The translations under genes and the position numbers were made by a program. From Pectobacterium aroidearum (GTDB lineage: Bacteria; Pseudomonadota; Gammaproteobacteria; Enterobacterales; Enterobacteriaceae): a DNA stretch of 64,000 nucleotides. Positions 1 through 64,000 of the stretch are shown in pieces. The notes below the pieces were generated by a model, which was given only the letters and a program-made list of their open reading frames with translations, searched no databases and was not told the DNA's origin. The number at the start of each line of letters is the position of its first letter. Position 1 is the first letter of the stretch. The DNA lies in contig NZ_CP065044.1 in assembly GCF_015689195.1 (NCBI RefSeq), positions 1,488,001 to 1,552,000 on the forward strand. Direction: 5' to 3'.

Positions 1-1
1 G

Positions 2-142
<141 letters not shown>

Positions 143-249
143 GGTAATTTGCGGGCTGATTTAACCCGATAAACCCGGTACTATTGCCTGTCTTTTTAGG
201 GCTATTCGCCGGGTTTACTTATTTTTTAGCTTTTTGGAACATGCTCCTC

Positions 250-1827
250 ATGACGCAAAACATTCATCAACACCGCATTCTTATTCTGGATTTCGGCTCG
301 CAGTACACGCAACTGGTTGCACGTCGCGTGCGTGAACTGGGCGTTTACTGTGAACTGTGGGCATGGGATGTCACGGAAGCGCAGATTCGTGGGTTTAATC
401 CGAACGGGATCATCCTGTCCGGCGGCCCGGAAAGCACCACCGAATTTGGTAGCCCGCGCGCGCCAGAATACGTTTTCAACGCTGGCGTACCGGTATTAGG
501 CGTGTGCTACGGCATGCAGACGATGGCGATGCAGTTAGGTGGCCACGTTGAAGGTTCCAACGAGCGTGAGTTTGGTTATGCGCAGGTAGAAGTGAAGACG
601 GATAGCGCGCTGGTGCGTGATATTCAGGATGCGTTGAGCGCGACGGGCGCACCGCTGCTGGATGTCTGGATGAGCCACGGCGACAAAGTGACGGCAATCC
701 CAGAAGGGTTTGAGACCGTTGCGAGTACCGATACTTGTCCGTTTGCCATCATGGCGAACGAAGAAAAACGTTTTTACGGCGTGCAGTTCCACCCGGAAGT
801 GACGCACACCCGGCAGGGCCAGCGCATGTTAGAGCGTTTTGTCCGTGACATTTGCCAGTGTGAAGCACTGTGGACGCCAGCCAAAATTATCGACGATGCG
901 GTAACCCGTATTCGTGAGCAAGTGGGCAACGACCAGGTGATTCTGGGCCTGTCCGGCGGCGTGGATTCTTCTGTGACCGCGATGCTGCTGCACCGTGCGA
1001 TTGGTGACCGCCTGACCTGCGTGTTTGTCGATAACGGCCTGCTGCGTTTGAACGAAGCCGATCAGGTTCTGGAAATGTTCGGCGATCATTTCGGCCTGAA
1101 CATTGTTCACGTGGCAGCGGAAGATCGCTTCCTGGGCGAGCTGGCTGGCGAAAACGATCCGGAAGCCAAGCGTAAAATCATCGGTCGTGTGTTTGTTGAA
1201 GTCTTCGATGAAGAAGCCAGCAAGCAAACTGACGTGAAATGGCTGGCGCAAGGTACCATCTACCCGGACGTCATCGAATCTGCAGCTTCTGCGACGGGCA
1301 AAGCGCACGTGATCAAGTCACACCACAACGTGGGTGGCCTGCCGAAAGAGATGAAGCTGGGTCTGGTTGAGCCGCTGAAAGAGCTGTTCAAAGACGAAGT
1401 GCGTAAGATCGGTCTGGAACTGGGTCTGCCGTACAACATGCTGTATCGCCATCCGTTCCCTGGTCCAGGTCTGGGCGTGCGCGTGCTGGGTGAAGTGAAG
1501 AAAGAATACTGTGACCTGCTGCGTCGTGCGGATGCGATCTTCATTGAAGAGCTGCACAAAGCCGACCTGTACAATAAAGTGAGTCAGGCATTCACCGTCT
1601 TCCTGCCGGTTCGTTCCGTGGGCGTGATGGGCGATGGCCGTAAATACGATTGGGTTGTCTCGCTGCGTGCGGTAGAAACCATCGACTTTATGACCGCGCA
1701 CTGGGCACACCTGCCATACGATTTCTTGGGCCGCGTATCCAACCGCATCATCAACGAAGTCGACGGCATCTCCCGCGTTGTTTATGACGTATCGGGCAAG
1801 CCACCGGCAACGATTGAGTGGGAATAA
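250..1827 (+). CDS. guaA: GMP synthase (glutamine-hydrolysing)
   Basis: 525-residue protein, the same length as E. coli GuaA and nearly colinear with it. It amidates XMP to GMP using glutamine and ATP. An N-terminal class I glutamine amidotransferase domain (about 9-199) carries the nucleophile in GVCYG (Cys86) and the HPE pair near 181-183; the ATP pyrophosphatase domain has the P-loop LSGGVDSS near 235; the C-terminal dimerisation domain ends PPATIEWE. An in-frame TTG at 184 and ATG at 241 would extend the protein, but [16 protein letters not shown] from ATG 250 matches the family N-terminus. It is the second gene of guaBA and is followed by a strong terminator. Confidence 0.99.
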
Positions 1828-1860
1828 ACTCTAGCAGCGTTTAGTTGCTGAGCAATACTT

Positions 1861-1895
1861 AAAAACACCAGCCTTTTGAGAGGCTGGTGTTTTTA
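1861..1895 (+). terminator. Rho-independent terminator of guaBA
   Basis: An AAAAACACCAGCC / GGCTGGTGTTTTT inverted repeat with a short loop lies about 35 bp after the guaA stop. The symmetric A and T runs mean it could also work on transcripts from the minus strand (the 106-residue gene at 1949-2269). Confidence 0.9.
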
Positions 1896-1948
1896 TATAA
1901 ATAATTTAAATTATGGATGAGAGAAATAAAATTTTTTAGTCGTATTTT

Positions 1949-2269
1949 TTATTCGATGGGGATTTCTATTTCTATAAAGTCCACGCATGTTTGAGGTCTA
2001 CTATGATTTTGTCCTGTGTGCCATGGCCCTTCATGTATTGATATATCAGTTAATCCATCAATTTGAATGCAGCGCCAATTTGATGGTGAGTCAGGTGTTA
2101 TTGGTCCTTGGCTGCTTTCCCCACCAAATTGATAGAATAGTGCTTGATTTCGTCCGTTTTTTGTTCCAAGTACATGAGGGCACATCTCGCGATAATACCC
2201 TTGATAAATAGCTTTGATTTGTTTTCTTTCTAATATTGCTTGATATATTAAATCATGATTACTTGGCAT
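1949..2269 (-). CDS. Hypothetical protein, AT-rich island
   Basis: 106-residue protein I do not recognise with confidence. The start at 2269 is supported by AGAGGAAATTAA just upstream. The chain begins with a charged helix-like segment (ILERKQIKAIYQGYYRE), then a region rich in G, W and H with the pieces FYQFGGES, NWRCIQIDGL and GPWHTGQNHSRPQTC. The helix followed by a conserved-looking W/R core vaguely recalls a stand-alone WYL-type fold, but this is only an impression. No signal peptide or membrane segment. The gene and flanks are much more AT-rich than the neighbouring core genes, which suggests horizontal acquisition. It converges on guaA and shares its bidirectional terminator. Confidence 0.65.
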   Translation of the reverse strand: MPSNHDLIYQAILERKQIKAIYQGYYREMCPHVLGTKNGRNQALFYQFGGESSQGPITPDSPSNWRCIQIDGLTDISIHEGPWHTGQNHSRPQTCVDFIEIEIPIE

Positions 2270-2752
2270 TTAATTTCCTCTATATTATATGATTTTGTAT
2301 TATTTTCATGCTAATTATTTCTTATGTTTTTATTTTTTAGGATGCTAAACATCATGTGTATTAAAGTTGATGCGGTATCTTGAGTATATGATAGGTTTTA
2401 AATTTTTTGATGAGCGTCATATTAATTGAAATGATTTTCAAATTTAGAACAAAACTTTGTATTTCTTTAGCTCATTTCCTTCGTTGAAACTAGTGCTAAA
2501 AAAAAGATGTCAAGGTTATGCTGCGGGTGAGGGGGAGCGCGCCTTGTCGGGCGTGTGATGAAATCACAGAGAAATACGGTGGTTAGCACGCACGAAACTT
2601 TTGTAGCTATTCACATAAGCAGATAGCCAGAATCATAACGCTCGTCTAATGCCTTAAATATGTGACTCATCGTCCGTGGTCTTACTCATCACAAAACGCG
2701 ATCCTATTCACACAGAAATCAAAATGGTTTTTGATAGGTGGAGGGAAATGGA
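2270..2752. other. Gene-free AT-rich interval
   Basis: About 480 bp between the 106-residue gene and the Ner-like gene. The left half is strongly AT-rich with no coding pattern I can defend. From about 2529 to 2640 it contains the right-hand part of the dispersed repeat also seen at 24, 35 and 44 kb. The last 100 bp presumably carry the promoter of the regulator at 2753. Confidence 0.6.
2529..2640 (+). repeat. Dispersed intergenic repeat, right half (copy D)
   Basis: The segment GAGCGCGCCTTGTCGGGCGT followed by a GTGAAATCACAGA-like stretch and CGCACGAAACTTT is nearly the same as 44317-44395 of copy A. The left half of the unit is absent here, so this is a truncated or partial copy. It lies in an AT-rich gap upstream of the Ner-like regulator. 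Confidence 0.7.
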
Positions 2753-2968
2753 ATGAATCACACTGATTGGCACCCGGCGGATATCATCGCGGGATTGCGG
2801 AAGAAAGGGACAACGCTGGCGGCAGTTTCCAGAGCGGCGGGGCTGGCGTCATCCACGCTGGCGAATGCGCTCACCAGACACTGGCCGAAAGGTGAACGGC
2901 TGATTGCCGAAGCTATGGGGAAAAGGCCGGAAGAGATTTGGCCGTCGCGTTATTCAGGCGTGAAATAA
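2753..2968 (+). CDS. Ner/Nlp-type (SfsB-like) DNA-binding regulator
   Basis: 71-residue protein that matches the E. coli Nlp/SfsB and phage Mu Ner family: DWHPADIIAGLRKKGT near the start, a helix-turn-helix (AAVSRAAGLASSTLANAL, about 23-40), and the family hallmark WPKGERLIAEA then EEIWPSRY. Ner is a repressor of Mu early genes; chromosomal Nlp proteins are poorly characterised regulators. The ATG at 2753 is preceded by AGGTGGAGG at good spacing, whereas the in-frame GTG at 2738 lies inside that sequence. No phage genes are nearby, so it is a solitary copy, next to repeat copy D. Confidence 0.85.
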   Translation: MNHTDWHPADIIAGLRKKGTTLAAVSRAAGLASSTLANALTRHWPKGERLIAEAMGKRPEEIWPSRYSGVK

Positions 2969-2995
2969 AGACAGGGAGTAGGGGACATAAACAAG

Positions 2996-3021
2996 AAAGC
3001 GCCATAGCTTACTGGCGCTTT
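2996..3021 (-). terminator. Hairpin terminator downstream of the acylase gene
   Basis: AAAGCGCCATAGC / ACTGGCGCTTT inverted repeat between two convergent genes. Read on the minus strand it is followed by TTTCTTGTTT, so it most likely ends the acylase transcript; it may act in both directions. Confidence 0.7.
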
Positions 3022-3066
3022 AACATCATTGTGGAATAAAAATAATATCGTAAAGAATATTGTTAT

Positions 3067-4197
3067 TTACAGCCCGGCAAATTTAAATGGCGTAGCTGGC
3101 TTAAAGTGTGCTGAAGCCTGACCAGAATAAATAGTGCTCTGGTTTGGCCCTAAATCTAATTTGCTAGCGTTATCTCCACGCGGAGCAAAGTCGATTTTTT
3201 TCAAATCAACCCAAAAAATATTGGGGGAGACAGCAGATTCAAAAAAGTATTGTAGCGATTTATGATCTATAACCGTGCGCCAGCGCGTTGAGGAAATATT
3301 CGGCATATCTGGCAAGGAATAACCATAGGGAACAGATGCATTACGTATAATACTGAATGCGGTGGCTAAGTCCGCTTTATCTTTTTCTATTTTACTTTTC
3401 TCTGCTACTCCTGGAATGAGTTTATTGGGGGCAACATGTTTCACATAGAATGAGGCGCGGACAAAGCGATCGGCGGCGCGGTTCGTTCCCGGCAGCATCA
3501 CATTGCCACCTATCTGATCCCAATAAGCATTCAGCGTCAACTGCTGATCGAAGGTTGGAGAATTGGTCATCACCTGATAGTCCTTATTATGGTGAATGAC
3601 CTGCTTGCCATCGATATATTCAATAATTGCACTGTCACCGGATGAATCGGATAAGGAGAGGTGAAGCGTTGCCTTTCTATCCTGATGCGGTAAGTCTTTT
3701 GTGACCAGTGTAAATTTTTCCTCTTGCAGCGCCTTCACCGCTTCATCGACGGTAGCAAAATTATCCAGTACATATTGTGCCCATGCAGCGATGCTCAAGC
3801 CCGGTTTTTTTGCCGTCGGTGCGGCTTTAGGATATTCAGATTCCGCCAGCCAGAGTACGTTAGCCGCCAACCCTTTTTCATTCACGCCATCGGTTGTGGA
3901 GGCCATATTTGGGTTACTGTCGAAAGCAGAGGCAATGACACTGCCGTATTTTGATGTCCACTCCAGAGAATGCGGGCCTGCGGCACCAGAACGCTTTAAT
4001 TCTCGTGGGAAAATCCAGAGGTTGGTCTCGGTATCCTCGGCCCAGTCCATTGAACGGGCGGTAATTGGGTAATCAGGATTATTGATATCTTTATAAACGA
4101 GCCGCGTACAGGCAAGCGAAACCGCTGAGCCTAGCGTTAATGCGACTAATGATAGTGCACATACCGTAGACTTAATATGCTTATTATTTTTTTTCAT
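3067..4197 (-). CDS. Choloylglycine hydrolase family acylase (penicillin V acylase / AHL acylase type)
   Basis: 376-residue Ntn-hydrolase of the linear amide C-N hydrolase family (PF02275). After a basic, hydrophobic signal peptide ending SLA, Cys30 starts CTRLVYKD; in this family that Cys becomes the N-terminal nucleophile after cleavage. Other family features are ITARSMDW (about 45-52), a TNSPTFDQQ segment that places the oxyanion Asn, and NRAADRFVRA with the catalytic Arg. P. atrosepticum has a characterised periplasmic penicillin V acylase of this type, and Gram-negative members also hydrolyse long-chain N-acyl-homoserine lactones. Export to the periplasm is inferred from the signal peptide. 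The gene stands alone between a regulator and a SnoaL-like gene. The natural substrate is not shown by sequence. Confidence 0.9.
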   Translation of the reverse strand: MKKNNKHIKSTVCALSLVALTLGSAVSLACTRLVYKDINNPDYPITARSMDWAEDTETNLWIFPRELKRSGAAGPHSLEWTSKYGSVIASAFDSNPNMASTTDGVNEKGLAANVLWLAESEYPKAAPTAKKPGLSIAAWAQYVLDNFATVDEAVKALQEEKFTLVTKDLPHQDRKATLHLSLSDSSGDSAIIEYIDGKQVIHHNKDYQVMTNSPTFDQQLTLNAYWDQIGGNVMLPGTNRAADRFVRASFYVKHVAPNKLIPGVAEKSKIEKDKADLATAFSIIRNASVPYGYSLPDMPNISSTRWRTVIDHKSLQYFFESAVSPNIFWVDLKKIDFAPRGDNASKLDLGPNQSTIYSGQASAHFKPATPFKFAGL

Positions 4198-4485
4198 TTA
4201 ATTACTCCATTCTCTATTTCCAGAGGTGTGTCGTTAATAGAACTCGCCAATTGATTATAGTCAGCGATTATTTAATGACGTTAAAAATCGTAAAATAGAT
4301 GTAGGAATGTTGATCGATTATTTAATGAATATGTTTTTTGAATATATTATTTTCATAGTAAGTTCTTTTACACGCCATGATATTGCTTGCCGAGATGAAA
4401 TTTTTCAGCGTTCGATAAAAATCATATGGATCCCCGAGCGCAATTGGTTTAATGCGGAACATCGGGGGATGTCAGACGCAGCCAG

Positions 4486-4884
4486 TCAGGCAGTTTCTTC
4501 TGTTTTTAATCCATCGAAGTTTTCAAAATGCCAGGTTTCGCTGATGCGGCCTCCCTCAATACGGTGCATATCCATACCAGAGAAACGTACCTGCTGACCG
4601 GAGGCTTTCCAGCGGTCGAAATCACCAACGTGTCGGCCGCTCATGGCAATCCGGCAGACCACCAGATCGTTCTCGGCAACCACGGCTTCGATATCGATAT
4701 GGAAACCTTCAAAAGCCGCATGTGTATGTGCCACGGCGCGTTTGAATCCGGCTGGTGTATTCGGCTGACCGGGGTCAGCAGGGTGATTGACCCAATTGGT
4801 CGCTAACAGGCGGTCGAAAGCGGCATGGTCATTAGTGTTGAAGGCCTGATAGAAAGCGGCTGCCAGAGACGCGTTATCGTTCAT
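4486..4884 (-). CDS. SnoaL-like / ester cyclase-type NTF2-fold protein
   Basis: 132-residue cytosolic protein with the pattern of the SnoaL-like polyketide cyclase family: N-terminal helix (AAFYQAFNTNDHAAFDRLLA), then WVNHPADPGQ, the FHIDIEAVVAENDLVVCRIAMSG strands, and the closing GGRISETWHFEN. The frame could extend to 4971, but the ATG at 4884 has GAGGA eight bases upstream and fits family length. These proteins form NTF2-like cone folds with varied or no catalytic activity, so substrate is unknown. It is a lone gene separated from the acylase by about 290 bp in which I see nothing else. Confidence 0.8.
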   Translation of the reverse strand: MNDNASLAAAFYQAFNTNDHAAFDRLLATNWVNHPADPGQPNTPAGFKRAVAHTHAAFEGFHIDIEAVVAENDLVVCRIAMSGRHVGDFDRWKASGQQVRFSGMDMHRIEGGRISETWHFENFDGLKTEETA

Positions 4885-5126
4885 GTCGTTGTTCCTCAGT
4901 GTGTTTAGCATCAAATATTCCGCGGTATGCGGTCTGAATAAAGGAAGAATCTCGCCTGTAGCCCCACACAACGTAAAAATAGGTCAACATTGTACCCATC
5001 GCTTTAATCTTACCGCCAACTGGCAGTAAACTGGCGGAATGATTTTTGACCGATTTTCACTGCGGATACTCTCTCCCGCAGGCGTATCGATTCCGTTCCA
5101 TCTCTTTTCAGTGAGCTATCTGGCCT

Positions 5127-5900
5127 ATGACGTACCTCAAATTCTTGGGGATTGGGTTTATTTGTGTGCTGTTGCTGTCTTTTTGGCAAAGTTGGGCGCA
5201 GTCGACGCGCAACGGCGAAACGTTTAGCGGGCAAACCTGGTGGTCTGCCAAACGGGATTCTTCTGGGTTAGCGCCGAACCCGGTGCAATTTCGCCAGACT
5301 GCGATCGTGCAGGTTTACGCCGCACCGACGTACGGCTGGCGCGGGCTAGTGGCGGTACATCCGTGGATCATTTTCAAGAAAGCGGGGGAAACCCAGTATC
5401 GCCGCTATGAGGTGGTGAGTTGGGGGAGTGATGACGTTGTCCGTCTTAACCGGTCGGTGGCGGATGCGTATTGGTACGGGGCGATGCCGAAGCTGCTGGT
5501 GGAGCACCGTGGCGACAAGGCAGAAGCCATGATCCCGCAGATTGAGGCTGCGATTAAAAGCTATCCGTGGCCGAATACCTACCACGCCTGGCCGGGACCA
5601 AATAGCAATACGTTTCTCGCACACATTGGCCGCGAAGTACCGGCGCTCAAGCTGGATATGCCGGCTAATGCCATTGGTAAGGATTATCGCCCGATCACGC
5701 GCCCTGTGGGGATGTCGCCATCGGGAAGCGGCGTGCAGATCTCGCTGCTGGGCGTGCTGGGTATCACGATGGGCATTGAAGAGGGGATTGAGGCCAACAT
5801 TCTGGGGCTGAACATGGGGGTGGATATGAATCCGCCCGCGCTGCGTTTGCCCTTTGTTGGCCGTCTCGGCTATGAAAAAACGGGTAGCGAAGAAGGCTGA
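5127..5900 (+). CDS. DUF3750 domain protein
   Basis: 257-residue protein with an uncleaved or cleavable hydrophobic N-terminus (about 3-22, GIGFICVLLLSFW), followed by a soluble domain with AAPTYGWRGLVAVHPWI, YRRYEVVSWG and YHAWPGPNSNTF. This composition matches the DUF3750 family found in Proteobacteria; the conserved H, W, PGPNSNTF pattern suggests a catalytic role but no reaction is known to me. It is predicted to face the periplasm. It converges on the LysR gene with only 16 bp between stops and has no operon partner. Confidence 0.8.
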   Translation: MTYLKFLGIGFICVLLLSFWQSWAQSTRNGETFSGQTWWSAKRDSSGLAPNPVQFRQTAIVQVYAAPTYGWRGLVAVHPWIIFKKAGETQYRRYEVVSWGSDDVVRLNRSVADAYWYGAMPKLLVEHRGDKAEAMIPQIEAAIKSYPWPNTYHAWPGPNSNTFLAHIGREVPALKLDMPANAIGKDYRPITRPVGMSPSGSGVQISLLGVLGITMGIEEGIEANILGLNMGVDMNPPALRLPFVGRLGYEKTGSEEG

Positions 5901-5916
5901 GGGTAAAGCCTTCTCC

Positions 5917-6819
5917 TTACGCGCCGCACTGCCGCAGGTGGGTCAGCAGATTAGCGACTTCGGGTTGCAGAATAGCACCGGATTTCACGCCCAGCCAGAG
6001 CTGGCGTGAAGCCCACTCGTCGGTGAGATTGATGGCGCGCAATCCGGTACCGAGCACTTCCGGGCGAATTGCGCCCTCCGGCAGGACGCTGATACCCAGT
6101 CCCGCTTCGATCATGCGGCAAATACCGTCAAAGCTGCTGACCTGTACGCGCAGGCGCAGCACTCTTCCCAGTTCATCCGAAGCGTCTTTCAGCTGTTTCA
6201 GCAAAGAACTACCGCTATTCAGGCCGACGTAATCGTAGCCCAATGTGTCGTTAAAACTCACGTCTGACAGGGCGGAAAGCGGGTGCTGGGGCGGAACGAG
6301 TACGACAAGCTTGTCCTTACGGTAAGGGATCTTCTCGACCCCTTGCGATCCGACATTGTCAGCGAAAATACCGATATCGGCATCTCCCATCGCCAGCGCC
6401 GTCACCACGGTTTTACTGAGCTTTTCCTCAAGGTTAATACGAATAAGCGGTCTGGCCAGAAGGAAGGACGCCAGATCCTGCGGAAGAAACTGAATAATCG
6501 CCGAGGTATTTGCCCACATGTGTACGTGGCCGCGCACGCCAACGGCATAGTCATTCATTTCGCTCGCCATGCGCTCCACGTTGCTCAACACATTGCCGGC
6601 GAGATTCACCAGTTCTTTACCGGCTGGCGTTAACGTCAGGCCGCGCGGCATGCGTATGAACAGCGCACAGTCCACGGTACGCTCCAGCTCAGCGATACGT
6701 TTACTCAGGGCAGAAAGCGTGATGTGGAATTTTTCTGCGGCTTTGGTCAGGCTGCCGGTCTGGGCAACCTGTAAAAAGATGCGGAGCGACTGGAGGTCAA
6801 AATGCGCAGGGTTAATCAT
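5917..6819 (-). CDS. LysR-family transcriptional regulator
   Basis: 300 residues, the usual LTTR length. A winged helix-turn-helix spans about 8-67 (LRIFLQVAQTGSLTKAAEKF, then LSALSKRIAELE), followed by a co-inducer domain from about 92 with GDADIGIF and the closing GLGISVLPEGAI segment. It is transcribed divergently from the VOC and TauE genes about 210 bp away, so by the usual LTTR arrangement it likely controls them. The subfamily ligand is not evident; the pairing with a sulfite/sulfonate-type exporter suggests a small organic acid or sulfonate, which is inference. Confidence 0.9.
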   Translation of the reverse strand: MINPAHFDLQSLRIFLQVAQTGSLTKAAEKFHITLSALSKRIAELERTVDCALFIRMPRGLTLTPAGKELVNLAGNVLSNVERMASEMNDYAVGVRGHVHMWANTSAIIQFLPQDLASFLLARPLIRINLEEKLSKTVVTALAMGDADIGIFADNVGSQGVEKIPYRKDKLVVLVPPQHPLSALSDVSFNDTLGYDYVGLNSGSSLLKQLKDASDELGRVLRLRVQVSSFDGICRMIEAGLGISVLPEGAIRPEVLGTGLRAINLTDEWASRQLWLGVKSGAILQPEVANLLTHLRQCGA

Positions 6820-7030
6820 AATCGTTCGAGCTTCCTCGGTGGTGTGAAAAACACCTCAGTGACCGGTGTATTGATGCAGAGCAGCGTGTTGCCACCTTTC
6901 TTATGGCACGCTGACTCTATCACAGCGTGAGGTTTTCCTGACAGGAAAGGGTCATTGACGATTCAGTGATTATCAAAAGACCCTGTTACTCCTAGGATGT
7001 GAAATGTCTGATGTAAGAGGGAGCTTGGAA

Positions 7031-7417
7031 ATGTCATTTATTGATCATATCGATCACCTCGTATTGACCTGCGTTGATCTCGCGGCGACCCGGCATTTTT
7101 ATGTCGAGGTGCTGCAAATGCGGGAGGAAACGTTTGCAAACGGGCGCGTCGCTTTTCATTTTGGCCACCAGAAAATCAATGTGCACCTGCGCGGAGCCGA
7201 GCATGAACCAAAGGCGCATCTGCCTGTGCCGGGGTCGCTCGATCTGTGCTTGATTGCGTCGGTGCCGCTAGAGCAGGTTATCGCGCATCTGGCGCGTTAC
7301 CGCTGGCCAATTACTGAAGGACCGGTGATGCGTACCGGCGCCACACAGCCAATCCGTTCTATTTATCTGCGCGATCCCGATCTTAACCTCATTGAAATCG
7401 CGGAATATTTATCCTAA
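7031..7417 (+). CDS. VOC (glyoxalase/dioxygenase superfamily) protein
   Basis: 128-residue single-domain vicinal-oxygen-chelate protein. It starts FIDHIDHLVLTCVDLAATRH, with the first metal-ligand His in IDHLVLT, has INVHLRGAEHEP in the middle, and ends SIYLRDPDLNLIEIAEYLS, where the Glu of LIEI is the usual last metal ligand. The ATG at 7031 is preceded by AGAGGGAG at seven bases; an in-frame ATG at 7004 adds nine residues. Proteins of this type are often annotated as VOC family virulence proteins, without a proven reaction. It precedes the TauE gene by 72 bp on the same strand. Confidence 0.85.
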   Translation: MSFIDHIDHLVLTCVDLAATRHFYVEVLQMREETFANGRVAFHFGHQKINVHLRGAEHEPKAHLPVPGSLDLCLIASVPLEQVIAHLARYRWPITEGPVMRTGATQPIRSIYLRDPDLNLIEIAEYLS

Positions 7418-7489
7418 AGCCATCGTCTGTCTACCAGCCTGAAACGCGGTTCTCCAGATTGTCTTGTTATTTATAGGTCATGCACTTTT

Positions 7490-8257
7490 ATGTTTAGCTT
7501 AATGATGTTCAGCGATATTGTGTTGTGTTTGCTTTTGGGCGTCGGGCTGGGATTTTGTGGGGGAATGTTGGGGATTGGCGGAGGGATTATCGCGATTCCG
7601 ATTCTGGGCGTACTTTTCGGGATGGATCAGCATCTGGCGCAGGGAACGGCGCTGGTGATGATTACGCCTAACGTCCTGATTGGTTTTCTGCGCTATCGCC
7701 AGCGTAACCGTATTGATACGCGCATGGCATTGACGATGTGTGCATTCGCGACGGGGTCTGCCTACTTTGCCGCTCACCTTGCCTCCTCGATTGATGTGCA
7801 CAACCTACAGCGTGCGTTCGCCACTTTCCTGCTGGTGCTGGCCGCGTACTATATGTGGCAGTGGTATAACAAAAAACGCAGTCAAACGCCGGAGAAAGTA
7901 CTGTCGACCAAATATCTGCCGCTGCTTGGTGTAGCGAGCGGGTTTATGTCGGGTATTTTTACCGTTGGCGGCGGTTTGGTGGTGGTACCCGCGCTGGTCA
8001 CGCTGTTTGCCTTTGCGCAAACGCAGGCGCAGGGTATGGCGCTGATTTTGGTGGTGCCGGGCGCGCTGGCGGCGCTGCTTTCCTACTCGCAGGCGGGGAA
8101 CGTTGACTGGAGTATCGGCTTGCCATTGGCATTGGGAGGCATTGTCAGCGTGTCCTGGGGCGTCGCGGTTGCTCATAAACTGCCCGTCGTTTATTTGCGA
8201 GGTGCCTTTTGTCTGGTGCTGGTCGGCGTGGGTATCACCATGCTGGTGCTTAAATAA
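7490..8257 (+). CDS. TauE/SafE-family membrane exporter
   Basis: 255-residue polytopic membrane protein with about eight transmembrane helices. Two internal repeats are visible: GFCGGMLGIGGGIIAIPILG (about 22-41) and a second glycine-rich copy GFMSGIFTVGGGLVVVPALV (about 149-168), the hallmark of the TauE/SafE (PF01925) fold. Members export or import sulfite, sulfoacetate or other organosulfur anions at the inner membrane. It sits downstream of the VOC gene and opposite the LysR regulator, which suggests a small regulated unit. Substrate unknown. Confidence 0.9.
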   Translation: MFSLMMFSDIVLCLLLGVGLGFCGGMLGIGGGIIAIPILGVLFGMDQHLAQGTALVMITPNVLIGFLRYRQRNRIDTRMALTMCAFATGSAYFAAHLASSIDVHNLQRAFATFLLVLAAYYMWQWYNKKRSQTPEKVLSTKYLPLLGVASGFMSGIFTVGGGLVVVPALVTLFAFAQTQAQGMALILVVPGALAALLSYSQAGNVDWSIGLPLALGGIVSVSWGVAVAHKLPVVYLRGAFCLVLVGVGITMLVLK

Positions 8258-8472
8258 CGGAGGGGGACGCCCTATCTATCGCTGCTAATTCCTATTTATT
8301 CCTTTAAATAGCGTGGCATTAAGCCTAAAGTTTTCAGCACTTTCTCCGTTGATAGGTAGGAAGTGATGCGGTTAGCGTAAATGATTTCTCCGCTTTCTAC
8401 CGCTGCTGGAACGGCCCGAGCGAAGCAGGGTCGGCGTCCCCTCTTAAGCCCAATCTGAATAAGGCGTGATGT

Positions 8473-9291
8473 ATGAGTCTCGTGAGCTATCTAGGAAAGC
8501 AAACTCTCGGTGTACTGGCGGGTTATAAGCAGGATGGCGTGGTCATCCATATTTGCGGCGTCTATCCCAATGCGGATAACAGCCTGCGCGTTTTTTTCCC
8601 ACACGGGCATGAGTTTGCCGTTGGCGATCTGGCAACGATCCATCTTGATAACCGCTCCGGGGTTGATGAATTTGATGCCAATATTCAGGTTTATCGTGCC
8701 TCTTACAAAGGCCGCGTCGTCGTCAGCGACGGAGATTGGGTGGTGCTGGAGCCGAGAGAGTGTCAGCTTCTGCACGGTTTCACGCCTGTGTTGGATATCC
8801 GCGAGCCAGGTTACCAGTTTCCACAAGACAACCGTCCGTCAACGGCAGTACCGCTAACGCCGATGGTCGATTTTCCACCGACGGAAAAGCAGGATTTCAC
8901 TAATAAGGTCGGCGTACTCATTACTATGGCTGCCGAACAGCCGCATACCACGGTGCTGGCGTTTCTGTCGTCCGTGGATAACGATATCTTCCTGATTACG
9001 TTCCCCGAAACCTTTAAATCTCAGCTGCTCAAACGTAATCCACACTGCTTTTTTGCGATGGATGAGCGCAGCCATTATACCTTCGAGCGGGCAATTGAAT
9101 GGAACTACACCATTATTGAAGGGGAAGCGTTTATTATCGCGCGTGACAATCCGCTCTATGAAAAAGTGCGCCATGAATTCGTCACCAAGAACCCGTGGGA
9201 AATCGCCTTTTTCACGCGTCCTGATGTCGAGGTTTACCATATTAAAAGTAAACAACTGGTGTGCCCCGGTAATACGCAGACGCTTAGCTAA
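8473..9291 (+). CDS. Conserved hypothetical protein, possible split-barrel domain
   Basis: 272-residue soluble protein that I do not identify firmly. The N-terminal half is beta-rich (LGVLAGYKQDGVVIHICGVY, then GRVVVSDGDWVVLEPR, about 85-100). The C-terminal half (about 140-260) resembles the pyridoxamine-phosphate-oxidase-like split barrel: TTVLAFLSSVDNDIFLITF, HCFFAMDERS, then TIIEGEAFIIARDNPLYEKV and AFFTRPDVEVYHIK. In that fold the pattern would suit FMN or haem binding, but the key residues cannot be assigned by eye. No signal peptide. It is followed by a terminator and converges on adhP. Confidence 0.65.
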   Translation: MSLVSYLGKQTLGVLAGYKQDGVVIHICGVYPNADNSLRVFFPHGHEFAVGDLATIHLDNRSGVDEFDANIQVYRASYKGRVVVSDGDWVVLEPRECQLLHGFTPVLDIREPGYQFPQDNRPSTAVPLTPMVDFPPTEKQDFTNKVGVLITMAAEQPHTTVLAFLSSVDNDIFLITFPETFKSQLLKRNPHCFFAMDERSHYTFERAIEWNYTIIEGEAFIIARDNPLYEKVRHEFVTKNPWEIAFFTRPDVEVYHIKSKQLVCPGNTQTLS

Positions 9292-9300
9292 AATATAAAA

Positions 9301-9329
9301 AAACGGGATAGCGCAGTGCTATCCCGTTT
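9301..9329. terminator. Bidirectional terminator between convergent genes
   Basis: AAACGGGATAGC / GCTATCCCGTTT perfect stem with a five-base loop, flanked by A-rich and T-rich sequence, between the 272-residue gene and adhP. It is suited to stopping transcripts from both sides. Confidence 0.9.
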
Positions 9330-9345
9330 ATATATAAAGTGCCTC

Positions 9346-10356
9346 TTAGATTGACAGGTCGATTACCATACGGCCGGTAATTTTCCCGCCTTTCATTTCA
9401 GCGAAAATGGCGTTGATGTCTTTCAGCGGGCGAAGCGTCACTTTTGGTTTCACTTTCCCTTCGGCAGCAAACTGGAAGGCTTCTTTCAAATCTTCACGCG
9501 TGCCGACCAGCGATCCCAATACCTGAATGCCATCCAGCACCAGACGTGGAATATTCAGATCCATTGATTCCGGTGGCAGGCCGACGGCGACAATACGCCC
9601 GCCTGCGCGAACGGCATCGACCGCGGAGTTAAATGCGGCACGCGCAACGGCAGTGACCACTGCAGCGTGCGCGCCGCCCACGTTTTCCTGAATGATCTTG
9701 GCGGCATCGTCTTTGGCTGGGTTGATGACCAGATCCGCGCCCATCTCTTTAGCAAAGGCCAGCTGTGCATCGTTAACATCAATTGCGATGACCTTCGCAT
9801 TAAAGACGTTCTTGGCGTATTGCAGCGCCAGATTGCCCAATCCGCCCAGACCATAGATGGCGATCCACTGTCCCGGCTTGATTTGTGAGACTTTCACCGC
9901 TTTATAGGTGGTCACGCCCGCGCAGGTAATGCTGCTGGCCGCGGCAGAATCCAGACCATCCGGCACTTTTACCGCGTAATCGGCAACGACGATGCACTCT
10001 TCCGCCATTCCTCCATCGACGGAGTAGCCCGCGTTTTTCACCGAGCGGCACAGGGTTTCGTTACCGCTATTACAATATTCACAGTGACCACAGCCCTGAT
10101 AGAACCAGGCTACGCTGGCACGATCGCCGGGTTTCAGTGATGTCACACCCGGACCCACCTCTTTGACGATACCGATGCCCTCATGGCCGAGTGTGATGCC
10201 GGTAACATCACCAAAATCCCCGTCTTTGACGTGCAGGTCGGTGTGGCATACGCCACAGCATTCCATTTTTAGCAGGGCTTCCCCGTGTTGGAGAGGGCGC
10301 AATGTTTTGTCCTGAATCTCAACGGAATGATCCTTCGTTACAATGGCTGCTTTCAT
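9346..10356 (-). CDS. adhP: Alcohol dehydrogenase, propanol-preferring
   Basis: 336-residue medium-chain zinc dehydrogenase, the same length as E. coli AdhP and very similar throughout. It interconverts ethanol or propanol and aldehyde with NAD. The catalytic zinc ligands are Cys37 in [10 protein letters not shown] and the GHEGIG histidine/glutamate; four structural-zinc cysteines lie in [15 protein letters not shown] (about 89-103). The Rossmann motif GLGGLG is near 168. The start has AAGGAAGACGA upstream. It is a single gene with an unusual 16-bp tandem repeat in its leader. Confidence 0.97.
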
Positions 10357-10373
10357 TCGTCTTCCTTTTACTG

Positions 10374-10413
10374 AATGTGTTGTGGGGGTAATGTGTTGTA
10401 GAGGTAATGTATT
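10374..10413. repeat. 16-bp tandem repeat in the adhP leader
   Basis: AATGTGTTGTGGGGGT (10374-10389) is followed directly by AATGTGTTGTAGAGGT (10390-10405) and a partial third AATGTATT (10406-10413). The array lies just upstream of the adhP ribosome binding site, in the untranslated leader or promoter. Confidence 0.85.
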
Positions 10414-10597
10414 AGGTTCTACCTATGAAAGAGTACACGGTGGCTGGCGAGTGGGGTAAGCGGGAATGATTTAATTTTGTTACAAAATGATAGATGAGTG
10501 AGCGAGTCGTTAGCAGAGAAGAAAATGTGATTTTCAGTAATATTTCTGATGATTCAGGGAGAGCGGCGCGTCCGTGCGGCCGTATGATTGAGAGCGG

Positions 10598-11530
10598 TTA
10601 TGCGGGGTCCTGAGGTTTTTCTTTCGGCTCCAAAGCCCATTCCACTTTGCCTTTACCGGTGTTTTTGGCCTGATAAAGTGCGATATCCACGCGTTTCATA
10701 AAGTGTTCGGTAGGTTCCTGCGGCTGTTTTTTACCGGCCCCAATGCTGACTGAAAGATGGTGCATATTTTTGATAATGATTTTGTTCGCATTTTTGAGTA
10801 CTTCTCTTGCCAGTTTCTCTGCCCGATCCTGCGTTCCGGCATACAGAATAATCGCGAACTCTTCGCCACCGATTCGGGTTGCGACAACCTCACTGTTATC
10901 GAAACGGGAAAGTATGTGACCAAATTTGCTTAATACTTCGTCGCCTTTCGTATGCCCATATTTATCATTAATGACTTTGAAATTGTCGATGTCGATAATA
11001 AATAAATAGGGTGTCTTCGCTTCGAGCTTTTTTAATTCGTTAATAAAAAACCGACGATTAGGAAGTTGTGTGAGTTCATCGCTGAATGACTGTATTCTGG
11101 CTTCGACATACTTATTATTGATTTGCTGTATCAGGGTATAGACACCAAACCCGACGCCAAACATACCAATAATTCTCAGCATATCCTCAACATAATACCC
11201 AACCAGCTTGGGCTGATAGATAAACTCATCCATCAAGTCAAATGTGGCTGAGCATATCCAGACGTGTAGCCCGAGGCGAATGGATAAGGCTGAGGTATGG
11301 TTCAGTGAGATTTTACTGGTACAGGACAAGATAAAAAAAAGAAAAACCAGTGCAATCGAGTCGGTATAAGAACCCGGATTATTATGCAGTTGCTCCTGAA
11401 AGTCGCGGTGTTTGAAGAATACGAGGTTGAATATAATGACCAACGCAGACAACAACAGGGCGAGCCTTACAGACGAGGAGGCTTTCTTATTTCTATCAAT
11501 AAAATCGTGGTCATATTCTTTAAAAGGCAT
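10598..11530 (-). CDS. Membrane diguanylate cyclase (GGDEF)
   Basis: 310 residues: several transmembrane helices between about 21 and 135 form a membrane sensor, then a GGDEF domain (about 146-300). DELTQLPNRR opens the domain; DIDNFKVINDKYGHTKGDEVL binds metal and GTP; the active-site loop is GGEEF (221-225), a permitted variant. The position for the RxxD inhibitory site, five residues before GGEEF, is occupied by a stretch ending SEV, so classic product inhibition is probably absent. It should synthesise c-di-GMP at the inner membrane. It stands between two dehydrogenase genes without evident operon partners. Confidence 0.93.
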   Translation of the reverse strand: MPFKEYDHDFIDRNKKASSSVRLALLLSALVIIFNLVFFKHRDFQEQLHNNPGSYTDSIALVFLFFILSCTSKISLNHTSALSIRLGLHVWICSATFDLMDEFIYQPKLVGYYVEDMLRIIGMFGVGFGVYTLIQQINNKYVEARIQSFSDELTQLPNRRFFINELKKLEAKTPYLFIIDIDNFKVINDKYGHTKGDEVLSKFGHILSRFDNSEVVATRIGGEEFAIILYAGTQDRAEKLAREVLKNANKIIIKNMHHLSVSIGAGKKQPQEPTEHFMKRVDIALYQAKNTGKGKVEWALEPKEKPQDPA

Positions 11531-11644
11531 TGCGGATCTCCTCTTGCATCACCTTTCAATCCTATCATGAAACCTATTGAATACATTGAGTCGCGTGGTG
11601 CCGAGCGGTATACCCCAGAGAATGACGTTGGTTGCGTTGATAGG

Positions 11645-11675
11645 CAAAAAACAGACGCCCGATTGCTCAGGCGCC
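11645..11675 (-). terminator. Terminator of ahr
   Basis: On the minus strand GGCGCCTGAGC pairs with GGGCGTC across a short loop and is followed by TGTTTTTTGCC, directly after the ahr stop at 11684. Confidence 0.7.
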
Positions 11676-11683
11676 TTTACCGA

Positions 11684-12706
11684 TTAAAAATCTGCTTTCA
11701 GTACAACGCGATAGCGGGCTTTGCCGTCGCGTACGTGCTGGATAGCATCATTGATTTTCGACATCGGGAACAGTTCCGTCTGCGGCTTCACGTTGGCACG
11801 TGAAGCGAGCTTCATCAGAGAACGCAGTTCATGCGGTGAACCTGTAGACGAACCAGAAACGCTGCGGTCGCCCGCGATGAGCGTGAAGGCTGGCACGCTG
11901 AACGGCTTCATTACCGCGCCGACGGTATGGAATTTCCCGTTATAGGCGAGCGCGTTGAAGTAGGGTTGCCATTCGAGATCGACGCTCACGGTGTTGATGA
12001 TGAGATCGAACTGGCCTGCCAGTGCGGTCAATGCCTGCGGATCGCGGCTGTTGACGACTTTATCGGCACCCATCGCCAGCACTTCCTGCTCTTTGGCTGG
12101 GTTCGAGCTGAACGCCGTGACTTCACAGCCCATCGCGTGCAGGAGCTTAATCGCGATGTGACCCAGGCCGCCGATACCGATCACGCCGACGCGGCTGGTT
12201 GCAGTGACATGGTGCATTAACAGCGGTTTGAAAACGGTGATGCCGCCGCACAGCAACGGACCCGCAGATTCGATATCAATGGAATCAGGAAGCGGGATCG
12301 CCCACTGCCAGTTCGCACGGATCTTATTGGCAAAACCGCCTTTATTCAGGATCGTCGGCACGCTGCCTTGCTGACAGTTGGTTTGGCTGCCGCTGATACA
12401 GGCATCGCAGTGCCCACAGCTGCGTGCCGTCCAGCCAATACCGACTCGCTGACCAACCTTCAATCCCTTGTTTTTCGCCGCATCACCCAGCGCGTGCACG
12501 CGACCAATCACTTCATGCCCGGCAACCAGCGGATAGCTTGACATGCCCCATTCGTTATCGATCATCGAAAGGTCTGAATGGCACACGCCGCAGTAATCAA
12601 CCACGACTTCGACATCTTCCGCCTGCAGTTCACCCGCATCAAACTCATACAACTCCAGCTCAGCGCCTGCTTCCGGTGCGGCATAACTTTTTATCATCGT
12701 CATCAC
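11684..12706 (-). CDS. ahr: NADPH-dependent aldehyde reductase
   Basis: 340-residue zinc-dependent medium-chain dehydrogenase, nearly colinear with E. coli Ahr (YjgB), a broad-range reductase of medium-chain aldehydes. Catalytic zinc ligands are in [11 protein letters not shown] and GHEVIG; structural zinc cysteines lie in [15 protein letters not shown] (about 95-109). [13 protein letters not shown] is the cofactor-binding motif, and [10 protein letters not shown] after the second strand fits NADPH. The stretch [14 protein letters not shown] is identical in kind to the E. coli protein. It is divergent from the TPP riboswitch and thiMD. Confidence 0.95.
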
Positions 12707-12865
12707 AATCTCCTCAGTATGGGTTTGATTAACCAGTCTAAAGGGTTATAGCGTTTTTCTCTATGTCACAACGTGCCTGTGGTTTTTCATTTTGTGTCGG
12801 GCGAGGAGGGGCGGGCGGCGCTTGATTTACGTTATGCACTTACTTATGCTGCAAAGCGTAGTACA

Positions 12866-12948
12866 TGACTCGGGGTGCCCTTCTTTGTGAAGGCTGAGAA
12901 ATACCCGTACCACCTGATCTGGATAATGCCAGCGTAGGGAAGTCACGG
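12866..12948 (+). promoter_or_regulatory. TPP riboswitch (THI element)
   Basis: All conserved parts of the thiamine pyrophosphate aptamer are present in order: CTCGGGGTGCCC (P1/P2 side), the CTGAGA loop at 12894-12899, ACCCGTACCACCTGATC, GGATAATGCCAGCGTAGGGA (12921-12940) and a closing AGTCACGG. Between it and the thiM start, two short CCGG-containing arms could form an expression-platform stem that covers the GGGAG ribosome site, as in E. coli thiM. It should lower thiMD expression when TPP is abundant. Confidence 0.96.
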
Positions 12949-12993
12949 TATGCCCACCGGTTGCCGCCTTCTTCCACGCCGGTTGGGAGACTT

Positions 12994-13788
12994 ATGAACA
13001 CGCGACCCGCCGACTTTTCTGCCGCTCAGGCAGCAACCTCACTCACTCAATTCCGTTCTGCCGCGCCGCTGGTGCACTGTTTGACCAACGATGTGGTGCA
13101 ATCTTTTACTGCTAATGTGCTGCTGGCGCTGAATGCGTCGCCTGCGATGGTGGTCGATCCCGAAGAAGCCGCGCAGTTCAGCGCGGTAGCCGATGCGCTG
13201 CTGATTAACGTCGGAACGCTGGAGCGCTCGCGTGCCGAGGCGATGCGAGCGGCTGTAAACAGCGCGCATCAGGCGGGGACGCCGTGGGTACTCGATCCGG
13301 TTGCCGTAGGCGGTTTGACCTTCCGTACGGCATTTTGTCGAGAACTGCTGGCGTGGAAACCTGCGGCGATTCGCGGCAATGCGTCTGAAATCATGGCGTT
13401 GGCGGGCTTAGCCGCACAGGGGCGGGGCGTGGATAGCGCCGATGATTCACTGGCGGCGCTCCCTGCTGCACGCGAGCTGGCGCGACAAGTGGGGACGATT
13501 GTTGCGGTGACCGGTGCGGTGGATTATGTCACGGACGGCGAGCGAGATATCGCGATAGCCGGTGGCGATAGCATGATGACACGCGTGGTTGGTACGGGTT
13601 GCGCGCTGTCGGCGGTCGTCGCGGGATTCTGTTCTCTGGAGGGGGACCGCGTGTCCCACGTGGCGGCAGCGTGCTATGTCATGGCGCTAGCTGGGCAGCA
13701 GGCCGCTTCGGTGTCGCAAGGTACAGGCAGTTTTATCCCCAACTTTCTCGATCGGCTTTATACCCTGCGCGCGGAGGATCTGGCATGA
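12994..13788 (+). CDS. thiM: Hydroxyethylthiazole kinase
   Basis: 264-residue ribokinase-fold enzyme that phosphorylates 4-methyl-5-(2-hydroxyethyl)thiazole in thiamine salvage. Seen: [21 protein letters not shown] (about 25-45), [28 protein letters not shown], and the C-terminal catalytic loop [13 protein letters not shown] with the anionic-hole Gly-Cys. ATG 12994 is preceded by GGGAG; the upstream in-frame codons at 12961 fall inside the riboswitch expression platform. The stop overlaps the thiD start (ATGA), so the two are translationally coupled. Confidence 0.96.
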
Positions 13789-14588
13789 AACGTATCAATG
13801 CGTTGACGATTGCGGGCACCGATCCGAGCGGTGGCGCGGGGATTCAGGCGGATTTAAAAGCCTTTTCCGCATTGGGCGCTTACGGCACGTCGGTTATTAC
13901 CGCGCTGGTGGCGCAAAATACGCGCGGCGTGCAGTCCGTCTACCGAATTGAGCCGGATTTTGTCGCGGCGCAACTGGATTCCGTGTTGAGCGATGTCCGT
14001 ATCGACAGCGCCAAGATTGGGATGCTGGCACAGACCGATATTGTCGAAACCGTTGCCGAACGCCTGCGTCACTACGCGGTGCCTTTCATTGTGCTGGACA
14101 CCGTAATGCTGGCGAAAAGCGGCGATCCGCTGCTCGCACCCGAGGCGGTGGAGTCAATCCGCCGTGAGCTGCTGCCGCTGGTTTCCCTGATTACGCCCAA
14201 CTTGCCCGAGGCCGCGGCGCTGTTGAGGACATCACCCGCCGCCAACGAGCGGGAAATGCGAGAGCAAGGGGAAGCGCTGCTGGCGATGGGCTGTCAGGCG
14301 GTGCTGATGAAAGGTGGCCATCTTAGTGAAGCGGAAAGCCCTGACTGGCTGTTCAGTCGACAGGCTGAACCGCAGCGCTTTAGTTCCCCGCGTGTGAATA
14401 CCCGTCATACGCACGGCACTGGCTGCACATTATCTGCCGCACTGGCGGCGCTGCGACCGCGCCACGATAGTTGGGGAGAGACGGTCAAGGCCGCGAAGGA
14501 CTATTTACAGCAGGCGTTACAGCAGGCCGACACGCTGGAGGTCGGACATGGCATCGGCCCCGTTCATCACTTCCACCGCTGGTGGTAA
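13785..14588 (+). CDS. thiD: Hydroxymethylpyrimidine / phosphomethylpyrimidine kinase
   Basis: 267-residue ribokinase-family kinase. The N-terminus [20 protein letters not shown] is the family signature; [13 protein letters not shown] and the C-terminal [18 protein letters not shown] carry the ATP and anion-hole residues. It phosphorylates HMP and HMP-P for thiamine synthesis and salvage. The start overlaps the thiM stop with GGAGG just upstream; a longer frame from 13599 only reads through thiM. Together with thiM it forms a TPP-riboswitch-controlled salvage operon; thiE is not in the window. Confidence 0.97.
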
Positions 14589-14740
14589 AACCATAAGTAA
14601 ATTGACTTGTACTTTGCGTGACATATTTGCCAGTAATTTCAAACTAAATTAAGCGCATTTCGGCGTGACAGGGCGGGGGCATCCGGTTACTTTGCTGTGA
14701 AATCTTGGCGTTAATATGAAATAGGGTGTGGGGATAACAT

Positions 14741-15148
14741 ATGGCAGGTTCTGCTCGCAGTGCGATGGCTGCCAAAGCACTTCAGACGATACTCAATATC
14801 GGCCTGCTGGTGCTGGCGACTATTCTGGTGATTTTTTTAGTCAAGGAAACGTTCCATCTGGCGAAGGTGCTGTTGATCTCCAACGAGAAAGATTCCTCCT
14901 ATCAGCTGATAGAAGGCATTGTGATCTATTTCCTGTATTTTGAGTTTATTGCGCTGATCGTGAAGTATTTCCAGTCCGGCTATCACTTCCCGCTGCGCTA
15001 TTTTATCTACATCGGCATTACGGCTATCATTCGCCTGATTATTGTCGATCACAAAAGCCCGTCGGATACGCTGATGTATTCCGCGGCGATCCTGCTGCTG
15101 GTCGTCACGCTGTATCTGGCAAACAGTAATCGCCTGAAACGGGAATAG
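14741..15148 (+). CDS. psiE: Phosphate-starvation-inducible protein PsiE
   Basis: 135-residue inner-membrane protein with four predicted helices, closely matching E. coli Psi[12 protein letters not shown], then [19 protein letters not shown] (about 60-78), [25 protein letters not shown] and the C-terminal NSNRLKRE. E. coli psiE is induced by phosphate starvation through PhoB and repressed by cAMP-CRP; I did not find a convincing Pho box in the 150 bp upstream. Function remains unknown. It converges on yegS with 13 bp between stops. Confidence 0.95.
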
Positions 15149-15161
15149 CCGAAATATGCCG

Positions 15162-16061
15162 CTATTCCAGCAGCGGGCACTGGGGCGGCAGCCGGCAGCG
15201 GATGGCTGCAGGAAGCACTTCGATACGGAAGCGTTTGGCAGTGAGCGGTTCGCCGTCCAGATTAAATGTCATATCGTCCGGTGCGGTAATCTCCAGCCAG
15301 GGCAAGGTAGCGGAAATCATGTTCTGGTTTTCGCTGCCGGTAAACCAGGCCTGAAGCATATTGGGCAGCAGCTCTTTTGCCGACAGTACGCTCAGTTCCA
15401 GCAGCCCATCGTTAATCAGCGCTTCTGGGCAAAGTTCCTGCCCGCCGCCAGCCTGACGACCGTTCCCCACCGCGATGACCAGCGTATCACCCGCCCAGTG
15501 AAAATCTGGCCCGTGAATCTCACAGCGCTCGGCTTGCAGCATGTCCATGCGAAAGAGTGCGTGCAGCACGTAAGAAGCACTCCCCAACGCCGCCTTCATT
15601 TTGGCTGGTGTCTCGGTGGTAATACGCGTGGCGAAGCCACCCGTCGCCATGTTGATGAAATAGTGCTCGTCGTTCACTTTGGCGATATCAATGTCAGTGG
15701 CACGGCCTTTGATCGCCAACGTTAAGGCGTTGTGCATCTCCATCGGTATCTGACAGCTGGTGGCGAAATCGTTGGCCGTCCCCAGCGGTATAATTCCCAG
15801 ACACGGGCGCACCGCTTCGGGCTGCACCGCTAAGGCTGCGGCGACTTCGTTGACGGTGCCGTCGCCGCCAGCGGCGATCACGTTATCCGCGCTGAGCTGG
15901 ATTGCCTCTTCTACATAGCGCTTCGCATCGCCATATTCCCACGTCACGCGGACATGCAGGGTATAGCCATCCTTGCGTAACTCACCAATGGCTTCACGGA
16001 GTTCTTCATTGCCCGCGCTCTTTCCATTCAGAATCAGCAGTGTGATTGGATTTTTTTCCAT
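15162..16061 (-). CDS. yegS: Lipid kinase YegS
   Basis: 299 residues, the diacylglycerol-kinase catalytic fold. [13 protein letters not shown] opens the N-terminal domain; GGDGTVNEV (65-73) binds nucleotide; [13 protein letters not shown] completes the active site; the C-terminal beta domain has [10 protein letters not shown] and FNLDGEPL. E. coli YegS phosphorylates phosphatidylglycerol in vitro. Cytosolic, membrane-associated. In E. coli it lies in the same neighbourhood as yegQ, as here. Confidence 0.95.
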
Positions 16062-16225
16062 GTCTTATTTCTCAGGCTGCGATGTTGTCGTTCATTCAGA
16101 GGCCGTTAATTCAGAAATAGCACAGTGAATACAAACGTGTTGCAGTTAATCATAGTCATTAAATCGGTAGGGAGACATCAGAAGAATCGGTGAATGTGTG
16201 AGCTGGGAAAATACGTGGGCGGGAG

Positions 16226-16320
16226 AAAAAGAAAAGCCAGCTCAAGGGAGATTGAGCTGGCCAAGGAGGTGGTTCCTAGTAGTATCACTACGCTTATTTT
16301 TCGTTCTATGTTTTCTCAGC
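16226..16320 (-). ncRNA. cyaR: CyaR small regulatory RNA
   Basis: Read on the minus strand the segment starts GCTGAGAAAACATA, has the highly conserved core AGGAACCACCTCCTTGGCC, then GCTCAATCTCCCTTGAGC and a terminator stem followed by TTTTCTTTTT. This matches E. coli CyaR, whose AGGAACCACCUCCUU core base-pairs with target ribosome sites (ompX, luxS, nadE, yqaE) with Hfq. Location agrees too: in E. coli cyaR lies directly downstream of yegQ (trhP) on the same strand. Predicted length is about 95 nt. Confidence 0.93.
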
Positions 16321-16326
16321 GACGCA

Positions 16327-16369
16327 ATACTAACCACAAGAACGGCGAATTGATGTGATCTATTTCTAA
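16327..16369 (-). promoter_or_regulatory. cyaR promoter with class II CRP site
   Basis: With the RNA 5' end at 16320, TAGTAT occupies -12 to -7 (16332-16327). TGTGA-N6-TCTAA at 16354-16369 is a CRP-like half-plus-weak-half site whose centre falls at -41.5, the class II position. E. coli cyaR is activated by cAMP-CRP, so a conserved arrangement is expected. Confidence 0.7.
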
Positions 16370-16467
16370 TATTCGTTAAAAAACCCTGAGCTTTGTAACG
16401 ATACTTTCAGGCTGTGAGTGCACTTATTTGTGACGGAGAAAGAACGGCGGTGGGGGGGCATACCGTA

Positions 16468-16497
16468 AGAAAGCGTTGCCCTGTGAAGGGCAACGCT
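16468..16497 (-). terminator. Terminator of trhP
   Basis: AGCGTTGCCCT / AGGGCAACGCT perfect stem (16472-16497) with a four-base loop, followed on the minus strand by TTCTTAC, just past the trhP stop. It separates trhP from cyaR. Confidence 0.8.
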
Positions 16498-16517
16498 GGA
16501 TGGGAAGGCTTACTGAC

Positions 16518-17879
16518 TTATTCGGCGTTAGGATTTCGCGTGGTGGTGCCCGGCAAATTGCGCAGCAGTAGCGCATAATCCAGCGAGACATCGTCCGGCA
16601 CGGGCAGATAGACAATATGGCCGTTACCCGGTGCTACATCGGCTGGCTGACCTTTGGCATTCTGCATCGATTCGATGGTGAATTGAATATTGCCGTTTGG
16701 CGTCATCATCTCCACGCTGTCGCCGCAGGAAAATTTGTTCTTCACCTCGACTTCTGCCAGCCCATCGCGGCGTACGCCGGTGAATTCACCGACAAACTGC
16801 TGACGATCGGAAACGGAATAGCCGTAGTCGTAGTTCTGGTAATCCTCATGTACGTGGCGACGCAGGAAGCCTTCGGTGTAGCCACGGTGCGCTAAGCCTT
16901 CCAGCGTTTCCAGCAGCGTCGGGTCGAATGGTTTACCCGCGACAGCATCGTCAATAGCGCGGCGATAAACCTGTGCGGTACGGGCACAGTAATAGAATGA
17001 CTTGGTGCGGCCTTCGATTTTCAGCGAATGCACCTGCATTTGCGTCAGGCGTTCAACGTGCTGGATCGCACGCAGATCGCGGGAGTTCATGATGTAGGTG
17101 CCATGCTCGTCTTCAAAGGCGCTCATGTACTCGCCGGGACGCATGTTTTCTTCCAGCATAAAGACTTTGTCGGTCGGCTCGCCGATGCCCAGCGCGGGCT
17201 CAACGTTTTTCACCGCGATAGGCTCGTGCTGATGGACGATATTCCCGACCTCGTCCTCTTTGCCTTCCTGAACCTTATATTCCCAGCGGCAGGCGTTAGT
17301 GCAGGTGCCCTGGTTCGGGTCGCGCTTGTTGATGTAACCGGACAGCAGGCAGCGGCCAGAGTAGGCCATGCACAGTGCGCCGTGAACGAAAATTTCCAGT
17401 TCCATGTCCGGGACGTTCTGGCGGATTTCTGCAATCTCTTCCAGCGACAGCTCGCGGGACAGAATGACGCGCGTCAGCCCCATCTGTTGCCAGAATTTCA
17501 CCGTCGCCCAGTTGACCGCGTTAGCCTGAACGGAAAGGTGAATATCCATCTGCGGGAAGTTTTCCCGCACCAGCATAATCAAACCCGGATCGGACATGAT
17601 CAGCGCATCCGGCCCCATTTCGATAACGGGTTGCAGGTCACGCAGGAAGGTTTTCAGTTTGGCATTGTGCGGCGCGATGTTAACGACGACGTAGAATTTC
17701 TTTCCCAGTTCATGCGCTTCGTTAATGGCTTGCGCCAGCGTCTGATGGTTGAATTCGTTATTGCGCACGCGCAGGCTGTAGCGGGGCTGACCGGCATAAA
17801 TCGCGTCCGCGCCATAGGCAAAGGCGTAGCGCATATTTTTCAGCGTACCGGCCGGAGAAAGCAGTTCCGGTTTAAACAT
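16518..17879 (-). CDS. trhP: tRNA 5-hydroxyuridine synthase (U32 peptidase family)
   Basis: 453 residues, matching E. coli TrhP (YegQ). It starts ELLSPAGTLKNMRYAFAYGA; the family cysteine cluster is visible as GALCMAYSGRCLLSGY then GTCTNACRW (about 167-199), likely iron-sulfur ligands; the U32 signature VHSLKIEGRTKS lies near 285-296; a C-terminal beta domain follows. TrhP works with prephenate to hydroxylate U34 of several tRNAs to ho5U. It was long annotated as a protease. Single gene, with cyaR directly downstream. Confidence 0.95.
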   Translation of the reverse strand: MFKPELLSPAGTLKNMRYAFAYGADAIYAGQPRYSLRVRNNEFNHQTLAQAINEAHELGKKFYVVVNIAPHNAKLKTFLRDLQPVIEMGPDALIMSDPGLIMLVRENFPQMDIHLSVQANAVNWATVKFWQQMGLTRVILSRELSLEEIAEIRQNVPDMELEIFVHGALCMAYSGRCLLSGYINKRDPNQGTCTNACRWEYKVQEGKEDEVGNIVHQHEPIAVKNVEPALGIGEPTDKVFMLEENMRPGEYMSAFEDEHGTYIMNSRDLRAIQHVERLTQMQVHSLKIEGRTKSFYYCARTAQVYRRAIDDAVAGKPFDPTLLETLEGLAHRGYTEGFLRRHVHEDYQNYDYGYSVSDRQQFVGEFTGVRRDGLAEVEVKNKFSCGDSVEMMTPNGNIQFTIESMQNAKGQPADVAPGNGHIVYLPVPDDVSLDYALLLRNLPGTTTRNPNAE

Positions 17880-18036
17880 GGTATCTCTCGATTCTGATCA
17901 CAAGTCAGGCTGCTCCACGGCGGGAGCAGTAAAGGCGGAGGATTCTAGCGCTAATAGGGGGAAATTGCAGTAGACGACACACGAAAAGTAGGCCTATTGT
18001 TTGACGTAAATCAATTTTTTTGACCTAAATAAAGAA

Positions 18037-18062
18037 TGGCCTGCCATTAATGGAACAGGCCA
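18037..18062 (-). terminator. Terminator of the glutathionyl-hydroquinone reductase gene
   Basis: TGGCCTG / CAGGCCA stem around a 12-base loop, followed on the minus strand by TTCTTTATTT, 13 bp past the stop at 18075. Confidence 0.6.
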
Positions 18063-18074
18063 GATCTCGTGGTA

Positions 18075-19034
18075 TTAACGCGTGGCGATATGGGATTTTC
18101 CAACCGTTTCTCGGTTATGGGACTGAGACAAATCGACCAGTGGACCAACCGGTACAATCTGCGTCGGGTTCAGCCAGGCAATACCGTAATAGCCCGCTTT
18201 GATGTGGTCGATATTGACCGTCTCCGCGATGCCCGGCCACTGATACAGTTCGCGCAGGTAGTTCGACAGATTTGGGTAGTCGGCAATGCGCTTCAGGTTA
18301 CATTTGAACGCGCCGTGGTAGGCCACGTCAAAACGCACCAGCGTCACGAACAGACGCCAGTCGGCCTCGGTCAGCGTGTCGCCGAGCATATAGCGATGAT
18401 TGCCCAGATGATCGTCCAGCTCGTCCAGCGTGGTGAATAGCGTGGTGACGGCGTCGTTATAGTGTTCCTGCGTTTTGGCGAACCCGGTTTTATACACGCC
18501 GTTGTTGACGTTGTGGTACACGGTTTCGTTCCAGCTGTCGATCTCAGCGCGCAGATCTGACGGGTAGAAATCGAGGTGGTTGCCAGTCAGGTCGTTAAAT
18601 TCGCTGTTCAGCATGCGGATGATATCCGCCGATTCGTTGTTCACGATGCGGCCTTCGACCCGATCCCACAGCACAGGCACCGACACCTTTCCGGTATAGT
18701 CGGGTACGCTGGCGGTGTACAACTGGTGCAGGTAGTGAATCTCGCCCACATGCTCGCCAGCATCCTGCGGGGTGGCAAACTCCCAGCCGTTATCGGCGAT
18801 GCGTGGGTTGGCAACGGAAAGCGAGATGATATTCTCCAGCCCTTTCAGCTTGCGGAAAATCAGCGTGCGCGACGCCCACGGGCAGAGATAGGAGACGAAA
18901 AGCTGGTAACGACCCGCTTCTGGCACCAGCTCGGTTTGCCGAAATTTGGTTTCTTCACGGTGGAACGCGCCGTTTTTGATCTCTTCCGCCGCGACATCGC
19001 CGTTAACCCATTTGCCGTTCACTAAACCTGACAT
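18075..19034 (-). CDS. Glutathionyl-hydroquinone reductase (xi-class GST)
   Basis: 319-residue glutathione transferase of the xi class. The N-terminal extension (residues 1-40) and the thioredoxin-like domain with catalytic Cys51 in SYLCPWASRT are typical; xi-class enzymes use this Cys to reduce glutathionyl-hydroquinones. The helical domain includes YKTGFAKTQEHY and YMLGDTLTEADWRLF, and the C-terminus has YYGIAWLNPTQIVPVGP, a family motif. Related to E. coli YqjG. Cytosolic. It stands alone with its own terminator. Confidence 0.9.
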   Translation of the reverse strand: MSGLVNGKWVNGDVAAEEIKNGAFHREETKFRQTELVPEAGRYQLFVSYLCPWASRTLIFRKLKGLENIISLSVANPRIADNGWEFATPQDAGEHVGEIHYLHQLYTASVPDYTGKVSVPVLWDRVEGRIVNNESADIIRMLNSEFNDLTGNHLDFYPSDLRAEIDSWNETVYHNVNNGVYKTGFAKTQEHYNDAVTTLFTTLDELDDHLGNHRYMLGDTLTEADWRLFVTLVRFDVAYHGAFKCNLKRIADYPNLSNYLRELYQWPGIAETVNIDHIKAGYYGIAWLNPTQIVPVGPLVDLSQSHNRETVGKSHIATR

Positions 19035-19205
19035 ATGCTTTTTCCCTTATCCGTTCTGTTGCAGGTGACCCATCTCCCGCACTGTGTGCGAGGTGATACC
19101 CGTTATTATTGTAGGCTTAAAATGGTAGCAGCCTTAGGAAAAGAGAAAATGACAAAATTTTCATTAAGTCGGACAGTATTTTTGACCAGCCTGGGAGTGG
19201 GGTGG

Positions 19206-19757
19206 CTAGCGCTTGGCCGCCAGCAGGCCGTATAGCGCGGAGTCGGACACCTCGCTGTCTACGATCCAACGCTGCTTTAACAGCCCTTCCTGTGTGAAGC
19301 CCAACCGTTCCAGCGATCGGGCTGACGCCACATTGCGGGGATCGATTTCGGCTTCCAGTCGGCTTAGCCCCACCGTTTCAAAGGCAAAATCCCGCAGGGC
19401 AGAGAGCGCTTCCGCCATATAGCCTTTCCCTTGCGCACTCGCCGCCAGACAGTAGCCGATCTCGGCGCGCTTAGAGTCAATCTCAAGGTTGAACAGCACG
19501 CAGGTGCCGATTAGCTCGCCGGTCTCCTTCACCTCCAGACCCAGCTTCATATAGTGCCCGGCGCATAGCGCGCTCCAGTATTCGTCAATCGCGTCATGAG
19601 CCTGTTCGATCTGCTGCCAGGGCGGATGGTTCCAAAAACGCATCACGACCGGATCGGACATAAAGACAAACAGCGCAGGTGCATCATCGCGGTAGAGCGG
19701 ACGCAGCAGCAGGCGAGGTGTTTCGATTTTGGTGGTTTCGGAAAATAGCGCAGTCAT
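19206..19757 (-). CDS. GNAT acetyltransferase, RimJ/RimL type
   Basis: 183-residue GNAT protein. The start TKIETPRLLLRPLYRDDAPA and the acetyl-CoA region IGYCLAASAQGKGYMAEALSAL, then RLEAEIDPRNVASARSLERLGF, are diagnostic of the RimJ/RimL branch that acetylates protein N-termini or small molecules. Substrate cannot be read from the sequence. It lies 68 bp downstream of the Vat-like acetyltransferase on the same strand and may be the last gene of the mdtD-baeSR transcript. Confidence 0.88.
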   Translation of the reverse strand: MTALFSETTKIETPRLLLRPLYRDDAPALFVFMSDPVVMRFWNHPPWQQIEQAHDAIDEYWSALCAGHYMKLGLEVKETGELIGTCVLFNLEIDSKRAEIGYCLAASAQGKGYMAEALSALRDFAFETVGLSRLEAEIDPRNVASARSLERLGFTQEGLLKQRWIVDSEVSDSALYGLLAAKR

Positions 19758-19825
19758 TATCGTGAAAGCCTCTCTTCGTGTGGTAACGGGTCGTGTGGAA
19801 TAGGTCTGTATGAAATGGAAGACGG

Positions 19826-20479
19826 TTACGCTGACTGATGGCAGGCTTGCAGCGCCGTAATATCACCCGCAGCGATGATATCCAGATGACGTGTAATTTT
19901 TTCTATCGGCCAGTCCCACCAGCTTAGCGTTTCCAGTGCATTGATGACGTCTGGCGCAAAACGGGATTTGAGGATTTTTGCCGGATTGCCGCCGACGATC
20001 GTGTAAGCCGGCACATCGGCGGTGACCACGGCGCGCGACGCAATGATAGCGCCATTCCCGATGCGGATACCGGGCATGATCAGCGCGTCATAGCCAATCC
20101 AGACATCGTTGCCGATATGCGTGTCGCCTTTATAAGGCAGATCCTCTGGCTTTGGCGTCACTTTTTCCCAGCCGTTGCCGAAAATCTGGAACGGATACGT
20201 CGACAGCCCAGAAAGCCGATGATTGGCGCCGTTCATGATAAATTTTGCACCACGTGCGATGGCGCAGAACTTACCGATGACTAATTTATCGCCGATAAAC
20301 GGATAGTGGTAGAGCACGTTTTGCTCGAAGTTTTCCGCGCCATCGGGATCGTCGTAATAGGTGTAATCGCCAATTTCAATATTCGGGTTGGTGACAATAT
20401 TCTTAATGAAGCACACTTGGGGGAAACCGGCCATAGGATAGCGGTTATCAGGATCGGGTCCGTTCAATAGGGTCTCCAT
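19826..20479 (-). CDS. Vat/CatB-type xenobiotic O-acetyltransferase
   Basis: 217-residue left-handed beta-helix acetyltransferase. [12 protein letters not shown] at the start, the [20 protein letters not shown] segment (about 56-74), IMNGANHR with the likely catalytic His87, [20 protein letters not shown], hexapeptide repeats [20 protein letters not shown], and [10 protein letters not shown] are laid out as in Vat streptogramin A acetyltransferases, and more distantly CatB chloramphenicol acetyltransferases. Whether it inactivates a drug is not shown. It follows baeR by 39 bp on the same strand, so it is probably cotranscribed with the envelope-stress/drug regulator. Confidence 0.85.
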
Positions 20480-20518
20480 AACATCATAAGCTCCAATAAC
20501 ATCATGGGGCGATTGGTG

Positions 20519-21247
20519 TTATACCTCATTACAGGGCGCGGCTTCCCAGCGATAGCCGATGCCGTATACCGTGCGGATGAATGAGGTCTCTTCGTCCAGC
20601 TGTTCCAGCTTACGACGCAGGTTTTTGATGTGGCTATCGATGGTGCGGTCGGTCACAACGCGATAGTCATCGTAGAGCTTATCCAGCAGCGCCTCGCGAG
20701 AAAACACTTTGCCTGGCTCGGTGGAAAGCGTCTTGAGCAGACGAAACTCTGCTGGCGTGAGATCGAGGTTCTGCCCCAGATAGCTGGCCTGAAAGCCGCC
20801 TTTATCAATCACTAGCGCGGTTTCGGTTTTCTCGATGGCTTTCACGCCGTCGTTCTGCCAGCCGCAGCGGCGCAGTAGCGTTCTGACGCGCACCACCACT
20901 TCGCGCGGGCTAAAGGGTTTACAAATGTAGTCATCAGCGCCAATTTCCAGCCCCAGCAGGCGATCGATCTCTTCGCTACGGGCGGTGACCATGATAATCG
21001 GCACGTTGGAAAACTGGCGGATCGTGCGGCAGAGCGTCAGGCCGTCACAGCCCGGCAGCATTAAGTCCAGCAAAATGAGTGAAGGGGAATGCTGCCGCAC
21101 CCAGTCGACGACATCGTTGCCGTTGGGCAGCCAGTGCGTGGCATAGTCCGCTGCCTGAAGATAATCCACCAGCAGTTGCCCCAATTTGGGTTCATCTTCG
21201 ACGATCAGAATGGGTGACGCCATAGCGAAATCGGGTGCGGTTGTCAT
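20519..21247 (-). CDS. baeR: Response regulator BaeR
   Basis: 242-residue OmpR/PhoB-family regulator, colinear with E. coli BaeR. The receiver domain has the acidic pair in ILIVEDE, phospho-acceptor Asp61 in LLDLMLPG and Lys in CKPFSPRE. The DNA-binding domain has [13 protein letters not shown] and [19 protein letters not shown]. BaeR activates mdtABCD, acrD and envelope genes in E. coli. The ATG at 21247 gives the same N-terminal length as E. coli; the longer frame starts with TTG at the baeS stop. It lies 33 bp after baeS. Confidence 0.97.
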
Positions 21248-21280
21248 AGCTCTGCTTATTTTCGGTTTCAGGAATAGCAA

Positions 21281-22648
21281 TCAGTCAGGATTATGCAAGG
21301 GTAGCTCAATGGTAATCATCACGCCCCCTAATGGCGAATGTTCAGCATACAGCCGTCCGCTATGCGCCTCAACGATATTATTGCAGATAGCCAGCCCCAG
21401 CCCGGAGCCTCCGCTGGCGCGGTTGCGCGAACTTTCCGCCCGGTAAAAACGTTCAAAAATCAGCATGAGCTGCTCGTCGGTCACGCCGGGGGCGCTGTCC
21501 TGCCAGATAATAGCCCAGCGTTTATGTTGCTGAACTAGCTTAATAGCCAACTGCCCCTGTTCATCGGTGTAGCGCAGGCTATTTTCCAGTAGGTTGTTAA
21601 ATAGCTGGCTTAAGCGATCCGGGTCGCCAAACACATCAGCCTGAGTCGGTAATTCGGTGGTGAGCGTAATCTGCTTTTTCTGGAAACGTTCATGAAACGC
21701 GGCGATAGCAATCTGCAGAATTTGCACGATGTCCACAGACGTTTTGCGGTAGGCCAGTGCGCCGCGATCGGACAGGGTGAGCTGATGCAGATCGTCCACC
21801 AGTTTGGTGAGCGTTGTCACCTCAGACTGGAGCGAATGCAGAGAATGCGCATCGGGCTTACGTACGCCGTCCTGCAAAGCTTCCAGTTCGCCACGCAGCA
21901 CTGCCAGCGGCGTGCGCAATTCGTGAGAGACGTCGGCCATAAACGCGCGGCGAGACTGCTCGTTTTTTTCCAGCGTGCGGGCAAGCTGGTTGAAATCCTG
22001 CGCCAGCCTGCCGAGTTCATCGTGCGAACTGGCCGTCACTCGGGTGCTGAAATCACCTGACGCCAAGCTGTGCATGCCGCTGACCAGCCGTTTGACGGGC
22101 GCGAGCAGGCCACGGGCGGTCAGCCAGGTGGCGATGATAGCAAGCAGCGTCGAGAGTGCGACAATCAGCCAACTGGTGCGCTGCTGTTGTTGATCGAAGC
22201 TGATGTCGGCGTTGCGGGTCAGGCGCTCAACGGGTGAGGCCACAATCCAGCCGACCGTCTGGTTTTGTACCTGAATGGGCTGCGAGGTACCTTCTTTCGG
22301 TATCGGTGCCGGGGAACCAAACAGCTTGCGTTTGTTTGCATCCAGCACCCAAAGACGCACTCGCCATCCCTGCATGCTGTTGTCAGTGTCGCTGTTTTGA
22401 TCCATCGAGTGCAGCATTTTGAACACCAGACGTTCATTGTTGCGTAGGAATGACCAGTCGCCGTGCAACTGATATTGCTCTGCGAGTGCGTCGCGTAGCT
22501 GCGTGACCCGCTGTTCGTTGCCGCGCTTAATGTAATCGATAAAGCCGCGCTCGAAGCTGACGCGCACGCCCCAGTGCATGGTAATCAGCACCAGCATACA
22601 GGTGGCGAAAATCGCGAGGAACAGTTTGGCGGTGATTCCGAATTTCAT
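21281..22648 (-). CDS. baeS: Sensor histidine kinase BaeS
   Basis: 455-residue inner-membrane kinase. Transmembrane helices at about 8-28 and 160-178 flank a periplasmic sensor that includes VGWIVASPVERLTRN. HAMP spans about 179-231; the H-box is MADVSHELRTPLAV with His242; N-box FNNLLENSLRYTD and G-box ASGGSGLGLAI follow. It senses envelope damage and toxic compounds (indole, flavonoids, metals in E. coli). ATG 22648 has GAGG upstream and matches E. coli; the frame upstream overlaps mdtD. mdtD ends seven bases before. Confidence 0.97.
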   Translation of the reverse strand: MKFGITAKLFLAIFATCMLVLITMHWGVRVSFERGFIDYIKRGNEQRVTQLRDALAEQYQLHGDWSFLRNNERLVFKMLHSMDQNSDTDNSMQGWRVRLWVLDANKRKLFGSPAPIPKEGTSQPIQVQNQTVGWIVASPVERLTRNADISFDQQQQRTSWLIVALSTLLAIIATWLTARGLLAPVKRLVSGMHSLASGDFSTRVTASSHDELGRLAQDFNQLARTLEKNEQSRRAFMADVSHELRTPLAVLRGELEALQDGVRKPDAHSLHSLQSEVTTLTKLVDDLHQLTLSDRGALAYRKTSVDIVQILQIAIAAFHERFQKKQITLTTELPTQADVFGDPDRLSQLFNNLLENSLRYTDEQGQLAIKLVQQHKRWAIIWQDSAPGVTDEQLMLIFERFYRAESSRNRASGGSGLGLAICNNIVEAHSGRLYAEHSPLGGVMITIELPLHNPD

Positions 22649-22655
22649 AACGACC

Positions 22656-24053
22656 TCACGATTTACGCGGCAGCGTTGACTGCTTGATGGTGTCTGCCGG
22701 GACACGGTTAAAAATCAATGCGGGCAGGGCGATGATGACGATCATGCTGAGGTAGGTGTAAATAAACACCATGTGGGTTTCTCCACTTCCTGCCGCCATG
22801 TGCGGTTGAGAAAACATGCCCAGCAGAATACCTGCGATGCTGACGCCGAGGCTGGTGGACAACTGCATGGTCATCGACATCAGGCTATTGCCGCCGCTGG
22901 CGAGCGTATCCGGAAGATCCTTCAGCGTTAGCGTGTTCATGGTGGAAAAACGAATGGCGTTCACCATGCCGAGGAAGAACAGCACTATCGGGATCATCCA
23001 GATCCATTGCATAAGTGCGACCAGCGCAAACAGCGCGGTGACCAGCGCCAGCAACAGCGTCGAGACAATCAGCACGCAGCGGTAGCCTAAGCGATTGACG
23101 ATCTGCACGACGATTCGCTTCATTCCCATATTGCCTAGCACCATTGGCACCATCATCAGCCCGGCATGGAACGGCGAAAAGCCCATTCCCAGCTGTAAAA
23201 ACAGCGGCGTCATAAACGGTAACATACCGCTGCCGATGCGCGCCAATAGCCCGCCTGTCAGGCCGATAGAGAAGGTATGGGTGTCGAACAAACGCAGATT
23301 AAACAGAGCTCGTTCGTTACGACGTGCGTGCAGCCAATAGCTCAGCAGTGCGATCAGCCCAACGGTGATTAATGCAAAAATGGCAATCGGCGGAATGCCG
23401 AGGCTGCGGTTACCGTCCAGCGCCAGCGTCAGCGTCGCCATACCGACGGCGAGCCAGAGGAAGCCGCTGATGTCAAAGCGTTGCGTCCGCATGGTGTAAT
23501 TGGGCATCAGGAACCAGGTGGCTAGCGCGCCGATAATGCCAACGGGCAGGTTGATGAGGAAGATCCAGTGCCAACTGGCGTATTCCACCAGAAAGCCGCC
23601 GAGTGCGGGCCCCATTAACGGACCGATTTGGCCGGGCAGCGTCACGAAGGTCATCGCTGCCATATACTGATCGCGCGGGACGATTTTCATCACCGTCAGT
23701 CGCCCTACCGGCACCATCATCGCTCCGCCGATCCCCTGAATAACGCGCGAGGCCAGCAGCTCATTCAGCGTTTCCGAACGAGCGCACAGCAGCGATCCGA
23801 GCGTAAACAGCAGAATCGCGGCGAAAAAGATGTTCTTCACGCCGATACGATCCGCCAGCCAGCCGCTGGCGGGCAGCATCACCGCCACGGTCAGCACATA
23901 GGAAACGATCACCGAATGCATATGCAGCGGGCTTTCATTCAGACTCGCGGCCATTGACGGCAGCGCGGTATTCACGATGGTGGTATCCAGCGTCTGCATA
24001 AAAAAGCCAAAGGCAACAATCCAGAGCTGCCAGCGGACGGAGGCGGAATTCAT
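22656..24053 (-). CDS. mdtD: MFS transporter MdtD (DHA2 type)
   Basis: 465-residue major facilitator with about 14 helices, matching E. coli Mdt[30 protein letters not shown] contains the DHA2 motif [24 protein letters not shown] is motif [14 protein letters not shown] and [20 protein letters not shown] follow. In E. coli it is the last transporter of mdtABCD-baeSR, though its role in drug export is unproven and iron citrate export has been proposed. Here it is separated from mdtC by about 530 bp of repeat sequence and so may need its own promoter. Upstream in-frame codons to 24125 fall in the repeat. Confidence 0.95.
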
Positions 24054-24066
24054 TGTTGTTGCCCCT

Positions 24067-24360
24067 GGCGTAAAAAATTGTACTGAGGCGTAAGCTGGCT
24101 CACGGGTGAGTGGCATGGACGCCACGAAAGACAGTGCCGCGCCGGGAGCGCGTCACTGGCGGCCCGTAAAGAGACTGCTTTCGGCGAAGGCACCGCGTAG
24201 CGGTACAATTTAGCGCCACAAGCCAGGGTTCCAAGGGCGACGGCAATTGAGCCGCCCTTGGTCGGGCGCGTTCGGGGCGCTACTAGAAAAATGGTGAAGC
24301 TTGAGCGCACGAAATCTCCCCTGGAATAGCATGTTATTAGATCTTTACCGTTACTCATGT
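24067..24360 (+). repeat. Dispersed intergenic repeat (copy B)
   Basis: Begins GGCGTAAAAAATTG like copy A at 44136, contains GGCATGGACGCC, CAGTGCCGCG and GCGCGTCACTGGCGGCCCG, then CCGCGTAGCGG and GGTCGGGCGCG, and ends near CGCACGAAAT. It occupies most of the mdtC-mdtD gap. The minus-strand frame 24050-24358 that runs through it is an artefact of the repeat. Confidence 0.8.
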
Positions 24361-24475
24361 TCAGCCAGATAGTGACAAATCCTGCTGCTTATCCGAGAGA
24401 TCATCTCCTCCTCAGCATCATTTACGCCAAGGTGGAGGTACGTTGAGAGTTAAGCGTTCCTATTCTCTGGTTTCG

Positions 24476-24590
24476 GCGCGTTGAGCCGCCCTTGGTCGGG
24501 CGCGTTCGGAACGCTACTAGAAAAACAGAGAACGTTAAGCGCACGAAACTTCCCCTAAAGTAGCATTTTACCAGTGCTCATGTTCAGCTA
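24476..24590 (+). repeat. Second right half of the dispersed repeat (copy B2)
   Basis: TTGAGCCGCCCTTGGTCGGG at 24481 repeats 24247 with an offset of 234 bp; ACGCTACTAGAAAAA, GCGCACGAAA and CTCATGTTCAGC also recur. The copy runs into the last codons of mdtC, so the C-terminal VSLS of MdtC appears to be encoded by repeat sequence. Confidence 0.75.
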
Positions 24591-27500
24591 TGACAGTGAC
24601 ACATCCCTCTCCGGCGCTTTGCGCCGAATATTCCTCAGTTTATCGAAAAACAGATACACCACCGGGGTCGTGTACAGCGTAAGGATTTGGCTCATCACCA
24701 GCCCGCCGACGATCGTGATGCCGAGTGGCTGTCGCAGTTCTGCACCGTCGCCGCTGGTCAGTACCAGCGGCAGTGCGCCAAACAGCGCGGCTAAGGTGGT
24801 CATCATAATCGGGCGGAAACGCAGCAGGCAGGCCTGGAAAATCGCGTCCTGCGCGCTCAGTTTGCCGCTGCGCTGGGCCACCAGCGCGAAATCCACCATC
24901 ATGATCGCGTTCTTCTTCACGATCCCAATCAGCAGCATGATACCAATCAGCGCCACCAGACTAAACGGCGCGCCGAACCATTCCAGTGCTAACAGCGCTC
25001 CCACGCCAGCCGAGGGCAGGGTGGACAGAATCGTCAGAGGATGCACGTAGCTCTCATACAACACGCCCAGCACGATATACACGGTGATAATCGCCGCCAG
25101 AATCAGCAACAGCTGGGAAGACTGCGACTGCTGGAACGCCTGTGCCGTACCGGAGAACTGACCACGTACCGCTGACGGCACGCCCAGCGACGTCATGGTT
25201 CTTTCTATTGCCGCCGTCGCGCTGGACAGATCGGTGCCTTCCGGCAGGTTGAAAGAGATGGTTGAGGCAGCAGACAACCCCTGATGGTTCACCGACAGCG
25301 GTGCGTTGATTGGCTTCCAACTGGCGAAATAAGAGAGCGGGATGGGTTTACCTTCGCTGTTGATCACGAACATCTTGTTCAGTGAACTGACGTCCTGCGT
25401 GTAGGCGTCATCCACTTCCATCACCACTTTATATTGGTTTAACGGCTGGTAAATGGTTGAAATCTGACGCTGTCCGAAGGCGTTATTGAGCAGTGCATTG
25501 ACGGCAGAGACGCTGATGCCGAGCTGCGCCATCGCATCACGATCGTAGGTTAGCGCCATTTCTGCGCCTTTATCCTGCTGATCGGAGTTCACATCGGCCA
25601 GTTCAGGCAGTTTGCTGAAAGCCGCACGAATCTTGGGTTCCCAGGTACGCAGTTCGCTCAAATCGTCAGACAGCAGCGTGTACTGATACCCGGCGTTCGC
25701 TTCCCGTCCGCCGATGCGAATATCCTGTACTGGCATTAAAAACAGGTTAGCGCCGGGTTCTTTGGCCAGTTTGATGCGCAGACGGCTGATGACCTGCTGT
25801 GCCGACACATCGCGCTCGGACAGCGGCTTAAGCGAAATAAACATCGAACCGCTGTTGGTGCGCGATCCGCCGGTAAATCCGTTAACGTTATCCACCGCTG
25901 GGTCGCTGCTGACAATGGTCATGAAGTTCTGGAGTTTCACCGTCATGGCCTGAAAAGAAATACTCTGGTCAGCCTGAATAAAGCCCATCAGCCGGCCCGT
26001 ATCCTGTTCGGGAAAGAAGGTTTTCGGAATGCTGATATATAGCCAGACGTTGAGCGCGATGGTGCCCAGCAGGAGCAGCAACACCCAGCGTGCATGGTTG
26101 AGCACCCATTTCAGCGATCGCCCGTAGCCTTGCTGCATCGCCAGCAGGACGCGATTAAAACCTTGCTTGCGCGGCTGGCTGCGTTTGGGGACAGCACGCA
26201 GCAGTCGTGCGCACAGCATCGGCGTAAGCGTGAGTGAGATCAGCAGCGAAATCATGATCGCTACCGACAGCGTGACGGCGAACTCGCGGAATAGTCGCCC
26301 CGGCAAACCGTCCATCAACAGGAGCGGGATGAACACCGCAACCAGCGACAGACTCATGGATAAGACGGTGAACCCCACTTCGCGCACGCCCTGGAGTGAC
26401 GCCTGGAGCGGCTTCATACCCGCTTCGATATGGCGGGAAATATTCTCCAGCACCACGATAGCGTCATCCACCACGAAACCGGTGGCAATGGTCAGCGCCA
26501 TCAGCGACAGGTTGTTCAGGCTAAAGCCGCACAGGTACATTGCCGCGAAGGTGCCGATCAGCGATACCGGCACAGCCAGCGCCGGAATGGCGGTGGCACG
26601 GCCGGAACGCAGAAACAGGAAGACGACCAGAATAACCAGCGCGACGGCGATAACCAGCGATTGTTCCACTTCCGCCAGCGATGCACGGATGGTGGGGGAA
26701 CGATCCTGTGCGACATCCAGCTGTATTTCAGCAGGCAGGCTGGCACGCAGCTCTGGCATGGCGGCGCGGATATTGTCTACCGTGGTAATAATGTTGGCAT
26801 CCGGCGCGCGACGAATCATCACCAGAATCGCGGGCTTTGCATTCGCCATCCCCGCGTTACGTGAGTTCTGCACTGAATCTTCCACCGTGGCGACATCGCT
26901 CAGGCGGACGGCAGCGCCGTTGTTGTAATGGATAATCAGCGGCGCGTAGGCATCGGCGGTTTTTAGCTCATCGTTGGTTTTTATTTGCCAGCTTTTCTGG
27001 CTGTTTTCCACATTCCCCAGCGGCTGGCGGACGTTTGCCTGCGCGATAGCCTGCCGTACCTCGTCGAGGGAAATACCCTGATTAAACAGCGCTACCGGAT
27101 TCAGCGCGACGCGCACGGCGGGGAGGGAACTCCCGCCGATGGAGACATCGCCGACGCCTTCCATCTGCGAAATTTTCTGTGACAGTTGGGTCGAGGCAAA
27201 GTCGTACAGCTGCCCCTGACTGTAGGTGTCAGAGGTCAGCGTCAGGATCATGACGGGCGCGTCGGACGGATTGACTTTGCGGTAGGTCGGTCGGCTGGAC
27301 ATACCGGACGGCAGCAGGTTCTGTGCTGCGTTGATGGCCGCCTGCACATCGCGCGCTGCGCCGTTGATATCGCGATCGAGGTTAAACACCAGAATGACGC
27401 GCGTGCTGCCGAGCGAGCTAGTTGAGGTCATTTCGCTGACGCCTGCGATCCTGCCGAGTGCCCGTTCCAGCGGCGTCGCGACGGCGGAGGCCATCGTTTC

Positions 27501-27668
27501 CGGCGAGGCACCGGGCAGCGAAGCGCTGACCGAAATCACCGGGAAATCCACCTGCGGCAGCGGCGACACCGGCAACAGGCGGAAACCCAGTACGCCACAG
27601 AGCGCGATGGCCAGCGTCAGCAGCAGGGTGGCGACGGGGCGGTGGATGAACAGGGCGAAGAACTTCAC
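24588..27668 (-). CDS. mdtC: RND multidrug efflux pump subunit MdtC
   Basis: 1026-residue RND transporter with 12 helices and two large periplasmic loops, colinear with E. coli MdtC (1025). Seen: [20 protein letters not shown] (helix 1), [20 protein letters not shown], the TM4 proton-relay region [17 protein letters not shown] with its paired aspartates, and [17 protein letters not shown] near the C-terminus. It pairs with MdtB in a heterotrimer with MdtA and TolC to export bile salts, novobiocin and other compounds. Its ATG overlaps the mdtB stop by four bases. The last residues come from repeat copy B2 and differ from the usual tail. Confidence 0.98.
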
Positions 27669-30600
27669 TCGGTTTCTTCCTCCTGACGCGGCGCACGGCG
27701 GAAACGCGTCGCCAGACGGTCAAACAGCAGGTAAATCACCGGTGTGGTAAACAGCGTCAGAATCTGGCTCATGATCAGGCCGCCGACCATACAGATCCCC
27801 AGCGGCTGGCGCAGTTCCGCGCCGACGCCAGTACTCAGCATGAGCGGTAGCGCACTTAGCAACGCCGCCATGGTCGTCATCAGAATCGGCCGGAAGCGCA
27901 GCAGGCAGGCCTGATAAATCGCGTCATACGGTTTCATGCCCTGTTCTCGCTCCGCCGCCAGCGCGAAGTCGATCATCATGATGGCGTTCTTCTTCACGAT
28001 CCCTATGAGCAAAATAATTCCGATAATAGCGATCACATCCAGCTCATTCCCCGCCATCATCAGCGCCAGCAGCGCACCGACGCCCGCTGTTGGCAGCGTG
28101 GACAAGATGGTGATCGGGTGAATAAAGCTTTCGTACAGCACGCCGAGCACAATGTACATTGCGACAATCGCCGCCACGATAAGCCATACGGTGCTGCTCA
28201 GCGCCGATTGGAACGCCAGCGTACTGCCCTGAAAACGAGTGGTAATATCCGCAGGCAGGTTCATCTGCTGTTCGGCCTGCGTGATGGCATCCACCGCTTC
28301 ACCCAGCGCATAACCGTTGGCGACGTTGAAGGAGATCGTCGTCGATGGGAACTGGTCGATATGGTTGATCGCCAGCGGCCCTTGGCGCTCTTCAATGGTG
28401 GCAATACTGCTGAGCGGAATGGTGCCACCGTCGCTGCTGATGAGACGCACGTCGTTCAACGCGTCCAGACCGGTGTTGTTCGTCGTATCGTGCTCAAGCA
28501 CGACGCGGTACTGGCTAGCCTGTGTATAGATGGTGGAAACCAGACGCTGACCGAAGGCGTTGTACAACGCGCTGTCGACCTGCGACATCGTGATGCCCAG
28601 ACGGCTGGCGCTGTCACGATTCACATTGACGTAGGCGACGGCGGCGCCATCTTGCCAGTCGCTGCTGACATCCTCTAACTGCGGCAGTTTTTTCAGTTCG
28701 GTCATCAGTTTCGGCACCCAGGCGCTGAGTTCATCGAGAGACATCGCCTGTAGCGTAAACTGGTACTGCGTGCGGCTAATCTGAGTATCGATAGTGAGAT
28801 CCTGCACCGGTTGCAGATACAGCTGGATGCCGGGAATCTGTGCGGTCTGCTGTTGCAGGCGGCTGATGATCTCTGGAATGCGTTCGCTGCGTTCACTGAG
28901 CGGTTTCAGGTTGATTTGCAGCCTGCCGCTATTCAATGCGGCATTGGTGCCGTCAACGCCGATGAACGAGGACACGCTTTCCACCGCAGGATCTTTCATG
29001 ATGATGGACGCAACGCGCTGCTGGCGGTCGGCCATATTGCTGAACGAGACGGTTTGCGGCGCCTGCACGGTGCCCTGAATAATGCCGTTATCCTGTATCG
29101 GGAAGAAGCCTTTCGGGATCCAGATATAGAGCAGAATCGTCAGCAGCAGCGTACCGAGCGCGACGCTGAGCGTCAGCCACGGATGATTCAATACCTTGCG
29201 TAGCCAGACGCCGTAGGCATCAATCAGGCGAGTGAAGAAACGTTCGCTGGCACGGGTAAAACGATTCTGTTTCCGCAGAGACTGATGACTCAGCATGCGG
29301 GCGCACATCATTGGTGTTAGCGTGAGCGACACGACGGCGGAAATCAGGATAGATACCGCCAGCGTGACGGCAAATTCGCGGAATAGCCGTCCGACGATAT
29401 CACCCATAAACAGCAGCGGGATCAGCACGGCGATGAGTGAGAACGTCAGAGAAATAATGGTGAAGCCGATTTCTCCCGCACCCTTCAGCGCGGCGTTAAG
29501 CGGTTTTTCCCCTTTTTCGATATAGCGGGCAATGTTTTCAATCACCACTATAGCGTCATCCACCACGAAACCGGTGGCGATGGTGAGCGCCATCAGCGTC
29601 AGGTTATTGATGGAAAAACCGAGGAAATACATGGCGGCAAAGGTGCCAACTAGCGATAGCGGTACGGCGATGCTGGGGATCAGCGTAGCGACGGCGTTAC
29701 GCAAGAACAGGTAAATCACCATTACGACCAGCGCGATAGCCAGCAGCAGCTCGAACTGGACGTCTTTCACCGAGGCGCGAATGCTGGTGGTGCGGTCAGT
29801 CAGCGTGGTGACCTCGACAGCGTTCGGCAGGCTGGCTTTTAACGCAGGTAGCATCTTGTTAATGCTGTCCGCGGTTGTGATGACGTTGGCACCCGGCTGG
29901 CGCTGAACGTTGATAATGATCGCCTGCTGCCTATTCGCCCAGGCACCAAGATGAATATTCTCGGCGGCCTGCTCGATAGTGGCGACATCCTGAAGCCGCA
30001 CCGGTGCGCCATTCTTCCACGCGACAATCAGTTTTCGGTAATCATCAACGGTCTTCATCTGGTCGTTGGCGGAGAGCGTGACCGAACGCGTCGGACCATC
30101 CAGACTCCCCTTGGCGGAATTCACGTTGGCGGCGGTAATCGCAGTGCGAATCGTTTCACTGGTCAAGCCGTATGCCGCCAGCGCTGGCGCGTTCAGCCTT
30201 ACCCGCACGGCAGGACGTTGCCCACCGGCTAACGACACCAGACCGACGCCCGCTACCTGCGAGATTTTCTGCGCGATGCGGTTATCCACCATGTCCTGCA
30301 CCTGCGTCATCGACATGGCGCTGGAGGTGACGGCCAGCGTCATAATTGGCGGATCGGCCGGGTTTACTTTGCTGTAGGTCGGGGGATAGGGCAGATCGTT
30401 CGGTAGCAGGTTGCTGGCCGCATTGATGGCGGCCTGCACATCCTGTTCGGCGACGTCCAGCGACAGTTCAAGCTGGAACTGAAGTGTGATGACGGAAGCG
30501 CCGCCAGCACTCTGCGTCGACATCTGTTTTAGCCCGGACATCTGACCGAACTGCCGCTCCAGCGGCGCGGTAATCGCCGACGTCACCACGTCGGGGCTGG

Positions 30601-30787
30601 CACCGGGATACAGGGTAATGACCTGAATCGTTGGGTAATCAACCTCGGGCAGTGCGGAAACCGGCAGCGCCCGATAGCCGATGATACCGGCCAGTAGAAT
30701 GGCGATCATCAGCAGCGTTGTTGCGACGGGGCGCAGAATAAACAGGCGTGACGGCCCGCCGCCGCTGGCTGGAACGGTATCCTGCAT
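27665..30787 (-). CDS. mdtB: RND multidrug efflux pump subunit MdtB
   Basis: 1040-residue RND permease, the same length class as E. coli Mdt[20 protein letters not shown] is helix 1; [20 protein letters not shown] follows; TM4 carries [17 protein letters not shown] with the paired aspartates; the C-terminal half has [20 protein letters not shown]. It works with MdtC (two MdtB and one MdtC per trimer in E. coli). Translationally coupled on both sides: its start overlaps the mdtA stop (TGATG) and its stop overlaps the mdtC start (ATGA). Confidence 0.98.
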
Positions 30788-32028
30788 CAGGATTTCTCCC
30801 CGGCGATGGCAGGCGTTTTCTCCGTCAGCGCTGAGGGCACGACTTCCACTTTCGCCCCTTCGGTCAGACGGTCGATACCGTCAGTGACCACCTTCACATC
30901 GGCGTCCAGTCCGGCGGTTACCACAACCAACTGGCCGTACTGAATACTGGTGGTGACCTGACGCTTACTGACTTCGTTTTTATCATTCAGAATCCACACG
31001 AAGCGGCCTTCATTCCCCATTTGCACGGCGGCGGAAGGAGCGACAACGGCGTTTTTCAGCGTATCGACCTTCATGCGGATATTGACGAACTGGTTCGGGA
31101 AGAGGGCATCGTCCAGATTGTCAAAACGCGCCTTGAGCTTGATCGTGCCCGTGGTGGCGTCAATCTGGTTGTCCATGCTCAACAGGGTGCCCTGTGAGAG
31201 TTTCTTTTGATTGGCGCGATCCCAGGCTTCCACCATGGGGGGCTGGCCGGATTTTTGTGCGTTCAGGATCGTGGAGATTTCTGCTTCCGGTACGGTAAAG
31301 ACGACATCAATAGGGTAGGTTTGCGTAATCACGACAATACCATTGGTATCGCCGCTGGTGATGTAATTGCCGACATCGACCTGTTTTAAACCGATCCGGC
31401 CGCTGATCGGCGCGGTGATCTTGCTGTAATCCAACTGGAGCTGTGCACTGGCTACGGCGCCTTCATCGGCTTTTAGCGTCCCTTCCGCCTGACGAACGGC
31501 GGCGGTCTGGGCATCCAGCTCCTGGCGGGAGATCAGGTTGGTTTTCACCAGTTGCTGATAGCGCGCTAAATCCTGTTGGGCATTAGCCAGTACGGCCCGA
31601 TCTTTTGCCAACTGCCCCTGTGCCTGCGTTAACTCAACCTGAAAAGGCCGTGGGTCGATTTCCGCCAGCAGGTCGCCAGCCTTAACCTGTTGTCCTTCCT
31701 GAAAGTGCAATGCCATCAGTTGCCCGTTTACCCGGCTGCGCAGCGTGACGGTATTGGCCGAGGTCACGGTGCCTAAACCGGACAGATAGTAGGGTACGGA
31801 TGCGGATTGCGTGACTGCCGCCTGAACGGGAGCCAGCGTGCGCATGGCCGCTCGGCGTCCACCGCCATTGCCACTGCTGTTGCTTCCCGAATGTGACGTA
31901 CGGGCGGCGTGCTGTTCACCCGTGCCGGGGGCAGCAGGCGATGTCTGAGTAAAGTGGCGCCAGATCAGCACGGCAATAGCGATAACGGCGGCAAATATCA
32001 GCAGGCCTCGGATACGTTTGGCATTCAT
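30787..32028 (-). CDS. mdtA: RND efflux periplasmic adaptor MdtA
   Basis: 413-residue membrane-fusion protein. N-terminal hydrophobic segment ([17 protein letters not shown]), a low-complexity G/S/N linker, then the lipoyl half-motifs around [19 protein letters not shown] and [11 protein letters not shown], a helical hairpin (about 130-200, [19 protein letters not shown]), and beta-barrel and proximal domains. It bridges MdtBC to the outer-membrane channel TolC. First gene of mdtABC. In E. coli this promoter is activated by BaeR; the upstream 250 bp here show no match I would call. Confidence 0.97.
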
Positions 32029-32067
32029 AGTGATGGATTACTCTCTCCAGGTTGCGCGGGAAGCACG

Positions 32068-32112
32068 GTGTACCCGTCATACTTCAAGCTGCACGTGCGT
32101 GCGTTGTCACTC
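32068..32112. repeat. Short intergenic repeat-like segment upstream of mdtA
   Basis: ACCCGTCATACTTCAAGCTG followed by CACGTGCGTGCG resembles a short intergenic sequence I recall as recurrent in Pectobacterium, Serratia and Photorhabdus genomes. Only one copy is in this window, so its repeat nature is from memory. Confidence 0.35.
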
Positions 32113-32212
32113 TAGCAAGCAGGTATGGGACTAATGGCCTTATTTTACTAGTTTAAACAGGAGATGCCGGATAAAAATGAAGGAAATATGGAAGATATGT
32201 CAGGGTTTGTAG

Positions 32213-32246
32213 GGAAAAAAAATCCGGCAGCGCGAGGCTGCCGGAT
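32213..32246 (-). terminator. Terminator of nupC
   Basis: ATCCGGCAGC / GCTGCCGGAT stem followed on the minus strand by a run of eight T, about 30 bp after the nupC stop. Confidence 0.92.
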
Positions 32247-32277
32247 AAAGATAAGCGAGGAATAACGCAGTGAAGGA

Positions 32278-33474
32278 TTACAGCACCAGACCCGCGATAG
32301 CGGCGGAAAGGATGCTCACCAGCGTGGAACCGTAAACCAGTTTCAGACCGAAACGGGAAACCACGTTGCCCTGTTGCTCGTTCAGGCCTTTAATCGCACC
32401 GGCAATAATCCCGATGGATGAGAAGTTGGCGAAGGACACCAGGAACACGGACAGAATGCCCACGCTGCGTGGAGACAGTTCGCCTGCCACTTTTTGCAGT
32501 TCCAGCATCGCGACAAACTCGTTAGAAACCAGTTTGGTCGCCATGATGCTACCCACCTGCAGAGCTTCGTTAGATGGGATACCCATGATCCAGGCGAACG
32601 GGTAGAACGCGTAGCCGAGGACTTCCTGGAAGCTGATGCCAAAAATGGCGCTGAAAATCGCGTTGACCGCGGCAATCAGTGCAATGAAGCCGATCAACAT
32701 GGCTGCAACGATAACGGCGACTTTAAAGCCCGCCAGAATGTATTCGCCCAGCATTTCAAAGAAGCTCTGATTTTCATGCAGATTACCCAACTGCAATTCC
32801 GGCTCTTCACCGACTTTGTAGGGGTTAATCAGCGACAGTACGATGAAGGTACTGAACATGTTCAGAATCAGCGCAGCAACGACGAATTTGGCATCCAGCA
32901 TCGACATGTATGCACCGACGATAGACATCGATACGGTCGACATGGCGGTCGCGGACATGGTGTACATGCGTTTTTCAGACATCTTGCCCAGAATATCTTT
33001 GTAGGCAATGAAGTTTTCGGACTGGCCGAGAATCAGTGAACTGACCGCGTTAAAGGATTCCAGTTTGCCCATGCCGTTCACTTTGGACAGGAGCGTACCA
33101 ATCGCGCGGATAATGATCGGCAGCACTCTAATGTGTTGCAGGATACCGATCAGCGCGGAAATGAAGACGATAGGGCAGAGCACTTTGAAGAAGAAGGAAA
33201 TCAGGTTCTTCTCACTATTCACCATGTCACCGAATACGAAGTCCGTCCCTTGGCCTGCAAATCCGAGTAATTTGTCGAATACCGCCGCGAACCCCTTAAC
33301 GACACCTAACCCAACGTTTGAGTACAGGAAGAAGTAAGCAAGCAGGATTTCGATGACGAGTAGCTGAATAATAAAACGAATACGAATGCTTTTACGATCG
33401 CGGCAGACAAGCAGCGCCAGCGCCGTAACAACAACCAGCGCCAGAATAAATTGCGCGATATGGGACAAGGACAT
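32278..33474 (-). CDS. nupC: Nucleoside:proton symporter NupC
   Basis: 398-residue concentrative nucleoside transporter, closely matching E. coli NupC (400). Core motifs: [20 protein letters not shown], then [23 protein letters not shown] (nucleoside/cation binding), and [13 protein letters not shown] and [13 protein letters not shown] in the second repeat. It imports nucleosides except guanosine in E. coli. ATG 33474 has GGAG upstream and matches the family start; the ORF extends to 33510 without support. E. coli nupC is controlled by CytR and CRP; the promoter region here is AT-rich but no site is assigned. Confidence 0.95.
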
Positions 33475-33731
33475 GTGTGCTCCAAATATGAGGCAGGCCA
33501 AATTTTCCACGTCATTTTATGTAACGCGTGCATTAAAAATGAGAGGAGTAACGCAAAAAAACAATTATACCTTGGGATTTTATCTAAACTAAATGCTACG
33601 TCTCGTTATTTGCGCCTTTCTGTTCATTCATTATTCTTATCCCACACAGAAAGTGGCGTTGCCCTGCTTTAGGTTGCAGGTTGGCGAGTATTTTTATGAT
33701 GTTTTCTGCATGATTCAAAAGGAGAGTGATT

Positions 33732-34697
33732 ATGTCAGTATCAGATACCACACGTGAACTTGGACGTTCTGGGATCGTGGTTCCACCTTTCTCGTTTGGC
33801 GGTAATGTTTTTGGCTGGACGGTTGACGAATCGACGTCGTTTAGCCTCCTGGATGCGCTGCTGGCGCATCGACTGAATTTCATTGATACCGCTGATGTGT
33901 ATTCGCGTTGGGCACCCGGCAATCAGGGCGGTGAATCTGAAACGATTATCGGCAACTGGCTGAAGAAAAGCGGCCAGCGTGACAAGGTCATTCTCGCCAC
34001 TAAAGTGGGGATGGATTTGGGCGATGGTAAGAAAGGGCTGTCTCCTCGCTATATTCGTCAGGCGGTCGAGGCTTCATTACAGCGTTTGCAAACGGACTAT
34101 ATCGATCTCTATCAGGCACACACGGACGACAAAGATACGCCGCTGGAAGACACGCTGGCCGCGTTTGATGCGCTGATTAAAGAGGGGAAAGTCCGCGCGA
34201 TTGGCGCGTCTAACTACAGTGCGACACGTCTGGCCGAGGCGCTGAAAATCAGTAAAGCCAACCATCTGGCGCGTTATGAAACGCTGCAACCGGAATACAA
34301 CTTGTACGATCGGCAGGGCTATGAAGCCGCGCTGGAACCGCTGGTGCGTGAGCAAGGGCTCGGGGTCATTAACTATTATTCGCTGGCGAGCGGGTTCTTG
34401 TCAGGCAAGTATCGCCAGCCGAAGGATGCGTCGAAAAGTGCGCGCGGACAGGGCGTGGTGGAGAAATACCTCAACGAGCGCGGCCGCACTATTTTGGAAG
34501 CGCTGGATAGCGTGGCGAATGCACATCAGACGACGCCGTCGCAGGTTGCGCTGGCCTGGCTGATTGCCCGCCCGAGTATTACTGCCCCGATTGCCAGTGC
34601 GACATCGCTGGAACAGGTAGCGGAACTTGCGAGCGCGACGCGATTATCGTTGCAGGCAGAAGATATTGAGTTGTTGAATCGCGCGAGTCGTTATTAG
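33732..34697 (+). CDS. Aldo/keto reductase
   Basis: 321-residue (beta/alpha)8 oxidoreductase. The catalytic tetrad is visible: Asp52 in FIDTADVY, Tyr57, Lys in ILATKVGM and His in LYQAHTDD. The NADPH-binding C-terminal part has the pattern ...ITAPIASATSLEQV. It resembles the YajO/YdhF-type general reductases (TPLEDTLAAFDALIKEGKVR, then AIGASNYSA). Substrate unknown. The ATG at 33732 is seven bases after GGAG; the GTG at 33726 is in frame but poorly placed. Divergent from nupC. Confidence 0.9.
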   Translation: MSVSDTTRELGRSGIVVPPFSFGGNVFGWTVDESTSFSLLDALLAHRLNFIDTADVYSRWAPGNQGGESETIIGNWLKKSGQRDKVILATKVGMDLGDGKKGLSPRYIRQAVEASLQRLQTDYIDLYQAHTDDKDTPLEDTLAAFDALIKEGKVRAIGASNYSATRLAEALKISKANHLARYETLQPEYNLYDRQGYEAALEPLVREQGLGVINYYSLASGFLSGKYRQPKDASKSARGQGVVEKYLNERGRTILEALDSVANAHQTTPSQVALAWLIARPSITAPIASATSLEQVAELASATRLSLQAEDIELLNRASRY

Positions 34698-35081
34698 GAC
34701 GCGGCTGGCTTCGGTACACTTTTATATTTATGCGTACGTGAAGATGGTTTCGTGCGCCATAATATCGCCATTTTCATGCTACGTCGTAGCACGCGCCCGA
34801 CATAAGGGGCTACGCCAGCCCCCTATGAACCCCGGCTTTTGGCGGGAATTATGCCGCTACGCGGTCCCATCGGTGTTCATGACCGCTAATCGAGCCACCA
34901 GTGACGCGTTCCCGACGCGGCACTGGTTTTCGCGACGTCCTGTCGCTCACTCGGCGGTCAAGCCCACCGCTGCATAATTTTTTACGCCGGATAACGGTAT
35001 TCGTACATTCACAACATTATTATCGCGCACGAAACTGCTTCAATAGTGGCATAAAAATGCGACTAAGCAGGTCTAAAACCG
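34698..35081. other. Gene-free interval filled by repeat copy C
   Basis: About 380 bp between convergent genes (aldo/keto reductase and PTS EIIB). Nearly all of it is the reverse-oriented dispersed repeat described separately; the small frames at 34738-35161 only read through it. Confidence 0.7.
34749..34991 (-). repeat. Dispersed intergenic repeat (copy C, inverted)
   Basis: Read on the minus strand this begins GGCGTAAAAAATTATGC, then GAGTGAGCGACAGGACGTCG, CCAGTGCCGCGTCGGGAACG, CGTCACTGG, GCGGTCATGAACACCGA, CCGCGTAGCGGCATAATT, AAAAGCC and TGTCGGGCGCGTG, ending GCGCACGAAAC. The same blocks occur in the same order in copy A (44136-44412) with many substitutions. Confidence 0.78.
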
Positions 35082-35423
35082 CTACCGCGCTTCTGCGCCA
35101 TCATCCTCAAACCAGGCGGCCAGTTCGCGGCGCAGGTTATCTGACTGCGTACCGAAAATAGCCTGTACCTGATGACCGACGATGATCACACCGATAGCCC
35201 CCAGTTTTTGCAGGCTGTCGCTGTTGACCAGTCGCAGGCTGTGAACCTCAACCCGCAGGCGGGTGATGCAGGCATCCAGACTGACGATATTTTCTTTGCC
35301 GCCAAAGGCGTTCACCAACTGCTGCAAATTCTCTTTATCTAGCGGTGAAGCGATTTCAATCTCGGTAATTTGCTTACCCAACATTGATGCGAACAATTTC
35401 CGAAAATTGTGAATCTTGCCCAT
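35082..35423 (-). CDS. Orphan PTS glucose-family EIIB domain
   Basis: 113-residue stand-alone EIIB of the glucose/sucrose PTS family. The phospho-acceptor is the Cys of SLDACITRLRV (about residue 51-61), preceded by LVNAFGGKENI, and followed by LQKLGAIGVIIVGHQVQAIFG, the standard order of PTS_EIIB (PF00367). The ATG at 35423 has GAGG eight bases upstream. No EIIC or EIIA gene is adjacent, so its transport partner must be elsewhere or it has a regulatory role. It is on the strand of the galactan cluster, upstream-to-downstream after ganB, with about 150 bp between. Confidence 0.88.
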   Translation of the reverse strand: MGKIHNFRKLFASMLGKQITEIEIASPLDKENLQQLVNAFGGKENIVSLDACITRLRVEVHSLRLVNSDSLQKLGAIGVIIVGHQVQAIFGTQSDNLRRELAAWFEDDGAEAR

Positions 35424-35571
35424 CGTAGTCACCTCGTCGTTTGTTTATCAGCGTGCATAGGATAATGCCGTTCACCTGACATTACTGTTAGGCGACACAC
35501 GGTGATGAGGTTTCGTAGGAATACTTATCACCGTGGCCGCCCTGTGCTTAACCGGTAAGCAGGTGTGTTTA

Positions 35572-37629
35572 CTACAGCGTGCGGCGCAAGATCCGGCAGC
35601 CGTAGCCTGACAGCGTAATGGATCCTGACAGCGTGCTGCCGGTGGTCATTTCTTCGTAGGCGGCAGGCAGCGTAATGTGCTGCGGCGTCGCCGTGTAGTT
35701 CTGTACGAAGATAAACTCGTTTTCCCCGTCATCGCGACGATGAGCGACAATCCCGTAAGGCAGGTCGGTCGGTAGCGCGCGCGGTAGAGCCAGCGCCTGT
35801 ATCAGCGTGGTGAAGAAATCACGCTGGAAGGCGAGGTCGTTGCGTGAGGCGATGTAATAGGCCTGACCTTTGCCGTAGTCATTAACCGTAACGGCCGGAC
35901 GTCCGGCATAGAAATCGCTGTCATAGGTCGCCAGCGCTCGCGCGCCCTCAAGGTGAATCAGTTCGCACAGGTGTGTGACCTGATACGGGCCGACCAGACC
36001 TTGCTCGTTACCGCTCAGGCCGCTGATGCTGTTGCTTTCATGATCGTACAGCCCGTCGATTTCTTCTGCCCAAACTCCCATGATAGGACGAAGTGGGCCT
36101 GGGAAACCGTTCAGATGGCACAGATCGGTTTCGTTGACGACGCCAGACCAGTAAGTGGTGACGAAGCGGCCGCCCTGTTTGACGAAGGCATCGACGCGTT
36201 CGGCAAAGCCATCGCGTACCATGTAAAGCATCGGCGCAATCACGAGCTGATAGCCGCTGAGATCGACATCGGCGTTGATGATGTCCACCGTCACGCCCTG
36301 TTCCCAGAACGTACGATAATGTTCGGTAACGGTTTTTTCGTAGAACAGCCCGGCGTTGCGCGGCCCTTGAGCGTTATCCATCGCCCAGCGGCTTTCCCAG
36401 TCGAAAATGATGGCGACTTTGGCGTCAACCCGGCTACCGGCTACCGGAGCGAGTTTGTTGAGGATATCACCCAGTTCCTGCACTTCACGCCCGACGCGGG
36501 TATCAATATGCCCGACATGATCGACGACGGCACCGTGGAATTTCTCGACGGAACCGCGGCTCTTACGCCACTGGAAATATTGCACGGAGTCGGAACCGTG
36601 CGCGACGGCCTGAAGCGAAGACAGGATGTGCATACCCGGCTTTTTCAGCTTGCTGATCGGCTGCCAGTTGGTCAGGCTCGGCGTTGACTCCATCAGATAG
36701 AAGGGCTTTCCGCCTTTCAGCGTACGCATCAGGTCGTGATACATCGCGGTATAGGCACCCAGCGCGCAGTCATCTTCCGCGTTATGCCACAGCGGATAGC
36801 TGTCCCAGGAGATGAAGTCGATCACCTTTGCCAACTGCCAGTAGTCGTAATCATAGAAGTATTCCATGAAGTTCGTCGTGGTTGGCAGTGACGGATTTTC
36901 GGCTTTGAGCGGTGCGATTTCTGCGGCACAGAAATCACTGACCTGTGAGGTGTTAAAGCGTTTCCAGTCCAGATTCAGGCCGTGAATCGACACCTCACCG
37001 ATGGGCGAGGGCGGTTCTAGCTGTGACCAGTCGGTATAGGTGTGGCTCCAGAAGGTGCTCCACCACGCTTTATTCAACGCGTCAATCGTACCGTAGCGGG
37101 CTTTCAGCCAGCTTTGGAAGGTGCTGCGACAGGTATCGCAGTGGCACTCGCCGCTGTATTCGTTGGAAATGTGCCAACCGATCACCGCAGGATGATGCGA
37201 GTAGCGTTTTGCCAACTGGGTATTCATCTGTTTTACTTTTTCGCGATAATTCGGTGAGCTCAGGCAGTGATTGTGGCGACCACCGTGCAGCGCCCGCACG
37301 CGGTTGCTACCCACTCGCAGCACGTCAGGGTATTTCTGCGACAGCCAGGCCGGGCGCGCACCGCTGGGCGTTGCCAGAAAAACGAAGATGCCGTTGGCAT
37401 ACAGCGTGTCGAGGAGGCTGTCCAGCCAGCCAAATTCGTAGCGGCCTTCTTCCGGCTCAAGCCCAGACCAACTGAAAATACCCACGGACATGACGTTGCA
37501 CTGGGTCTGCTTCATCATTTCAATGTCTTTTTCCAGAACCTCTGGGTTGTCCAGCCATTGGTCAGGATTATAGTCAGCACCGTGCAGCAGAACAGGGACT
37601 TTGCTGCTTAGCGGGGGGAATTTGAACAT
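35572..37629 (-). CDS. ganB: GH42 beta-galactosidase of galactan catabolism
   Basis: 685-residue glycoside hydrolase family 42 enzyme without a signal peptide, so cytoplasmic. The TIM-barrel has the acid/base Glu157 in HISNEY and the nucleophile Glu314 in YLMEST. The GH42 zinc cysteines are seen as HNHC122 and C162, C164, C167 (GECHCDTC). A trimerisation domain (about 390-610, KVAIIFDWESRWA onwards) and a small C-terminal beta domain follow. It should split imported galacto-oligosaccharides to galactose. Last gene of the ganSPQAB run; GGAGA precedes the ATG. Confidence 0.95.
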   Translation of the reverse strand: MFKFPPLSSKVPVLLHGADYNPDQWLDNPEVLEKDIEMMKQTQCNVMSVGIFSWSGLEPEEGRYEFGWLDSLLDTLYANGIFVFLATPSGARPAWLSQKYPDVLRVGSNRVRALHGGRHNHCLSSPNYREKVKQMNTQLAKRYSHHPAVIGWHISNEYSGECHCDTCRSTFQSWLKARYGTIDALNKAWWSTFWSHTYTDWSQLEPPSPIGEVSIHGLNLDWKRFNTSQVSDFCAAEIAPLKAENPSLPTTTNFMEYFYDYDYWQLAKVIDFISWDSYPLWHNAEDDCALGAYTAMYHDLMRTLKGGKPFYLMESTPSLTNWQPISKLKKPGMHILSSLQAVAHGSDSVQYFQWRKSRGSVEKFHGAVVDHVGHIDTRVGREVQELGDILNKLAPVAGSRVDAKVAIIFDWESRWAMDNAQGPRNAGLFYEKTVTEHYRTFWEQGVTVDIINADVDLSGYQLVIAPMLYMVRDGFAERVDAFVKQGGRFVTTYWSGVVNETDLCHLNGFPGPLRPIMGVWAEEIDGLYDHESNSISGLSGNEQGLVGPYQVTHLCELIHLEGARALATYDSDFYAGRPAVTVNDYGKGQAYYIASRNDLAFQRDFFTTLIQALALPRALPTDLPYGIVAHRRDDGENEFIFVQNYTATPQHITLPAAYEEMTTGSTLSGSITLSGYGCRILRRTL

Positions 37630-37676
37630 CGTTCTCTCCTAAACGGGTTGTCAACGTGTTGAATTCGGTTTGCGGC

Positions 37677-38891
37677 TTACTTAAACGCTTTGATGGAAGG
37701 CAGGACGTTGCCTTTGCAGTCGAACAGCGCCTGATTTTCTCGCGCGTTGCCTTCCTTCCATTCGTCATTGTTGTATTTCATACCTGCTTTCGTGGCCCAG
37801 GTTGCGCCGGGGGTAGGCAGCCAGATGGGCTCCCAATAGAAGATGCCTTTGCCGCGCTGATTGGGGACGTTGATGATGCTTTGCATCAGGTCGTGCAGGT
37901 AGTTGGCCTGACCCTGAACGGAGGCTGGATAGCCGCCCGCATCCAACTCTTTTTGCTGGAAGCTGTTTTCCGCGTTATCGCAGTTTTCCAGCGTATAGGC
38001 ATAGGCGGCTTCGACCACGATGATGTCTTTATTGTAGCGTTTGGTCACGTCGTTCATGTTGTACTGCAACGCGCTGATGGGGCCGTTCCAGTAGGTGTAG
38101 AACGAGGCACCGATGACATCGAACGGAACATTGCGTTTGACGATTTCATCGAACCACCAGATAAAGGTGTCGTTTTTGGTGCCTTCTGCCAGATGCAGCA
38201 TGATTTTGACGTTGTTCGAACCTTGTACGTCCTTAACACCCTGAATACCGGCTTTCAGCAGCGCCGCGAGGCGATCGAACTCGCCGCCACCCTGGCCCCA
38301 GCTTTTTCCTTCCGGCCAAAGCATGCCGCCGTTCAGTTCGTTACCGATTTGCACCATATCCGGCATGATGCCCGCTTTCTGGAATTCGCTAATCGTGGCT
38401 TTAGTGAAATCATGTACGGCCGTGGTGAGCTTTGCCATGTCTAGGCCAGACCAGGCTTTAGGCTTGTTTTGGTGAGCCGGATCGGTCCAGAAATCGCTGT
38501 AGTGGAAATCCAGCAGCACTTTCATGCCGTTCGCTTTGGCGCGTTTAGCCAGCGCCAGCGTGGTGGCCAGATCGTTGTTACCGCCGCCGTAGGCGTTGCC
38601 CGCTGCATCTTTCGGATCGTTCCAGATGCGCAGGCGAATATAGTTAATCCCATTCTCTTTCAGAATCAGCATGGCGTCTTTCTGTTTGCCATTCTCGTCA
38701 TAAAATTTTCCGCCGTGCTTTTCCACCTCATTCAGCATGGAAATATCCGCGCCTTTAATGAAGTCGGCAGGGACGTTCGTCAACTTATTGATCGTCACAT
38801 TCTCTGCGGCATACAGGGTTTGCGGCAGGGAGAAGGTCAACAGGCCAGTTGCCAGCATGGCGGCCATCAGTACGCGTTTTTTCATTTTCAT
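37677..38891 (-). CDS. ganA: GH53 endo-beta-1,4-galactanase
   Basis: 404-residue family 53 galactanase. Signal peptide (MKMKKRVLMAAML... ending LYA, cleavage about 28/29), then the catalytic barrel: GADISMLNEVEKHGG, INYIRLRIWNDP, the acid/base in QIGNELNGGMLWPEG (Glu185) and the nucleophile in VVEAAYAYT (Glu294), and a calcium-loop region near the C-terminus. It cuts the beta-1,4-galactan side chains of rhamnogalacturonan I. Location is periplasmic or secreted; the sequence only shows Sec export. GGAA precedes ATG 38891. It lies 36 bp after ganQ. Confidence 0.95.
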   Translation of the reverse strand: MKMKKRVLMAAMLATGLLTFSLPQTLYAAENVTINKLTNVPADFIKGADISMLNEVEKHGGKFYDENGKQKDAMLILKENGINYIRLRIWNDPKDAAGNAYGGGNNDLATTLALAKRAKANGMKVLLDFHYSDFWTDPAHQNKPKAWSGLDMAKLTTAVHDFTKATISEFQKAGIMPDMVQIGNELNGGMLWPEGKSWGQGGGEFDRLAALLKAGIQGVKDVQGSNNVKIMLHLAEGTKNDTFIWWFDEIVKRNVPFDVIGASFYTYWNGPISALQYNMNDVTKRYNKDIIVVEAAYAYTLENCDNAENSFQQKELDAGGYPASVQGQANYLHDLMQSIINVPNQRGKGIFYWEPIWLPTPGATWATKAGMKYNNDEWKEGNARENQALFDCKGNVLPSIKAFK

Positions 38892-38927
38892 TTTACGTTC
38901 CTGGAATTAGGTACAGATGTTGAATGA

Positions 38928-39776
38928 TTACCCTTTGGTTCCGCCTGACGTCAGGCCGGAGACAAAGTACTTTTGCAATGAAAGATAAAGAATGGCGACC
39001 GGCACCGCGATCAGCACGGCTCCCGCGGCATAGGTGGTGTAGCTGGCCCCCATTTTCTGCGCGACCAGGTTGTACAGCCCGATGGGAAGCGTGTACTGAT
39101 CCGGCGTACGCAGAATGGTGCTGGAGAGAATGAAATCGCCCAGCGGACCGGTAAACGAGAACAGGGCAATCACTGCGATGATCGGTTTGGACAGCGGCAT
39201 AATGATCTCGATGAAGATGCGGAAATTGCCTGCGCCGTCCATACGCGCGGACTCATCCAGATCCTTCGGAATAGCATCGAGATAGCCTTTCATCAGATAG
39301 GTGTTCATCGGGATCATGCCGCCGACGTAAACCAGCACCAGCGCAATATGGCTGTTCACCAGCCCCAGCATCTGTGCCAGCACGAAGATGGCGATCAGCG
39401 CGGAGAACTGCGGGATCATCTGCAACAGCAGAAACAGCATCAGCCCGTTCTGGCGGCCGCGAAAGCGGAAGCGAGAGAACGAATACGCGGTGAAACTGAC
39501 GCTGATGAGCGTCAGAATCATGGTCAGGAAGCTGATTTTCATCGAATTCCAGTACCAGGCGGCGTAGTCAATCTGGCCGTTAAACAGCTCCTCATAGTGA
39601 ATAAAGGAGAAGTTATCCGGGATGATTGAGGTGTTGAGCAGGCTGCTGCCGGGATTCAACGACGCGCCTACCGTCCAGATCAGCGGATAAATAATGATGA
39701 TGGCCACTATCGTCAGCAGCAGGTAGGTCAGGCCGAGTTTGATAAAATTCTGGCGTTTAACGCTGTGTTTTTTCAT
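38928..39776 (-). CDS. ganQ: Galacto-oligosaccharide ABC transporter permease (MalG type)
   Basis: 282-residue permease with six helices, MalG-like. The first helix is LTYLLLTIVAIIIIYPLIWTV; the EAA coupling loop is DESARMDGAGNFRIFIEIIMPLSKP, near 185-210; the C-terminus QKYFVSGLTSGGTKG is typical of MalG. It forms the inner-membrane channel with GanP. It starts 12 bp after the ganP stop, with AGGAAAG upstream. Confidence 0.93.
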   Translation of the reverse strand: MKKHSVKRQNFIKLGLTYLLLTIVAIIIIYPLIWTVGASLNPGSSLLNTSIIPDNFSFIHYEELFNGQIDYAAWYWNSMKISFLTMILTLISVSFTAYSFSRFRFRGRQNGLMLFLLLQMIPQFSALIAIFVLAQMLGLVNSHIALVLVYVGGMIPMNTYLMKGYLDAIPKDLDESARMDGAGNFRIFIEIIMPLSKPIIAVIALFSFTGPLGDFILSSTILRTPDQYTLPIGLYNLVAQKMGASYTTYAAGAVLIAVPVAILYLSLQKYFVSGLTSGGTKG

Positions 39777-39788
39777 CTGCGCGCTTTC

Positions 39789-41105
39789 CTAGGCCATGTT
39801 GTCTTGTTTAAAGGAATTGGTGGCGCGGAACTGCCACAGCGCGATTCCCACGACAAAGATCGACAGCAGAATGGTGATACTGGCCGCGATCGCATATTGG
39901 GAAGAAGACATGGTCAGCTTATAAATCCAGGACACCAGAATATCCGTCCCGCCTGCGTTGGAACCGATGACCGCCGGTCCCCCGTTGTTGAACAGATAGA
40001 TGATGTTGAAATTATTAAAGTTGAACGTGTACTGCGTGATGATGATCGGCGCAATGGAGTAGAGCACCAGCGGCAGCGTAATAGTGGTCAGCTTGTACCA
40101 ACTGCTGGCTCCGTCAATCGTCGCGGCTTCGTACAAGTCGTCAGGAATAGCCTGCAGTACGCCAGTCGTCATGGCGAACACAAACGGGAAACCTAACCAC
40201 GTTTGCATCAGAATCAGCGCGGTCTTGGTCCAGAACGGATCGGTCATCCACGCCTTAGGCTCAATCCCGAGCGCGGCCAGAATGCCGTTATTAATCACGC
40301 CAAACGTTTCGTTAAACATCCCCGCGAAGACCAGAATGGTGACAAAGCCCGGTACTGCCCACGGCAGGATCAGGATGGTGCGAATTAGCGGTTTGAAACG
40401 CAGTCCTTTTTGGTTCACCAGAATCGCCAGCAGGATGCCCACCGCACACTGGAGCGTGGTCGCAATCAGCGTCCAAATGACCGTCCATTGTAGTACGTCA
40501 AAGAACGTTGATCGCCAGAGGTCGAGCCGGAAGATGTTGATAAAGTTCTTCATTCCCACCCAGTCGACCAGCTTGGCAGGCGGCGTGTGGTAGAGGTCGT
40601 AATTGGTAAAGGCGATAGAGAAACCGAAAATAATCGGGAACACCACAACAAATACCAGCAGGATAAAGCCGGGCGTGATCATCAGATAAGGGAAGCCTTC
40701 GCTCAGCAGCATCTGATATTGCTTCTTCACGCTGTTCAGCGGCAGGCCTTTATCACGTCTGGTGCCGCACACATAGGCATCGCGCAGGCTGCAATAGTAA
40801 ACGCCGATGCCGAAGGCGGCGACGATCAGACTGATAATGCCTTTTGCCAGCAGAAAAATAGAGTGATCGCGCGGCAGCTCGGTGCCCAGCGTAATCAGCC
40901 CCCACGTGCCGTCCCGCAGGAAATCATGGAATACGCTGATAAAGCAGACCATGACGATAAAGAAAAACGCGCCTTTGACGATCTGGCGGTTATAAATCTG
41001 CCCAAGGCCGGGGACGAGCGCCAGCAATAGCGCTGTTCTGGCATGGCGACGTCCTCTCTCTTGTGGCGCAAGGCCGCTGGCGTTGACGGTCACATCTACC
41101 TCCAT
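39789..41105 (-). CDS. ganP: Galacto-oligosaccharide ABC transporter permease (MalF type)
   Basis: 438-residue MalF-like permease with an N-terminal cytoplasmic start (APQERGRRHARTALLLALVPG), about eight helices and the EAA loop LYEAATIDGASSWYKLTTITLPL (near 330-350). It resembles the GanP/CycC group for galactan oligosaccharides. ATG 41105 is used here, but no good ribosome site precedes it; GGAGG overlapping this ATG would instead serve the GTG at 41093, four codons in, which may be the real start. Partner of GanQ and GanS. Confidence 0.92.
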   Translation of the reverse strand: MEVDVTVNASGLAPQERGRRHARTALLLALVPGLGQIYNRQIVKGAFFFIVMVCFISVFHDFLRDGTWGLITLGTELPRDHSIFLLAKGIISLIVAAFGIGVYYCSLRDAYVCGTRRDKGLPLNSVKKQYQMLLSEGFPYLMITPGFILLVFVVVFPIIFGFSIAFTNYDLYHTPPAKLVDWVGMKNFINIFRLDLWRSTFFDVLQWTVIWTLIATTLQCAVGILLAILVNQKGLRFKPLIRTILILPWAVPGFVTILVFAGMFNETFGVINNGILAALGIEPKAWMTDPFWTKTALILMQTWLGFPFVFAMTTGVLQAIPDDLYEAATIDGASSWYKLTTITLPLVLYSIAPIIITQYTFNFNNFNIIYLFNNGGPAVIGSNAGGTDILVSWIYKLTMSSSQYAIAASITILLSIFVVGIALWQFRATNSFKQDNMA

Positions 41106-41194
41106 TTTCTTAAAAACATGGGTATCCCCATACCCCAAAATTTATTCGGAGAGAAACAAGGGGAGCCCATGTTGACGCACGGTGATGCGGTTGT

Positions 41195-42430
41195 TTACTG
41201 GTTACTGTGGTTGGCTTCGATCTGCATTTTTATGACTTTCACGGCGGATTCCAGCGCTGCTTTGGTGTCCTGTTTGCCCGTCACGCTTAGTTGCAGCGCG
41301 CTGTTGGCTGGCGTCCAGACTTCCTGCATTTCCGGTACGCTCGGCATAGGGACGGCATAACCAGACTGGATTGCAACAGCACGGGATTTTTCGTCATCTT
41401 TAATCAGCGGATCGTCAACCAGTGCGGCGATCGGTGGGATTTCACCGGTCAACTGGAAGCGAACTTTGGCGTATTCCGGCTGATTGATGAACTCAATGAA
41501 TTTTTGTGCCAGCTCTTTGTTTTTGGAGTAGGTGGAAATGCTGTAGCCTTTCACACCCAGCAGTGAACGTGGATGCTCGCCGTTTGGCAGCAGCGGCAGT
41601 GGCGCCACGCCGTAATTTACGCCAGCGTTCTTGTAGGGTTGGAATGCCCACGGGCCGGTAATCACCGCTGCGGCTTTTTTCTCGGTAAACAGGGAATCGA
41701 TGGCGTTAGCGCCGGTTTCGCCGACGATGCCCGGTGGGAACAGGCCATCAGCGTAGAATTTCTTGATGTAGTTCACGGTATCGATGGTGGCTTGTTTATC
41801 CAGACCGATGTCTTTGACATTCGGTGAACCGTTGCTGTTCTGGCCGAAAATGTAGCCACCCATCCCGGCTATGACGCCATAGGCGTAATAAATCTCGTCA
41901 AATTTCGCCAGCAGACCGTAGCGACCTTCGGCTCGTTGCTGCTTGGAGAAGGTAAACAGATCGTCAAATTTTTCCGGCGGCTGTGGCATCAGGTCTTTGT
42001 TGTACACCAGCACGGTGGTTTCAACGGCTTTTGGCACGCCATACAGCTTACCGTTATAGGTTTGCGCTTCCAGTGCGGGTTTGGTGAAACTCGACAGGAA
42101 CGTCTGATCCAGTTTCAGTTCGCTAATCAATCCTTGAACCACGGCGGTGCCAACCTGATCGTGTGGCATCACAATCACATCCGGGCCGATACCTGCCGGG
42201 CCGTCCAGACGGAGTTTCTCAATTTGCTGAGCGTAAGGTGTTTCCAGCACTTTGATTTTGACATTATTTTGTTTTTCAAAGGCTTTGATCGCATCGGCGA
42301 TGCCGTCAGATTTCTTGATATCTTCCCATACCAGAAGCTCTTTGTCGGCCGCCAGCGCTGATTTGCTGAGTACGCCGGTGATACCCAGTGAAATCATAAT
42401 GACGGTGGTCAGTGTTTTCATTTTCATCAT
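41195..42430 (-). CDS. ganS: Galacto-oligosaccharide-binding periplasmic protein
   Basis: 411-residue solute-binding protein of the maltose-binding type. Signal peptide ends ALA before ADKELLVWED (about 27/28). The body shows KAFEKQNNVKIKVLETPY, DVIVMPHDQVGTAVVQGLI, AVETTVLVYNKDLMP and AAVITGPWAFQPYKNAGVNYG, all in the MalE order. No lipobox, so it is soluble in the periplasm. First gene of the minus-strand ganSPQAB operon; the upstream gap has three GalR-type operators. GAGGAC precedes the start. Confidence 0.94.
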   Translation of the reverse strand: MMKMKTLTTVIMISLGITGVLSKSALAADKELLVWEDIKKSDGIADAIKAFEKQNNVKIKVLETPYAQQIEKLRLDGPAGIGPDVIVMPHDQVGTAVVQGLISELKLDQTFLSSFTKPALEAQTYNGKLYGVPKAVETTVLVYNKDLMPQPPEKFDDLFTFSKQQRAEGRYGLLAKFDEIYYAYGVIAGMGGYIFGQNSNGSPNVKDIGLDKQATIDTVNYIKKFYADGLFPPGIVGETGANAIDSLFTEKKAAAVITGPWAFQPYKNAGVNYGVAPLPLLPNGEHPRSLLGVKGYSISTYSKNKELAQKFIEFINQPEYAKVRFQLTGEIPPIAALVDDPLIKDDEKSRAVAIQSGYAVPMPSVPEMQEVWTPANSALQLSVTGKQDTKAALESAVKVIKMQIEANHSNQ

Positions 42431-42520
42431 TAGTCCTCAAAGCCCTGGTGGGCCCATCATGGTAAGAAATCGTCGCGTACTGTTCTCTTTTGCCATTTTT
42501 GCCGCCTCTATGCGGTGTTG

Positions 42521-42534
42521 GTGTAACGTTACAC
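42521..42534. promoter_or_regulatory. GalR-type operator, short spacer
   Basis: GTGTAACGTTACAC, a perfect 14-base palindrome. It has both GalR half sites GTGTAA and TTACAC but only two bases between them instead of four. About 90 bp upstream of ganS. Confidence 0.7.
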
Positions 42535-42640
42535 TGCACGGCAATACAAAACAGGAAACGAGGCATCTGACGGTACGCGTTTTCTGGTTATCGTCTCTGT
42601 ATAGCGGTTGGCGCTTTATTGCGCGTTTTCCACAATGTAG

Positions 42641-42656
42641 GGTAACGGTTACACCA
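42641..42656. promoter_or_regulatory. GalR-type operator, three-base spacer
   Basis: GGGTAACGGTTACACC: half sites GGGTAA and TTACAC with a three-base spacer. Between ganS and ganK. Confidence 0.6.
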
Positions 42657-42744
42657 GTTGCGATTACATTAAGCAGAGTGCGCCACGTCTGCCAGCGAAA
42701 CATGTAAAGGCTGTGATCTCATGCACAAAAGTAACCCCCTGTTT

Positions 42745-42760
42745 GTGCAAACGGTTACAC
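42745..42760. promoter_or_regulatory. GalR operator, consensus
   Basis: GTGCAAACGGTTACAC matches the E. coli GalR consensus GTGNAANCGNTTNCAC at every fixed position. About 160 bp upstream of ganK. Confidence 0.82.
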
Positions 42761-42919
42761 CATGCTGTTATATTGGGATTATGACCAGCGTGCAGGTCAG
42801 CCTGGCCGGATGCGGACGCATCTGGAAGGGCTGCCGAGCCATTTTGAGTCGACGGGTTCCAGGCCATCGCGACTCAACGCTTATATCCTGAAAATCAAAA
42901 TTATCAAGAGGTTACCGTT

Positions 42920-44002
42920 ATGGCGTCTATCCAGTTGGATAAAGTTAGTAAGCATTTTGGCAAAACGATTACGCTTCACGATGTGAATCTGACGATTGCA
43001 GATGGAGAGTTCGCTGTTTTTGTCGGGCCGTCTGGCTGTGGTAAGTCGACGTTGCTGAGAATGATTGCCGGGCTGGAAGATGTCACGGGCGGTGAAATCA
43101 TGATTGATGATGCTGTGGTAAATGATGTTGCTCCCGCTCACCGCGGTGTAGCCATGGTGTTTCAATCTTATGCGCTCTATCCGCACATGACCGTCGCTGA
43201 GAATATGGGTTATGGCCTGCGCGTGAATGGCGTACCGAAAGACCAGATTAAGCACCAGATCGAGATGGTGGCGAAGACGCTGCAACTGTCTCATCTGCTT
43301 GAGCGCAAGCCGAAAGAGCTATCCGGCGGTCAGCGCCAGCGTGTGGCGATCGGGCGTGCTATCGTGCGTAACCCGAAAGTGTTCCTGTTTGATGAACCGC
43401 TGTCTAATCTGGATGCCGAGCTGCGTGTGGATATGCGGCTACACATTGCCAAGCTGCATCAGGAACTGAAAACGACCATGATCTACGTGACGCACGATCA
43501 GGTTGAGGCGATGACGCTGGCGGATAAAATCGTGGTTATGAACTACGGCAAAGTCGAGCAAGTTGGATCGCCGATGGAGCTTTATTATCAACCGGTGAAC
43601 CAGTTTGTTGCGGGCTTTATCGGCTCGCCAAAAATGAACTTCCTGCCTGCGCAAGTCATCGACTGGACGCCGGATAGCCTGACGGTAAATGTTGCCGAGC
43701 AGCTACAGCTTGAGCTGCCGATTCGTACCAGTGAGCTGAGTGCTGGCAGTACGATAACGTTGGGACTACGGCCGGAACACGTTTCACCGGAAGGCGAGGG
43801 GATTCGGCTGTCATTCGGCTGTGAGGTCGTCGAACGTTTAGGCAACAGCACCTATCTGTTCGGTCAATGCTGCGGTATTGATAACTTCAAACTGCTGCTG
43901 GCAGGCGACAGCGCCTTCAAGCCGTATGAACATATTGAGGTGTTCTTCTCGCCTGATAACTGTCTGGTGTTTAACGCCGATGGTTTGCGCATCAGCGCCT
44001 AG
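42920..44002 (+). CDS. ganK: ABC transporter ATP-binding protein for galacto-oligosaccharides (MalK/UgpC type)
   Basis: 360-residue ATPase with an N-terminal nucleotide-binding domain and a C-terminal regulatory OB domain as in MalK/MsmX. Walker [10 protein letters not shown] is at 36-44, Q-loop [13 protein letters not shown] near 80, signature LSGGQRQR, Walker [13 protein letters not shown], and His-switch [10 protein letters not shown]. The TOBE part has TLGLRPEHV. It is transcribed away from ganS and presumably energises GanPQ; the start has AAGAGG upstream (reading TCAAGAGGTTACCGTT before ATG). Confidence 0.93.
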
Positions 44003-44135
44003 TTAAGCGACGACATCGCTGGATCTCAATAGCCAAAATCCCCTACCAAACATAAACAGCGCCCTTATCGGGCGCTCATCCTGTGCACTGATAAAATCAT
44101 CTTTCTCTCAATATTTCGCTGTTTTGGGCTTCTCT

Positions 44136-44412
44136 GGCGTAAAAAATTGCGCTGAGGTGGGCGTGACTGCCGGGTGAGCGGCATGGACGCCGCGAAAGGC
44201 AGTGCCGCGTCTGGAGCGCGTCACTGGCGGCCCGAATAGCGGTCACGAACGCCGAAGGTATCGCGTAGCGGCGTAATTAGCGCCGAAAAGCCAGTGGTCA
44301 AGGCGCTGCGGCGCTTGAGCGCGCCTTGTCGGGCGTGTGGTGAAATCACAGATTAGATAGATAGTTGACACGCACGAAACTTTCGTACTATCACACATAA
44401 AGCAGTGAGAAT
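44136..44412 (+). repeat. Dispersed intergenic repeat (copy A, complete)
   Basis: Begins GGCGTAAAAAATTGCGCTGA, then GCGGCATGGACGCCGCGAAA, GCAGTGCCGCG, GCGCGTCACTGGCGGCCCG, GCGGTCACGAACGCCGAAGG, CGCGTAGCGGCGTAATTAG, AAGGCGCTGCGGCGCTTGAG, CGCGCCTTGTCGGGCGTG and CGCACGAAAC. Several blocks are self-complementary (GCCGC...GCGGC; CAGTG...CACTG), so the RNA or single strand would be highly folded. Related copies lie at 2.5, 24 and 35 kb. Confidence 0.8.
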
Positions 44413-44438
44413 TTTATAGCGGATATTATCCGCAACGG

Positions 44439-44465
44439 AAAAAGGCTCTCCGAAGAAAGCCTTTT
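44439..44465 (-). terminator. Terminator of ganL
   Basis: AAAAGGCT / AGCCTTTT stem with a short loop; on the minus strand it ends in TTTTT. It lies about 55 bp after the ganL stop. Confidence 0.8.
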
Positions 44466-44518
44466 GGGAAATACCCGACGGGAATGATGAGCCCGCCGGG
44501 CTGAGGGTTAGTGCGGTA

Positions 44519-45841
44519 TTACCACCAGGCTTCTGCCTGAATACCGAAGTTCATGGTGTTGTCTTTCCTGTTGCTGTTGAATGACTTATTTTCACCATCA
44601 TTCAGATAGGAAACATAAAAACGCAATTCAGGACGTGACAGCATAGGAATATCGGCAGAAAATGCGTGTGCGATAGTATATTTTTGACCGCTGGATTTGT
44701 TCTTATTACCATCCAACGCTGTTTCAGTTGAACGGAATGTTCCCATCTCTAAATATGTTTTCTGATTTTTTGTCCAGGCATATTGGCCACGAGCAACGGC
44801 TGACATCAGATCTTTATCTTTGTTGTTAATGGATATTTTATCAGCTTTTCCGTAAGTTAAAACATGGCTGATTGTAATTTGATCGGTTAGAGGGATATCA
44901 CCTGTTTGGATAATACGATAACCCGTTGCGTTAGTATTATAATTCCACACGTCGTACCATCCCCCCCCTTGTGAGATCATATTCTGGGCGAGGCCTTTAT
45001 CTGCATATTGTAGAACTAATTTTTGGCTGGCTTTCCAGCTTGAGAAATAATGGCTAAGTTCCGCAGTTGCCATGATGCCATTTTTAGCATCATAAAGTTT
45101 GTTTTCTGCGGACAGAATTTCTTTCTGGGCATCGGTTGGATTTGGCATGGCATAGGTTAATCCAAATTCTGTCCATGCACCATTCCATGGTTTCCAGCCC
45201 GCATAGCGCGCATCAAGATAGTTAATATTCAGATCTTCTACTTGGTTTTTCCAGGTGGTGATTTTATTATTCCAGGGATCTCTACCGACTTCGATTTCAT
45301 TCCACTTATTTGTTGCCATGCTTTTACCATCACCACGAATCCAGGCAAAAGAGAAGGCTCCGTCACCTGCCTTGACATTTTCAATCCCTGCACCAGAACC
45401 TGATATATTATAATATTTTGTATCAATAATATGGATATCACGTCTCTGGTAATAGCGTTTCCCTGCCCAAACAACAGCATCTGGCATGTTTGGCACAAAG
45501 CCTTTTGCCTGAAGATTTAGCTGGCGTAGGCCGAATTCGGCATCGTCATCTTTCGTGGTTTCATTATCGTTAGAGCCGTTCGACATCATGGAAATCATGC
45601 TGTCAAAGTAAAACGTTTTCCCATTTTCGTTATACAGCTGCTGCCCTAACTGGATTTCGCCGTAGGTGTCATCTTCGTTACCTAATCGTCCTACTAGGTT
45701 TTTATTTGCCGTTTGCTGTTTTCCATCGGTTGATACGCCCACGCCAGAACGGAAGTATCCTGAAAAATCAACGGAATAAGAAGGGGTTGCCAGCATTGCC
45801 AAACTCAGCGCAATGGATGTCGTCAGCAGTTTTCTTTTCAT
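44519..45841 (-). CDS. ganL: Maltoporin-like outer-membrane porin for galactan oligosaccharides
   Basis: 440-residue LamB-family porin. After a signal peptide ending SYS, the mature protein begins [17 protein letters not shown], the LamB start. Later motifs are [36 protein letters not shown] (the LamB-type loop with aromatic and Arg residues), and the C-terminal strand [10 protein letters not shown] ending in Trp as usual for outer-membrane barrels. It should admit galacto-oligosaccharides. ATG 45841 follows AGGTAT; codons upstream to 45919 are not supported. Base composition is more AT-rich than the rest of the cluster. Confidence 0.92.
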
Positions 45842-46076
45842 AATATACCTTTCGCTTATTCGGGTAAGAATGTGGATGTTCCAAATAACATGACGTGAAC
45901 GGAGGTAAAACGCTTCCACTCATGGCGAAGGATTATGGGGGAATAAAACGGGGCGTGACATGATTGTTCTCACAAAATACAAAAGAGTTACACCAAAATT
46001 TACACTGAATTAACGATGTTACAGGCTGTGCTTTGCATATTTATTAGTCTTATTGTGATGTTATTCGCTAGGTAAT

Positions 46077-46098
46077 GATGTGTAACTGGTTACACATC
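46077..46098. promoter_or_regulatory. GalR operator upstream of ganL
   Basis: GATGTGTAACTGGTTACACATC, an almost perfect 22-base palindrome with core GTGTAACTGGTTACAC, one base off the GalR consensus. About 235 bp upstream of the ganL start, 215 bp past the galR stop. Confidence 0.8.
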
Positions 46099-46260
46099 TT
46101 GCCGGTATGCCTCAAATGCAGCATAAAATTTTTTTATAGCAGAATCGGAAACGTTGCATAAAAGATGTGACGCGATGCGGAGTAGGAAACGTTTCTGGAA
46201 AAGAGAGAAAGGATCCCTGAGGAAGATAAATCGAAAACAAGGGGGGATTCAGCAGCCTTA

Positions 46261-46291
46261 TTTGCCTGATGCGAATGATACGGCATCAGGC
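46261..46291 (-). terminator. Hairpin downstream of galR
   Basis: TTGCCTGATGC / GCATCAGGCAA stem with a nine-base loop starts 23 bp after the galR stop; on the minus strand AATAAGG follows rather than a clear T run, so termination is probable but not certain. Confidence 0.6.
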
Positions 46292-46313
46292 AAGCGGCGT
46301 TGATAAGAGGTGA

Positions 46314-47324
46314 CTACTTCTTACGGGCTGGGGGGCTGACAGAATGGCGGCGTACCAGCGTCGGGCTAAACATATTCGTGGTTTCGCTAAGCTGTTTGCC
46401 GTGGGATAACGCGATGGCTAATTCTGCCGCCTGAATGGCCATCGCGGAAACCGGATAGTGCACGGTTGTCAGGCGAGGGCGAAGGTAACGGGCGATCAAT
46501 ACGTCATCAAACCCGACCACTGACATATCCTGCGGTACGCTGATGCTGTTGTCGCTTAGGACGGAAAGGGCGCCAGCAGCCATGGAATCGTTGTAGCACA
46601 CCACCGCCGTCATATTGCCGCCCCGGCTCAGGAGCTCCATCATGGCAGACTCGCCGCCCACTTCGTCCGGCGATGCGCGCGCAATGAGGCGCTCATCCCG
46701 TGGGATGCCGTGCTCTTGCAGCGCATCCATATAACCTTGCAGGCGATCGGCGGAGTCGGAAATTTGGTGATTAGAACAGAGGAAACCGATCTTCTGGTGC
46801 CCTTCCTGAATTAAATGACGGGTTGCCAGCCAGGAACCATAGCGGTCATCGAGCGCAACACAGCGGCTTTCATAGCCGGGTAAGGTACGGTTGATAAGCA
46901 CCATATCAGGAATATGGCTCATCAAGGCGGCCAGTTCTTCATCCGACAGCATTTTGGCATGCACGATCAGCCCCGCACAGCGGTGGCGAATCAACTGCTC
47001 AATGGCTTTCTTTTCCTGCTCGGCATTGTGATAGCCGTTGCCAATCAGCAGGAAGTTGCCGGTTGCCTGGGCAATTTGTTCGACAGATTTAACCATCGTC
47101 CCAAAAAAGGGATCGGATACATCCGCAACGACCAGCCCCATGGTTTCTGCACTCTGGTGCGCGAGTGCTCTGGCATTGGCGTTCGGATGATATTGCAACT
47201 CCGCCATGGCCTTGTGTACGGCTTCCCTTGAGGCGGTACTGGCTTTGGGCGAATTATTGATTACGCGCGAAACCGTAGCGACTGATACACCTGATAGACG
47301 AGCAACATCCTTTATTGTGGCCAT
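46314..47324 (-). CDS. galR: LacI-family repressor GalR (galactose/galactan regulon)
   Basis: 336-residue LacI-type regulator that closely follows E. coli GalR. The helix-turn-helix and hinge are MATIKDVARLSGVSVATVSR and NNSPKAS then PNANARALA; the effector domain has PFFGTMVKSVEQ, FLLIGNGYHN, IRHRCAGLIVHAKM, ALDDRYGSWLATRHLI, YNDSMAAGAL and FSPTLVRRHSV. It should bind D-galactose and release GTGNAANCGNTTNCAC operators, which occur around it upstream of ganS, ganK, ganL and galT. In galactan-utilising enterics this regulator is also called GanR. ATG 47324 is six bases after AGGA; an ATG two codons earlier is in frame. Confidence 0.93.
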   Translation of the reverse strand: MATIKDVARLSGVSVATVSRVINNSPKASTASREAVHKAMAELQYHPNANARALAHQSAETMGLVVADVSDPFFGTMVKSVEQIAQATGNFLLIGNGYHNAEQEKKAIEQLIRHRCAGLIVHAKMLSDEELAALMSHIPDMVLINRTLPGYESRCVALDDRYGSWLATRHLIQEGHQKIGFLCSNHQISDSADRLQGYMDALQEHGIPRDERLIARASPDEVGGESAMMELLSRGGNMTAVVCYNDSMAAGALSVLSDNSISVPQDMSVVGFDDVLIARYLRPRLTTVHYPVSAMAIQAAELAIALSHGKQLSETTNMFSPTLVRRHSVSPPARKK

Positions 47325-47546
47325 TGGCATTCCTGAACGGTCAAATGCGCTGTGAGGCGAACCGCAGCCTAACGCAGAAGTTAAAAGAAAAAATCGATTA
47401 CTTATATTTATAAATGTACAGGTTTTTGGGGGATGTTACCTATCCGACCTCCTTTCCTTTTTGATCCAGACCGTACTTATGTGATCGCTATCAACAATCA
47501 TCGGTCATTTCTCTCTTCCAAAATACCATCCTGAGGTTTAAATTTA

Positions 47547-47562
47547 GGGTAACCGATTACAC
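47547..47562. promoter_or_regulatory. GalR operator 1 upstream of galT
   Basis: GGGTAACCGATTACAC, one base from the GalR consensus. It lies in the galR-galT divergent region. Confidence 0.75.
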
Positions 47563-47634
47563 TAATATGGTGGCTAAAAGATAGCTGGCTATCGGTGTTC
47601 GGCATTATCACAGCTATTTTATCCATGACATATA

Positions 47635-47650
47635 GTGAAAATGATTACAT
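47635..47650. promoter_or_regulatory. GalR operator 2 upstream of galT
   Basis: GTGAAAATGATTACAT, a weaker match (TG for CG in the centre, T for the last C). Its centre is 88 bp from that of operator 1 and about 145 bp upstream of galT. Confidence 0.5.
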
Positions 47651-47787
47651 TCAGAGGTTTTTCTGGCGGCGTTTACTGGCTGGCTGGATGCCTCTTCCAG
47701 GCCGCTGACGGGCTGTTAGCGCCATACAATTGGCCGCGTATGGCGACGCCGTGTACCGAATTTGTGTTTTGTATTGAGGAATAGCTT

Positions 47788-48828
47788 ATGCAGTTTGAGC
47801 CAACTGAACATCCGCATCGTCGTTTTAACCCGCTGAAGGGCGAGTGGATTCTGGTTTCTCCGCATCGCGCAAAGCGCCCCTGGCAGGGCCAGCAGGATGA
47901 ACCGGATCGTTCCACGCCGCCGTCTTACGATCCAACCTGTTACCTATGTGCGGGCAACAAACGCATTACTGGCGACATCAATCCGCACTACCAGGGCACC
48001 TTTGTTTTTACGAATGACTTTTCGGCACTGATGGAGGATACGCCGGATGCGCCGTCGGGCGACGACGAGCTTTTCCGCGTTCAGCAAGCCCGTGGCGTTA
48101 GTCGCGTCATCTGTTTTTCTCCCGATCACAGTAAAAGCCTGCCGCAGCTTTCGCTGCCAGCGTTGAAAGCGGTGATTGATACGTGGAGCGATCAGACCGA
48201 GGAACTGGGCAAGCGGTATCCGTGGGTTCAGGTTTTTGAGAATAAAGGAACGATGATGGGGTGCTCGAATCCCCATCCGCACGGACAGGTTTGGGCGAAC
48301 GATTTTCTGCCGAACGAGGTACAGCGTGAGGACGATCAGCAGCGAGCCTATTTCTCCCGTCACGGTTCGCCGTTGCTGCTGGACTACGTTCGCCGCGAAC
48401 AGGCTGACGGCTCGCGCATCGTGGTGGAAACGGATCACTGGTTAGCGGTGGTCCCTTATTGGGCGTCGTGGCCGTTTGAAACGCTGGTGTTGCCCAAGTT
48501 CGTCGTACAGCGGTTACCGCAGTTGAATGATGTTCAGCGTGACGATCTGGCTCTGCTCCTGAAAAAGCTGACCAGCCGTTATGACAACCTGTTCCAGTGT
48601 TCATTCCCCTATTCAATGGGGTGGCACGGTGCGCCATTTAAAGGTGACGACGTGGCGCACTGGCAACTGCATGCCCATTTTTATCCCCCGTTGTTACGTT
48701 CTGCCAGCGTACGCAAATTTATGGTCGGCTATGAAATGCTGGCTGAGGCACAGCGTGATCTGACGGCAGAGCAGGCCGCTGAACGTTTACGCAGCGTAAG
48801 TGATATCCATTTTCGTGAGCAAATTTGA
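47788..48828 (+). CDS. galT: Galactose-1-phosphate uridylyltransferase
   Basis: 346-residue HIT-superfamily enzyme of the Leloir pathway, swapping UMP between UDP-glucose and galactose-1-phosphate. It starts [20 protein letters not shown]; Cys51 and Cys54 (PTCYLCAGN) bind zinc; the uridylylated histidine is His165 in [21 protein letters not shown] and [11 protein letters not shown] follow. GAGGA precedes the ATG. galK follows after nine bases. galE is not upstream as in E. coli; the first gene of this gal operon is galT. Confidence 0.97.
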
Positions 48829-48837
48829 GGTCATTTT

Positions 48838-50001
48838 ATGAGCCGTATTGATTCTCTACGTCAGTTAACCGAGTCTGTTTTTGTCCGATTATTTGGCTAT
48901 GCGCCGCATGCCGCTATTCAGGCACCCGGTCGGGTTAACCTGATTGGCGAGCACACCGACTATAACGATGGGTTTGTCTTGCCGTGTGCTATTGATTACC
49001 AGACTGTGGTCAGTGCGGCGGTGCGTCAGGACGGCATCGTGCGGGTGGTGGCGGTGGATTTTGACAACCAGCAGGATGAGTTCGATCTTGCTAAAGCAAT
49101 CGAGCCTCACCCGGAATACACCTGGGCCAACTATATCCGTGGCACGGTGAAATTTTTGCTGGCGCGCGGCCTACCGCTCAGCGGCATGGACATGGTCGTG
49201 TCCGGCAACGTGCCTTCTGGTGCAGGGCTAAGCTCATCGGCCTCGCTGGAAGTGGCGATCGGGCAGACGTTCAAAGAGCTGAATAATCTGGACATCAGCC
49301 AGTTGGATGTGGCGCTAAACGGACAGCAGGCAGAAAACGATTTTGTCGGCTGTAGCTGCGGCATTATGGATCAGTTTATTTCCGCCCAGGGACGTGCAGG
49401 TCAGGCGATGTTGATCGACTGCCGCACTCTGGAAGGGCGTGCCGTGCGTATGCTCGACGGCATTGACGTTCTGATCGTGAATTCCAATGTGCGTCGTGGG
49501 CTGGTGGACAGCGAGTACAATACGCGCCGCCAGCAGTGTGAAGCGGCAGCGCGTCACTTTAACGTCAAGGCGCTGCGTGATGTTTCCCTGTCGCAGTTTG
49601 AAGCGGGAATCGCGGGTCTGGATCCGGTGGCGGTTCGCCGTGCGCGCCACGTGATTACCGAGAACCGCCGCACGTTGGAAGCGGCCGATGCACTGGCGCG
49701 TCAGGATGCGCATCGTTTGTTTACGCTGATGGCGGAATCGCATGTCTCTATGCGGGATGATTTTGAAATTACCGTGCCGCCGATCGATACGTTGGTCGCG
49801 TTAATTCAGGATTATGTCGGCGAGCGGGGCGGTGTCCGTATGACTGGCGGCGGTTTTGGTGGCTGTATTGTCGCCCTTATCCCTTCGGCGCTGACTGACG
49901 AGGTCAAACAGGTGATTGAACGTGAATATCCGGCGCGTACCGGGCTTCAGCCGTCCATCTATCTGTGTCAGGCATCCGGCGGTGCGGGTCGCTTGAACTA
50001 A
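48838..50001 (+). CDS. galK: Galactokinase
   Basis: 387-residue GHMP kinase that phosphorylates galactose from the gan and uptake systems. Motif 1 [20 protein letters not shown] (about 29-48) is the galactokinase signature; motif 2 [18 protein letters not shown] is the phosphate loop; motif 3 [14 protein letters not shown] is near 337-350. Catalytic Asp is in CGIMDQFIS. Follows galT closely; no galM follows, and a terminator ends the operon. Confidence 0.97.
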
Positions 50002-50023
50002 GTTCTGGCAGGAAATCGCGAGT

Positions 50024-50051
50024 AAAAAGGGCTTTGATGAAAGCCCTTTTT
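50024..50051. terminator. Bidirectional terminator of galTK and mgtE
   Basis: AAAAAGGGCTT / AAAGCCCTTTTT stem with a short loop between the convergent galK and mgtE genes. Confidence 0.93.
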
Positions 50052-50080
50052 ATATTGCCTGTGTTTTACATGACCTATGT

Positions 50081-51559
50081 TTAAGGCAGCAGGAACAGCG
50101 TTGCCAGCCCAAGGAAGATAAAGAAACCGCCGGTATCGGTGATGGCGGTGATCATGACGCTGGAGCCGACGGCCGGATCGCGGCCGAGTTTCATCATGAT
50201 AAGCGGGATAGCGACCCCCATTAGCGCCGCGAGCAGTAAATTCAGCAGAATCGCCAGCATCATCACGCCCCCCATAGCGGCACTACCGTAAAGCAGGAAG
50301 GTGACCACACCCATAATCGTGCCCCATATCACCCCGTTGACCAGCGCGACGCCGAGTTCTTTGAGCAGCAGGTACGATTTTTTACCGTGTTCTAACTGAT
50401 GCAGCGCCAGCGCACGAACAATCATGGTGATCGTCTGATTGCCGGTATTTCCGCCGATTCCGGCCACGATCGGCATGAGCGTCGCTAGCGCGACTAAATG
50501 AGATAAGGTGTGCTCAAACAGGCCGATGACCCGCGAGGCAATGAGCGCCGTACAGAGATTGACGGCCAGCCATGCCCAACGATTGCGGAAGGATTTATAC
50601 ACGGGAGCATAAACATCTTCGGAGGGCGTTAACCCCCCTGAGCGCCGCAGATTACTGTCGCTTTCCCGGTTCACGACGTCGAGGATATCCTCAATTGTCA
50701 GGCGCCCCATGAGTTTTCCTTTGCTATCGACCACGGCGCTGGAAATTAAATCGTAACGTTCAAAAGCCCCGGCGGCTTCTTCAACTTTATCTTCAGGCTG
50801 AAACCTCAGCGGCTGATCGTCCATGACGTCATTAACCCGTGTCTGAGGTGCGTGGAGCAGAATACTGGCCAGAGACAGCTCACCGATCAGCGTGTTCTTG
50901 CGATCGGTAACGAACAGTTTGTCGGTCGATTCGGGGATGACTTTGCGGTAGCGCAGATAGCGCTGTACGGCTGCAAGCGTGACGTCAGCGCGCACGGTGA
51001 TGAGTTTGAAATCCATCATGTGCCCGAGGCAGTCTTCATCATAATTGATGGCGGCACGGAGCTGCGCGCGCTGCTTTGGCTCAAGCGAGGTCAGTATTCT
51101 GCCCAGCAGGTGGCGAGGAACGAGACGAGAGAGCTGGGCCTGTTCATCAACATCCAAGATCCGAACGGCTCTCAGGATTTCTTTATCCTGCATATCGCCG
51201 ATCAGGTCGTCGGAAATACTGTCAGAAGCCTCAATCAACACACGGCCGCGTTTTTCTATGGGGATCAACCGCCAGAGCGCCAGACGTTCATCCTGCGGTA
51301 AAGACTCCAGTAAATCGGCAAGGTCAGCGGCATGCAGCCCAATGATAAGCTCGCTGATTTCTGCGGTTTGGTCGAGCAGGATGCTTTTTTCACGTAGCCT
51401 GATTTTGCTACTTAATACGTCGCTGTCGCTTAACGATGCGCCATCGCGTTCCGTAACGCGCGGCTGCCGGTTGATAATGTCTTCAACCAGTTCCTTGTTT
51501 TCCAACAGCAGAAGGGAGATGCGGCGCCGGAGGTCGGTAAGTTTTTTTACACTCGACAT
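50081..51559 (-). CDS. mgtE: Magnesium transporter MgtE
   Basis: 492-residue MgtE. A helical N domain (about 60-190, ADLADLLESLPQDERLALWRLI), tandem CBS domains (about 195-320, with MGRLTIEDILDVV) and five C-terminal helices are visible. The pore motif MPIVAGIGGNTGNQTITMIVRALAL and the last helix ITDTGGFFIFLGLATLFLL are typical. It admits Mg2+ and closes when cytosolic Mg2+ fills the N-CBS interface. E. coli K-12 lacks mgtE. Single gene. Confidence 0.95.
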   Translation of the reverse strand: MSSVKKLTDLRRRISLLLLENKELVEDIINRQPRVTERDGASLSDSDVLSSKIRLREKSILLDQTAEISELIIGLHAADLADLLESLPQDERLALWRLIPIEKRGRVLIEASDSISDDLIGDMQDKEILRAVRILDVDEQAQLSRLVPRHLLGRILTSLEPKQRAQLRAAINYDEDCLGHMMDFKLITVRADVTLAAVQRYLRYRKVIPESTDKLFVTDRKNTLIGELSLASILLHAPQTRVNDVMDDQPLRFQPEDKVEEAAGAFERYDLISSAVVDSKGKLMGRLTIEDILDVVNRESDSNLRRSGGLTPSEDVYAPVYKSFRNRWAWLAVNLCTALIASRVIGLFEHTLSHLVALATLMPIVAGIGGNTGNQTITMIVRALALHQLEHGKKSYLLLKELGVALVNGVIWGTIMGVVTFLLYGSAAMGGVMMLAILLNLLLAALMGVAIPLIMMKLGRDPAVGSSVMITAITDTGGFFIFLGLATLFLLP

Positions 51560-51780
51560 AATGTTTTATGCTCGATCTGTTTTTTATCCGTGTTTTATTA
51601 AACGTAGCGCAAAATCAGTAGATTAAGAATAGGATTACTGACGAATCGCAGTCTGAAAAGCAGGGCGGATGAGGCGCTGGCATATTTTTTTATAGTGATT
51701 TTTATCTAACGAATTATTAAATCGTTTGCTATTTAGTTTTTGGCGGCATATAGTCAGTTCCAGAAACGTAACAAACACCG

Positions 51781-52230
51781 ATGGCAGAGACGATGAACGA
51801 CAACGCTTACAAACTGGATGGACAGCTGTGCTTCGCACTGTATTCCGCCAATCTGGCGATGAATAAACTGTATCGCCGTTTGCTGTCTGACTTGAACCTG
51901 ACCTATCCCCAATATCTGGTCATGCTGGTGCTGTGGGAGCGTGATGGCTTGACGGTGTCTGAGCTGGGTGAGCGGCTATATTTGGATTCCGCCACGCTGA
52001 CGCCACTGCTCAAGCGGTTACAAAGCGCTGGCTTAGTGGTGCGTAACCGTGGAACAGAAGATGAGCGTCAGGTGTTGATCGGGTTGACCGAGGCTGGCCG
52101 GGCGCTTCAGCAACAGGCGCGAGCGATTCCTGAAAGCGTATTTTGCGCGACCGAATGCCAGCTCGAACAGTTGCAGACGATCAAAAAAGATTTGGAAACG
52201 CTGCGTAAAAGCTTGATCGGGAATCTATAA
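51781..52230 (+). CDS. ohrR: MarR-family organic peroxide regulator OhrR
   Basis: 149-residue MarR protein. The redox-sensing Cys is in [12 protein letters not shown] (Cys17 from this ATG), with the two partner tyrosines of OhrR in [22 protein letters not shown]. The winged helix has [21 protein letters not shown] and [11 protein letters not shown]. It should repress ohr until its Cys is oxidised by an organic hydroperoxide. A second ATG at 51793 (MNDNAYKL) is equally possible; neither has a strong ribosome site. ohr follows on the same strand after 198 bp. Confidence 0.93.
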
Positions 52231-52343
52231 CAGGTGAGCGTTTGCCTGATGTATCGCAATACCGGTTAGACAGCATCGTGTCTTTAACCCTTTATTATTA
52301 AGTGATTTATTTTAAGTAACTTATTTTAAGTGTTTATATAGTG

Positions 52344-52369
52344 AGCGATTTAATTTTTCGCTATTAAAT
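52344..52369. promoter_or_regulatory. Candidate OhrR operator upstream of ohr
   Basis: AGCGATTTAATTTTTCGCT overlaps GATTTAAT-N8-ATTAAATT, an AT-rich inverted repeat of the kind OhrR binds. It lies about 60-85 bp before the ohr start. Three TTTAAGT direct repeats lie just upstream (about 52300-52332). Confidence 0.5.
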
Positions 52370-52428
52370 TAAGATATCAGCAGTATCTCACTGCTTTAGG
52401 TCATTCCTTAACGATCTGGAGTCACATT

Positions 52429-52854
52429 ATGTCTATTGAAAAAGTATTATACGTTGCTCATGCTCAAGCCACTGGCGGTCGTGATGGTCGCGCGGTGTCT
52501 TCCGATAACGCGGTTGATATTAAATTGACGACCCCACGTGAGCTGGGTGGTGCCGGCGGTGAAGGGACGAACCCAGAGCAGCTGTTCGCCGCTGGCTATT
52601 CTGCCTGTTTCCTGGGTGCGATGAAGTTTGTCGGTGCGCGTGAGAAAATCGCTGTACCTGCTAATACCACGGTAAACGGCAGCGTGGGTATCGGTGCCAT
52701 CCCTACCGGGTTTGGTATTGAAGTCGAGCTGAAAATTTCTCTGCCGGGTCTGGATCGTGCTGTGGCTGAAGATCTGGTGCAGAAAGCCCATATCGTTTGC
52801 CCATACTCCAATGCAACGCGCGGCAACATCGATGTGACTCTGACGATTGTCTAA
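52429..52854 (+). CDS. ohr: Organic hydroperoxide reductase Ohr
   Basis: 141-residue OsmC/Ohr-family thiol peroxidase. Both catalytic cysteines are present: Cys60 in [12 protein letters not shown] and Cys124 in [14 protein letters not shown], with the catalytic Arg at about 19 in [10 protein letters not shown]. It reduces fatty-acid and other organic hydroperoxides using lipoylated proteins. GGAG precedes the ATG. Partner of ohrR upstream. Confidence 0.96.
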
Positions 52855-52900
52855 GTCCTGCTAGCAAGTACAGTGTCGATCAATGAAAAATTGACTAATG

Positions 52901-52938
52901 AAAACGGTGGCTGCGAAGATTCGCACTGCCGTTTTTTT
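52901..52938 (+). terminator. Terminator of ohr
   Basis: AAAACGGTGGCTGCGAA / TTCGCACTGCCGTTTT imperfect stem followed by a T run, about 45 bp past the ohr stop. Confidence 0.88.
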
Positions 52939-53062
52939 ATTTGTACGGCCTAGTCAGAATGGACAGTGAGGCAGGCGTGAATAACAGGCACAAGAAAACG
53001 AAGCTAATAAGCCTGATGCAGAAAAAACAGAATATAAGGAAAAGTAACCGGTTGGTTAGGCG

Positions 53063-53278
53063 CTACTCTTTCTGATTGACGAGTACGTTGGCAGGAAGCA
53101 GTAATTGTTCAGCACGCTGTTGCTGTTTGTCTTGATGGTGACCAAACGCGGTGATGGTGGAGTAGGCAAAGCGGCCTAAAAGAATAATGAAGCTGATGAG
53201 TAAAACGGCACGAGCAATCCGAGAGCCACTTCGTCGTGGACGTATCGATAATCGTCGTTTGTGGGTAAGCGTGGACAT
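53063..53278 (-). CDS. yfgG: Small inner-membrane protein YfgG (DUF2633)
   Basis: 71 residues: a very basic N-terminus (HKRRLSIRPRRSGSRIAR), one helix (AVLLISFIILLGRFAYSTI, about 24-42) and a polar C-terminus (HHQDKQQQRAEQ). The helix and the FGRF/LGRF-Y-S pattern match E. coli YfgG. In E. coli yfgG also lies near ppk-ppx and has been linked to nickel/cobalt stress tolerance. Here ppx is about 650 bp away, with the YjfB gene between. Confidence 0.85.
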   Translation of the reverse strand: MSTLTHKRRLSIRPRRSGSRIARAVLLISFIILLGRFAYSTITAFGHHQDKQQQRAEQLLLPANVLVNQKE

Positions 53279-53465
53279 TACCAGTTAATCCTCTGTGAAA
53301 GCGAACATTCGCTGTTGTTTATTTAGGCACAAGCAGTAGGAGAGGTCAATCTGCCGACGTGAAAAAGATGATGGCTAATGCGGTTTCCGCACGTTCGGTG
53401 CAAAGAAAGCGGGGCGAAGGAATAAACGCGAAAAAAGGGAATATAAACGGGCTGAGAACGTGGCC

Positions 53466-53496
53466 AAAAACCCGCTCAAAAACGGATAAGCGGGTT
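53466..53496 (-). terminator. Terminator of the YjfB-type gene
   Basis: AACCCGCT / AGCGGGTT stem (loop of 12), followed on the minus strand by TTTTTGG, 17 bp past the stop at 53513. Confidence 0.82.
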
Positions 53497-53512
53497 GTGT
53501 GGTACCAGGGAG

Positions 53513-53701
53513 TTACGCCGTGGTATTGACGTTACGCCCAATCGCCGGGTTTGCTGGCAGAGGTGGTAATGCCTTCAAAATGCCGGAAACGACAGCTTCT
53601 TGATTATCGATCGCTTTTTTCACCATAAGTGCGCTGGCCTCACTGCTGGTACGCATAGTACTGAGGTCGCTCGCGAATGATGAAATTTGTGATACATCCA
53701 T
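53513..53701 (-). CDS. YjfB-family putative motility protein
   Basis: 62-residue protein with the YjfB (PF14070) layout: MDVSQISSFASDLSTMRTSS, then ALMVKKAIDNQEAVVSGILKAL and a short P/A/N tail. Family members are small, mostly helical proteins found with flagellar genes; their action is unknown. GGAGAG precedes the ATG. A near-perfect sigma-28 promoter lies about 100 bp upstream, which supports a flagellar role. It is an isolated gene between yfgG and ppx. Confidence 0.85.
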   Translation of the reverse strand: MDVSQISSFASDLSTMRTSSEASALMVKKAIDNQEAVVSGILKALPPLPANPAIGRNVNTTA

Positions 53702-53809
53702 TTTACTCTCCTTAACACTGAGTTGGATCCATATCCGGCATGAAAAGGAAGCGCACCTTTTCGCCGAGACTGCATGATGTTGGCAAAATTCTCGCCAGCC
53801 ATCATTTTG

Positions 53810-53836
53810 GTATCGGCCCCATCCCTGTAAACTTTA
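53810..53836 (-). promoter_or_regulatory. Sigma-28 (FliA) promoter of the YjfB-type gene
   Basis: On the minus strand TAAAGTTT (53836-53829), 11 bases, then GCCGATAC (53817-53810). The enterobacterial FliA consensus is TAAAGTTT-N11-GCCGATAA, so only the last base differs. Expected start is near 53803, giving a leader of about 100 nt. Confidence 0.9.
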
Positions 53837-53840
53837 CGTC

Positions 53841-53868
53841 AACCGGGCCTCATCAGCCAGCCCGGTTG
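53841..53868. terminator. Hairpin between ppx and the sigma-28 promoter
   Basis: AACCGGGC / GCCCGGTT stem. On the plus strand it is followed by GAGCAGTTTTT; on the minus strand, the direction of ppx, there is no T run, so ppx termination here is only probable. Confidence 0.55.
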
Positions 53869-53931
53869 AGCAGTTTTTCGTCACTTTATTGTTCGGGAAA
53901 CGCTCGAATTACCTGACAACATTTCCATCAA

Positions 53932-55467
53932 TCAGGCTTTTTCTTCCTCAACCATCAGCTTCCAACCGGTGACGTCCTGCCAATATTCCTGTTCTCGTTC
54001 CAAATCGAGCTGTACCAGCGTGTTATTGGTAAAGAAGTCGTGCGGGAACGTCAGCGTCCAGTAATTATCATCGGTATGCAGCCGTAAGGATTCCGGCGTT
54101 GTCGTCGCCTGACGCTGGTTGTTCAACAGCGTGGCAAGGCGTAAAAGTTGCACCAGTGGCAAATACTGTTTCTTTTTGAACAGGTTCAACCGCGGCAACT
54201 CTTCCAACTTGATCGCTTTACGGTGCAGCCGCACGATCATCGACAGCACGAGCTGCTGTTCCTGATTGAAGCCGGGCAGGTTGGTATTTTGCAGAATGTA
54301 GGCGGAATGGCGGTGCATGCCGCTGTGGTTAATGCCCAATCCGACCTCATGTAACATGGAAGCCCAGTTTAAGATGGCCTCAAGCTGTGGATGCACCAGA
54401 TTAGGGTTTTGCTCAGCCCATTGTGCATAAAGCTGCTGCGTGGTTTCCCGCACGCGTCGCGCCTGTTCGCGGTCGATATTGTAATGGGTTGCCAGACTCT
54501 GTGCGGTACGGATGCGAATATCCTGATGACGGAAACGGCCTTCCATTTCGTACAGCACGCCTTCGCGCAGTGCACCATCGGACAGGCGTAACTCTTTGAT
54601 CGCCAGCGCATCGAAAATCCCACAGAGAATAGCCAGGCCGGGCACCAGCACCGACTGGCGATCTTCGGACAGACCCGGCAGGCTCAGCGACTTGAAGTGC
54701 TTAAACTGCAAGATCTGTGTGCGTAGCATTTCCAGCCGTTCGGGGGTAATAAGGCCGTCTTTCTCTCCCATCTCCACGAGAATTTCGTGCGTGGCTTTGA
54801 TCGTTCCAGACGCGCCGAGGGCGAATTTCCACCCGTATATACGGTATTCCCAGGACAGCGTCTCCAGCTTTTGCGCCGCGGCCAGCCGTGCGCGTTTGAA
54901 GTTGACTTCGCTAATCTCACCGTTCGGGAAAAATTGCTGTGCAAAGCTGACGCAACCCATACGACGGCTTTCCACCAGCATCGGCTCGAAATCCTCACCG
55001 ATAACCAGCTCTGTAGAACCGCCGCCGATATCGATGACCAACTTACGGCCTTTTTCCGGCTGCGTGTGCTCCACGCCCATAAAGATCAGACGGGCTTCTT
55101 CGTGGCCGGAAATGATTTCTATCGGATAGGGGATGATATCCGCCGCGCGGCGCAAAAAGTCCTGCGCGTTGACCGCCTGACGCAGTGCGTGCGTTCCGAC
55201 GATGGACACATTCACGGCGGGGAAGCCTTGCAGACGTTCAGCAAACAGTGCCAGACAGCTCAGGCCGCGTTGAATGGCCTCTTCGCTGAGCACATTCTTG
55301 TTGTCCAGGCCGTCGGCCAGATGGACACGCTGCTTTAAACGCCCCAATACCTGAAGCGCACCGTTTACCACGCGTGCGATCACCATGTGAAAACTATTGG
55401 AACCCAGGTCGATGGCGGCGAATTCTTGCGGCTTCATCTCGGTTTTTTCATTGTTCGTTAACGGCAT
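53932..55467 (-). CDS. ppx: Exopolyphosphatase
   Basis: 511-residue Ppx/GppA-family hydrolase, colinear with E. coli Ppx. The ASKHA phosphate loops are [17 protein letters not shown] (about 16-32) and [14 protein letters not shown] (about 144-157); the C-terminal HD-like domain has [20 protein letters not shown] and LVRLH-type motifs. It removes terminal phosphate from polyphosphate. Its ATG overlaps the ppk stop (TAATG), so ppk and ppx are coupled. Confidence 0.97.
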
Positions 55468-57539
55468 TATTCAGGCTTATCTCCAGGTTGCTCCAACGCC
55501 TTGATGTAGTCGTAAATGGCATTTTGCGCGCGTACTTTACGCTTGTTGCCGCGTGATACATAGCGGTTGCTCGATTCTTTATCAACGATACGGGCTTTCA
55601 CCGTATCGCTGAACAGGATATCCAGCGTTTCCAGCACGCGGTTCTTCAACGTGGGGTCGAGAATTTCCACTGCGACTTCAATACGATAATCAATGTTGCG
55701 TGTCATCCAGTCTGCGGAAGAAAGGTAGACTTTCTTGTCCCCGCCGTTGTTGAAGACATACACCCGATCGTGTTCCAGATAGCGGTCAAGAATACTGATA
55801 ACCTGAATATTTTCACTGATCCCCGGCAAATTAGGGATCAGTGAGCACATACCGCGCACCAGCAGATTAATTTTCACGCCCGCAGAGGAAGCCTGATACA
55901 GCTTTTCTGCCAGCCCTTTATCCACCAGATTATTTACCTTAAGCGTAATGCCTGCATCACGATTCGTCAGCGCGTTCTCGATCTCGGTATCGATCAGTTG
56001 GTAGAGCTTGTCGCGGGAGTTTTGCGGCGACACCAGCAAGTGCTCGAAGCTGACCGGACGGTAAGGGTTTTCAATGAAGTTGAAGACGCGACGCACTTCG
56101 TTGGTAATACGTTCATCGGCGGTCAGCAGCGAGTAGTCCGTATACAGGCGAGCGGTTTTCTCGTTGAAGTTACCAGTACCGATGTGTGCGTAACGCACGA
56201 TGTTTTCCCCTTCGCGGCGGGAAATCAGGAACAGTTTGGCGTGAATTTTCAACCCAGGTACCGAGAAAATTACGTGCACGCCGGCTTCTGTCAGGCGCTT
56301 GGCCCAATGGATGTTTGCTTCTTCGTCGAAGCGCGCCTGTAGTTCGACCACAACCGTCACTTTCTTACCGTTGTGCGCCGCATGAATCATCGAATTAATA
56401 ATGCGCGAGTCTTTGGCGACGCGGTAAATATTAATTTTGATGGATAGCACACTGGGGTCGAAAGAGGCTTGCCTCAACAATTCCAGCACATGTTCAAAGG
56501 TGTGGTACGGATAATAGAGCAGGATGTCACGTTCGCGGATGGCATCAAACCCGTTGCGGAAATGATTAAATCCGGTATGTCTCAAGCGCGGCAACGGTTT
56601 ATTGACCAGATTGGCGCGTCCGACGTTCGGGAAAGAGATAAAGTCTTTGAAATTATGGTAACGCCCGCCAGGGATGACGGAATCGTAGGAAGAGATACCC
56701 AGTTTATCAAGTAGCATGGCGACCATCGCGTCCGGCATGTCGCGCTGATAAACGAATCTCACCGGCTCGGCGGTTAAGCGCTGCTTCAGGCTGGAAGACA
56801 TCAGCTCCAGCAGGCTGGATTCCATTTCCGTAACCAGATCGTATTCTGCATCGCGCGTCATCTTCATGGAATACGCGTTCAGTGCATCATAATCAAAGAA
56901 GCCCTTGAAGATATCATCCAGACAGTAACGCAGAATGTTATCGATGAGGATCATGGTCTTACGACGGCGTGGTGCTTCCGCTGGCAGATTGACGAAGCGT
57001 GGTATTTTATCCGAAGGAATTTCCAGCAGCGCGTAGCTGATCTCATCGCCACGAATAATCTCGACGGCAAGGTAGGTATAGTTATCCTTCAAGAACTCCA
57101 CCAGATCGGTTTCGTCAAAGATCAGTATTGGCGTGATGTGCGGGCGCAGATATTGCCGGAAGTAATCTCTCAGCCACTCTTGCTGATTAGGGGAAACCTG
57201 ACGTTCATTGACCAGAAAAATCTGGTTACGCGCCATCTCCAGCAGCAGTTCGTTGTACAGGCTGTCAAAGATTTGATCGGTTTTGAGAACACGAGCCTGA
57301 ATTTTGCCTAAAAGATGTCGTAAATTGCCGTCCAGACCTTGTTCTTCATTAATCAGAATGCGTCTTTTCAAATCGGCAAAACGGACTTTATAAAATTCAT
57401 CAAGGTTGCTGGAGTAGATGCCCAGAAAGCGCATGCGTTCGATTAACGGATTACTTTTATCTGCTGCTTCCTGAAGTACTCGTTCATTAAAGGATAACCA
57501 ACTTAATTCTTTCTCTATGTAGAGTTTGTCCTGACCCAT
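55467..57539 (-). CDS. ppk1: Polyphosphate kinase 1
   Basis: 690-residue PPK1, same start as E. coli ([20 protein letters not shown]). N, head and two C-terminal phospholipase-D-like domains are present; the autophosphorylated His lies in [14 protein letters not shown] (about 430-443) and a second conserved region is [15 protein letters not shown]. It makes polyphosphate from ATP at the inner membrane. ATG 57539 follows GGAG; the ORF extends upstream to 57578 without support. Divergent from the pst operon. Confidence 0.97.
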
Positions 57540-57656
57540 TGTCACTCCGCTCAACTCATGTACTGAAGGTTCATCCAATATTCATACCCTTCCTCTGTGG
57601 AGATAGGGTACAACAACATTATGGCGTGTTGATGACGATAAAATCTAATTCATAGA

Positions 57657-57678
57657 CAGACTTACCATTGTCATATTA
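57657..57678 (+). promoter_or_regulatory. Candidate Pho box upstream of pstC
   Basis: CAGACTT followed 11 bases later by TTGTCAT resembles the two CTGTCAT repeats of a PhoB site at the right spacing; the second repeat is strong, the first weak. It is about 80-100 bp before the pstC start, between the divergent ppk and pst operons. Confidence 0.4.
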
Positions 57679-57756
57679 TGGGCGTAAAGGCAACATATGC
57701 TACCCGCAATACGTTAGCAACACGACTCTGGCGGCTTCACTCTAACGGCGAGAATA

Positions 57757-59925
57757 ATGGTAAAAACAGGCAACACATCACAGTATCGGGATCGTCGGCG
57801 AGCGTGGGTAGATCGTTTGGTTCACCGCATTGTTGCGGGCAGTGGGCTGCTGGTGCTGGCTATGCTGTTGTTAATCTTCTTCTATCTTCTGTATGTGGTG
57901 ACGCCACTGTTCCTTTCCCCCACGGTTAATGGTCAAAAAACGGTGCAGCGCCAGAGTAGAGAAGCGTCGCTGGCGTTGGGGCTTAGTGACAATGGGCAGA
58001 TTGGGTTTCGCATCGATAGTCAGGGCTATGGGGAGTTTATCCCGTTCGCAGAAAGCCAACCCATGTCGCGCATCCGGCTGGTTCCTGCGCTGAGTTTACT
58101 GGCGCAAAGTCAGGGGGAGCGGCAGACTTATGCCCTGAGCCAACCTGACGGCCGTTTAGTTTTCGTGCAGCCCGTGTTATCGCGTACGGAAAACCGTTCT
58201 CCTGTCTGGACTTATCCGCTGGGTGAACAGGCCTATTCGCTTGGATTGCCTGCGCAGCCGTTGCGTCATCTGGCGGTGGCGGCGGTGGACGAAACGCATG
58301 CCGTTGTGGCGGCCATCGGGCAGGAAAATGCGTTGATTATTGCCGATATTGATGAAAACGGCGTGCGGCAACGAGCACAGATTACGCTTCCGGCTGGCGC
58401 GGTTAGCCAACTGCTGCTGACGCCAGACGGACAGCAGGTCTATTTGCTCAGCGGCAATACATTAACGCTGTGGCAGGTGGGGACGAACGCGCTGACGCTG
58501 CGAGAAGAGCGGCAATTACAGTTGTCGGAACCGTTGCATTTGGCGCTGTTGTCCGGCGGGCGATCATTGCTGGTACAGACCGCTGATGGGCAGATTAGTC
58601 AATGGTTTGAGGTGCCGGGCGAAAAGGGCGCGACGTTGACGGAGATCCGCCAGTTTCCGCACGTAGCGGGCGAATCGGTGCTGTTGGCAACGGAGGCGCA
58701 GCGGCGAGTCTTTGCCACATTGAACGCACAGGGTGAACTGTCACTGTTTGCCAGCAAGCAGTCGCATGCGCTGCTGACGCAGACATTACCGTCTCATGCG
58801 CAGGGGCTGGCGTTTTCGCCGCACGGATCTGCCATGCTGGTTGAAACGGCGCAGGGCTGGCATCGCTATCAGGTGGATAATCCGTATCCCGATATCGGCT
58901 GGCGCGGGCTGTGGCAAAAATTGTGGTATGAGAATTACCCGGAGCCTGCCTATATCTGGCAATCCACGTCTGCGGATGACAGTTATCAAGCCAAATTCAG
59001 CATGATGCCGCTAATGCTGGGCACGATGAAAGCGGCGATTTACGCCATGCTGTTTGCTACGCCGTTGGCGCTGTCCGCCGCGATTTACACCGCCTGCTTT
59101 ATGTCGCCGACGCTACGACGCTGGATCAAACCCACGCTGGAAATCATGGGCGCGCTGCCGACGGTTGTCGTTGGCTTGATTGCGGCCATCTGGCTGGCGC
59201 CGCATTTTGCGACCTATCTGTCTGCGATTCTGGTTATGCCGATTTTATGGATGCTGGCCGTGCTCGGCTGCGGCTGGCTGATTGAATGCCTGCCGACGCG
59301 CTGGCGTCTCCGTTTCCCGGCAGGCTGGGACGTACTCTTCCTGATCCCCACGATCCTGCTGACATTTGTGGTCGGCTGTTGGATTGCGCCACGTATGGAA
59401 ATCTGGGTGTTGGGACAGCCGCTGTACCAGTGGCTGGGCGATGATTTTGTGCAACGCAATACGCTGGTGGCCGGTGTCGCGCTCGGTTTTGCGCTGATTC
59501 CGCTGATTTTTTCGCTGGCGGAAGATGCCTTGTTCAGCGTACCGGCTCGTTTAAGTCAGGGATCGCTGGCGCTGGGCGCGACGGCGTGGCAAACCCTGTG
59601 GCGCGTCGTGCTGCCGTCCGCCAGTGCCGGGATTTTCGCTGCGCTGATGCTGAGTTTTGGCCGTGCCGTGGGAGAAACCATGATTGTGCTTATGGCGACG
59701 GGCAACACGCCGATTATGGATGAAGGTTTGCTTCAGGGGCTGCGTTCGCTGGCGGCGAATATTGCCATTGAAATGCCAGAAGCCGTGACGAACAGCGGCC
59801 ACTATCGGGTGCTGTTTTTAACGGCATTAGCGCTGTTTGTGTTCACATTCATCGTGAATACGCTGGCTGAAACTATCCGGCAGCGTTTACGTCAACGTTA
59901 CCGCGATGAAGGAGAAAACGCGTGA
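57757..59925 (+). CDS. pstC: Atypical large PstC-type phosphate ABC permease
   Basis: 722 residues, more than twice E. coli PstC (319). One helix (about 27-52) is followed by a large soluble insert (about 55-400) of repeated beta segments such as LRHLAVAAVDETHAVVAAIG, VSQLLLTPDGQQVYLLSGNT and GLAFSPHGSAMLVETAQGW, which look like WD40/beta-propeller blades facing the periplasm. The rest is the permease: MPLMLGTMKAAIYAMLFATP, LEIMGALPTVVVGLIAA, and the EAA loop LALGATAWQTLWRVVLPSA. This large form is known in Vibrio and Yersinia-type Pst systems. Its stop overlaps the pstA start. Confidence 0.88.
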   Translation: MVKTGNTSQYRDRRRAWVDRLVHRIVAGSGLLVLAMLLLIFFYLLYVVTPLFLSPTVNGQKTVQRQSREASLALGLSDNGQIGFRIDSQGYGEFIPFAESQPMSRIRLVPALSLLAQSQGERQTYALSQPDGRLVFVQPVLSRTENRSPVWTYPLGEQAYSLGLPAQPLRHLAVAAVDETHAVVAAIGQENALIIADIDENGVRQRAQITLPAGAVSQLLLTPDGQQVYLLSGNTLTLWQVGTNALTLREERQLQLSEPLHLALLSGGRSLLVQTADGQISQWFEVPGEKGATLTEIRQFPHVAGESVLLATEAQRRVFATLNAQGELSLFASKQSHALLTQTLPSHAQGLAFSPHGSAMLVETAQGWHRYQVDNPYPDIGWRGLWQKLWYENYPEPAYIWQSTSADDSYQAKFSMMPLMLGTMKAAIYAMLFATPLALSAAIYTACFMSPTLRRWIKPTLEIMGALPTVVVGLIAAIWLAPHFATYLSAILVMPILWMLAVLGCGWLIECLPTRWRLRFPAGWDVLFLIPTILLTFVVGCWIAPRMEIWVLGQPLYQWLGDDFVQRNTLVAGVALGFALIPLIFSLAEDALFSVPARLSQGSLALGATAWQTLWRVVLPSASAGIFAALMLSFGRAVGETMIVLMATGNTPIMDEGLLQGLRSLAANIAIEMPEAVTNSGHYRVLFLTALALFVFTFIVNTLAETIRQRLRQRYRDEGENA

Positions 59926-61568
59926 AGCGCTGGTTCCGTTCGGGAAGGCCCTGGGTGTGGCTGACCGCCTCGTCAATTTCCATTAGCCTGCTGGCGATGC
60001 TGGCAATCATCGTGCTGCTGGCGGGGCAGGGTATGCGTTACTTGTGGCCACAACCTGTCTGGCTGCTGACGCTACAGCCGGAACAGGGTGTGCAGCGCGC
60101 GCTGATGGGGGAGATTTATGCCGAACAGACACTTTCACCTCAGCAATTGGAACAGGCTGATTTAACCTCTGCGGCTGGTGATGCTGAAACACGCTATTTG
60201 ATCAAAATTGGCCAGCGTGAAATTCATGGGCAGAGCTTTCGTTCGTTGCTGTCGCGTGACATTGTCCGTTTTGATAAACCCACCGATATTCTGGTATTGA
60301 AGCGAACCAACAATGGCACCGCCTATGGTTATTTGGCTGGCATGCTGGAGGGCGAGCAGCCGCTGGTGGCGACGGATCTCCCGGCGACCTTACAGCATCG
60401 CGTCGAGCAGGTGCAGGGGTTGCTCGCAAAGGCGCAGGCCATCCGCATGGGGGAGATGGCGAAGATCAACCAACAGTTTGAGGTGCTGCGGCTGGAAGAG
60501 AAAAAGCGTCAGCAGACCAGAACGTTGGATAATCAGGCACTGGCTCGTCTTCAGGCTGAGCGTATCGAACTGCAACGCCGCTTCGATGAACTGTCGCGCC
60601 AGTTAACCGCACTCAATCTGGATATTAATCGCGATACCGTACAGCTACGGGATGCGAACGGCAGTATCCATCTTATTCCGCTCAGGGACATTGAACAGGC
60701 CTGGTATCCGAATGCGATGGACCTGTGGGCAAAGGTCAGACACTGGGGTAATCAGGCGAAATATATGCTGGCGCGCTACTCGCCGGACAGCAACAGCGCA
60801 GGCCACCTTTTCCCTGCCATTTTTGGCACGGTGCTGATGGTCGTGTTGATGTCCATCGTGGTGATGCCGTTGGGCGTGATCGCCGCGGTTTATCTGCATG
60901 AATACGCGGGGAAAAACAGCCTAACGCGTTGGGTGCGAATTGCTGTGGTCAATCTGGCTGGGGTGCCTTCGATTGTCTACGGCGTATTTGGGCTAGGTTT
61001 TTTTGTGTATCTCATCGGCGGTACGTTGGATCAGCTGTTCTATTCTGAAGCACTGCCAAATCCGACATTTGGTACGCCGGGGCTGCTGTGGGCGTCACTG
61101 ACGCTGGCACTCCTGACGCTACCGGTGGTCATTGTGGCGACGGAGGAAGGGCTATCACGCATTCCGATGTTGGTACGCCACGGTTCATTGGCGCTAGGTG
61201 CCACCAAAGCCGAAACGCTGTGGCACGTTGTGCTGCCGATGGCGGTTCCTGCGATGATGACTGGTTTAATCCTCGCCGTGGCACGTGCCGCAGGGGAAAC
61301 CGCACCGCTGATGTTGGTCGGCGTGGTGAAGTCGGTGCCGGTTTTACCGGTTGATGACATTTTCCCTTATCTGCATCTTGAGCGAAAATTTATGCATCTG
61401 GGATTCCAGATTTACGATTTGGCGTTCCAAAGCCCGGACGTGGAAGCCGCCAGGCCGCTGGTATACATTACTGCGCTGCTGTTGGTGCTGATTGTCGTCG
61501 GGCTGAATCTGGCGGCGATTGGAATCCGCCATGTTCTGCGTGAGAAATATCGTTCGTTATCACTCTGA
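59922..61568 (+). CDS. pstA: Atypical large PstA-type phosphate ABC permease
   Basis: 548 residues against about 296 for E. coli PstA. After the first helix (about 13-42) there is a periplasmic insert to about 300, which includes a heptad-rich coiled coil (about 165-235, LRLEEKKRQQTRTLDNQALA and following). The permease part has FPAIFGTVLMVVLMSIVVMP, LAGVPSIVYGVFGLGFFVYL and the EAA loop LALGATKAETLWHVVLPMA, then AGETAPLMLVG. Start is GTG at 59922 overlapping the pstC stop (GTGA). Partner of PstC and PstB. Confidence 0.9.
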   Translation: MKRWFRSGRPWVWLTASSISISLLAMLAIIVLLAGQGMRYLWPQPVWLLTLQPEQGVQRALMGEIYAEQTLSPQQLEQADLTSAAGDAETRYLIKIGQREIHGQSFRSLLSRDIVRFDKPTDILVLKRTNNGTAYGYLAGMLEGEQPLVATDLPATLQHRVEQVQGLLAKAQAIRMGEMAKINQQFEVLRLEEKKRQQTRTLDNQALARLQAERIELQRRFDELSRQLTALNLDINRDTVQLRDANGSIHLIPLRDIEQAWYPNAMDLWAKVRHWGNQAKYMLARYSPDSNSAGHLFPAIFGTVLMVVLMSIVVMPLGVIAAVYLHEYAGKNSLTRWVRIAVVNLAGVPSIVYGVFGLGFFVYLIGGTLDQLFYSEALPNPTFGTPGLLWASLTLALLTLPVVIVATEEGLSRIPMLVRHGSLALGATKAETLWHVVLPMAVPAMMTGLILAVARAAGETAPLMLVGVVKSVPVLPVDDIFPYLHLERKFMHLGFQIYDLAFQSPDVEAARPLVYITALLLVLIVVGLNLAAIGIRHVLREKYRSLSL

Positions 61569-61583
61569 AAGTAGGATGAAGTT

Positions 61584-62399
61584 ATGGGATTTATGACACA
61601 AAAGGAGATGGCACCGCTGCCTGATGTTCATCAACTGAGTGATGAACAGACGATGTTAACCGTGGAACATCTGAATCTGTACTATGGCAATAAGCAGGCA
61701 CTGAACGATATTTCGATTCGTATTCCGAAGAATCAGGTCACAGCGCTGATTGGGCCGTCGGGCTGTGGCAAATCTACGCTGTTACGCTGCTTTAATCGGA
61801 TGAATGATCTGGTGGACAACTGCCGTACCGAGGGCGATATCTGGCTGAACGGTATGCCAATTAACGACCCGCAGCTAGATGTTGCCGTGTTACGCCGCCG
61901 GGTCGGTATGGTTTTCCAACGCCCGAATCCGTTTCCCAAATCGATCTATGAAAACGTCATTTATGGCCTGAGATTACAGGGGTTGCGCGATCGCCGCTTT
62001 TTGGATGATGCCGTTGAGCATGCGCTGCGGGCGGCGGCGCTCTGGCATGAGGTAAAGGATCGGCTGAGCGACAACGCGTTGACGCTATCCAGTGGGCAGC
62101 AGCAGCGTTTGGTGATCGCACGTGCGATCGCCATTGAGCCGGAAGTGCTGTTGTTAGATGAACCGACCTCCGCGCTCGATCCGATTTCGACGCTGATTGT
62201 TGAAGAACTGATGGGAACGCTAAAGCAGCATTTCACGCTGGTATTGGTGACGCATAACATGCAGCAGGCGGCTCGCGTGTCGGATTACACCGCGTTTATC
62301 AATCAGGGTAAGTTAATTGAGTACAACCGTACGGACGATCTGTTTACCTCGCCGACGCAGCGCCGCACAGAGGATTATATTACCGGACGCTTTGGGTAA
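61584..62399 (+). CDS. pstB: Phosphate ABC transporter ATP-binding protein
   Basis: 271-residue ATPase with the PstB layout: [16 protein letters not shown], Walker [10 protein letters not shown] (57-65), CFNRMNDL, Q-loop [16 protein letters not shown], Walker [13 protein letters not shown], and [17 protein letters not shown]. The ABC signature reads LSSGQQQR where PstB normally has LSGGQQQR, so one signature glycine is serine. It follows pstA by 15 bp. No pstS or phoU follows, so binding protein and PhoU must be encoded elsewhere. Confidence 0.95.
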
Positions 62400-62451
62400 A
62401 ATTTCATCAGGCCACTGTGTTCAAAGGGCTTAAAAAAATTATGGATACCGT

Positions 62452-62486
62452 TCATCAATTGTCCGTGCCATTTGAAAAATTGATGA
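62452..62486. promoter_or_regulatory. Inverted repeat upstream of the XRE gene
   Basis: TCATCAATT-N17-AATTGATGA, a perfect nine-base inverted repeat, overlaps the expected promoter of the XRE regulator (start 62531). It could be its autoregulatory operator. Confidence 0.55.
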
Positions 62487-62530
62487 TAAAATGCGCGCAA
62501 ATTTTTTGACTCTGGCAAGTGGCGGGTAAG

Positions 62531-62968
62531 ATGAAATTTAGCACTATGAACGAAGGCGAAATTATTACCGAGCTGTGCCGGAGGATAAAAGACGCCAGAA
62601 TCCAGCAGCGCTTATCGCAGGTCGATCTCGCCGAGCGAGCAGGACTGGGGATTGCGACGATCAAACGTGCTGAAATGGGCGAATCCATTACGCTCAGCAG
62701 CCTGCTTTCCATTCTGCGTGGGTTGAATCGCCTGCATCAGATTGAGGGCGTGCTCTTCGACGCCGAAGTGGAGTCTTTCCACGCACAGATCAGCGGTGAG
62801 AAAAAACAGACGCCGCTGCGTATCAGAAAGAAAGCTGCGGCCTTTCCCGCCAAGGCGCTCGCTAAGCATGAAAATGTCAAGAAGCCTGCTAACAGCACTG
62901 TGGACTGGTACATCGCGGCAGCTGAAAACAACATTGTCTGGTCATTGCCGGAAAGTGATAAAAAATAA
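62531..62968 (+). CDS. XRE-family helix-turn-helix regulator
   Basis: 145-residue protein with an N-terminal XRE/HipB-like domain (about 10-70): RRIKDARIQQRLSQVDLAER, GLGIATIKRAEMGESITLSS and LLSILRGLNRL. The C-terminal half is basic and unrecognised (PLRIRKKAAAFPAKALAKHE), ending VDWYIAAAENNIVWSLPESD. It resembles HipB-like antitoxins in the DNA-binding part but no hipA follows. ATG 62531 is chosen over GTG 62519 and ATG 62546 because GGCGGGTAAG precedes it. It is a lone gene between pstB and the serine dehydratase. Confidence 0.85.
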   Translation: MKFSTMNEGEIITELCRRIKDARIQQRLSQVDLAERAGLGIATIKRAEMGESITLSSLLSILRGLNRLHQIEGVLFDAEVESFHAQISGEKKQTPLRIRKKAAAFPAKALAKHENVKKPANSTVDWYIAAAENNIVWSLPESDKK

Positions 62969-62969
62969 A

Positions 62970-62993
62970 GGGTTAATGCAAATGCATTAACCC
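62970..62993. terminator. Perfect hairpin after the XRE gene
   Basis: GGGTTAATGCA / TGCATTAACCC, 11-base perfect stem with a two-base gap, starting two bases past the stop. No T run follows, so it may end transcripts or have another role. Confidence 0.5.
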
Positions 62994-63057
62994 CTGCGCA
63001 TCACCCCTGATTGTCGCGTTAATCTGCCGAGCATTTAATGCGACAAGGCCAGTTTGA

Positions 63058-64000
63058 TCATTCGCACAGCACGACTTTAATCGCCAATCCCCCGCGAGAG
63101 GTTTCACGGTACTTGGCATTCATGTCTTTGCCTGTTTCATACATGGTTTCAATTACTTTATCGAGCGATACGCGTGGTTCACTGGCGCGGCGCATGGCCA
63201 TTCTTGCTGCGTTGATCGCTTTTACGGAGGCAATGGCGTTACGTTCGATGCACGGCACTTGAACCTGACCCGCGACCGGATCGCACGTCAGCCCCAGATT
63301 GTGCTCCATGCCGATTTCCGCTGCGATGCATACCTGCTCTGGGTTGGCACCGAGGAGTTCTGCCAGACCGGCCGCGGCCATTGAGCAGGCCACGCCAACT
63401 TCGCCCTGACAGCCCACTTCGGCCCCAGAAATAGACGCATTCATTTTGTAGAGCATACCGATAGCGCCAGCTGCCAGAAAATAGCGCAGGTAAGATTCCG
63501 GCGTGACCGGTTGAACGTAGCGATCGTAATAGGCCAGCACGGCAGGAATAATGCCGCACGCGCCGTTAGTTGGTGCAGTGACCACGCGCCCGCCTGCCGC
63601 ATTTTCTTCCGACACGGCCATGGCGAACATGTTAACCCAGTCCATCGCATCCATCGGATCGTTAGAAAAACGATCGTTGATGAACAGCAGGCGATGCAGC
63701 GCTGATGCCCGGCGGGGAACGCGTAACGGGCCGGGCAACACGCCTTCCGTATTCATGCCGCGATGCATACAATCCTGCATGGTTTTCCACACGTCGGCAA
63801 AATAGTGCTCAAGTGCTTCCCGGCCATGCATCGCAATCTCGTTTTTCAGGACGATAGCGGATAACGACAGGCAGTGATCGTGACAATGTTGCAGCAGTTT
63901 CTGGGCAGAAAAGAACGGGTAGGGCGCGCTTTCCTCTGCCAAATTGGGTTTGCCGAAGTTTTCCTGATCGACGACGAATCCGCCCCCGATGGAGTAATAC
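63058..64000 (-). CDS. sdaA: L-serine ammonia-lyase, iron-sulfur type (3' part, cut by window end)
   Basis: About 313 C-terminal residues of an SdaA/SdaB-type serine dehydratase; the frame runs off the window at 64000 (the upstream residues YYSIGGGFVVDQENFG are still in frame, so the TTG at 63942 is not the start). It deaminates serine to pyruvate. Iron-sulfur cysteines are in TNGACGIIPA, EVGCQGEVGVACS and GLTCDPVAGQ. MNTEGVLPGPLRVPRRASAL is closer to E. coli SdaA than SdaB, but the paralogue is not certain. Confidence 0.92.
   Translation of the reverse strand, partial: YYSIGGGFVVDQENFGKPNLAEESAPYPFFSAQKLLQHCHDHCLSLSAIVLKNEIAMHGREALEHYFADVWKTMQDCMHRGMNTEGVLPGPLRVPRRASALHRLLFINDRFSNDPMDAMDWVNMFAMAVSEENAAGGRVVTAPTNGACGIIPAVLAYYDRYVQPVTPESYLRYFLAAGAIGMLYKMNASISGAEVGCQGEVGVACSMAAAGLAELLGANPEQVCIAAEIGMEHNLGLTCDPVAGQVQVPCIERNAIASVKAINAARMAMRRASEPRVSLDKVIETMYETGKDMNAKYRETSRGGLAIKVVLCE

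Follow-up and report, generated by a model that had tools for sequence, protein, structure and literature searches.

The yjfB gene of Bacillus subtilis is SigD-dependent, and the promoters of FliA (sigma-28) follow the consensus TAAAGTTT-N11-GCCGATAA. Pfam gives the corresponding protein family, PF14070, the title 'Putative motility protein'. B. subtilis was the only one of 14 control genomes with a match to this family; the E. coli genome in the same set had none, which may be why yjfB was overlooked. As far as the accessible text of PMC11607428 goes, YjfB is an uncharacterised small protein that shares a module of flagellar superoperons with sigma-28 and FapA. The available portions of other reports give a value of 0.4165 for B. 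subtilis yjfB after rice seedlings (PMC4326333) and lower levels of a YJFB-family gene in a delta-amtB strain (PMC12388777), and we found no YjfB-family gene in the accessible part of PMC9650432. Among the matches listed by our literature search on yjfB, FliA and enterobacteria, none describes a FliA promoter on yjfB, although one may exist.

Here we analyse a yjfB gene in a window of 64,000 nucleotides from the plant-associated bacterium Pectobacterium aroidearum (contig NZ_CP065044.1, positions 1,488,001 to 1,552,000). Its product is tied to PF14070 and B. subtilis YjfB by a full-length profile match above the cut-off. Whereas the family is reported in flagellar superoperons in other bacteria (PMC11607428, accessible text), here it forms a lone unit beside ppx in an enterobacterium. 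The gene has the promoter type of the class 3 genes of the same genome (fliC, fliD, flgM, motA and chemoreceptor genes), yet it is a single gene outside the flagellar cluster with a candidate function only. Like the scattered FliA chemoreceptor genes, it has its own sigma-28-like site far from that cluster; unlike them, it encodes no receptor or signalling domain.

The yjfB unit and its sigma-28 promoter

The features of the locus, in the direction of transcription, are as follows.

53829..53836, minus strand: -35 box of the sigma-28 promoter, TAAAGTTT, 8/8 to the consensus and kept in relatives
53818-53828, minus strand: promoter spacer of 11 bp between the -35 and -10 boxes
53810..53817, minus strand: -10 box, GCCGATAC, 7/8 to the consensus
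53702..53809, minus strand: 5' leader between promoter and start codon, containing the ribosome site and two hairpins with weak support, from RNA folding and alignment
53708..53713, minus strand: Shine-Dalgarno sequence AAGGAG, read from the sequence
53513..53701, minus strand: yjfB, encoding a 62-aa PF14070 (YjfB_motility) protein, from the ORF list and Pfam profile match
53466..53496, minus strand: intrinsic terminator AACCCGCT...AGCGGGTTTTT closing the one-gene transcript, from RNA folding

The 62-aa reading frame starts with ATG behind the AAGGAG ribosome site. Its product is a member of PF14070.11 (YjfB_motility), scoring 51.1 bits (cut-off 27; E 1.4e-13) over profile positions 1-57 of 57; a search of YjfB against NCBIfam gave no family up to E 0.1. 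The closest named relatives, from a scan of one genome per species, are in Pectobacterium, with a 97% identical protein. A stem like that of the terminator is found in five of the seven relatives folded (L053, L054, L055, L058, L064). L059 has a different GC hairpin, and no hairpin with a T run was recognised 3' of yjfB in L062. Because the gene has its own promoter upstream and an intrinsic terminator downstream, we regard yjfB as a one-gene transcription unit. Upstream of yjfB and in the same orientation are ppk and ppx, and a gene for a 71-aa DUF2633 protein (53063-53278, minus strand) follows downstream of the terminator.

The gene stands at 1,541,513 of the genome and fliA at 3,045,601, about 1.5 Mb apart, and fliC, fliD, flgM and motA cluster at 3.05-3.10 Mb. 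No chemoreceptor gene was found within the window; the nearest one is 88 kb off. A preliminary description of this DNA had proposed an isolated YjfB-type gene of 62 residues far from any flagellar gene, which agrees with both the unit and its position.

The promoter (53836-53810, minus strand) reads TAAAGTTT-N11-GCCGATAC and matches the FliA consensus at 15 of the 16 fixed positions, bearing out the near-perfect site, one base off consensus, that had been described. The sole mismatch falls on the final base of the -10 box. No other of the 16 positions varies as much among 63 relatives (A 33, C 19, G 9, T 2); of these 63, which score at least 12, 62 or 63 share each base of the CCGAT core of that box. 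Counted back from the ATG, the -10 box ends at 108 bp and the -35 box starts at 135 bp, the two distances to which the earlier estimate of about 130 bp corresponds.

To put this site in perspective, the window contains four sigma-28 matches at up to 3 mismatches compared to 0.41 expected, and none of 100 shuffles reaches four; the remaining three have 3 mismatches each. The whole genome of 5.0 Mb has two sites with at most one mismatch, that of yjfB and one upstream of a chemoreceptor gene. If up to 2 mismatches are allowed, there are 16 sites besides that of yjfB, and ten of these stand ahead of flagellar or chemotaxis genes, namely fliC, fliD, flgM, motA and six chemoreceptor genes. Receptors or receptor sensor domains were typed by Pfam at L006, L008, L016 and L017, the receptor at L002 was assigned from the frame downstream of the site, and the L010 target is presumed to be a receptor that lies at a fitting distance and on the right strand. 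Other sites at this threshold fall inside long open frames (L003, L005, L007, L015) or ahead of ORFs that have no Pfam family (L004, L009). At up to 3 mismatches the genome gives 78 matches compared to 53 for a reversed control pattern, and these matches are mostly noise.

One of the sites ahead of an ORF with no Pfam family has 2 mismatches and lies 45 bp before a frame of 294 aa (L004:1501-2454, genome position 702830), a possible further FliA target of unknown kind.

Promoter conservation in changing neighbourhoods

All 25 genomes of the genus contain yjfB, and in all 25 a site of 13-15/16 with an 11-bp spacer is found within 500 bp upstream of the gene. A scan of one genome per species supplied 68 named loci, and in 58 of them a site of at least 13/16 stands within 300 bp upstream. 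At the same threshold the control regions are empty (0/67 downstream, 0/68 antisense upstream), the best control score being 12. The promoter is therefore conserved, with related loci counting as non-independent events. The ten misses score 12 (five loci), 11 (three) and 10 (two); one of the three at 11, L061, has a 15/16 site at 383 bp, making it the 59th locus. Grouped by the genus label of their records, the loci fall into 20 groups, of which 18 include a site of 13 or more; some labels may be misnamed, and one of the 18 reads 'unclassified'.

The spacer is 11 bp in 63/63 sites scoring at least 12, with ties resolved towards 11. In an alignment of 12 upstream regions from Pectobacterium, Brenneria and Samsonia (the window plus 11 loci, L061 having been omitted beforehand), the boxes are nearly fixed and the preceding sequence drifts.

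Among 548 neighbouring genes of at least 120 aa at the same loci, eight have an upstream region that reaches 13. Six of these eight sites belong to one chemoreceptor cluster and one GGDEF-EAL cluster, three of the eight genes having been typed by Pfam, and it is plausible that these neighbours are themselves FliA targets.

In Mangrovibacter, a protein gene just downstream of yjfB (L065:6823-9453 and L088:6823-9408) has its own 14/16 sigma-28 site; the L065 protein is a CHASE4-GGDEF-EAL protein by Pfam, with the L088 counterpart in the same cluster. A chemoreceptor gene on the other side of yjfB, typed in L065, has a 13/16 site.

Surrounding genes change from locus to locus. The ppx neighbourhood is confined, among the 68 loci, to 12 loci of Pectobacterium, Brenneria and Samsonia. 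The nearest neighbours of at least 100 aa fall into 42 left and 41 right clusters, a variety that crude ORF calls overestimate; two loci lack a right-hand neighbour within their contig. The gene, annotated 'YjfB family protein', is also carried by ten large plasmids of Pantoea, Duffyella, Rahnella and Ewingella; on the two of these that we inspected, the genes next to it are unrelated ones with metabolic and regulatory roles. The phage records searched for yjfB gave no match. Thus the unit of promoter and yjfB is kept in many related bacteria regardless of the surrounding genes. Since the unit is kept whatever its neighbours, yjfB is very probably part of the swimming machinery.

This conservation bears on the simplest objection, that the promoter match is due to chance and that yjfB is transcribed by a housekeeping sigma factor or by read-through from ppk-ppx. 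The orientation of ppk and ppx, upstream on the same strand, would allow read-through, and a weak sigma-70-like match overlaps the site, although two such matches were found in the region with 1.5 expected. Retention of the promoter in neighbourhoods that lack ppx, together with controls that are empty at the same threshold, makes this explanation highly improbable.

Beyond the named loci, 20 of 22 loci in the family sample reach at least 13 within 400 bp, with L045 at 12 and L052 at 11. In the phylum sample 7 of 26 loci reach at least 13, a count obtained with an enterobacterial consensus and a simple choice of start codon, at loci without controls; L130, whose start was not located, is counted as a miss among the other 19.

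Two copies deviate in the protein itself. L052 is truncated or frame-shifted, has lost the usual N-terminus and falls under the Pfam cut-off, and L118 leaves the family sequence after about residue 28, as if frame-shifted; both are probably decayed copies of yjfB. Three yjfB relatives of the neighbouring family f2 in the same order (L147, L140 and L144), which are among these seven phylum-sample loci, have sites of 16/16, 15/16 and 14/16, and PF14070 scores of 21.8, 28.4 and 23 bits lie around the cut-off of 27. With such strong sites and scores so close to the threshold, the Pfam cut-off may miss part of the family.

The leader and the YjfB protein

We considered whether the working product could be an RNA, the leader or the 3' end acting as a sigma-28-dependent small RNA to which the ORF is secondary. 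In the two predicted leader hairpins, 5 of 28 pairs are changed on both sides among 11 sequences (an alignment that left out L056, L059 and L061), and sigma-28-dependent small RNAs derived from UTRs exist according to the accessible text of PMC10578931. Weighing against an RNA, the covariation term is about zero (+0.07) and an Rfam search of the yjfB region gave no match up to E 1, with none at the gathering score for L010. The distance from promoter to ATG ranges from 45 to 189 bp (sites of at least 12 within 300 bp), and some leaders have inserted sequence. The protein, by comparison, keeps seven tail residues (P49, N51, P52, G55, R56, N57 and N59) invariant in 45 sequences. We consider a working RNA very unlikely and favour the 62-aa protein as the product.

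The inserted sequence parts promoter from yjfB in some Pectobacterium, by about 80 bp in L056 and by more in L061. Elsewhere the site lies 189, 248 and 383 bp from the ATG (L167, L169 and L156, respectively). A small, nearly invariant stem surrounds the yjfB ribosome site and places a GGA near its loop. A GGA in the loop of a leader stem is presumably the motif of an RsmA/CsrA site, and the stem could be a site of this type.

The 45 aligned YjfB sequences, which comprise the window protein and 44 of 63 distinct proteins (L112 and L118 having been removed before the 63), also share M1 and K29. An AlphaFold2 model predicts one helix (residues 3-44) followed by an unstructured tail, with a mean pLDDT of 76.7 and a pTM of 0.40. 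Amphipathy of the helix is not significant in a permutation test (p 0.24 at 100 degrees, 0.09 at the heptad angle). Sequence matches in the PDB reach a best E of 0.8, which we take as chance. The C-terminal tail, LPANPAIGRNxNTTA, is strongly conserved. Because the most conserved part of the protein is the part with no predicted structure, the model suggests that the tail may be a docking peptide. Given the unclear amphipathy, the low pTM and the lack of a PDB match, a mechanism at the level of the protein is a guess.

YjfB and the flagellar programme

The genome analysed encodes fliA (285.7 bits against 189.6) and has two flagellin-profile matches. We also compared PF14070 and flagellin across genomes. 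The family sample comprises 198 genomes, and PF14070 is matched at E <=0.001 in 22 of them (21 over the cut-off). Flagellin is found in 121 of the 198, including all 22 with PF14070 compared to 99 of the 176 without (Fisher p 1e-5, uncorrected for kinship). In the phylum the difference is not significant (p 0.061), with flagellin in 26 of 27 genomes with PF14070, 21 of the 27 over the cut-off, compared to 219 of 272 without and 245 of 299 overall. The sole PF14070 genome of the phylum with no flagellin match, G447, is 68% complete.

Expression data from a relative can be read alongside these counts. For this comparison we take fliM and fliP to be class 2 flagellar genes. Table 3 of PMC5867869, as far as the accessible text goes, gives RNA-seq log2 values for P. 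ananatis in two columns, low vs higher density and quorum mutant vs wild type. A 'putative motility protein', WP_014332946.1, has values of 3.038/0.542, next to fliA (2.837/0.848), flagellin (3.053/0.952), fliD (2.93/1.104) and motB (1.728/0.595). In that table the rod and hook genes react more to quorum loss (flgB 2.875/1.96, flgE 2.392/1.892), the quorum value is low for fliM and fliP too, and another flagellin has 1.6/4.051. P. ananatis LMG 2665 has a single PF14070 gene with a 14/16 site upstream. From its name and this single hit, WP_014332946.1 is probably the P. ananatis yjfB ortholog, and with that identity its expression pattern fits a late gene but is not decisive.

Taken together, the conserved promoter, the empty or nearly empty controls, the ten of 16 other genome sites that precede flagellar or chemotaxis genes and the co-occurrence with flagellin make yjfB very likely a late-class member of the FliA regulon in this organism, as the preliminary description had proposed from the sequence. 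That description had also tied this unexplained protein family to motility in enterobacteria. The link holds but is not new, as the Pfam name and the accessible text of PMC11607428 already connect YjfB with flagella.

FliA control could be right and YjfB could still act on the flagellar cascade, as an FlgM-like or export-coupled brake or as a helper of FliA, rather than as an accessory of the organelle. YjfB is small, has a FliA promoter and is reported beside sigma-28 in superoperons of other phyla (PMC11607428, accessible text), and FlgM is likewise small, with a 2-mismatch site in this genome. Yet similarity to the FlgM profile is absent (hhalign probability 0.1, E 0.43 against the FlgM of this genome) and the genome already has its own flgM, so that we find a regulatory role unlikely. 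An anti-sigma-28 of the FlgM type was also looked for directly, and YjfB gave no FlgM Pfam hit up to E 0.01.

We therefore favour, as a probable reading of the whole, a self-contained one-gene unit transcribed under FliA. Once the hook is finished, RNA polymerase with FliA would transcribe the unit of sigma-28 promoter, leader, 62-aa YjfB and terminator, and yjfB would be expressed together with flagellin and the chemoreceptors. With less confidence, YjfB may be a small accessory that serves the completed flagellum or the parts for export, motor function or chemotaxis, its N-terminal helix (about residues 3-44) may bind a partner or itself, and the conserved tail may dock on a conserved flagellar target. 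Many flagellated enterobacteria lack yjfB, so YjfB is probably needed only under some conditions.

More speculatively, we hypothesize that YjfB is an optional late flagellar part encoded by a portable promoter-plus-gene cassette, which would have moved through dozens of enterobacterial chromosomal and megaplasmid sites holding on to FliA control. The docking target of its strongly conserved tail might then be a conserved component of the export gate, motor or filament, and YjfB might in this way tune swimming once the hook is built. This is a tentative idea, and we would not be surprised to see it fail.

In sum, yjfB is very likely a new FliA-regulon member, well supported and ordinary in kind, whose family is known but functionally blank. 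With it, a widespread and uncharacterised family that carries a motility label would be clearly placed within the flagellar time-table of enterobacteria, and the strains that naturally have or lack yjfB would provide easy and cheap test material.
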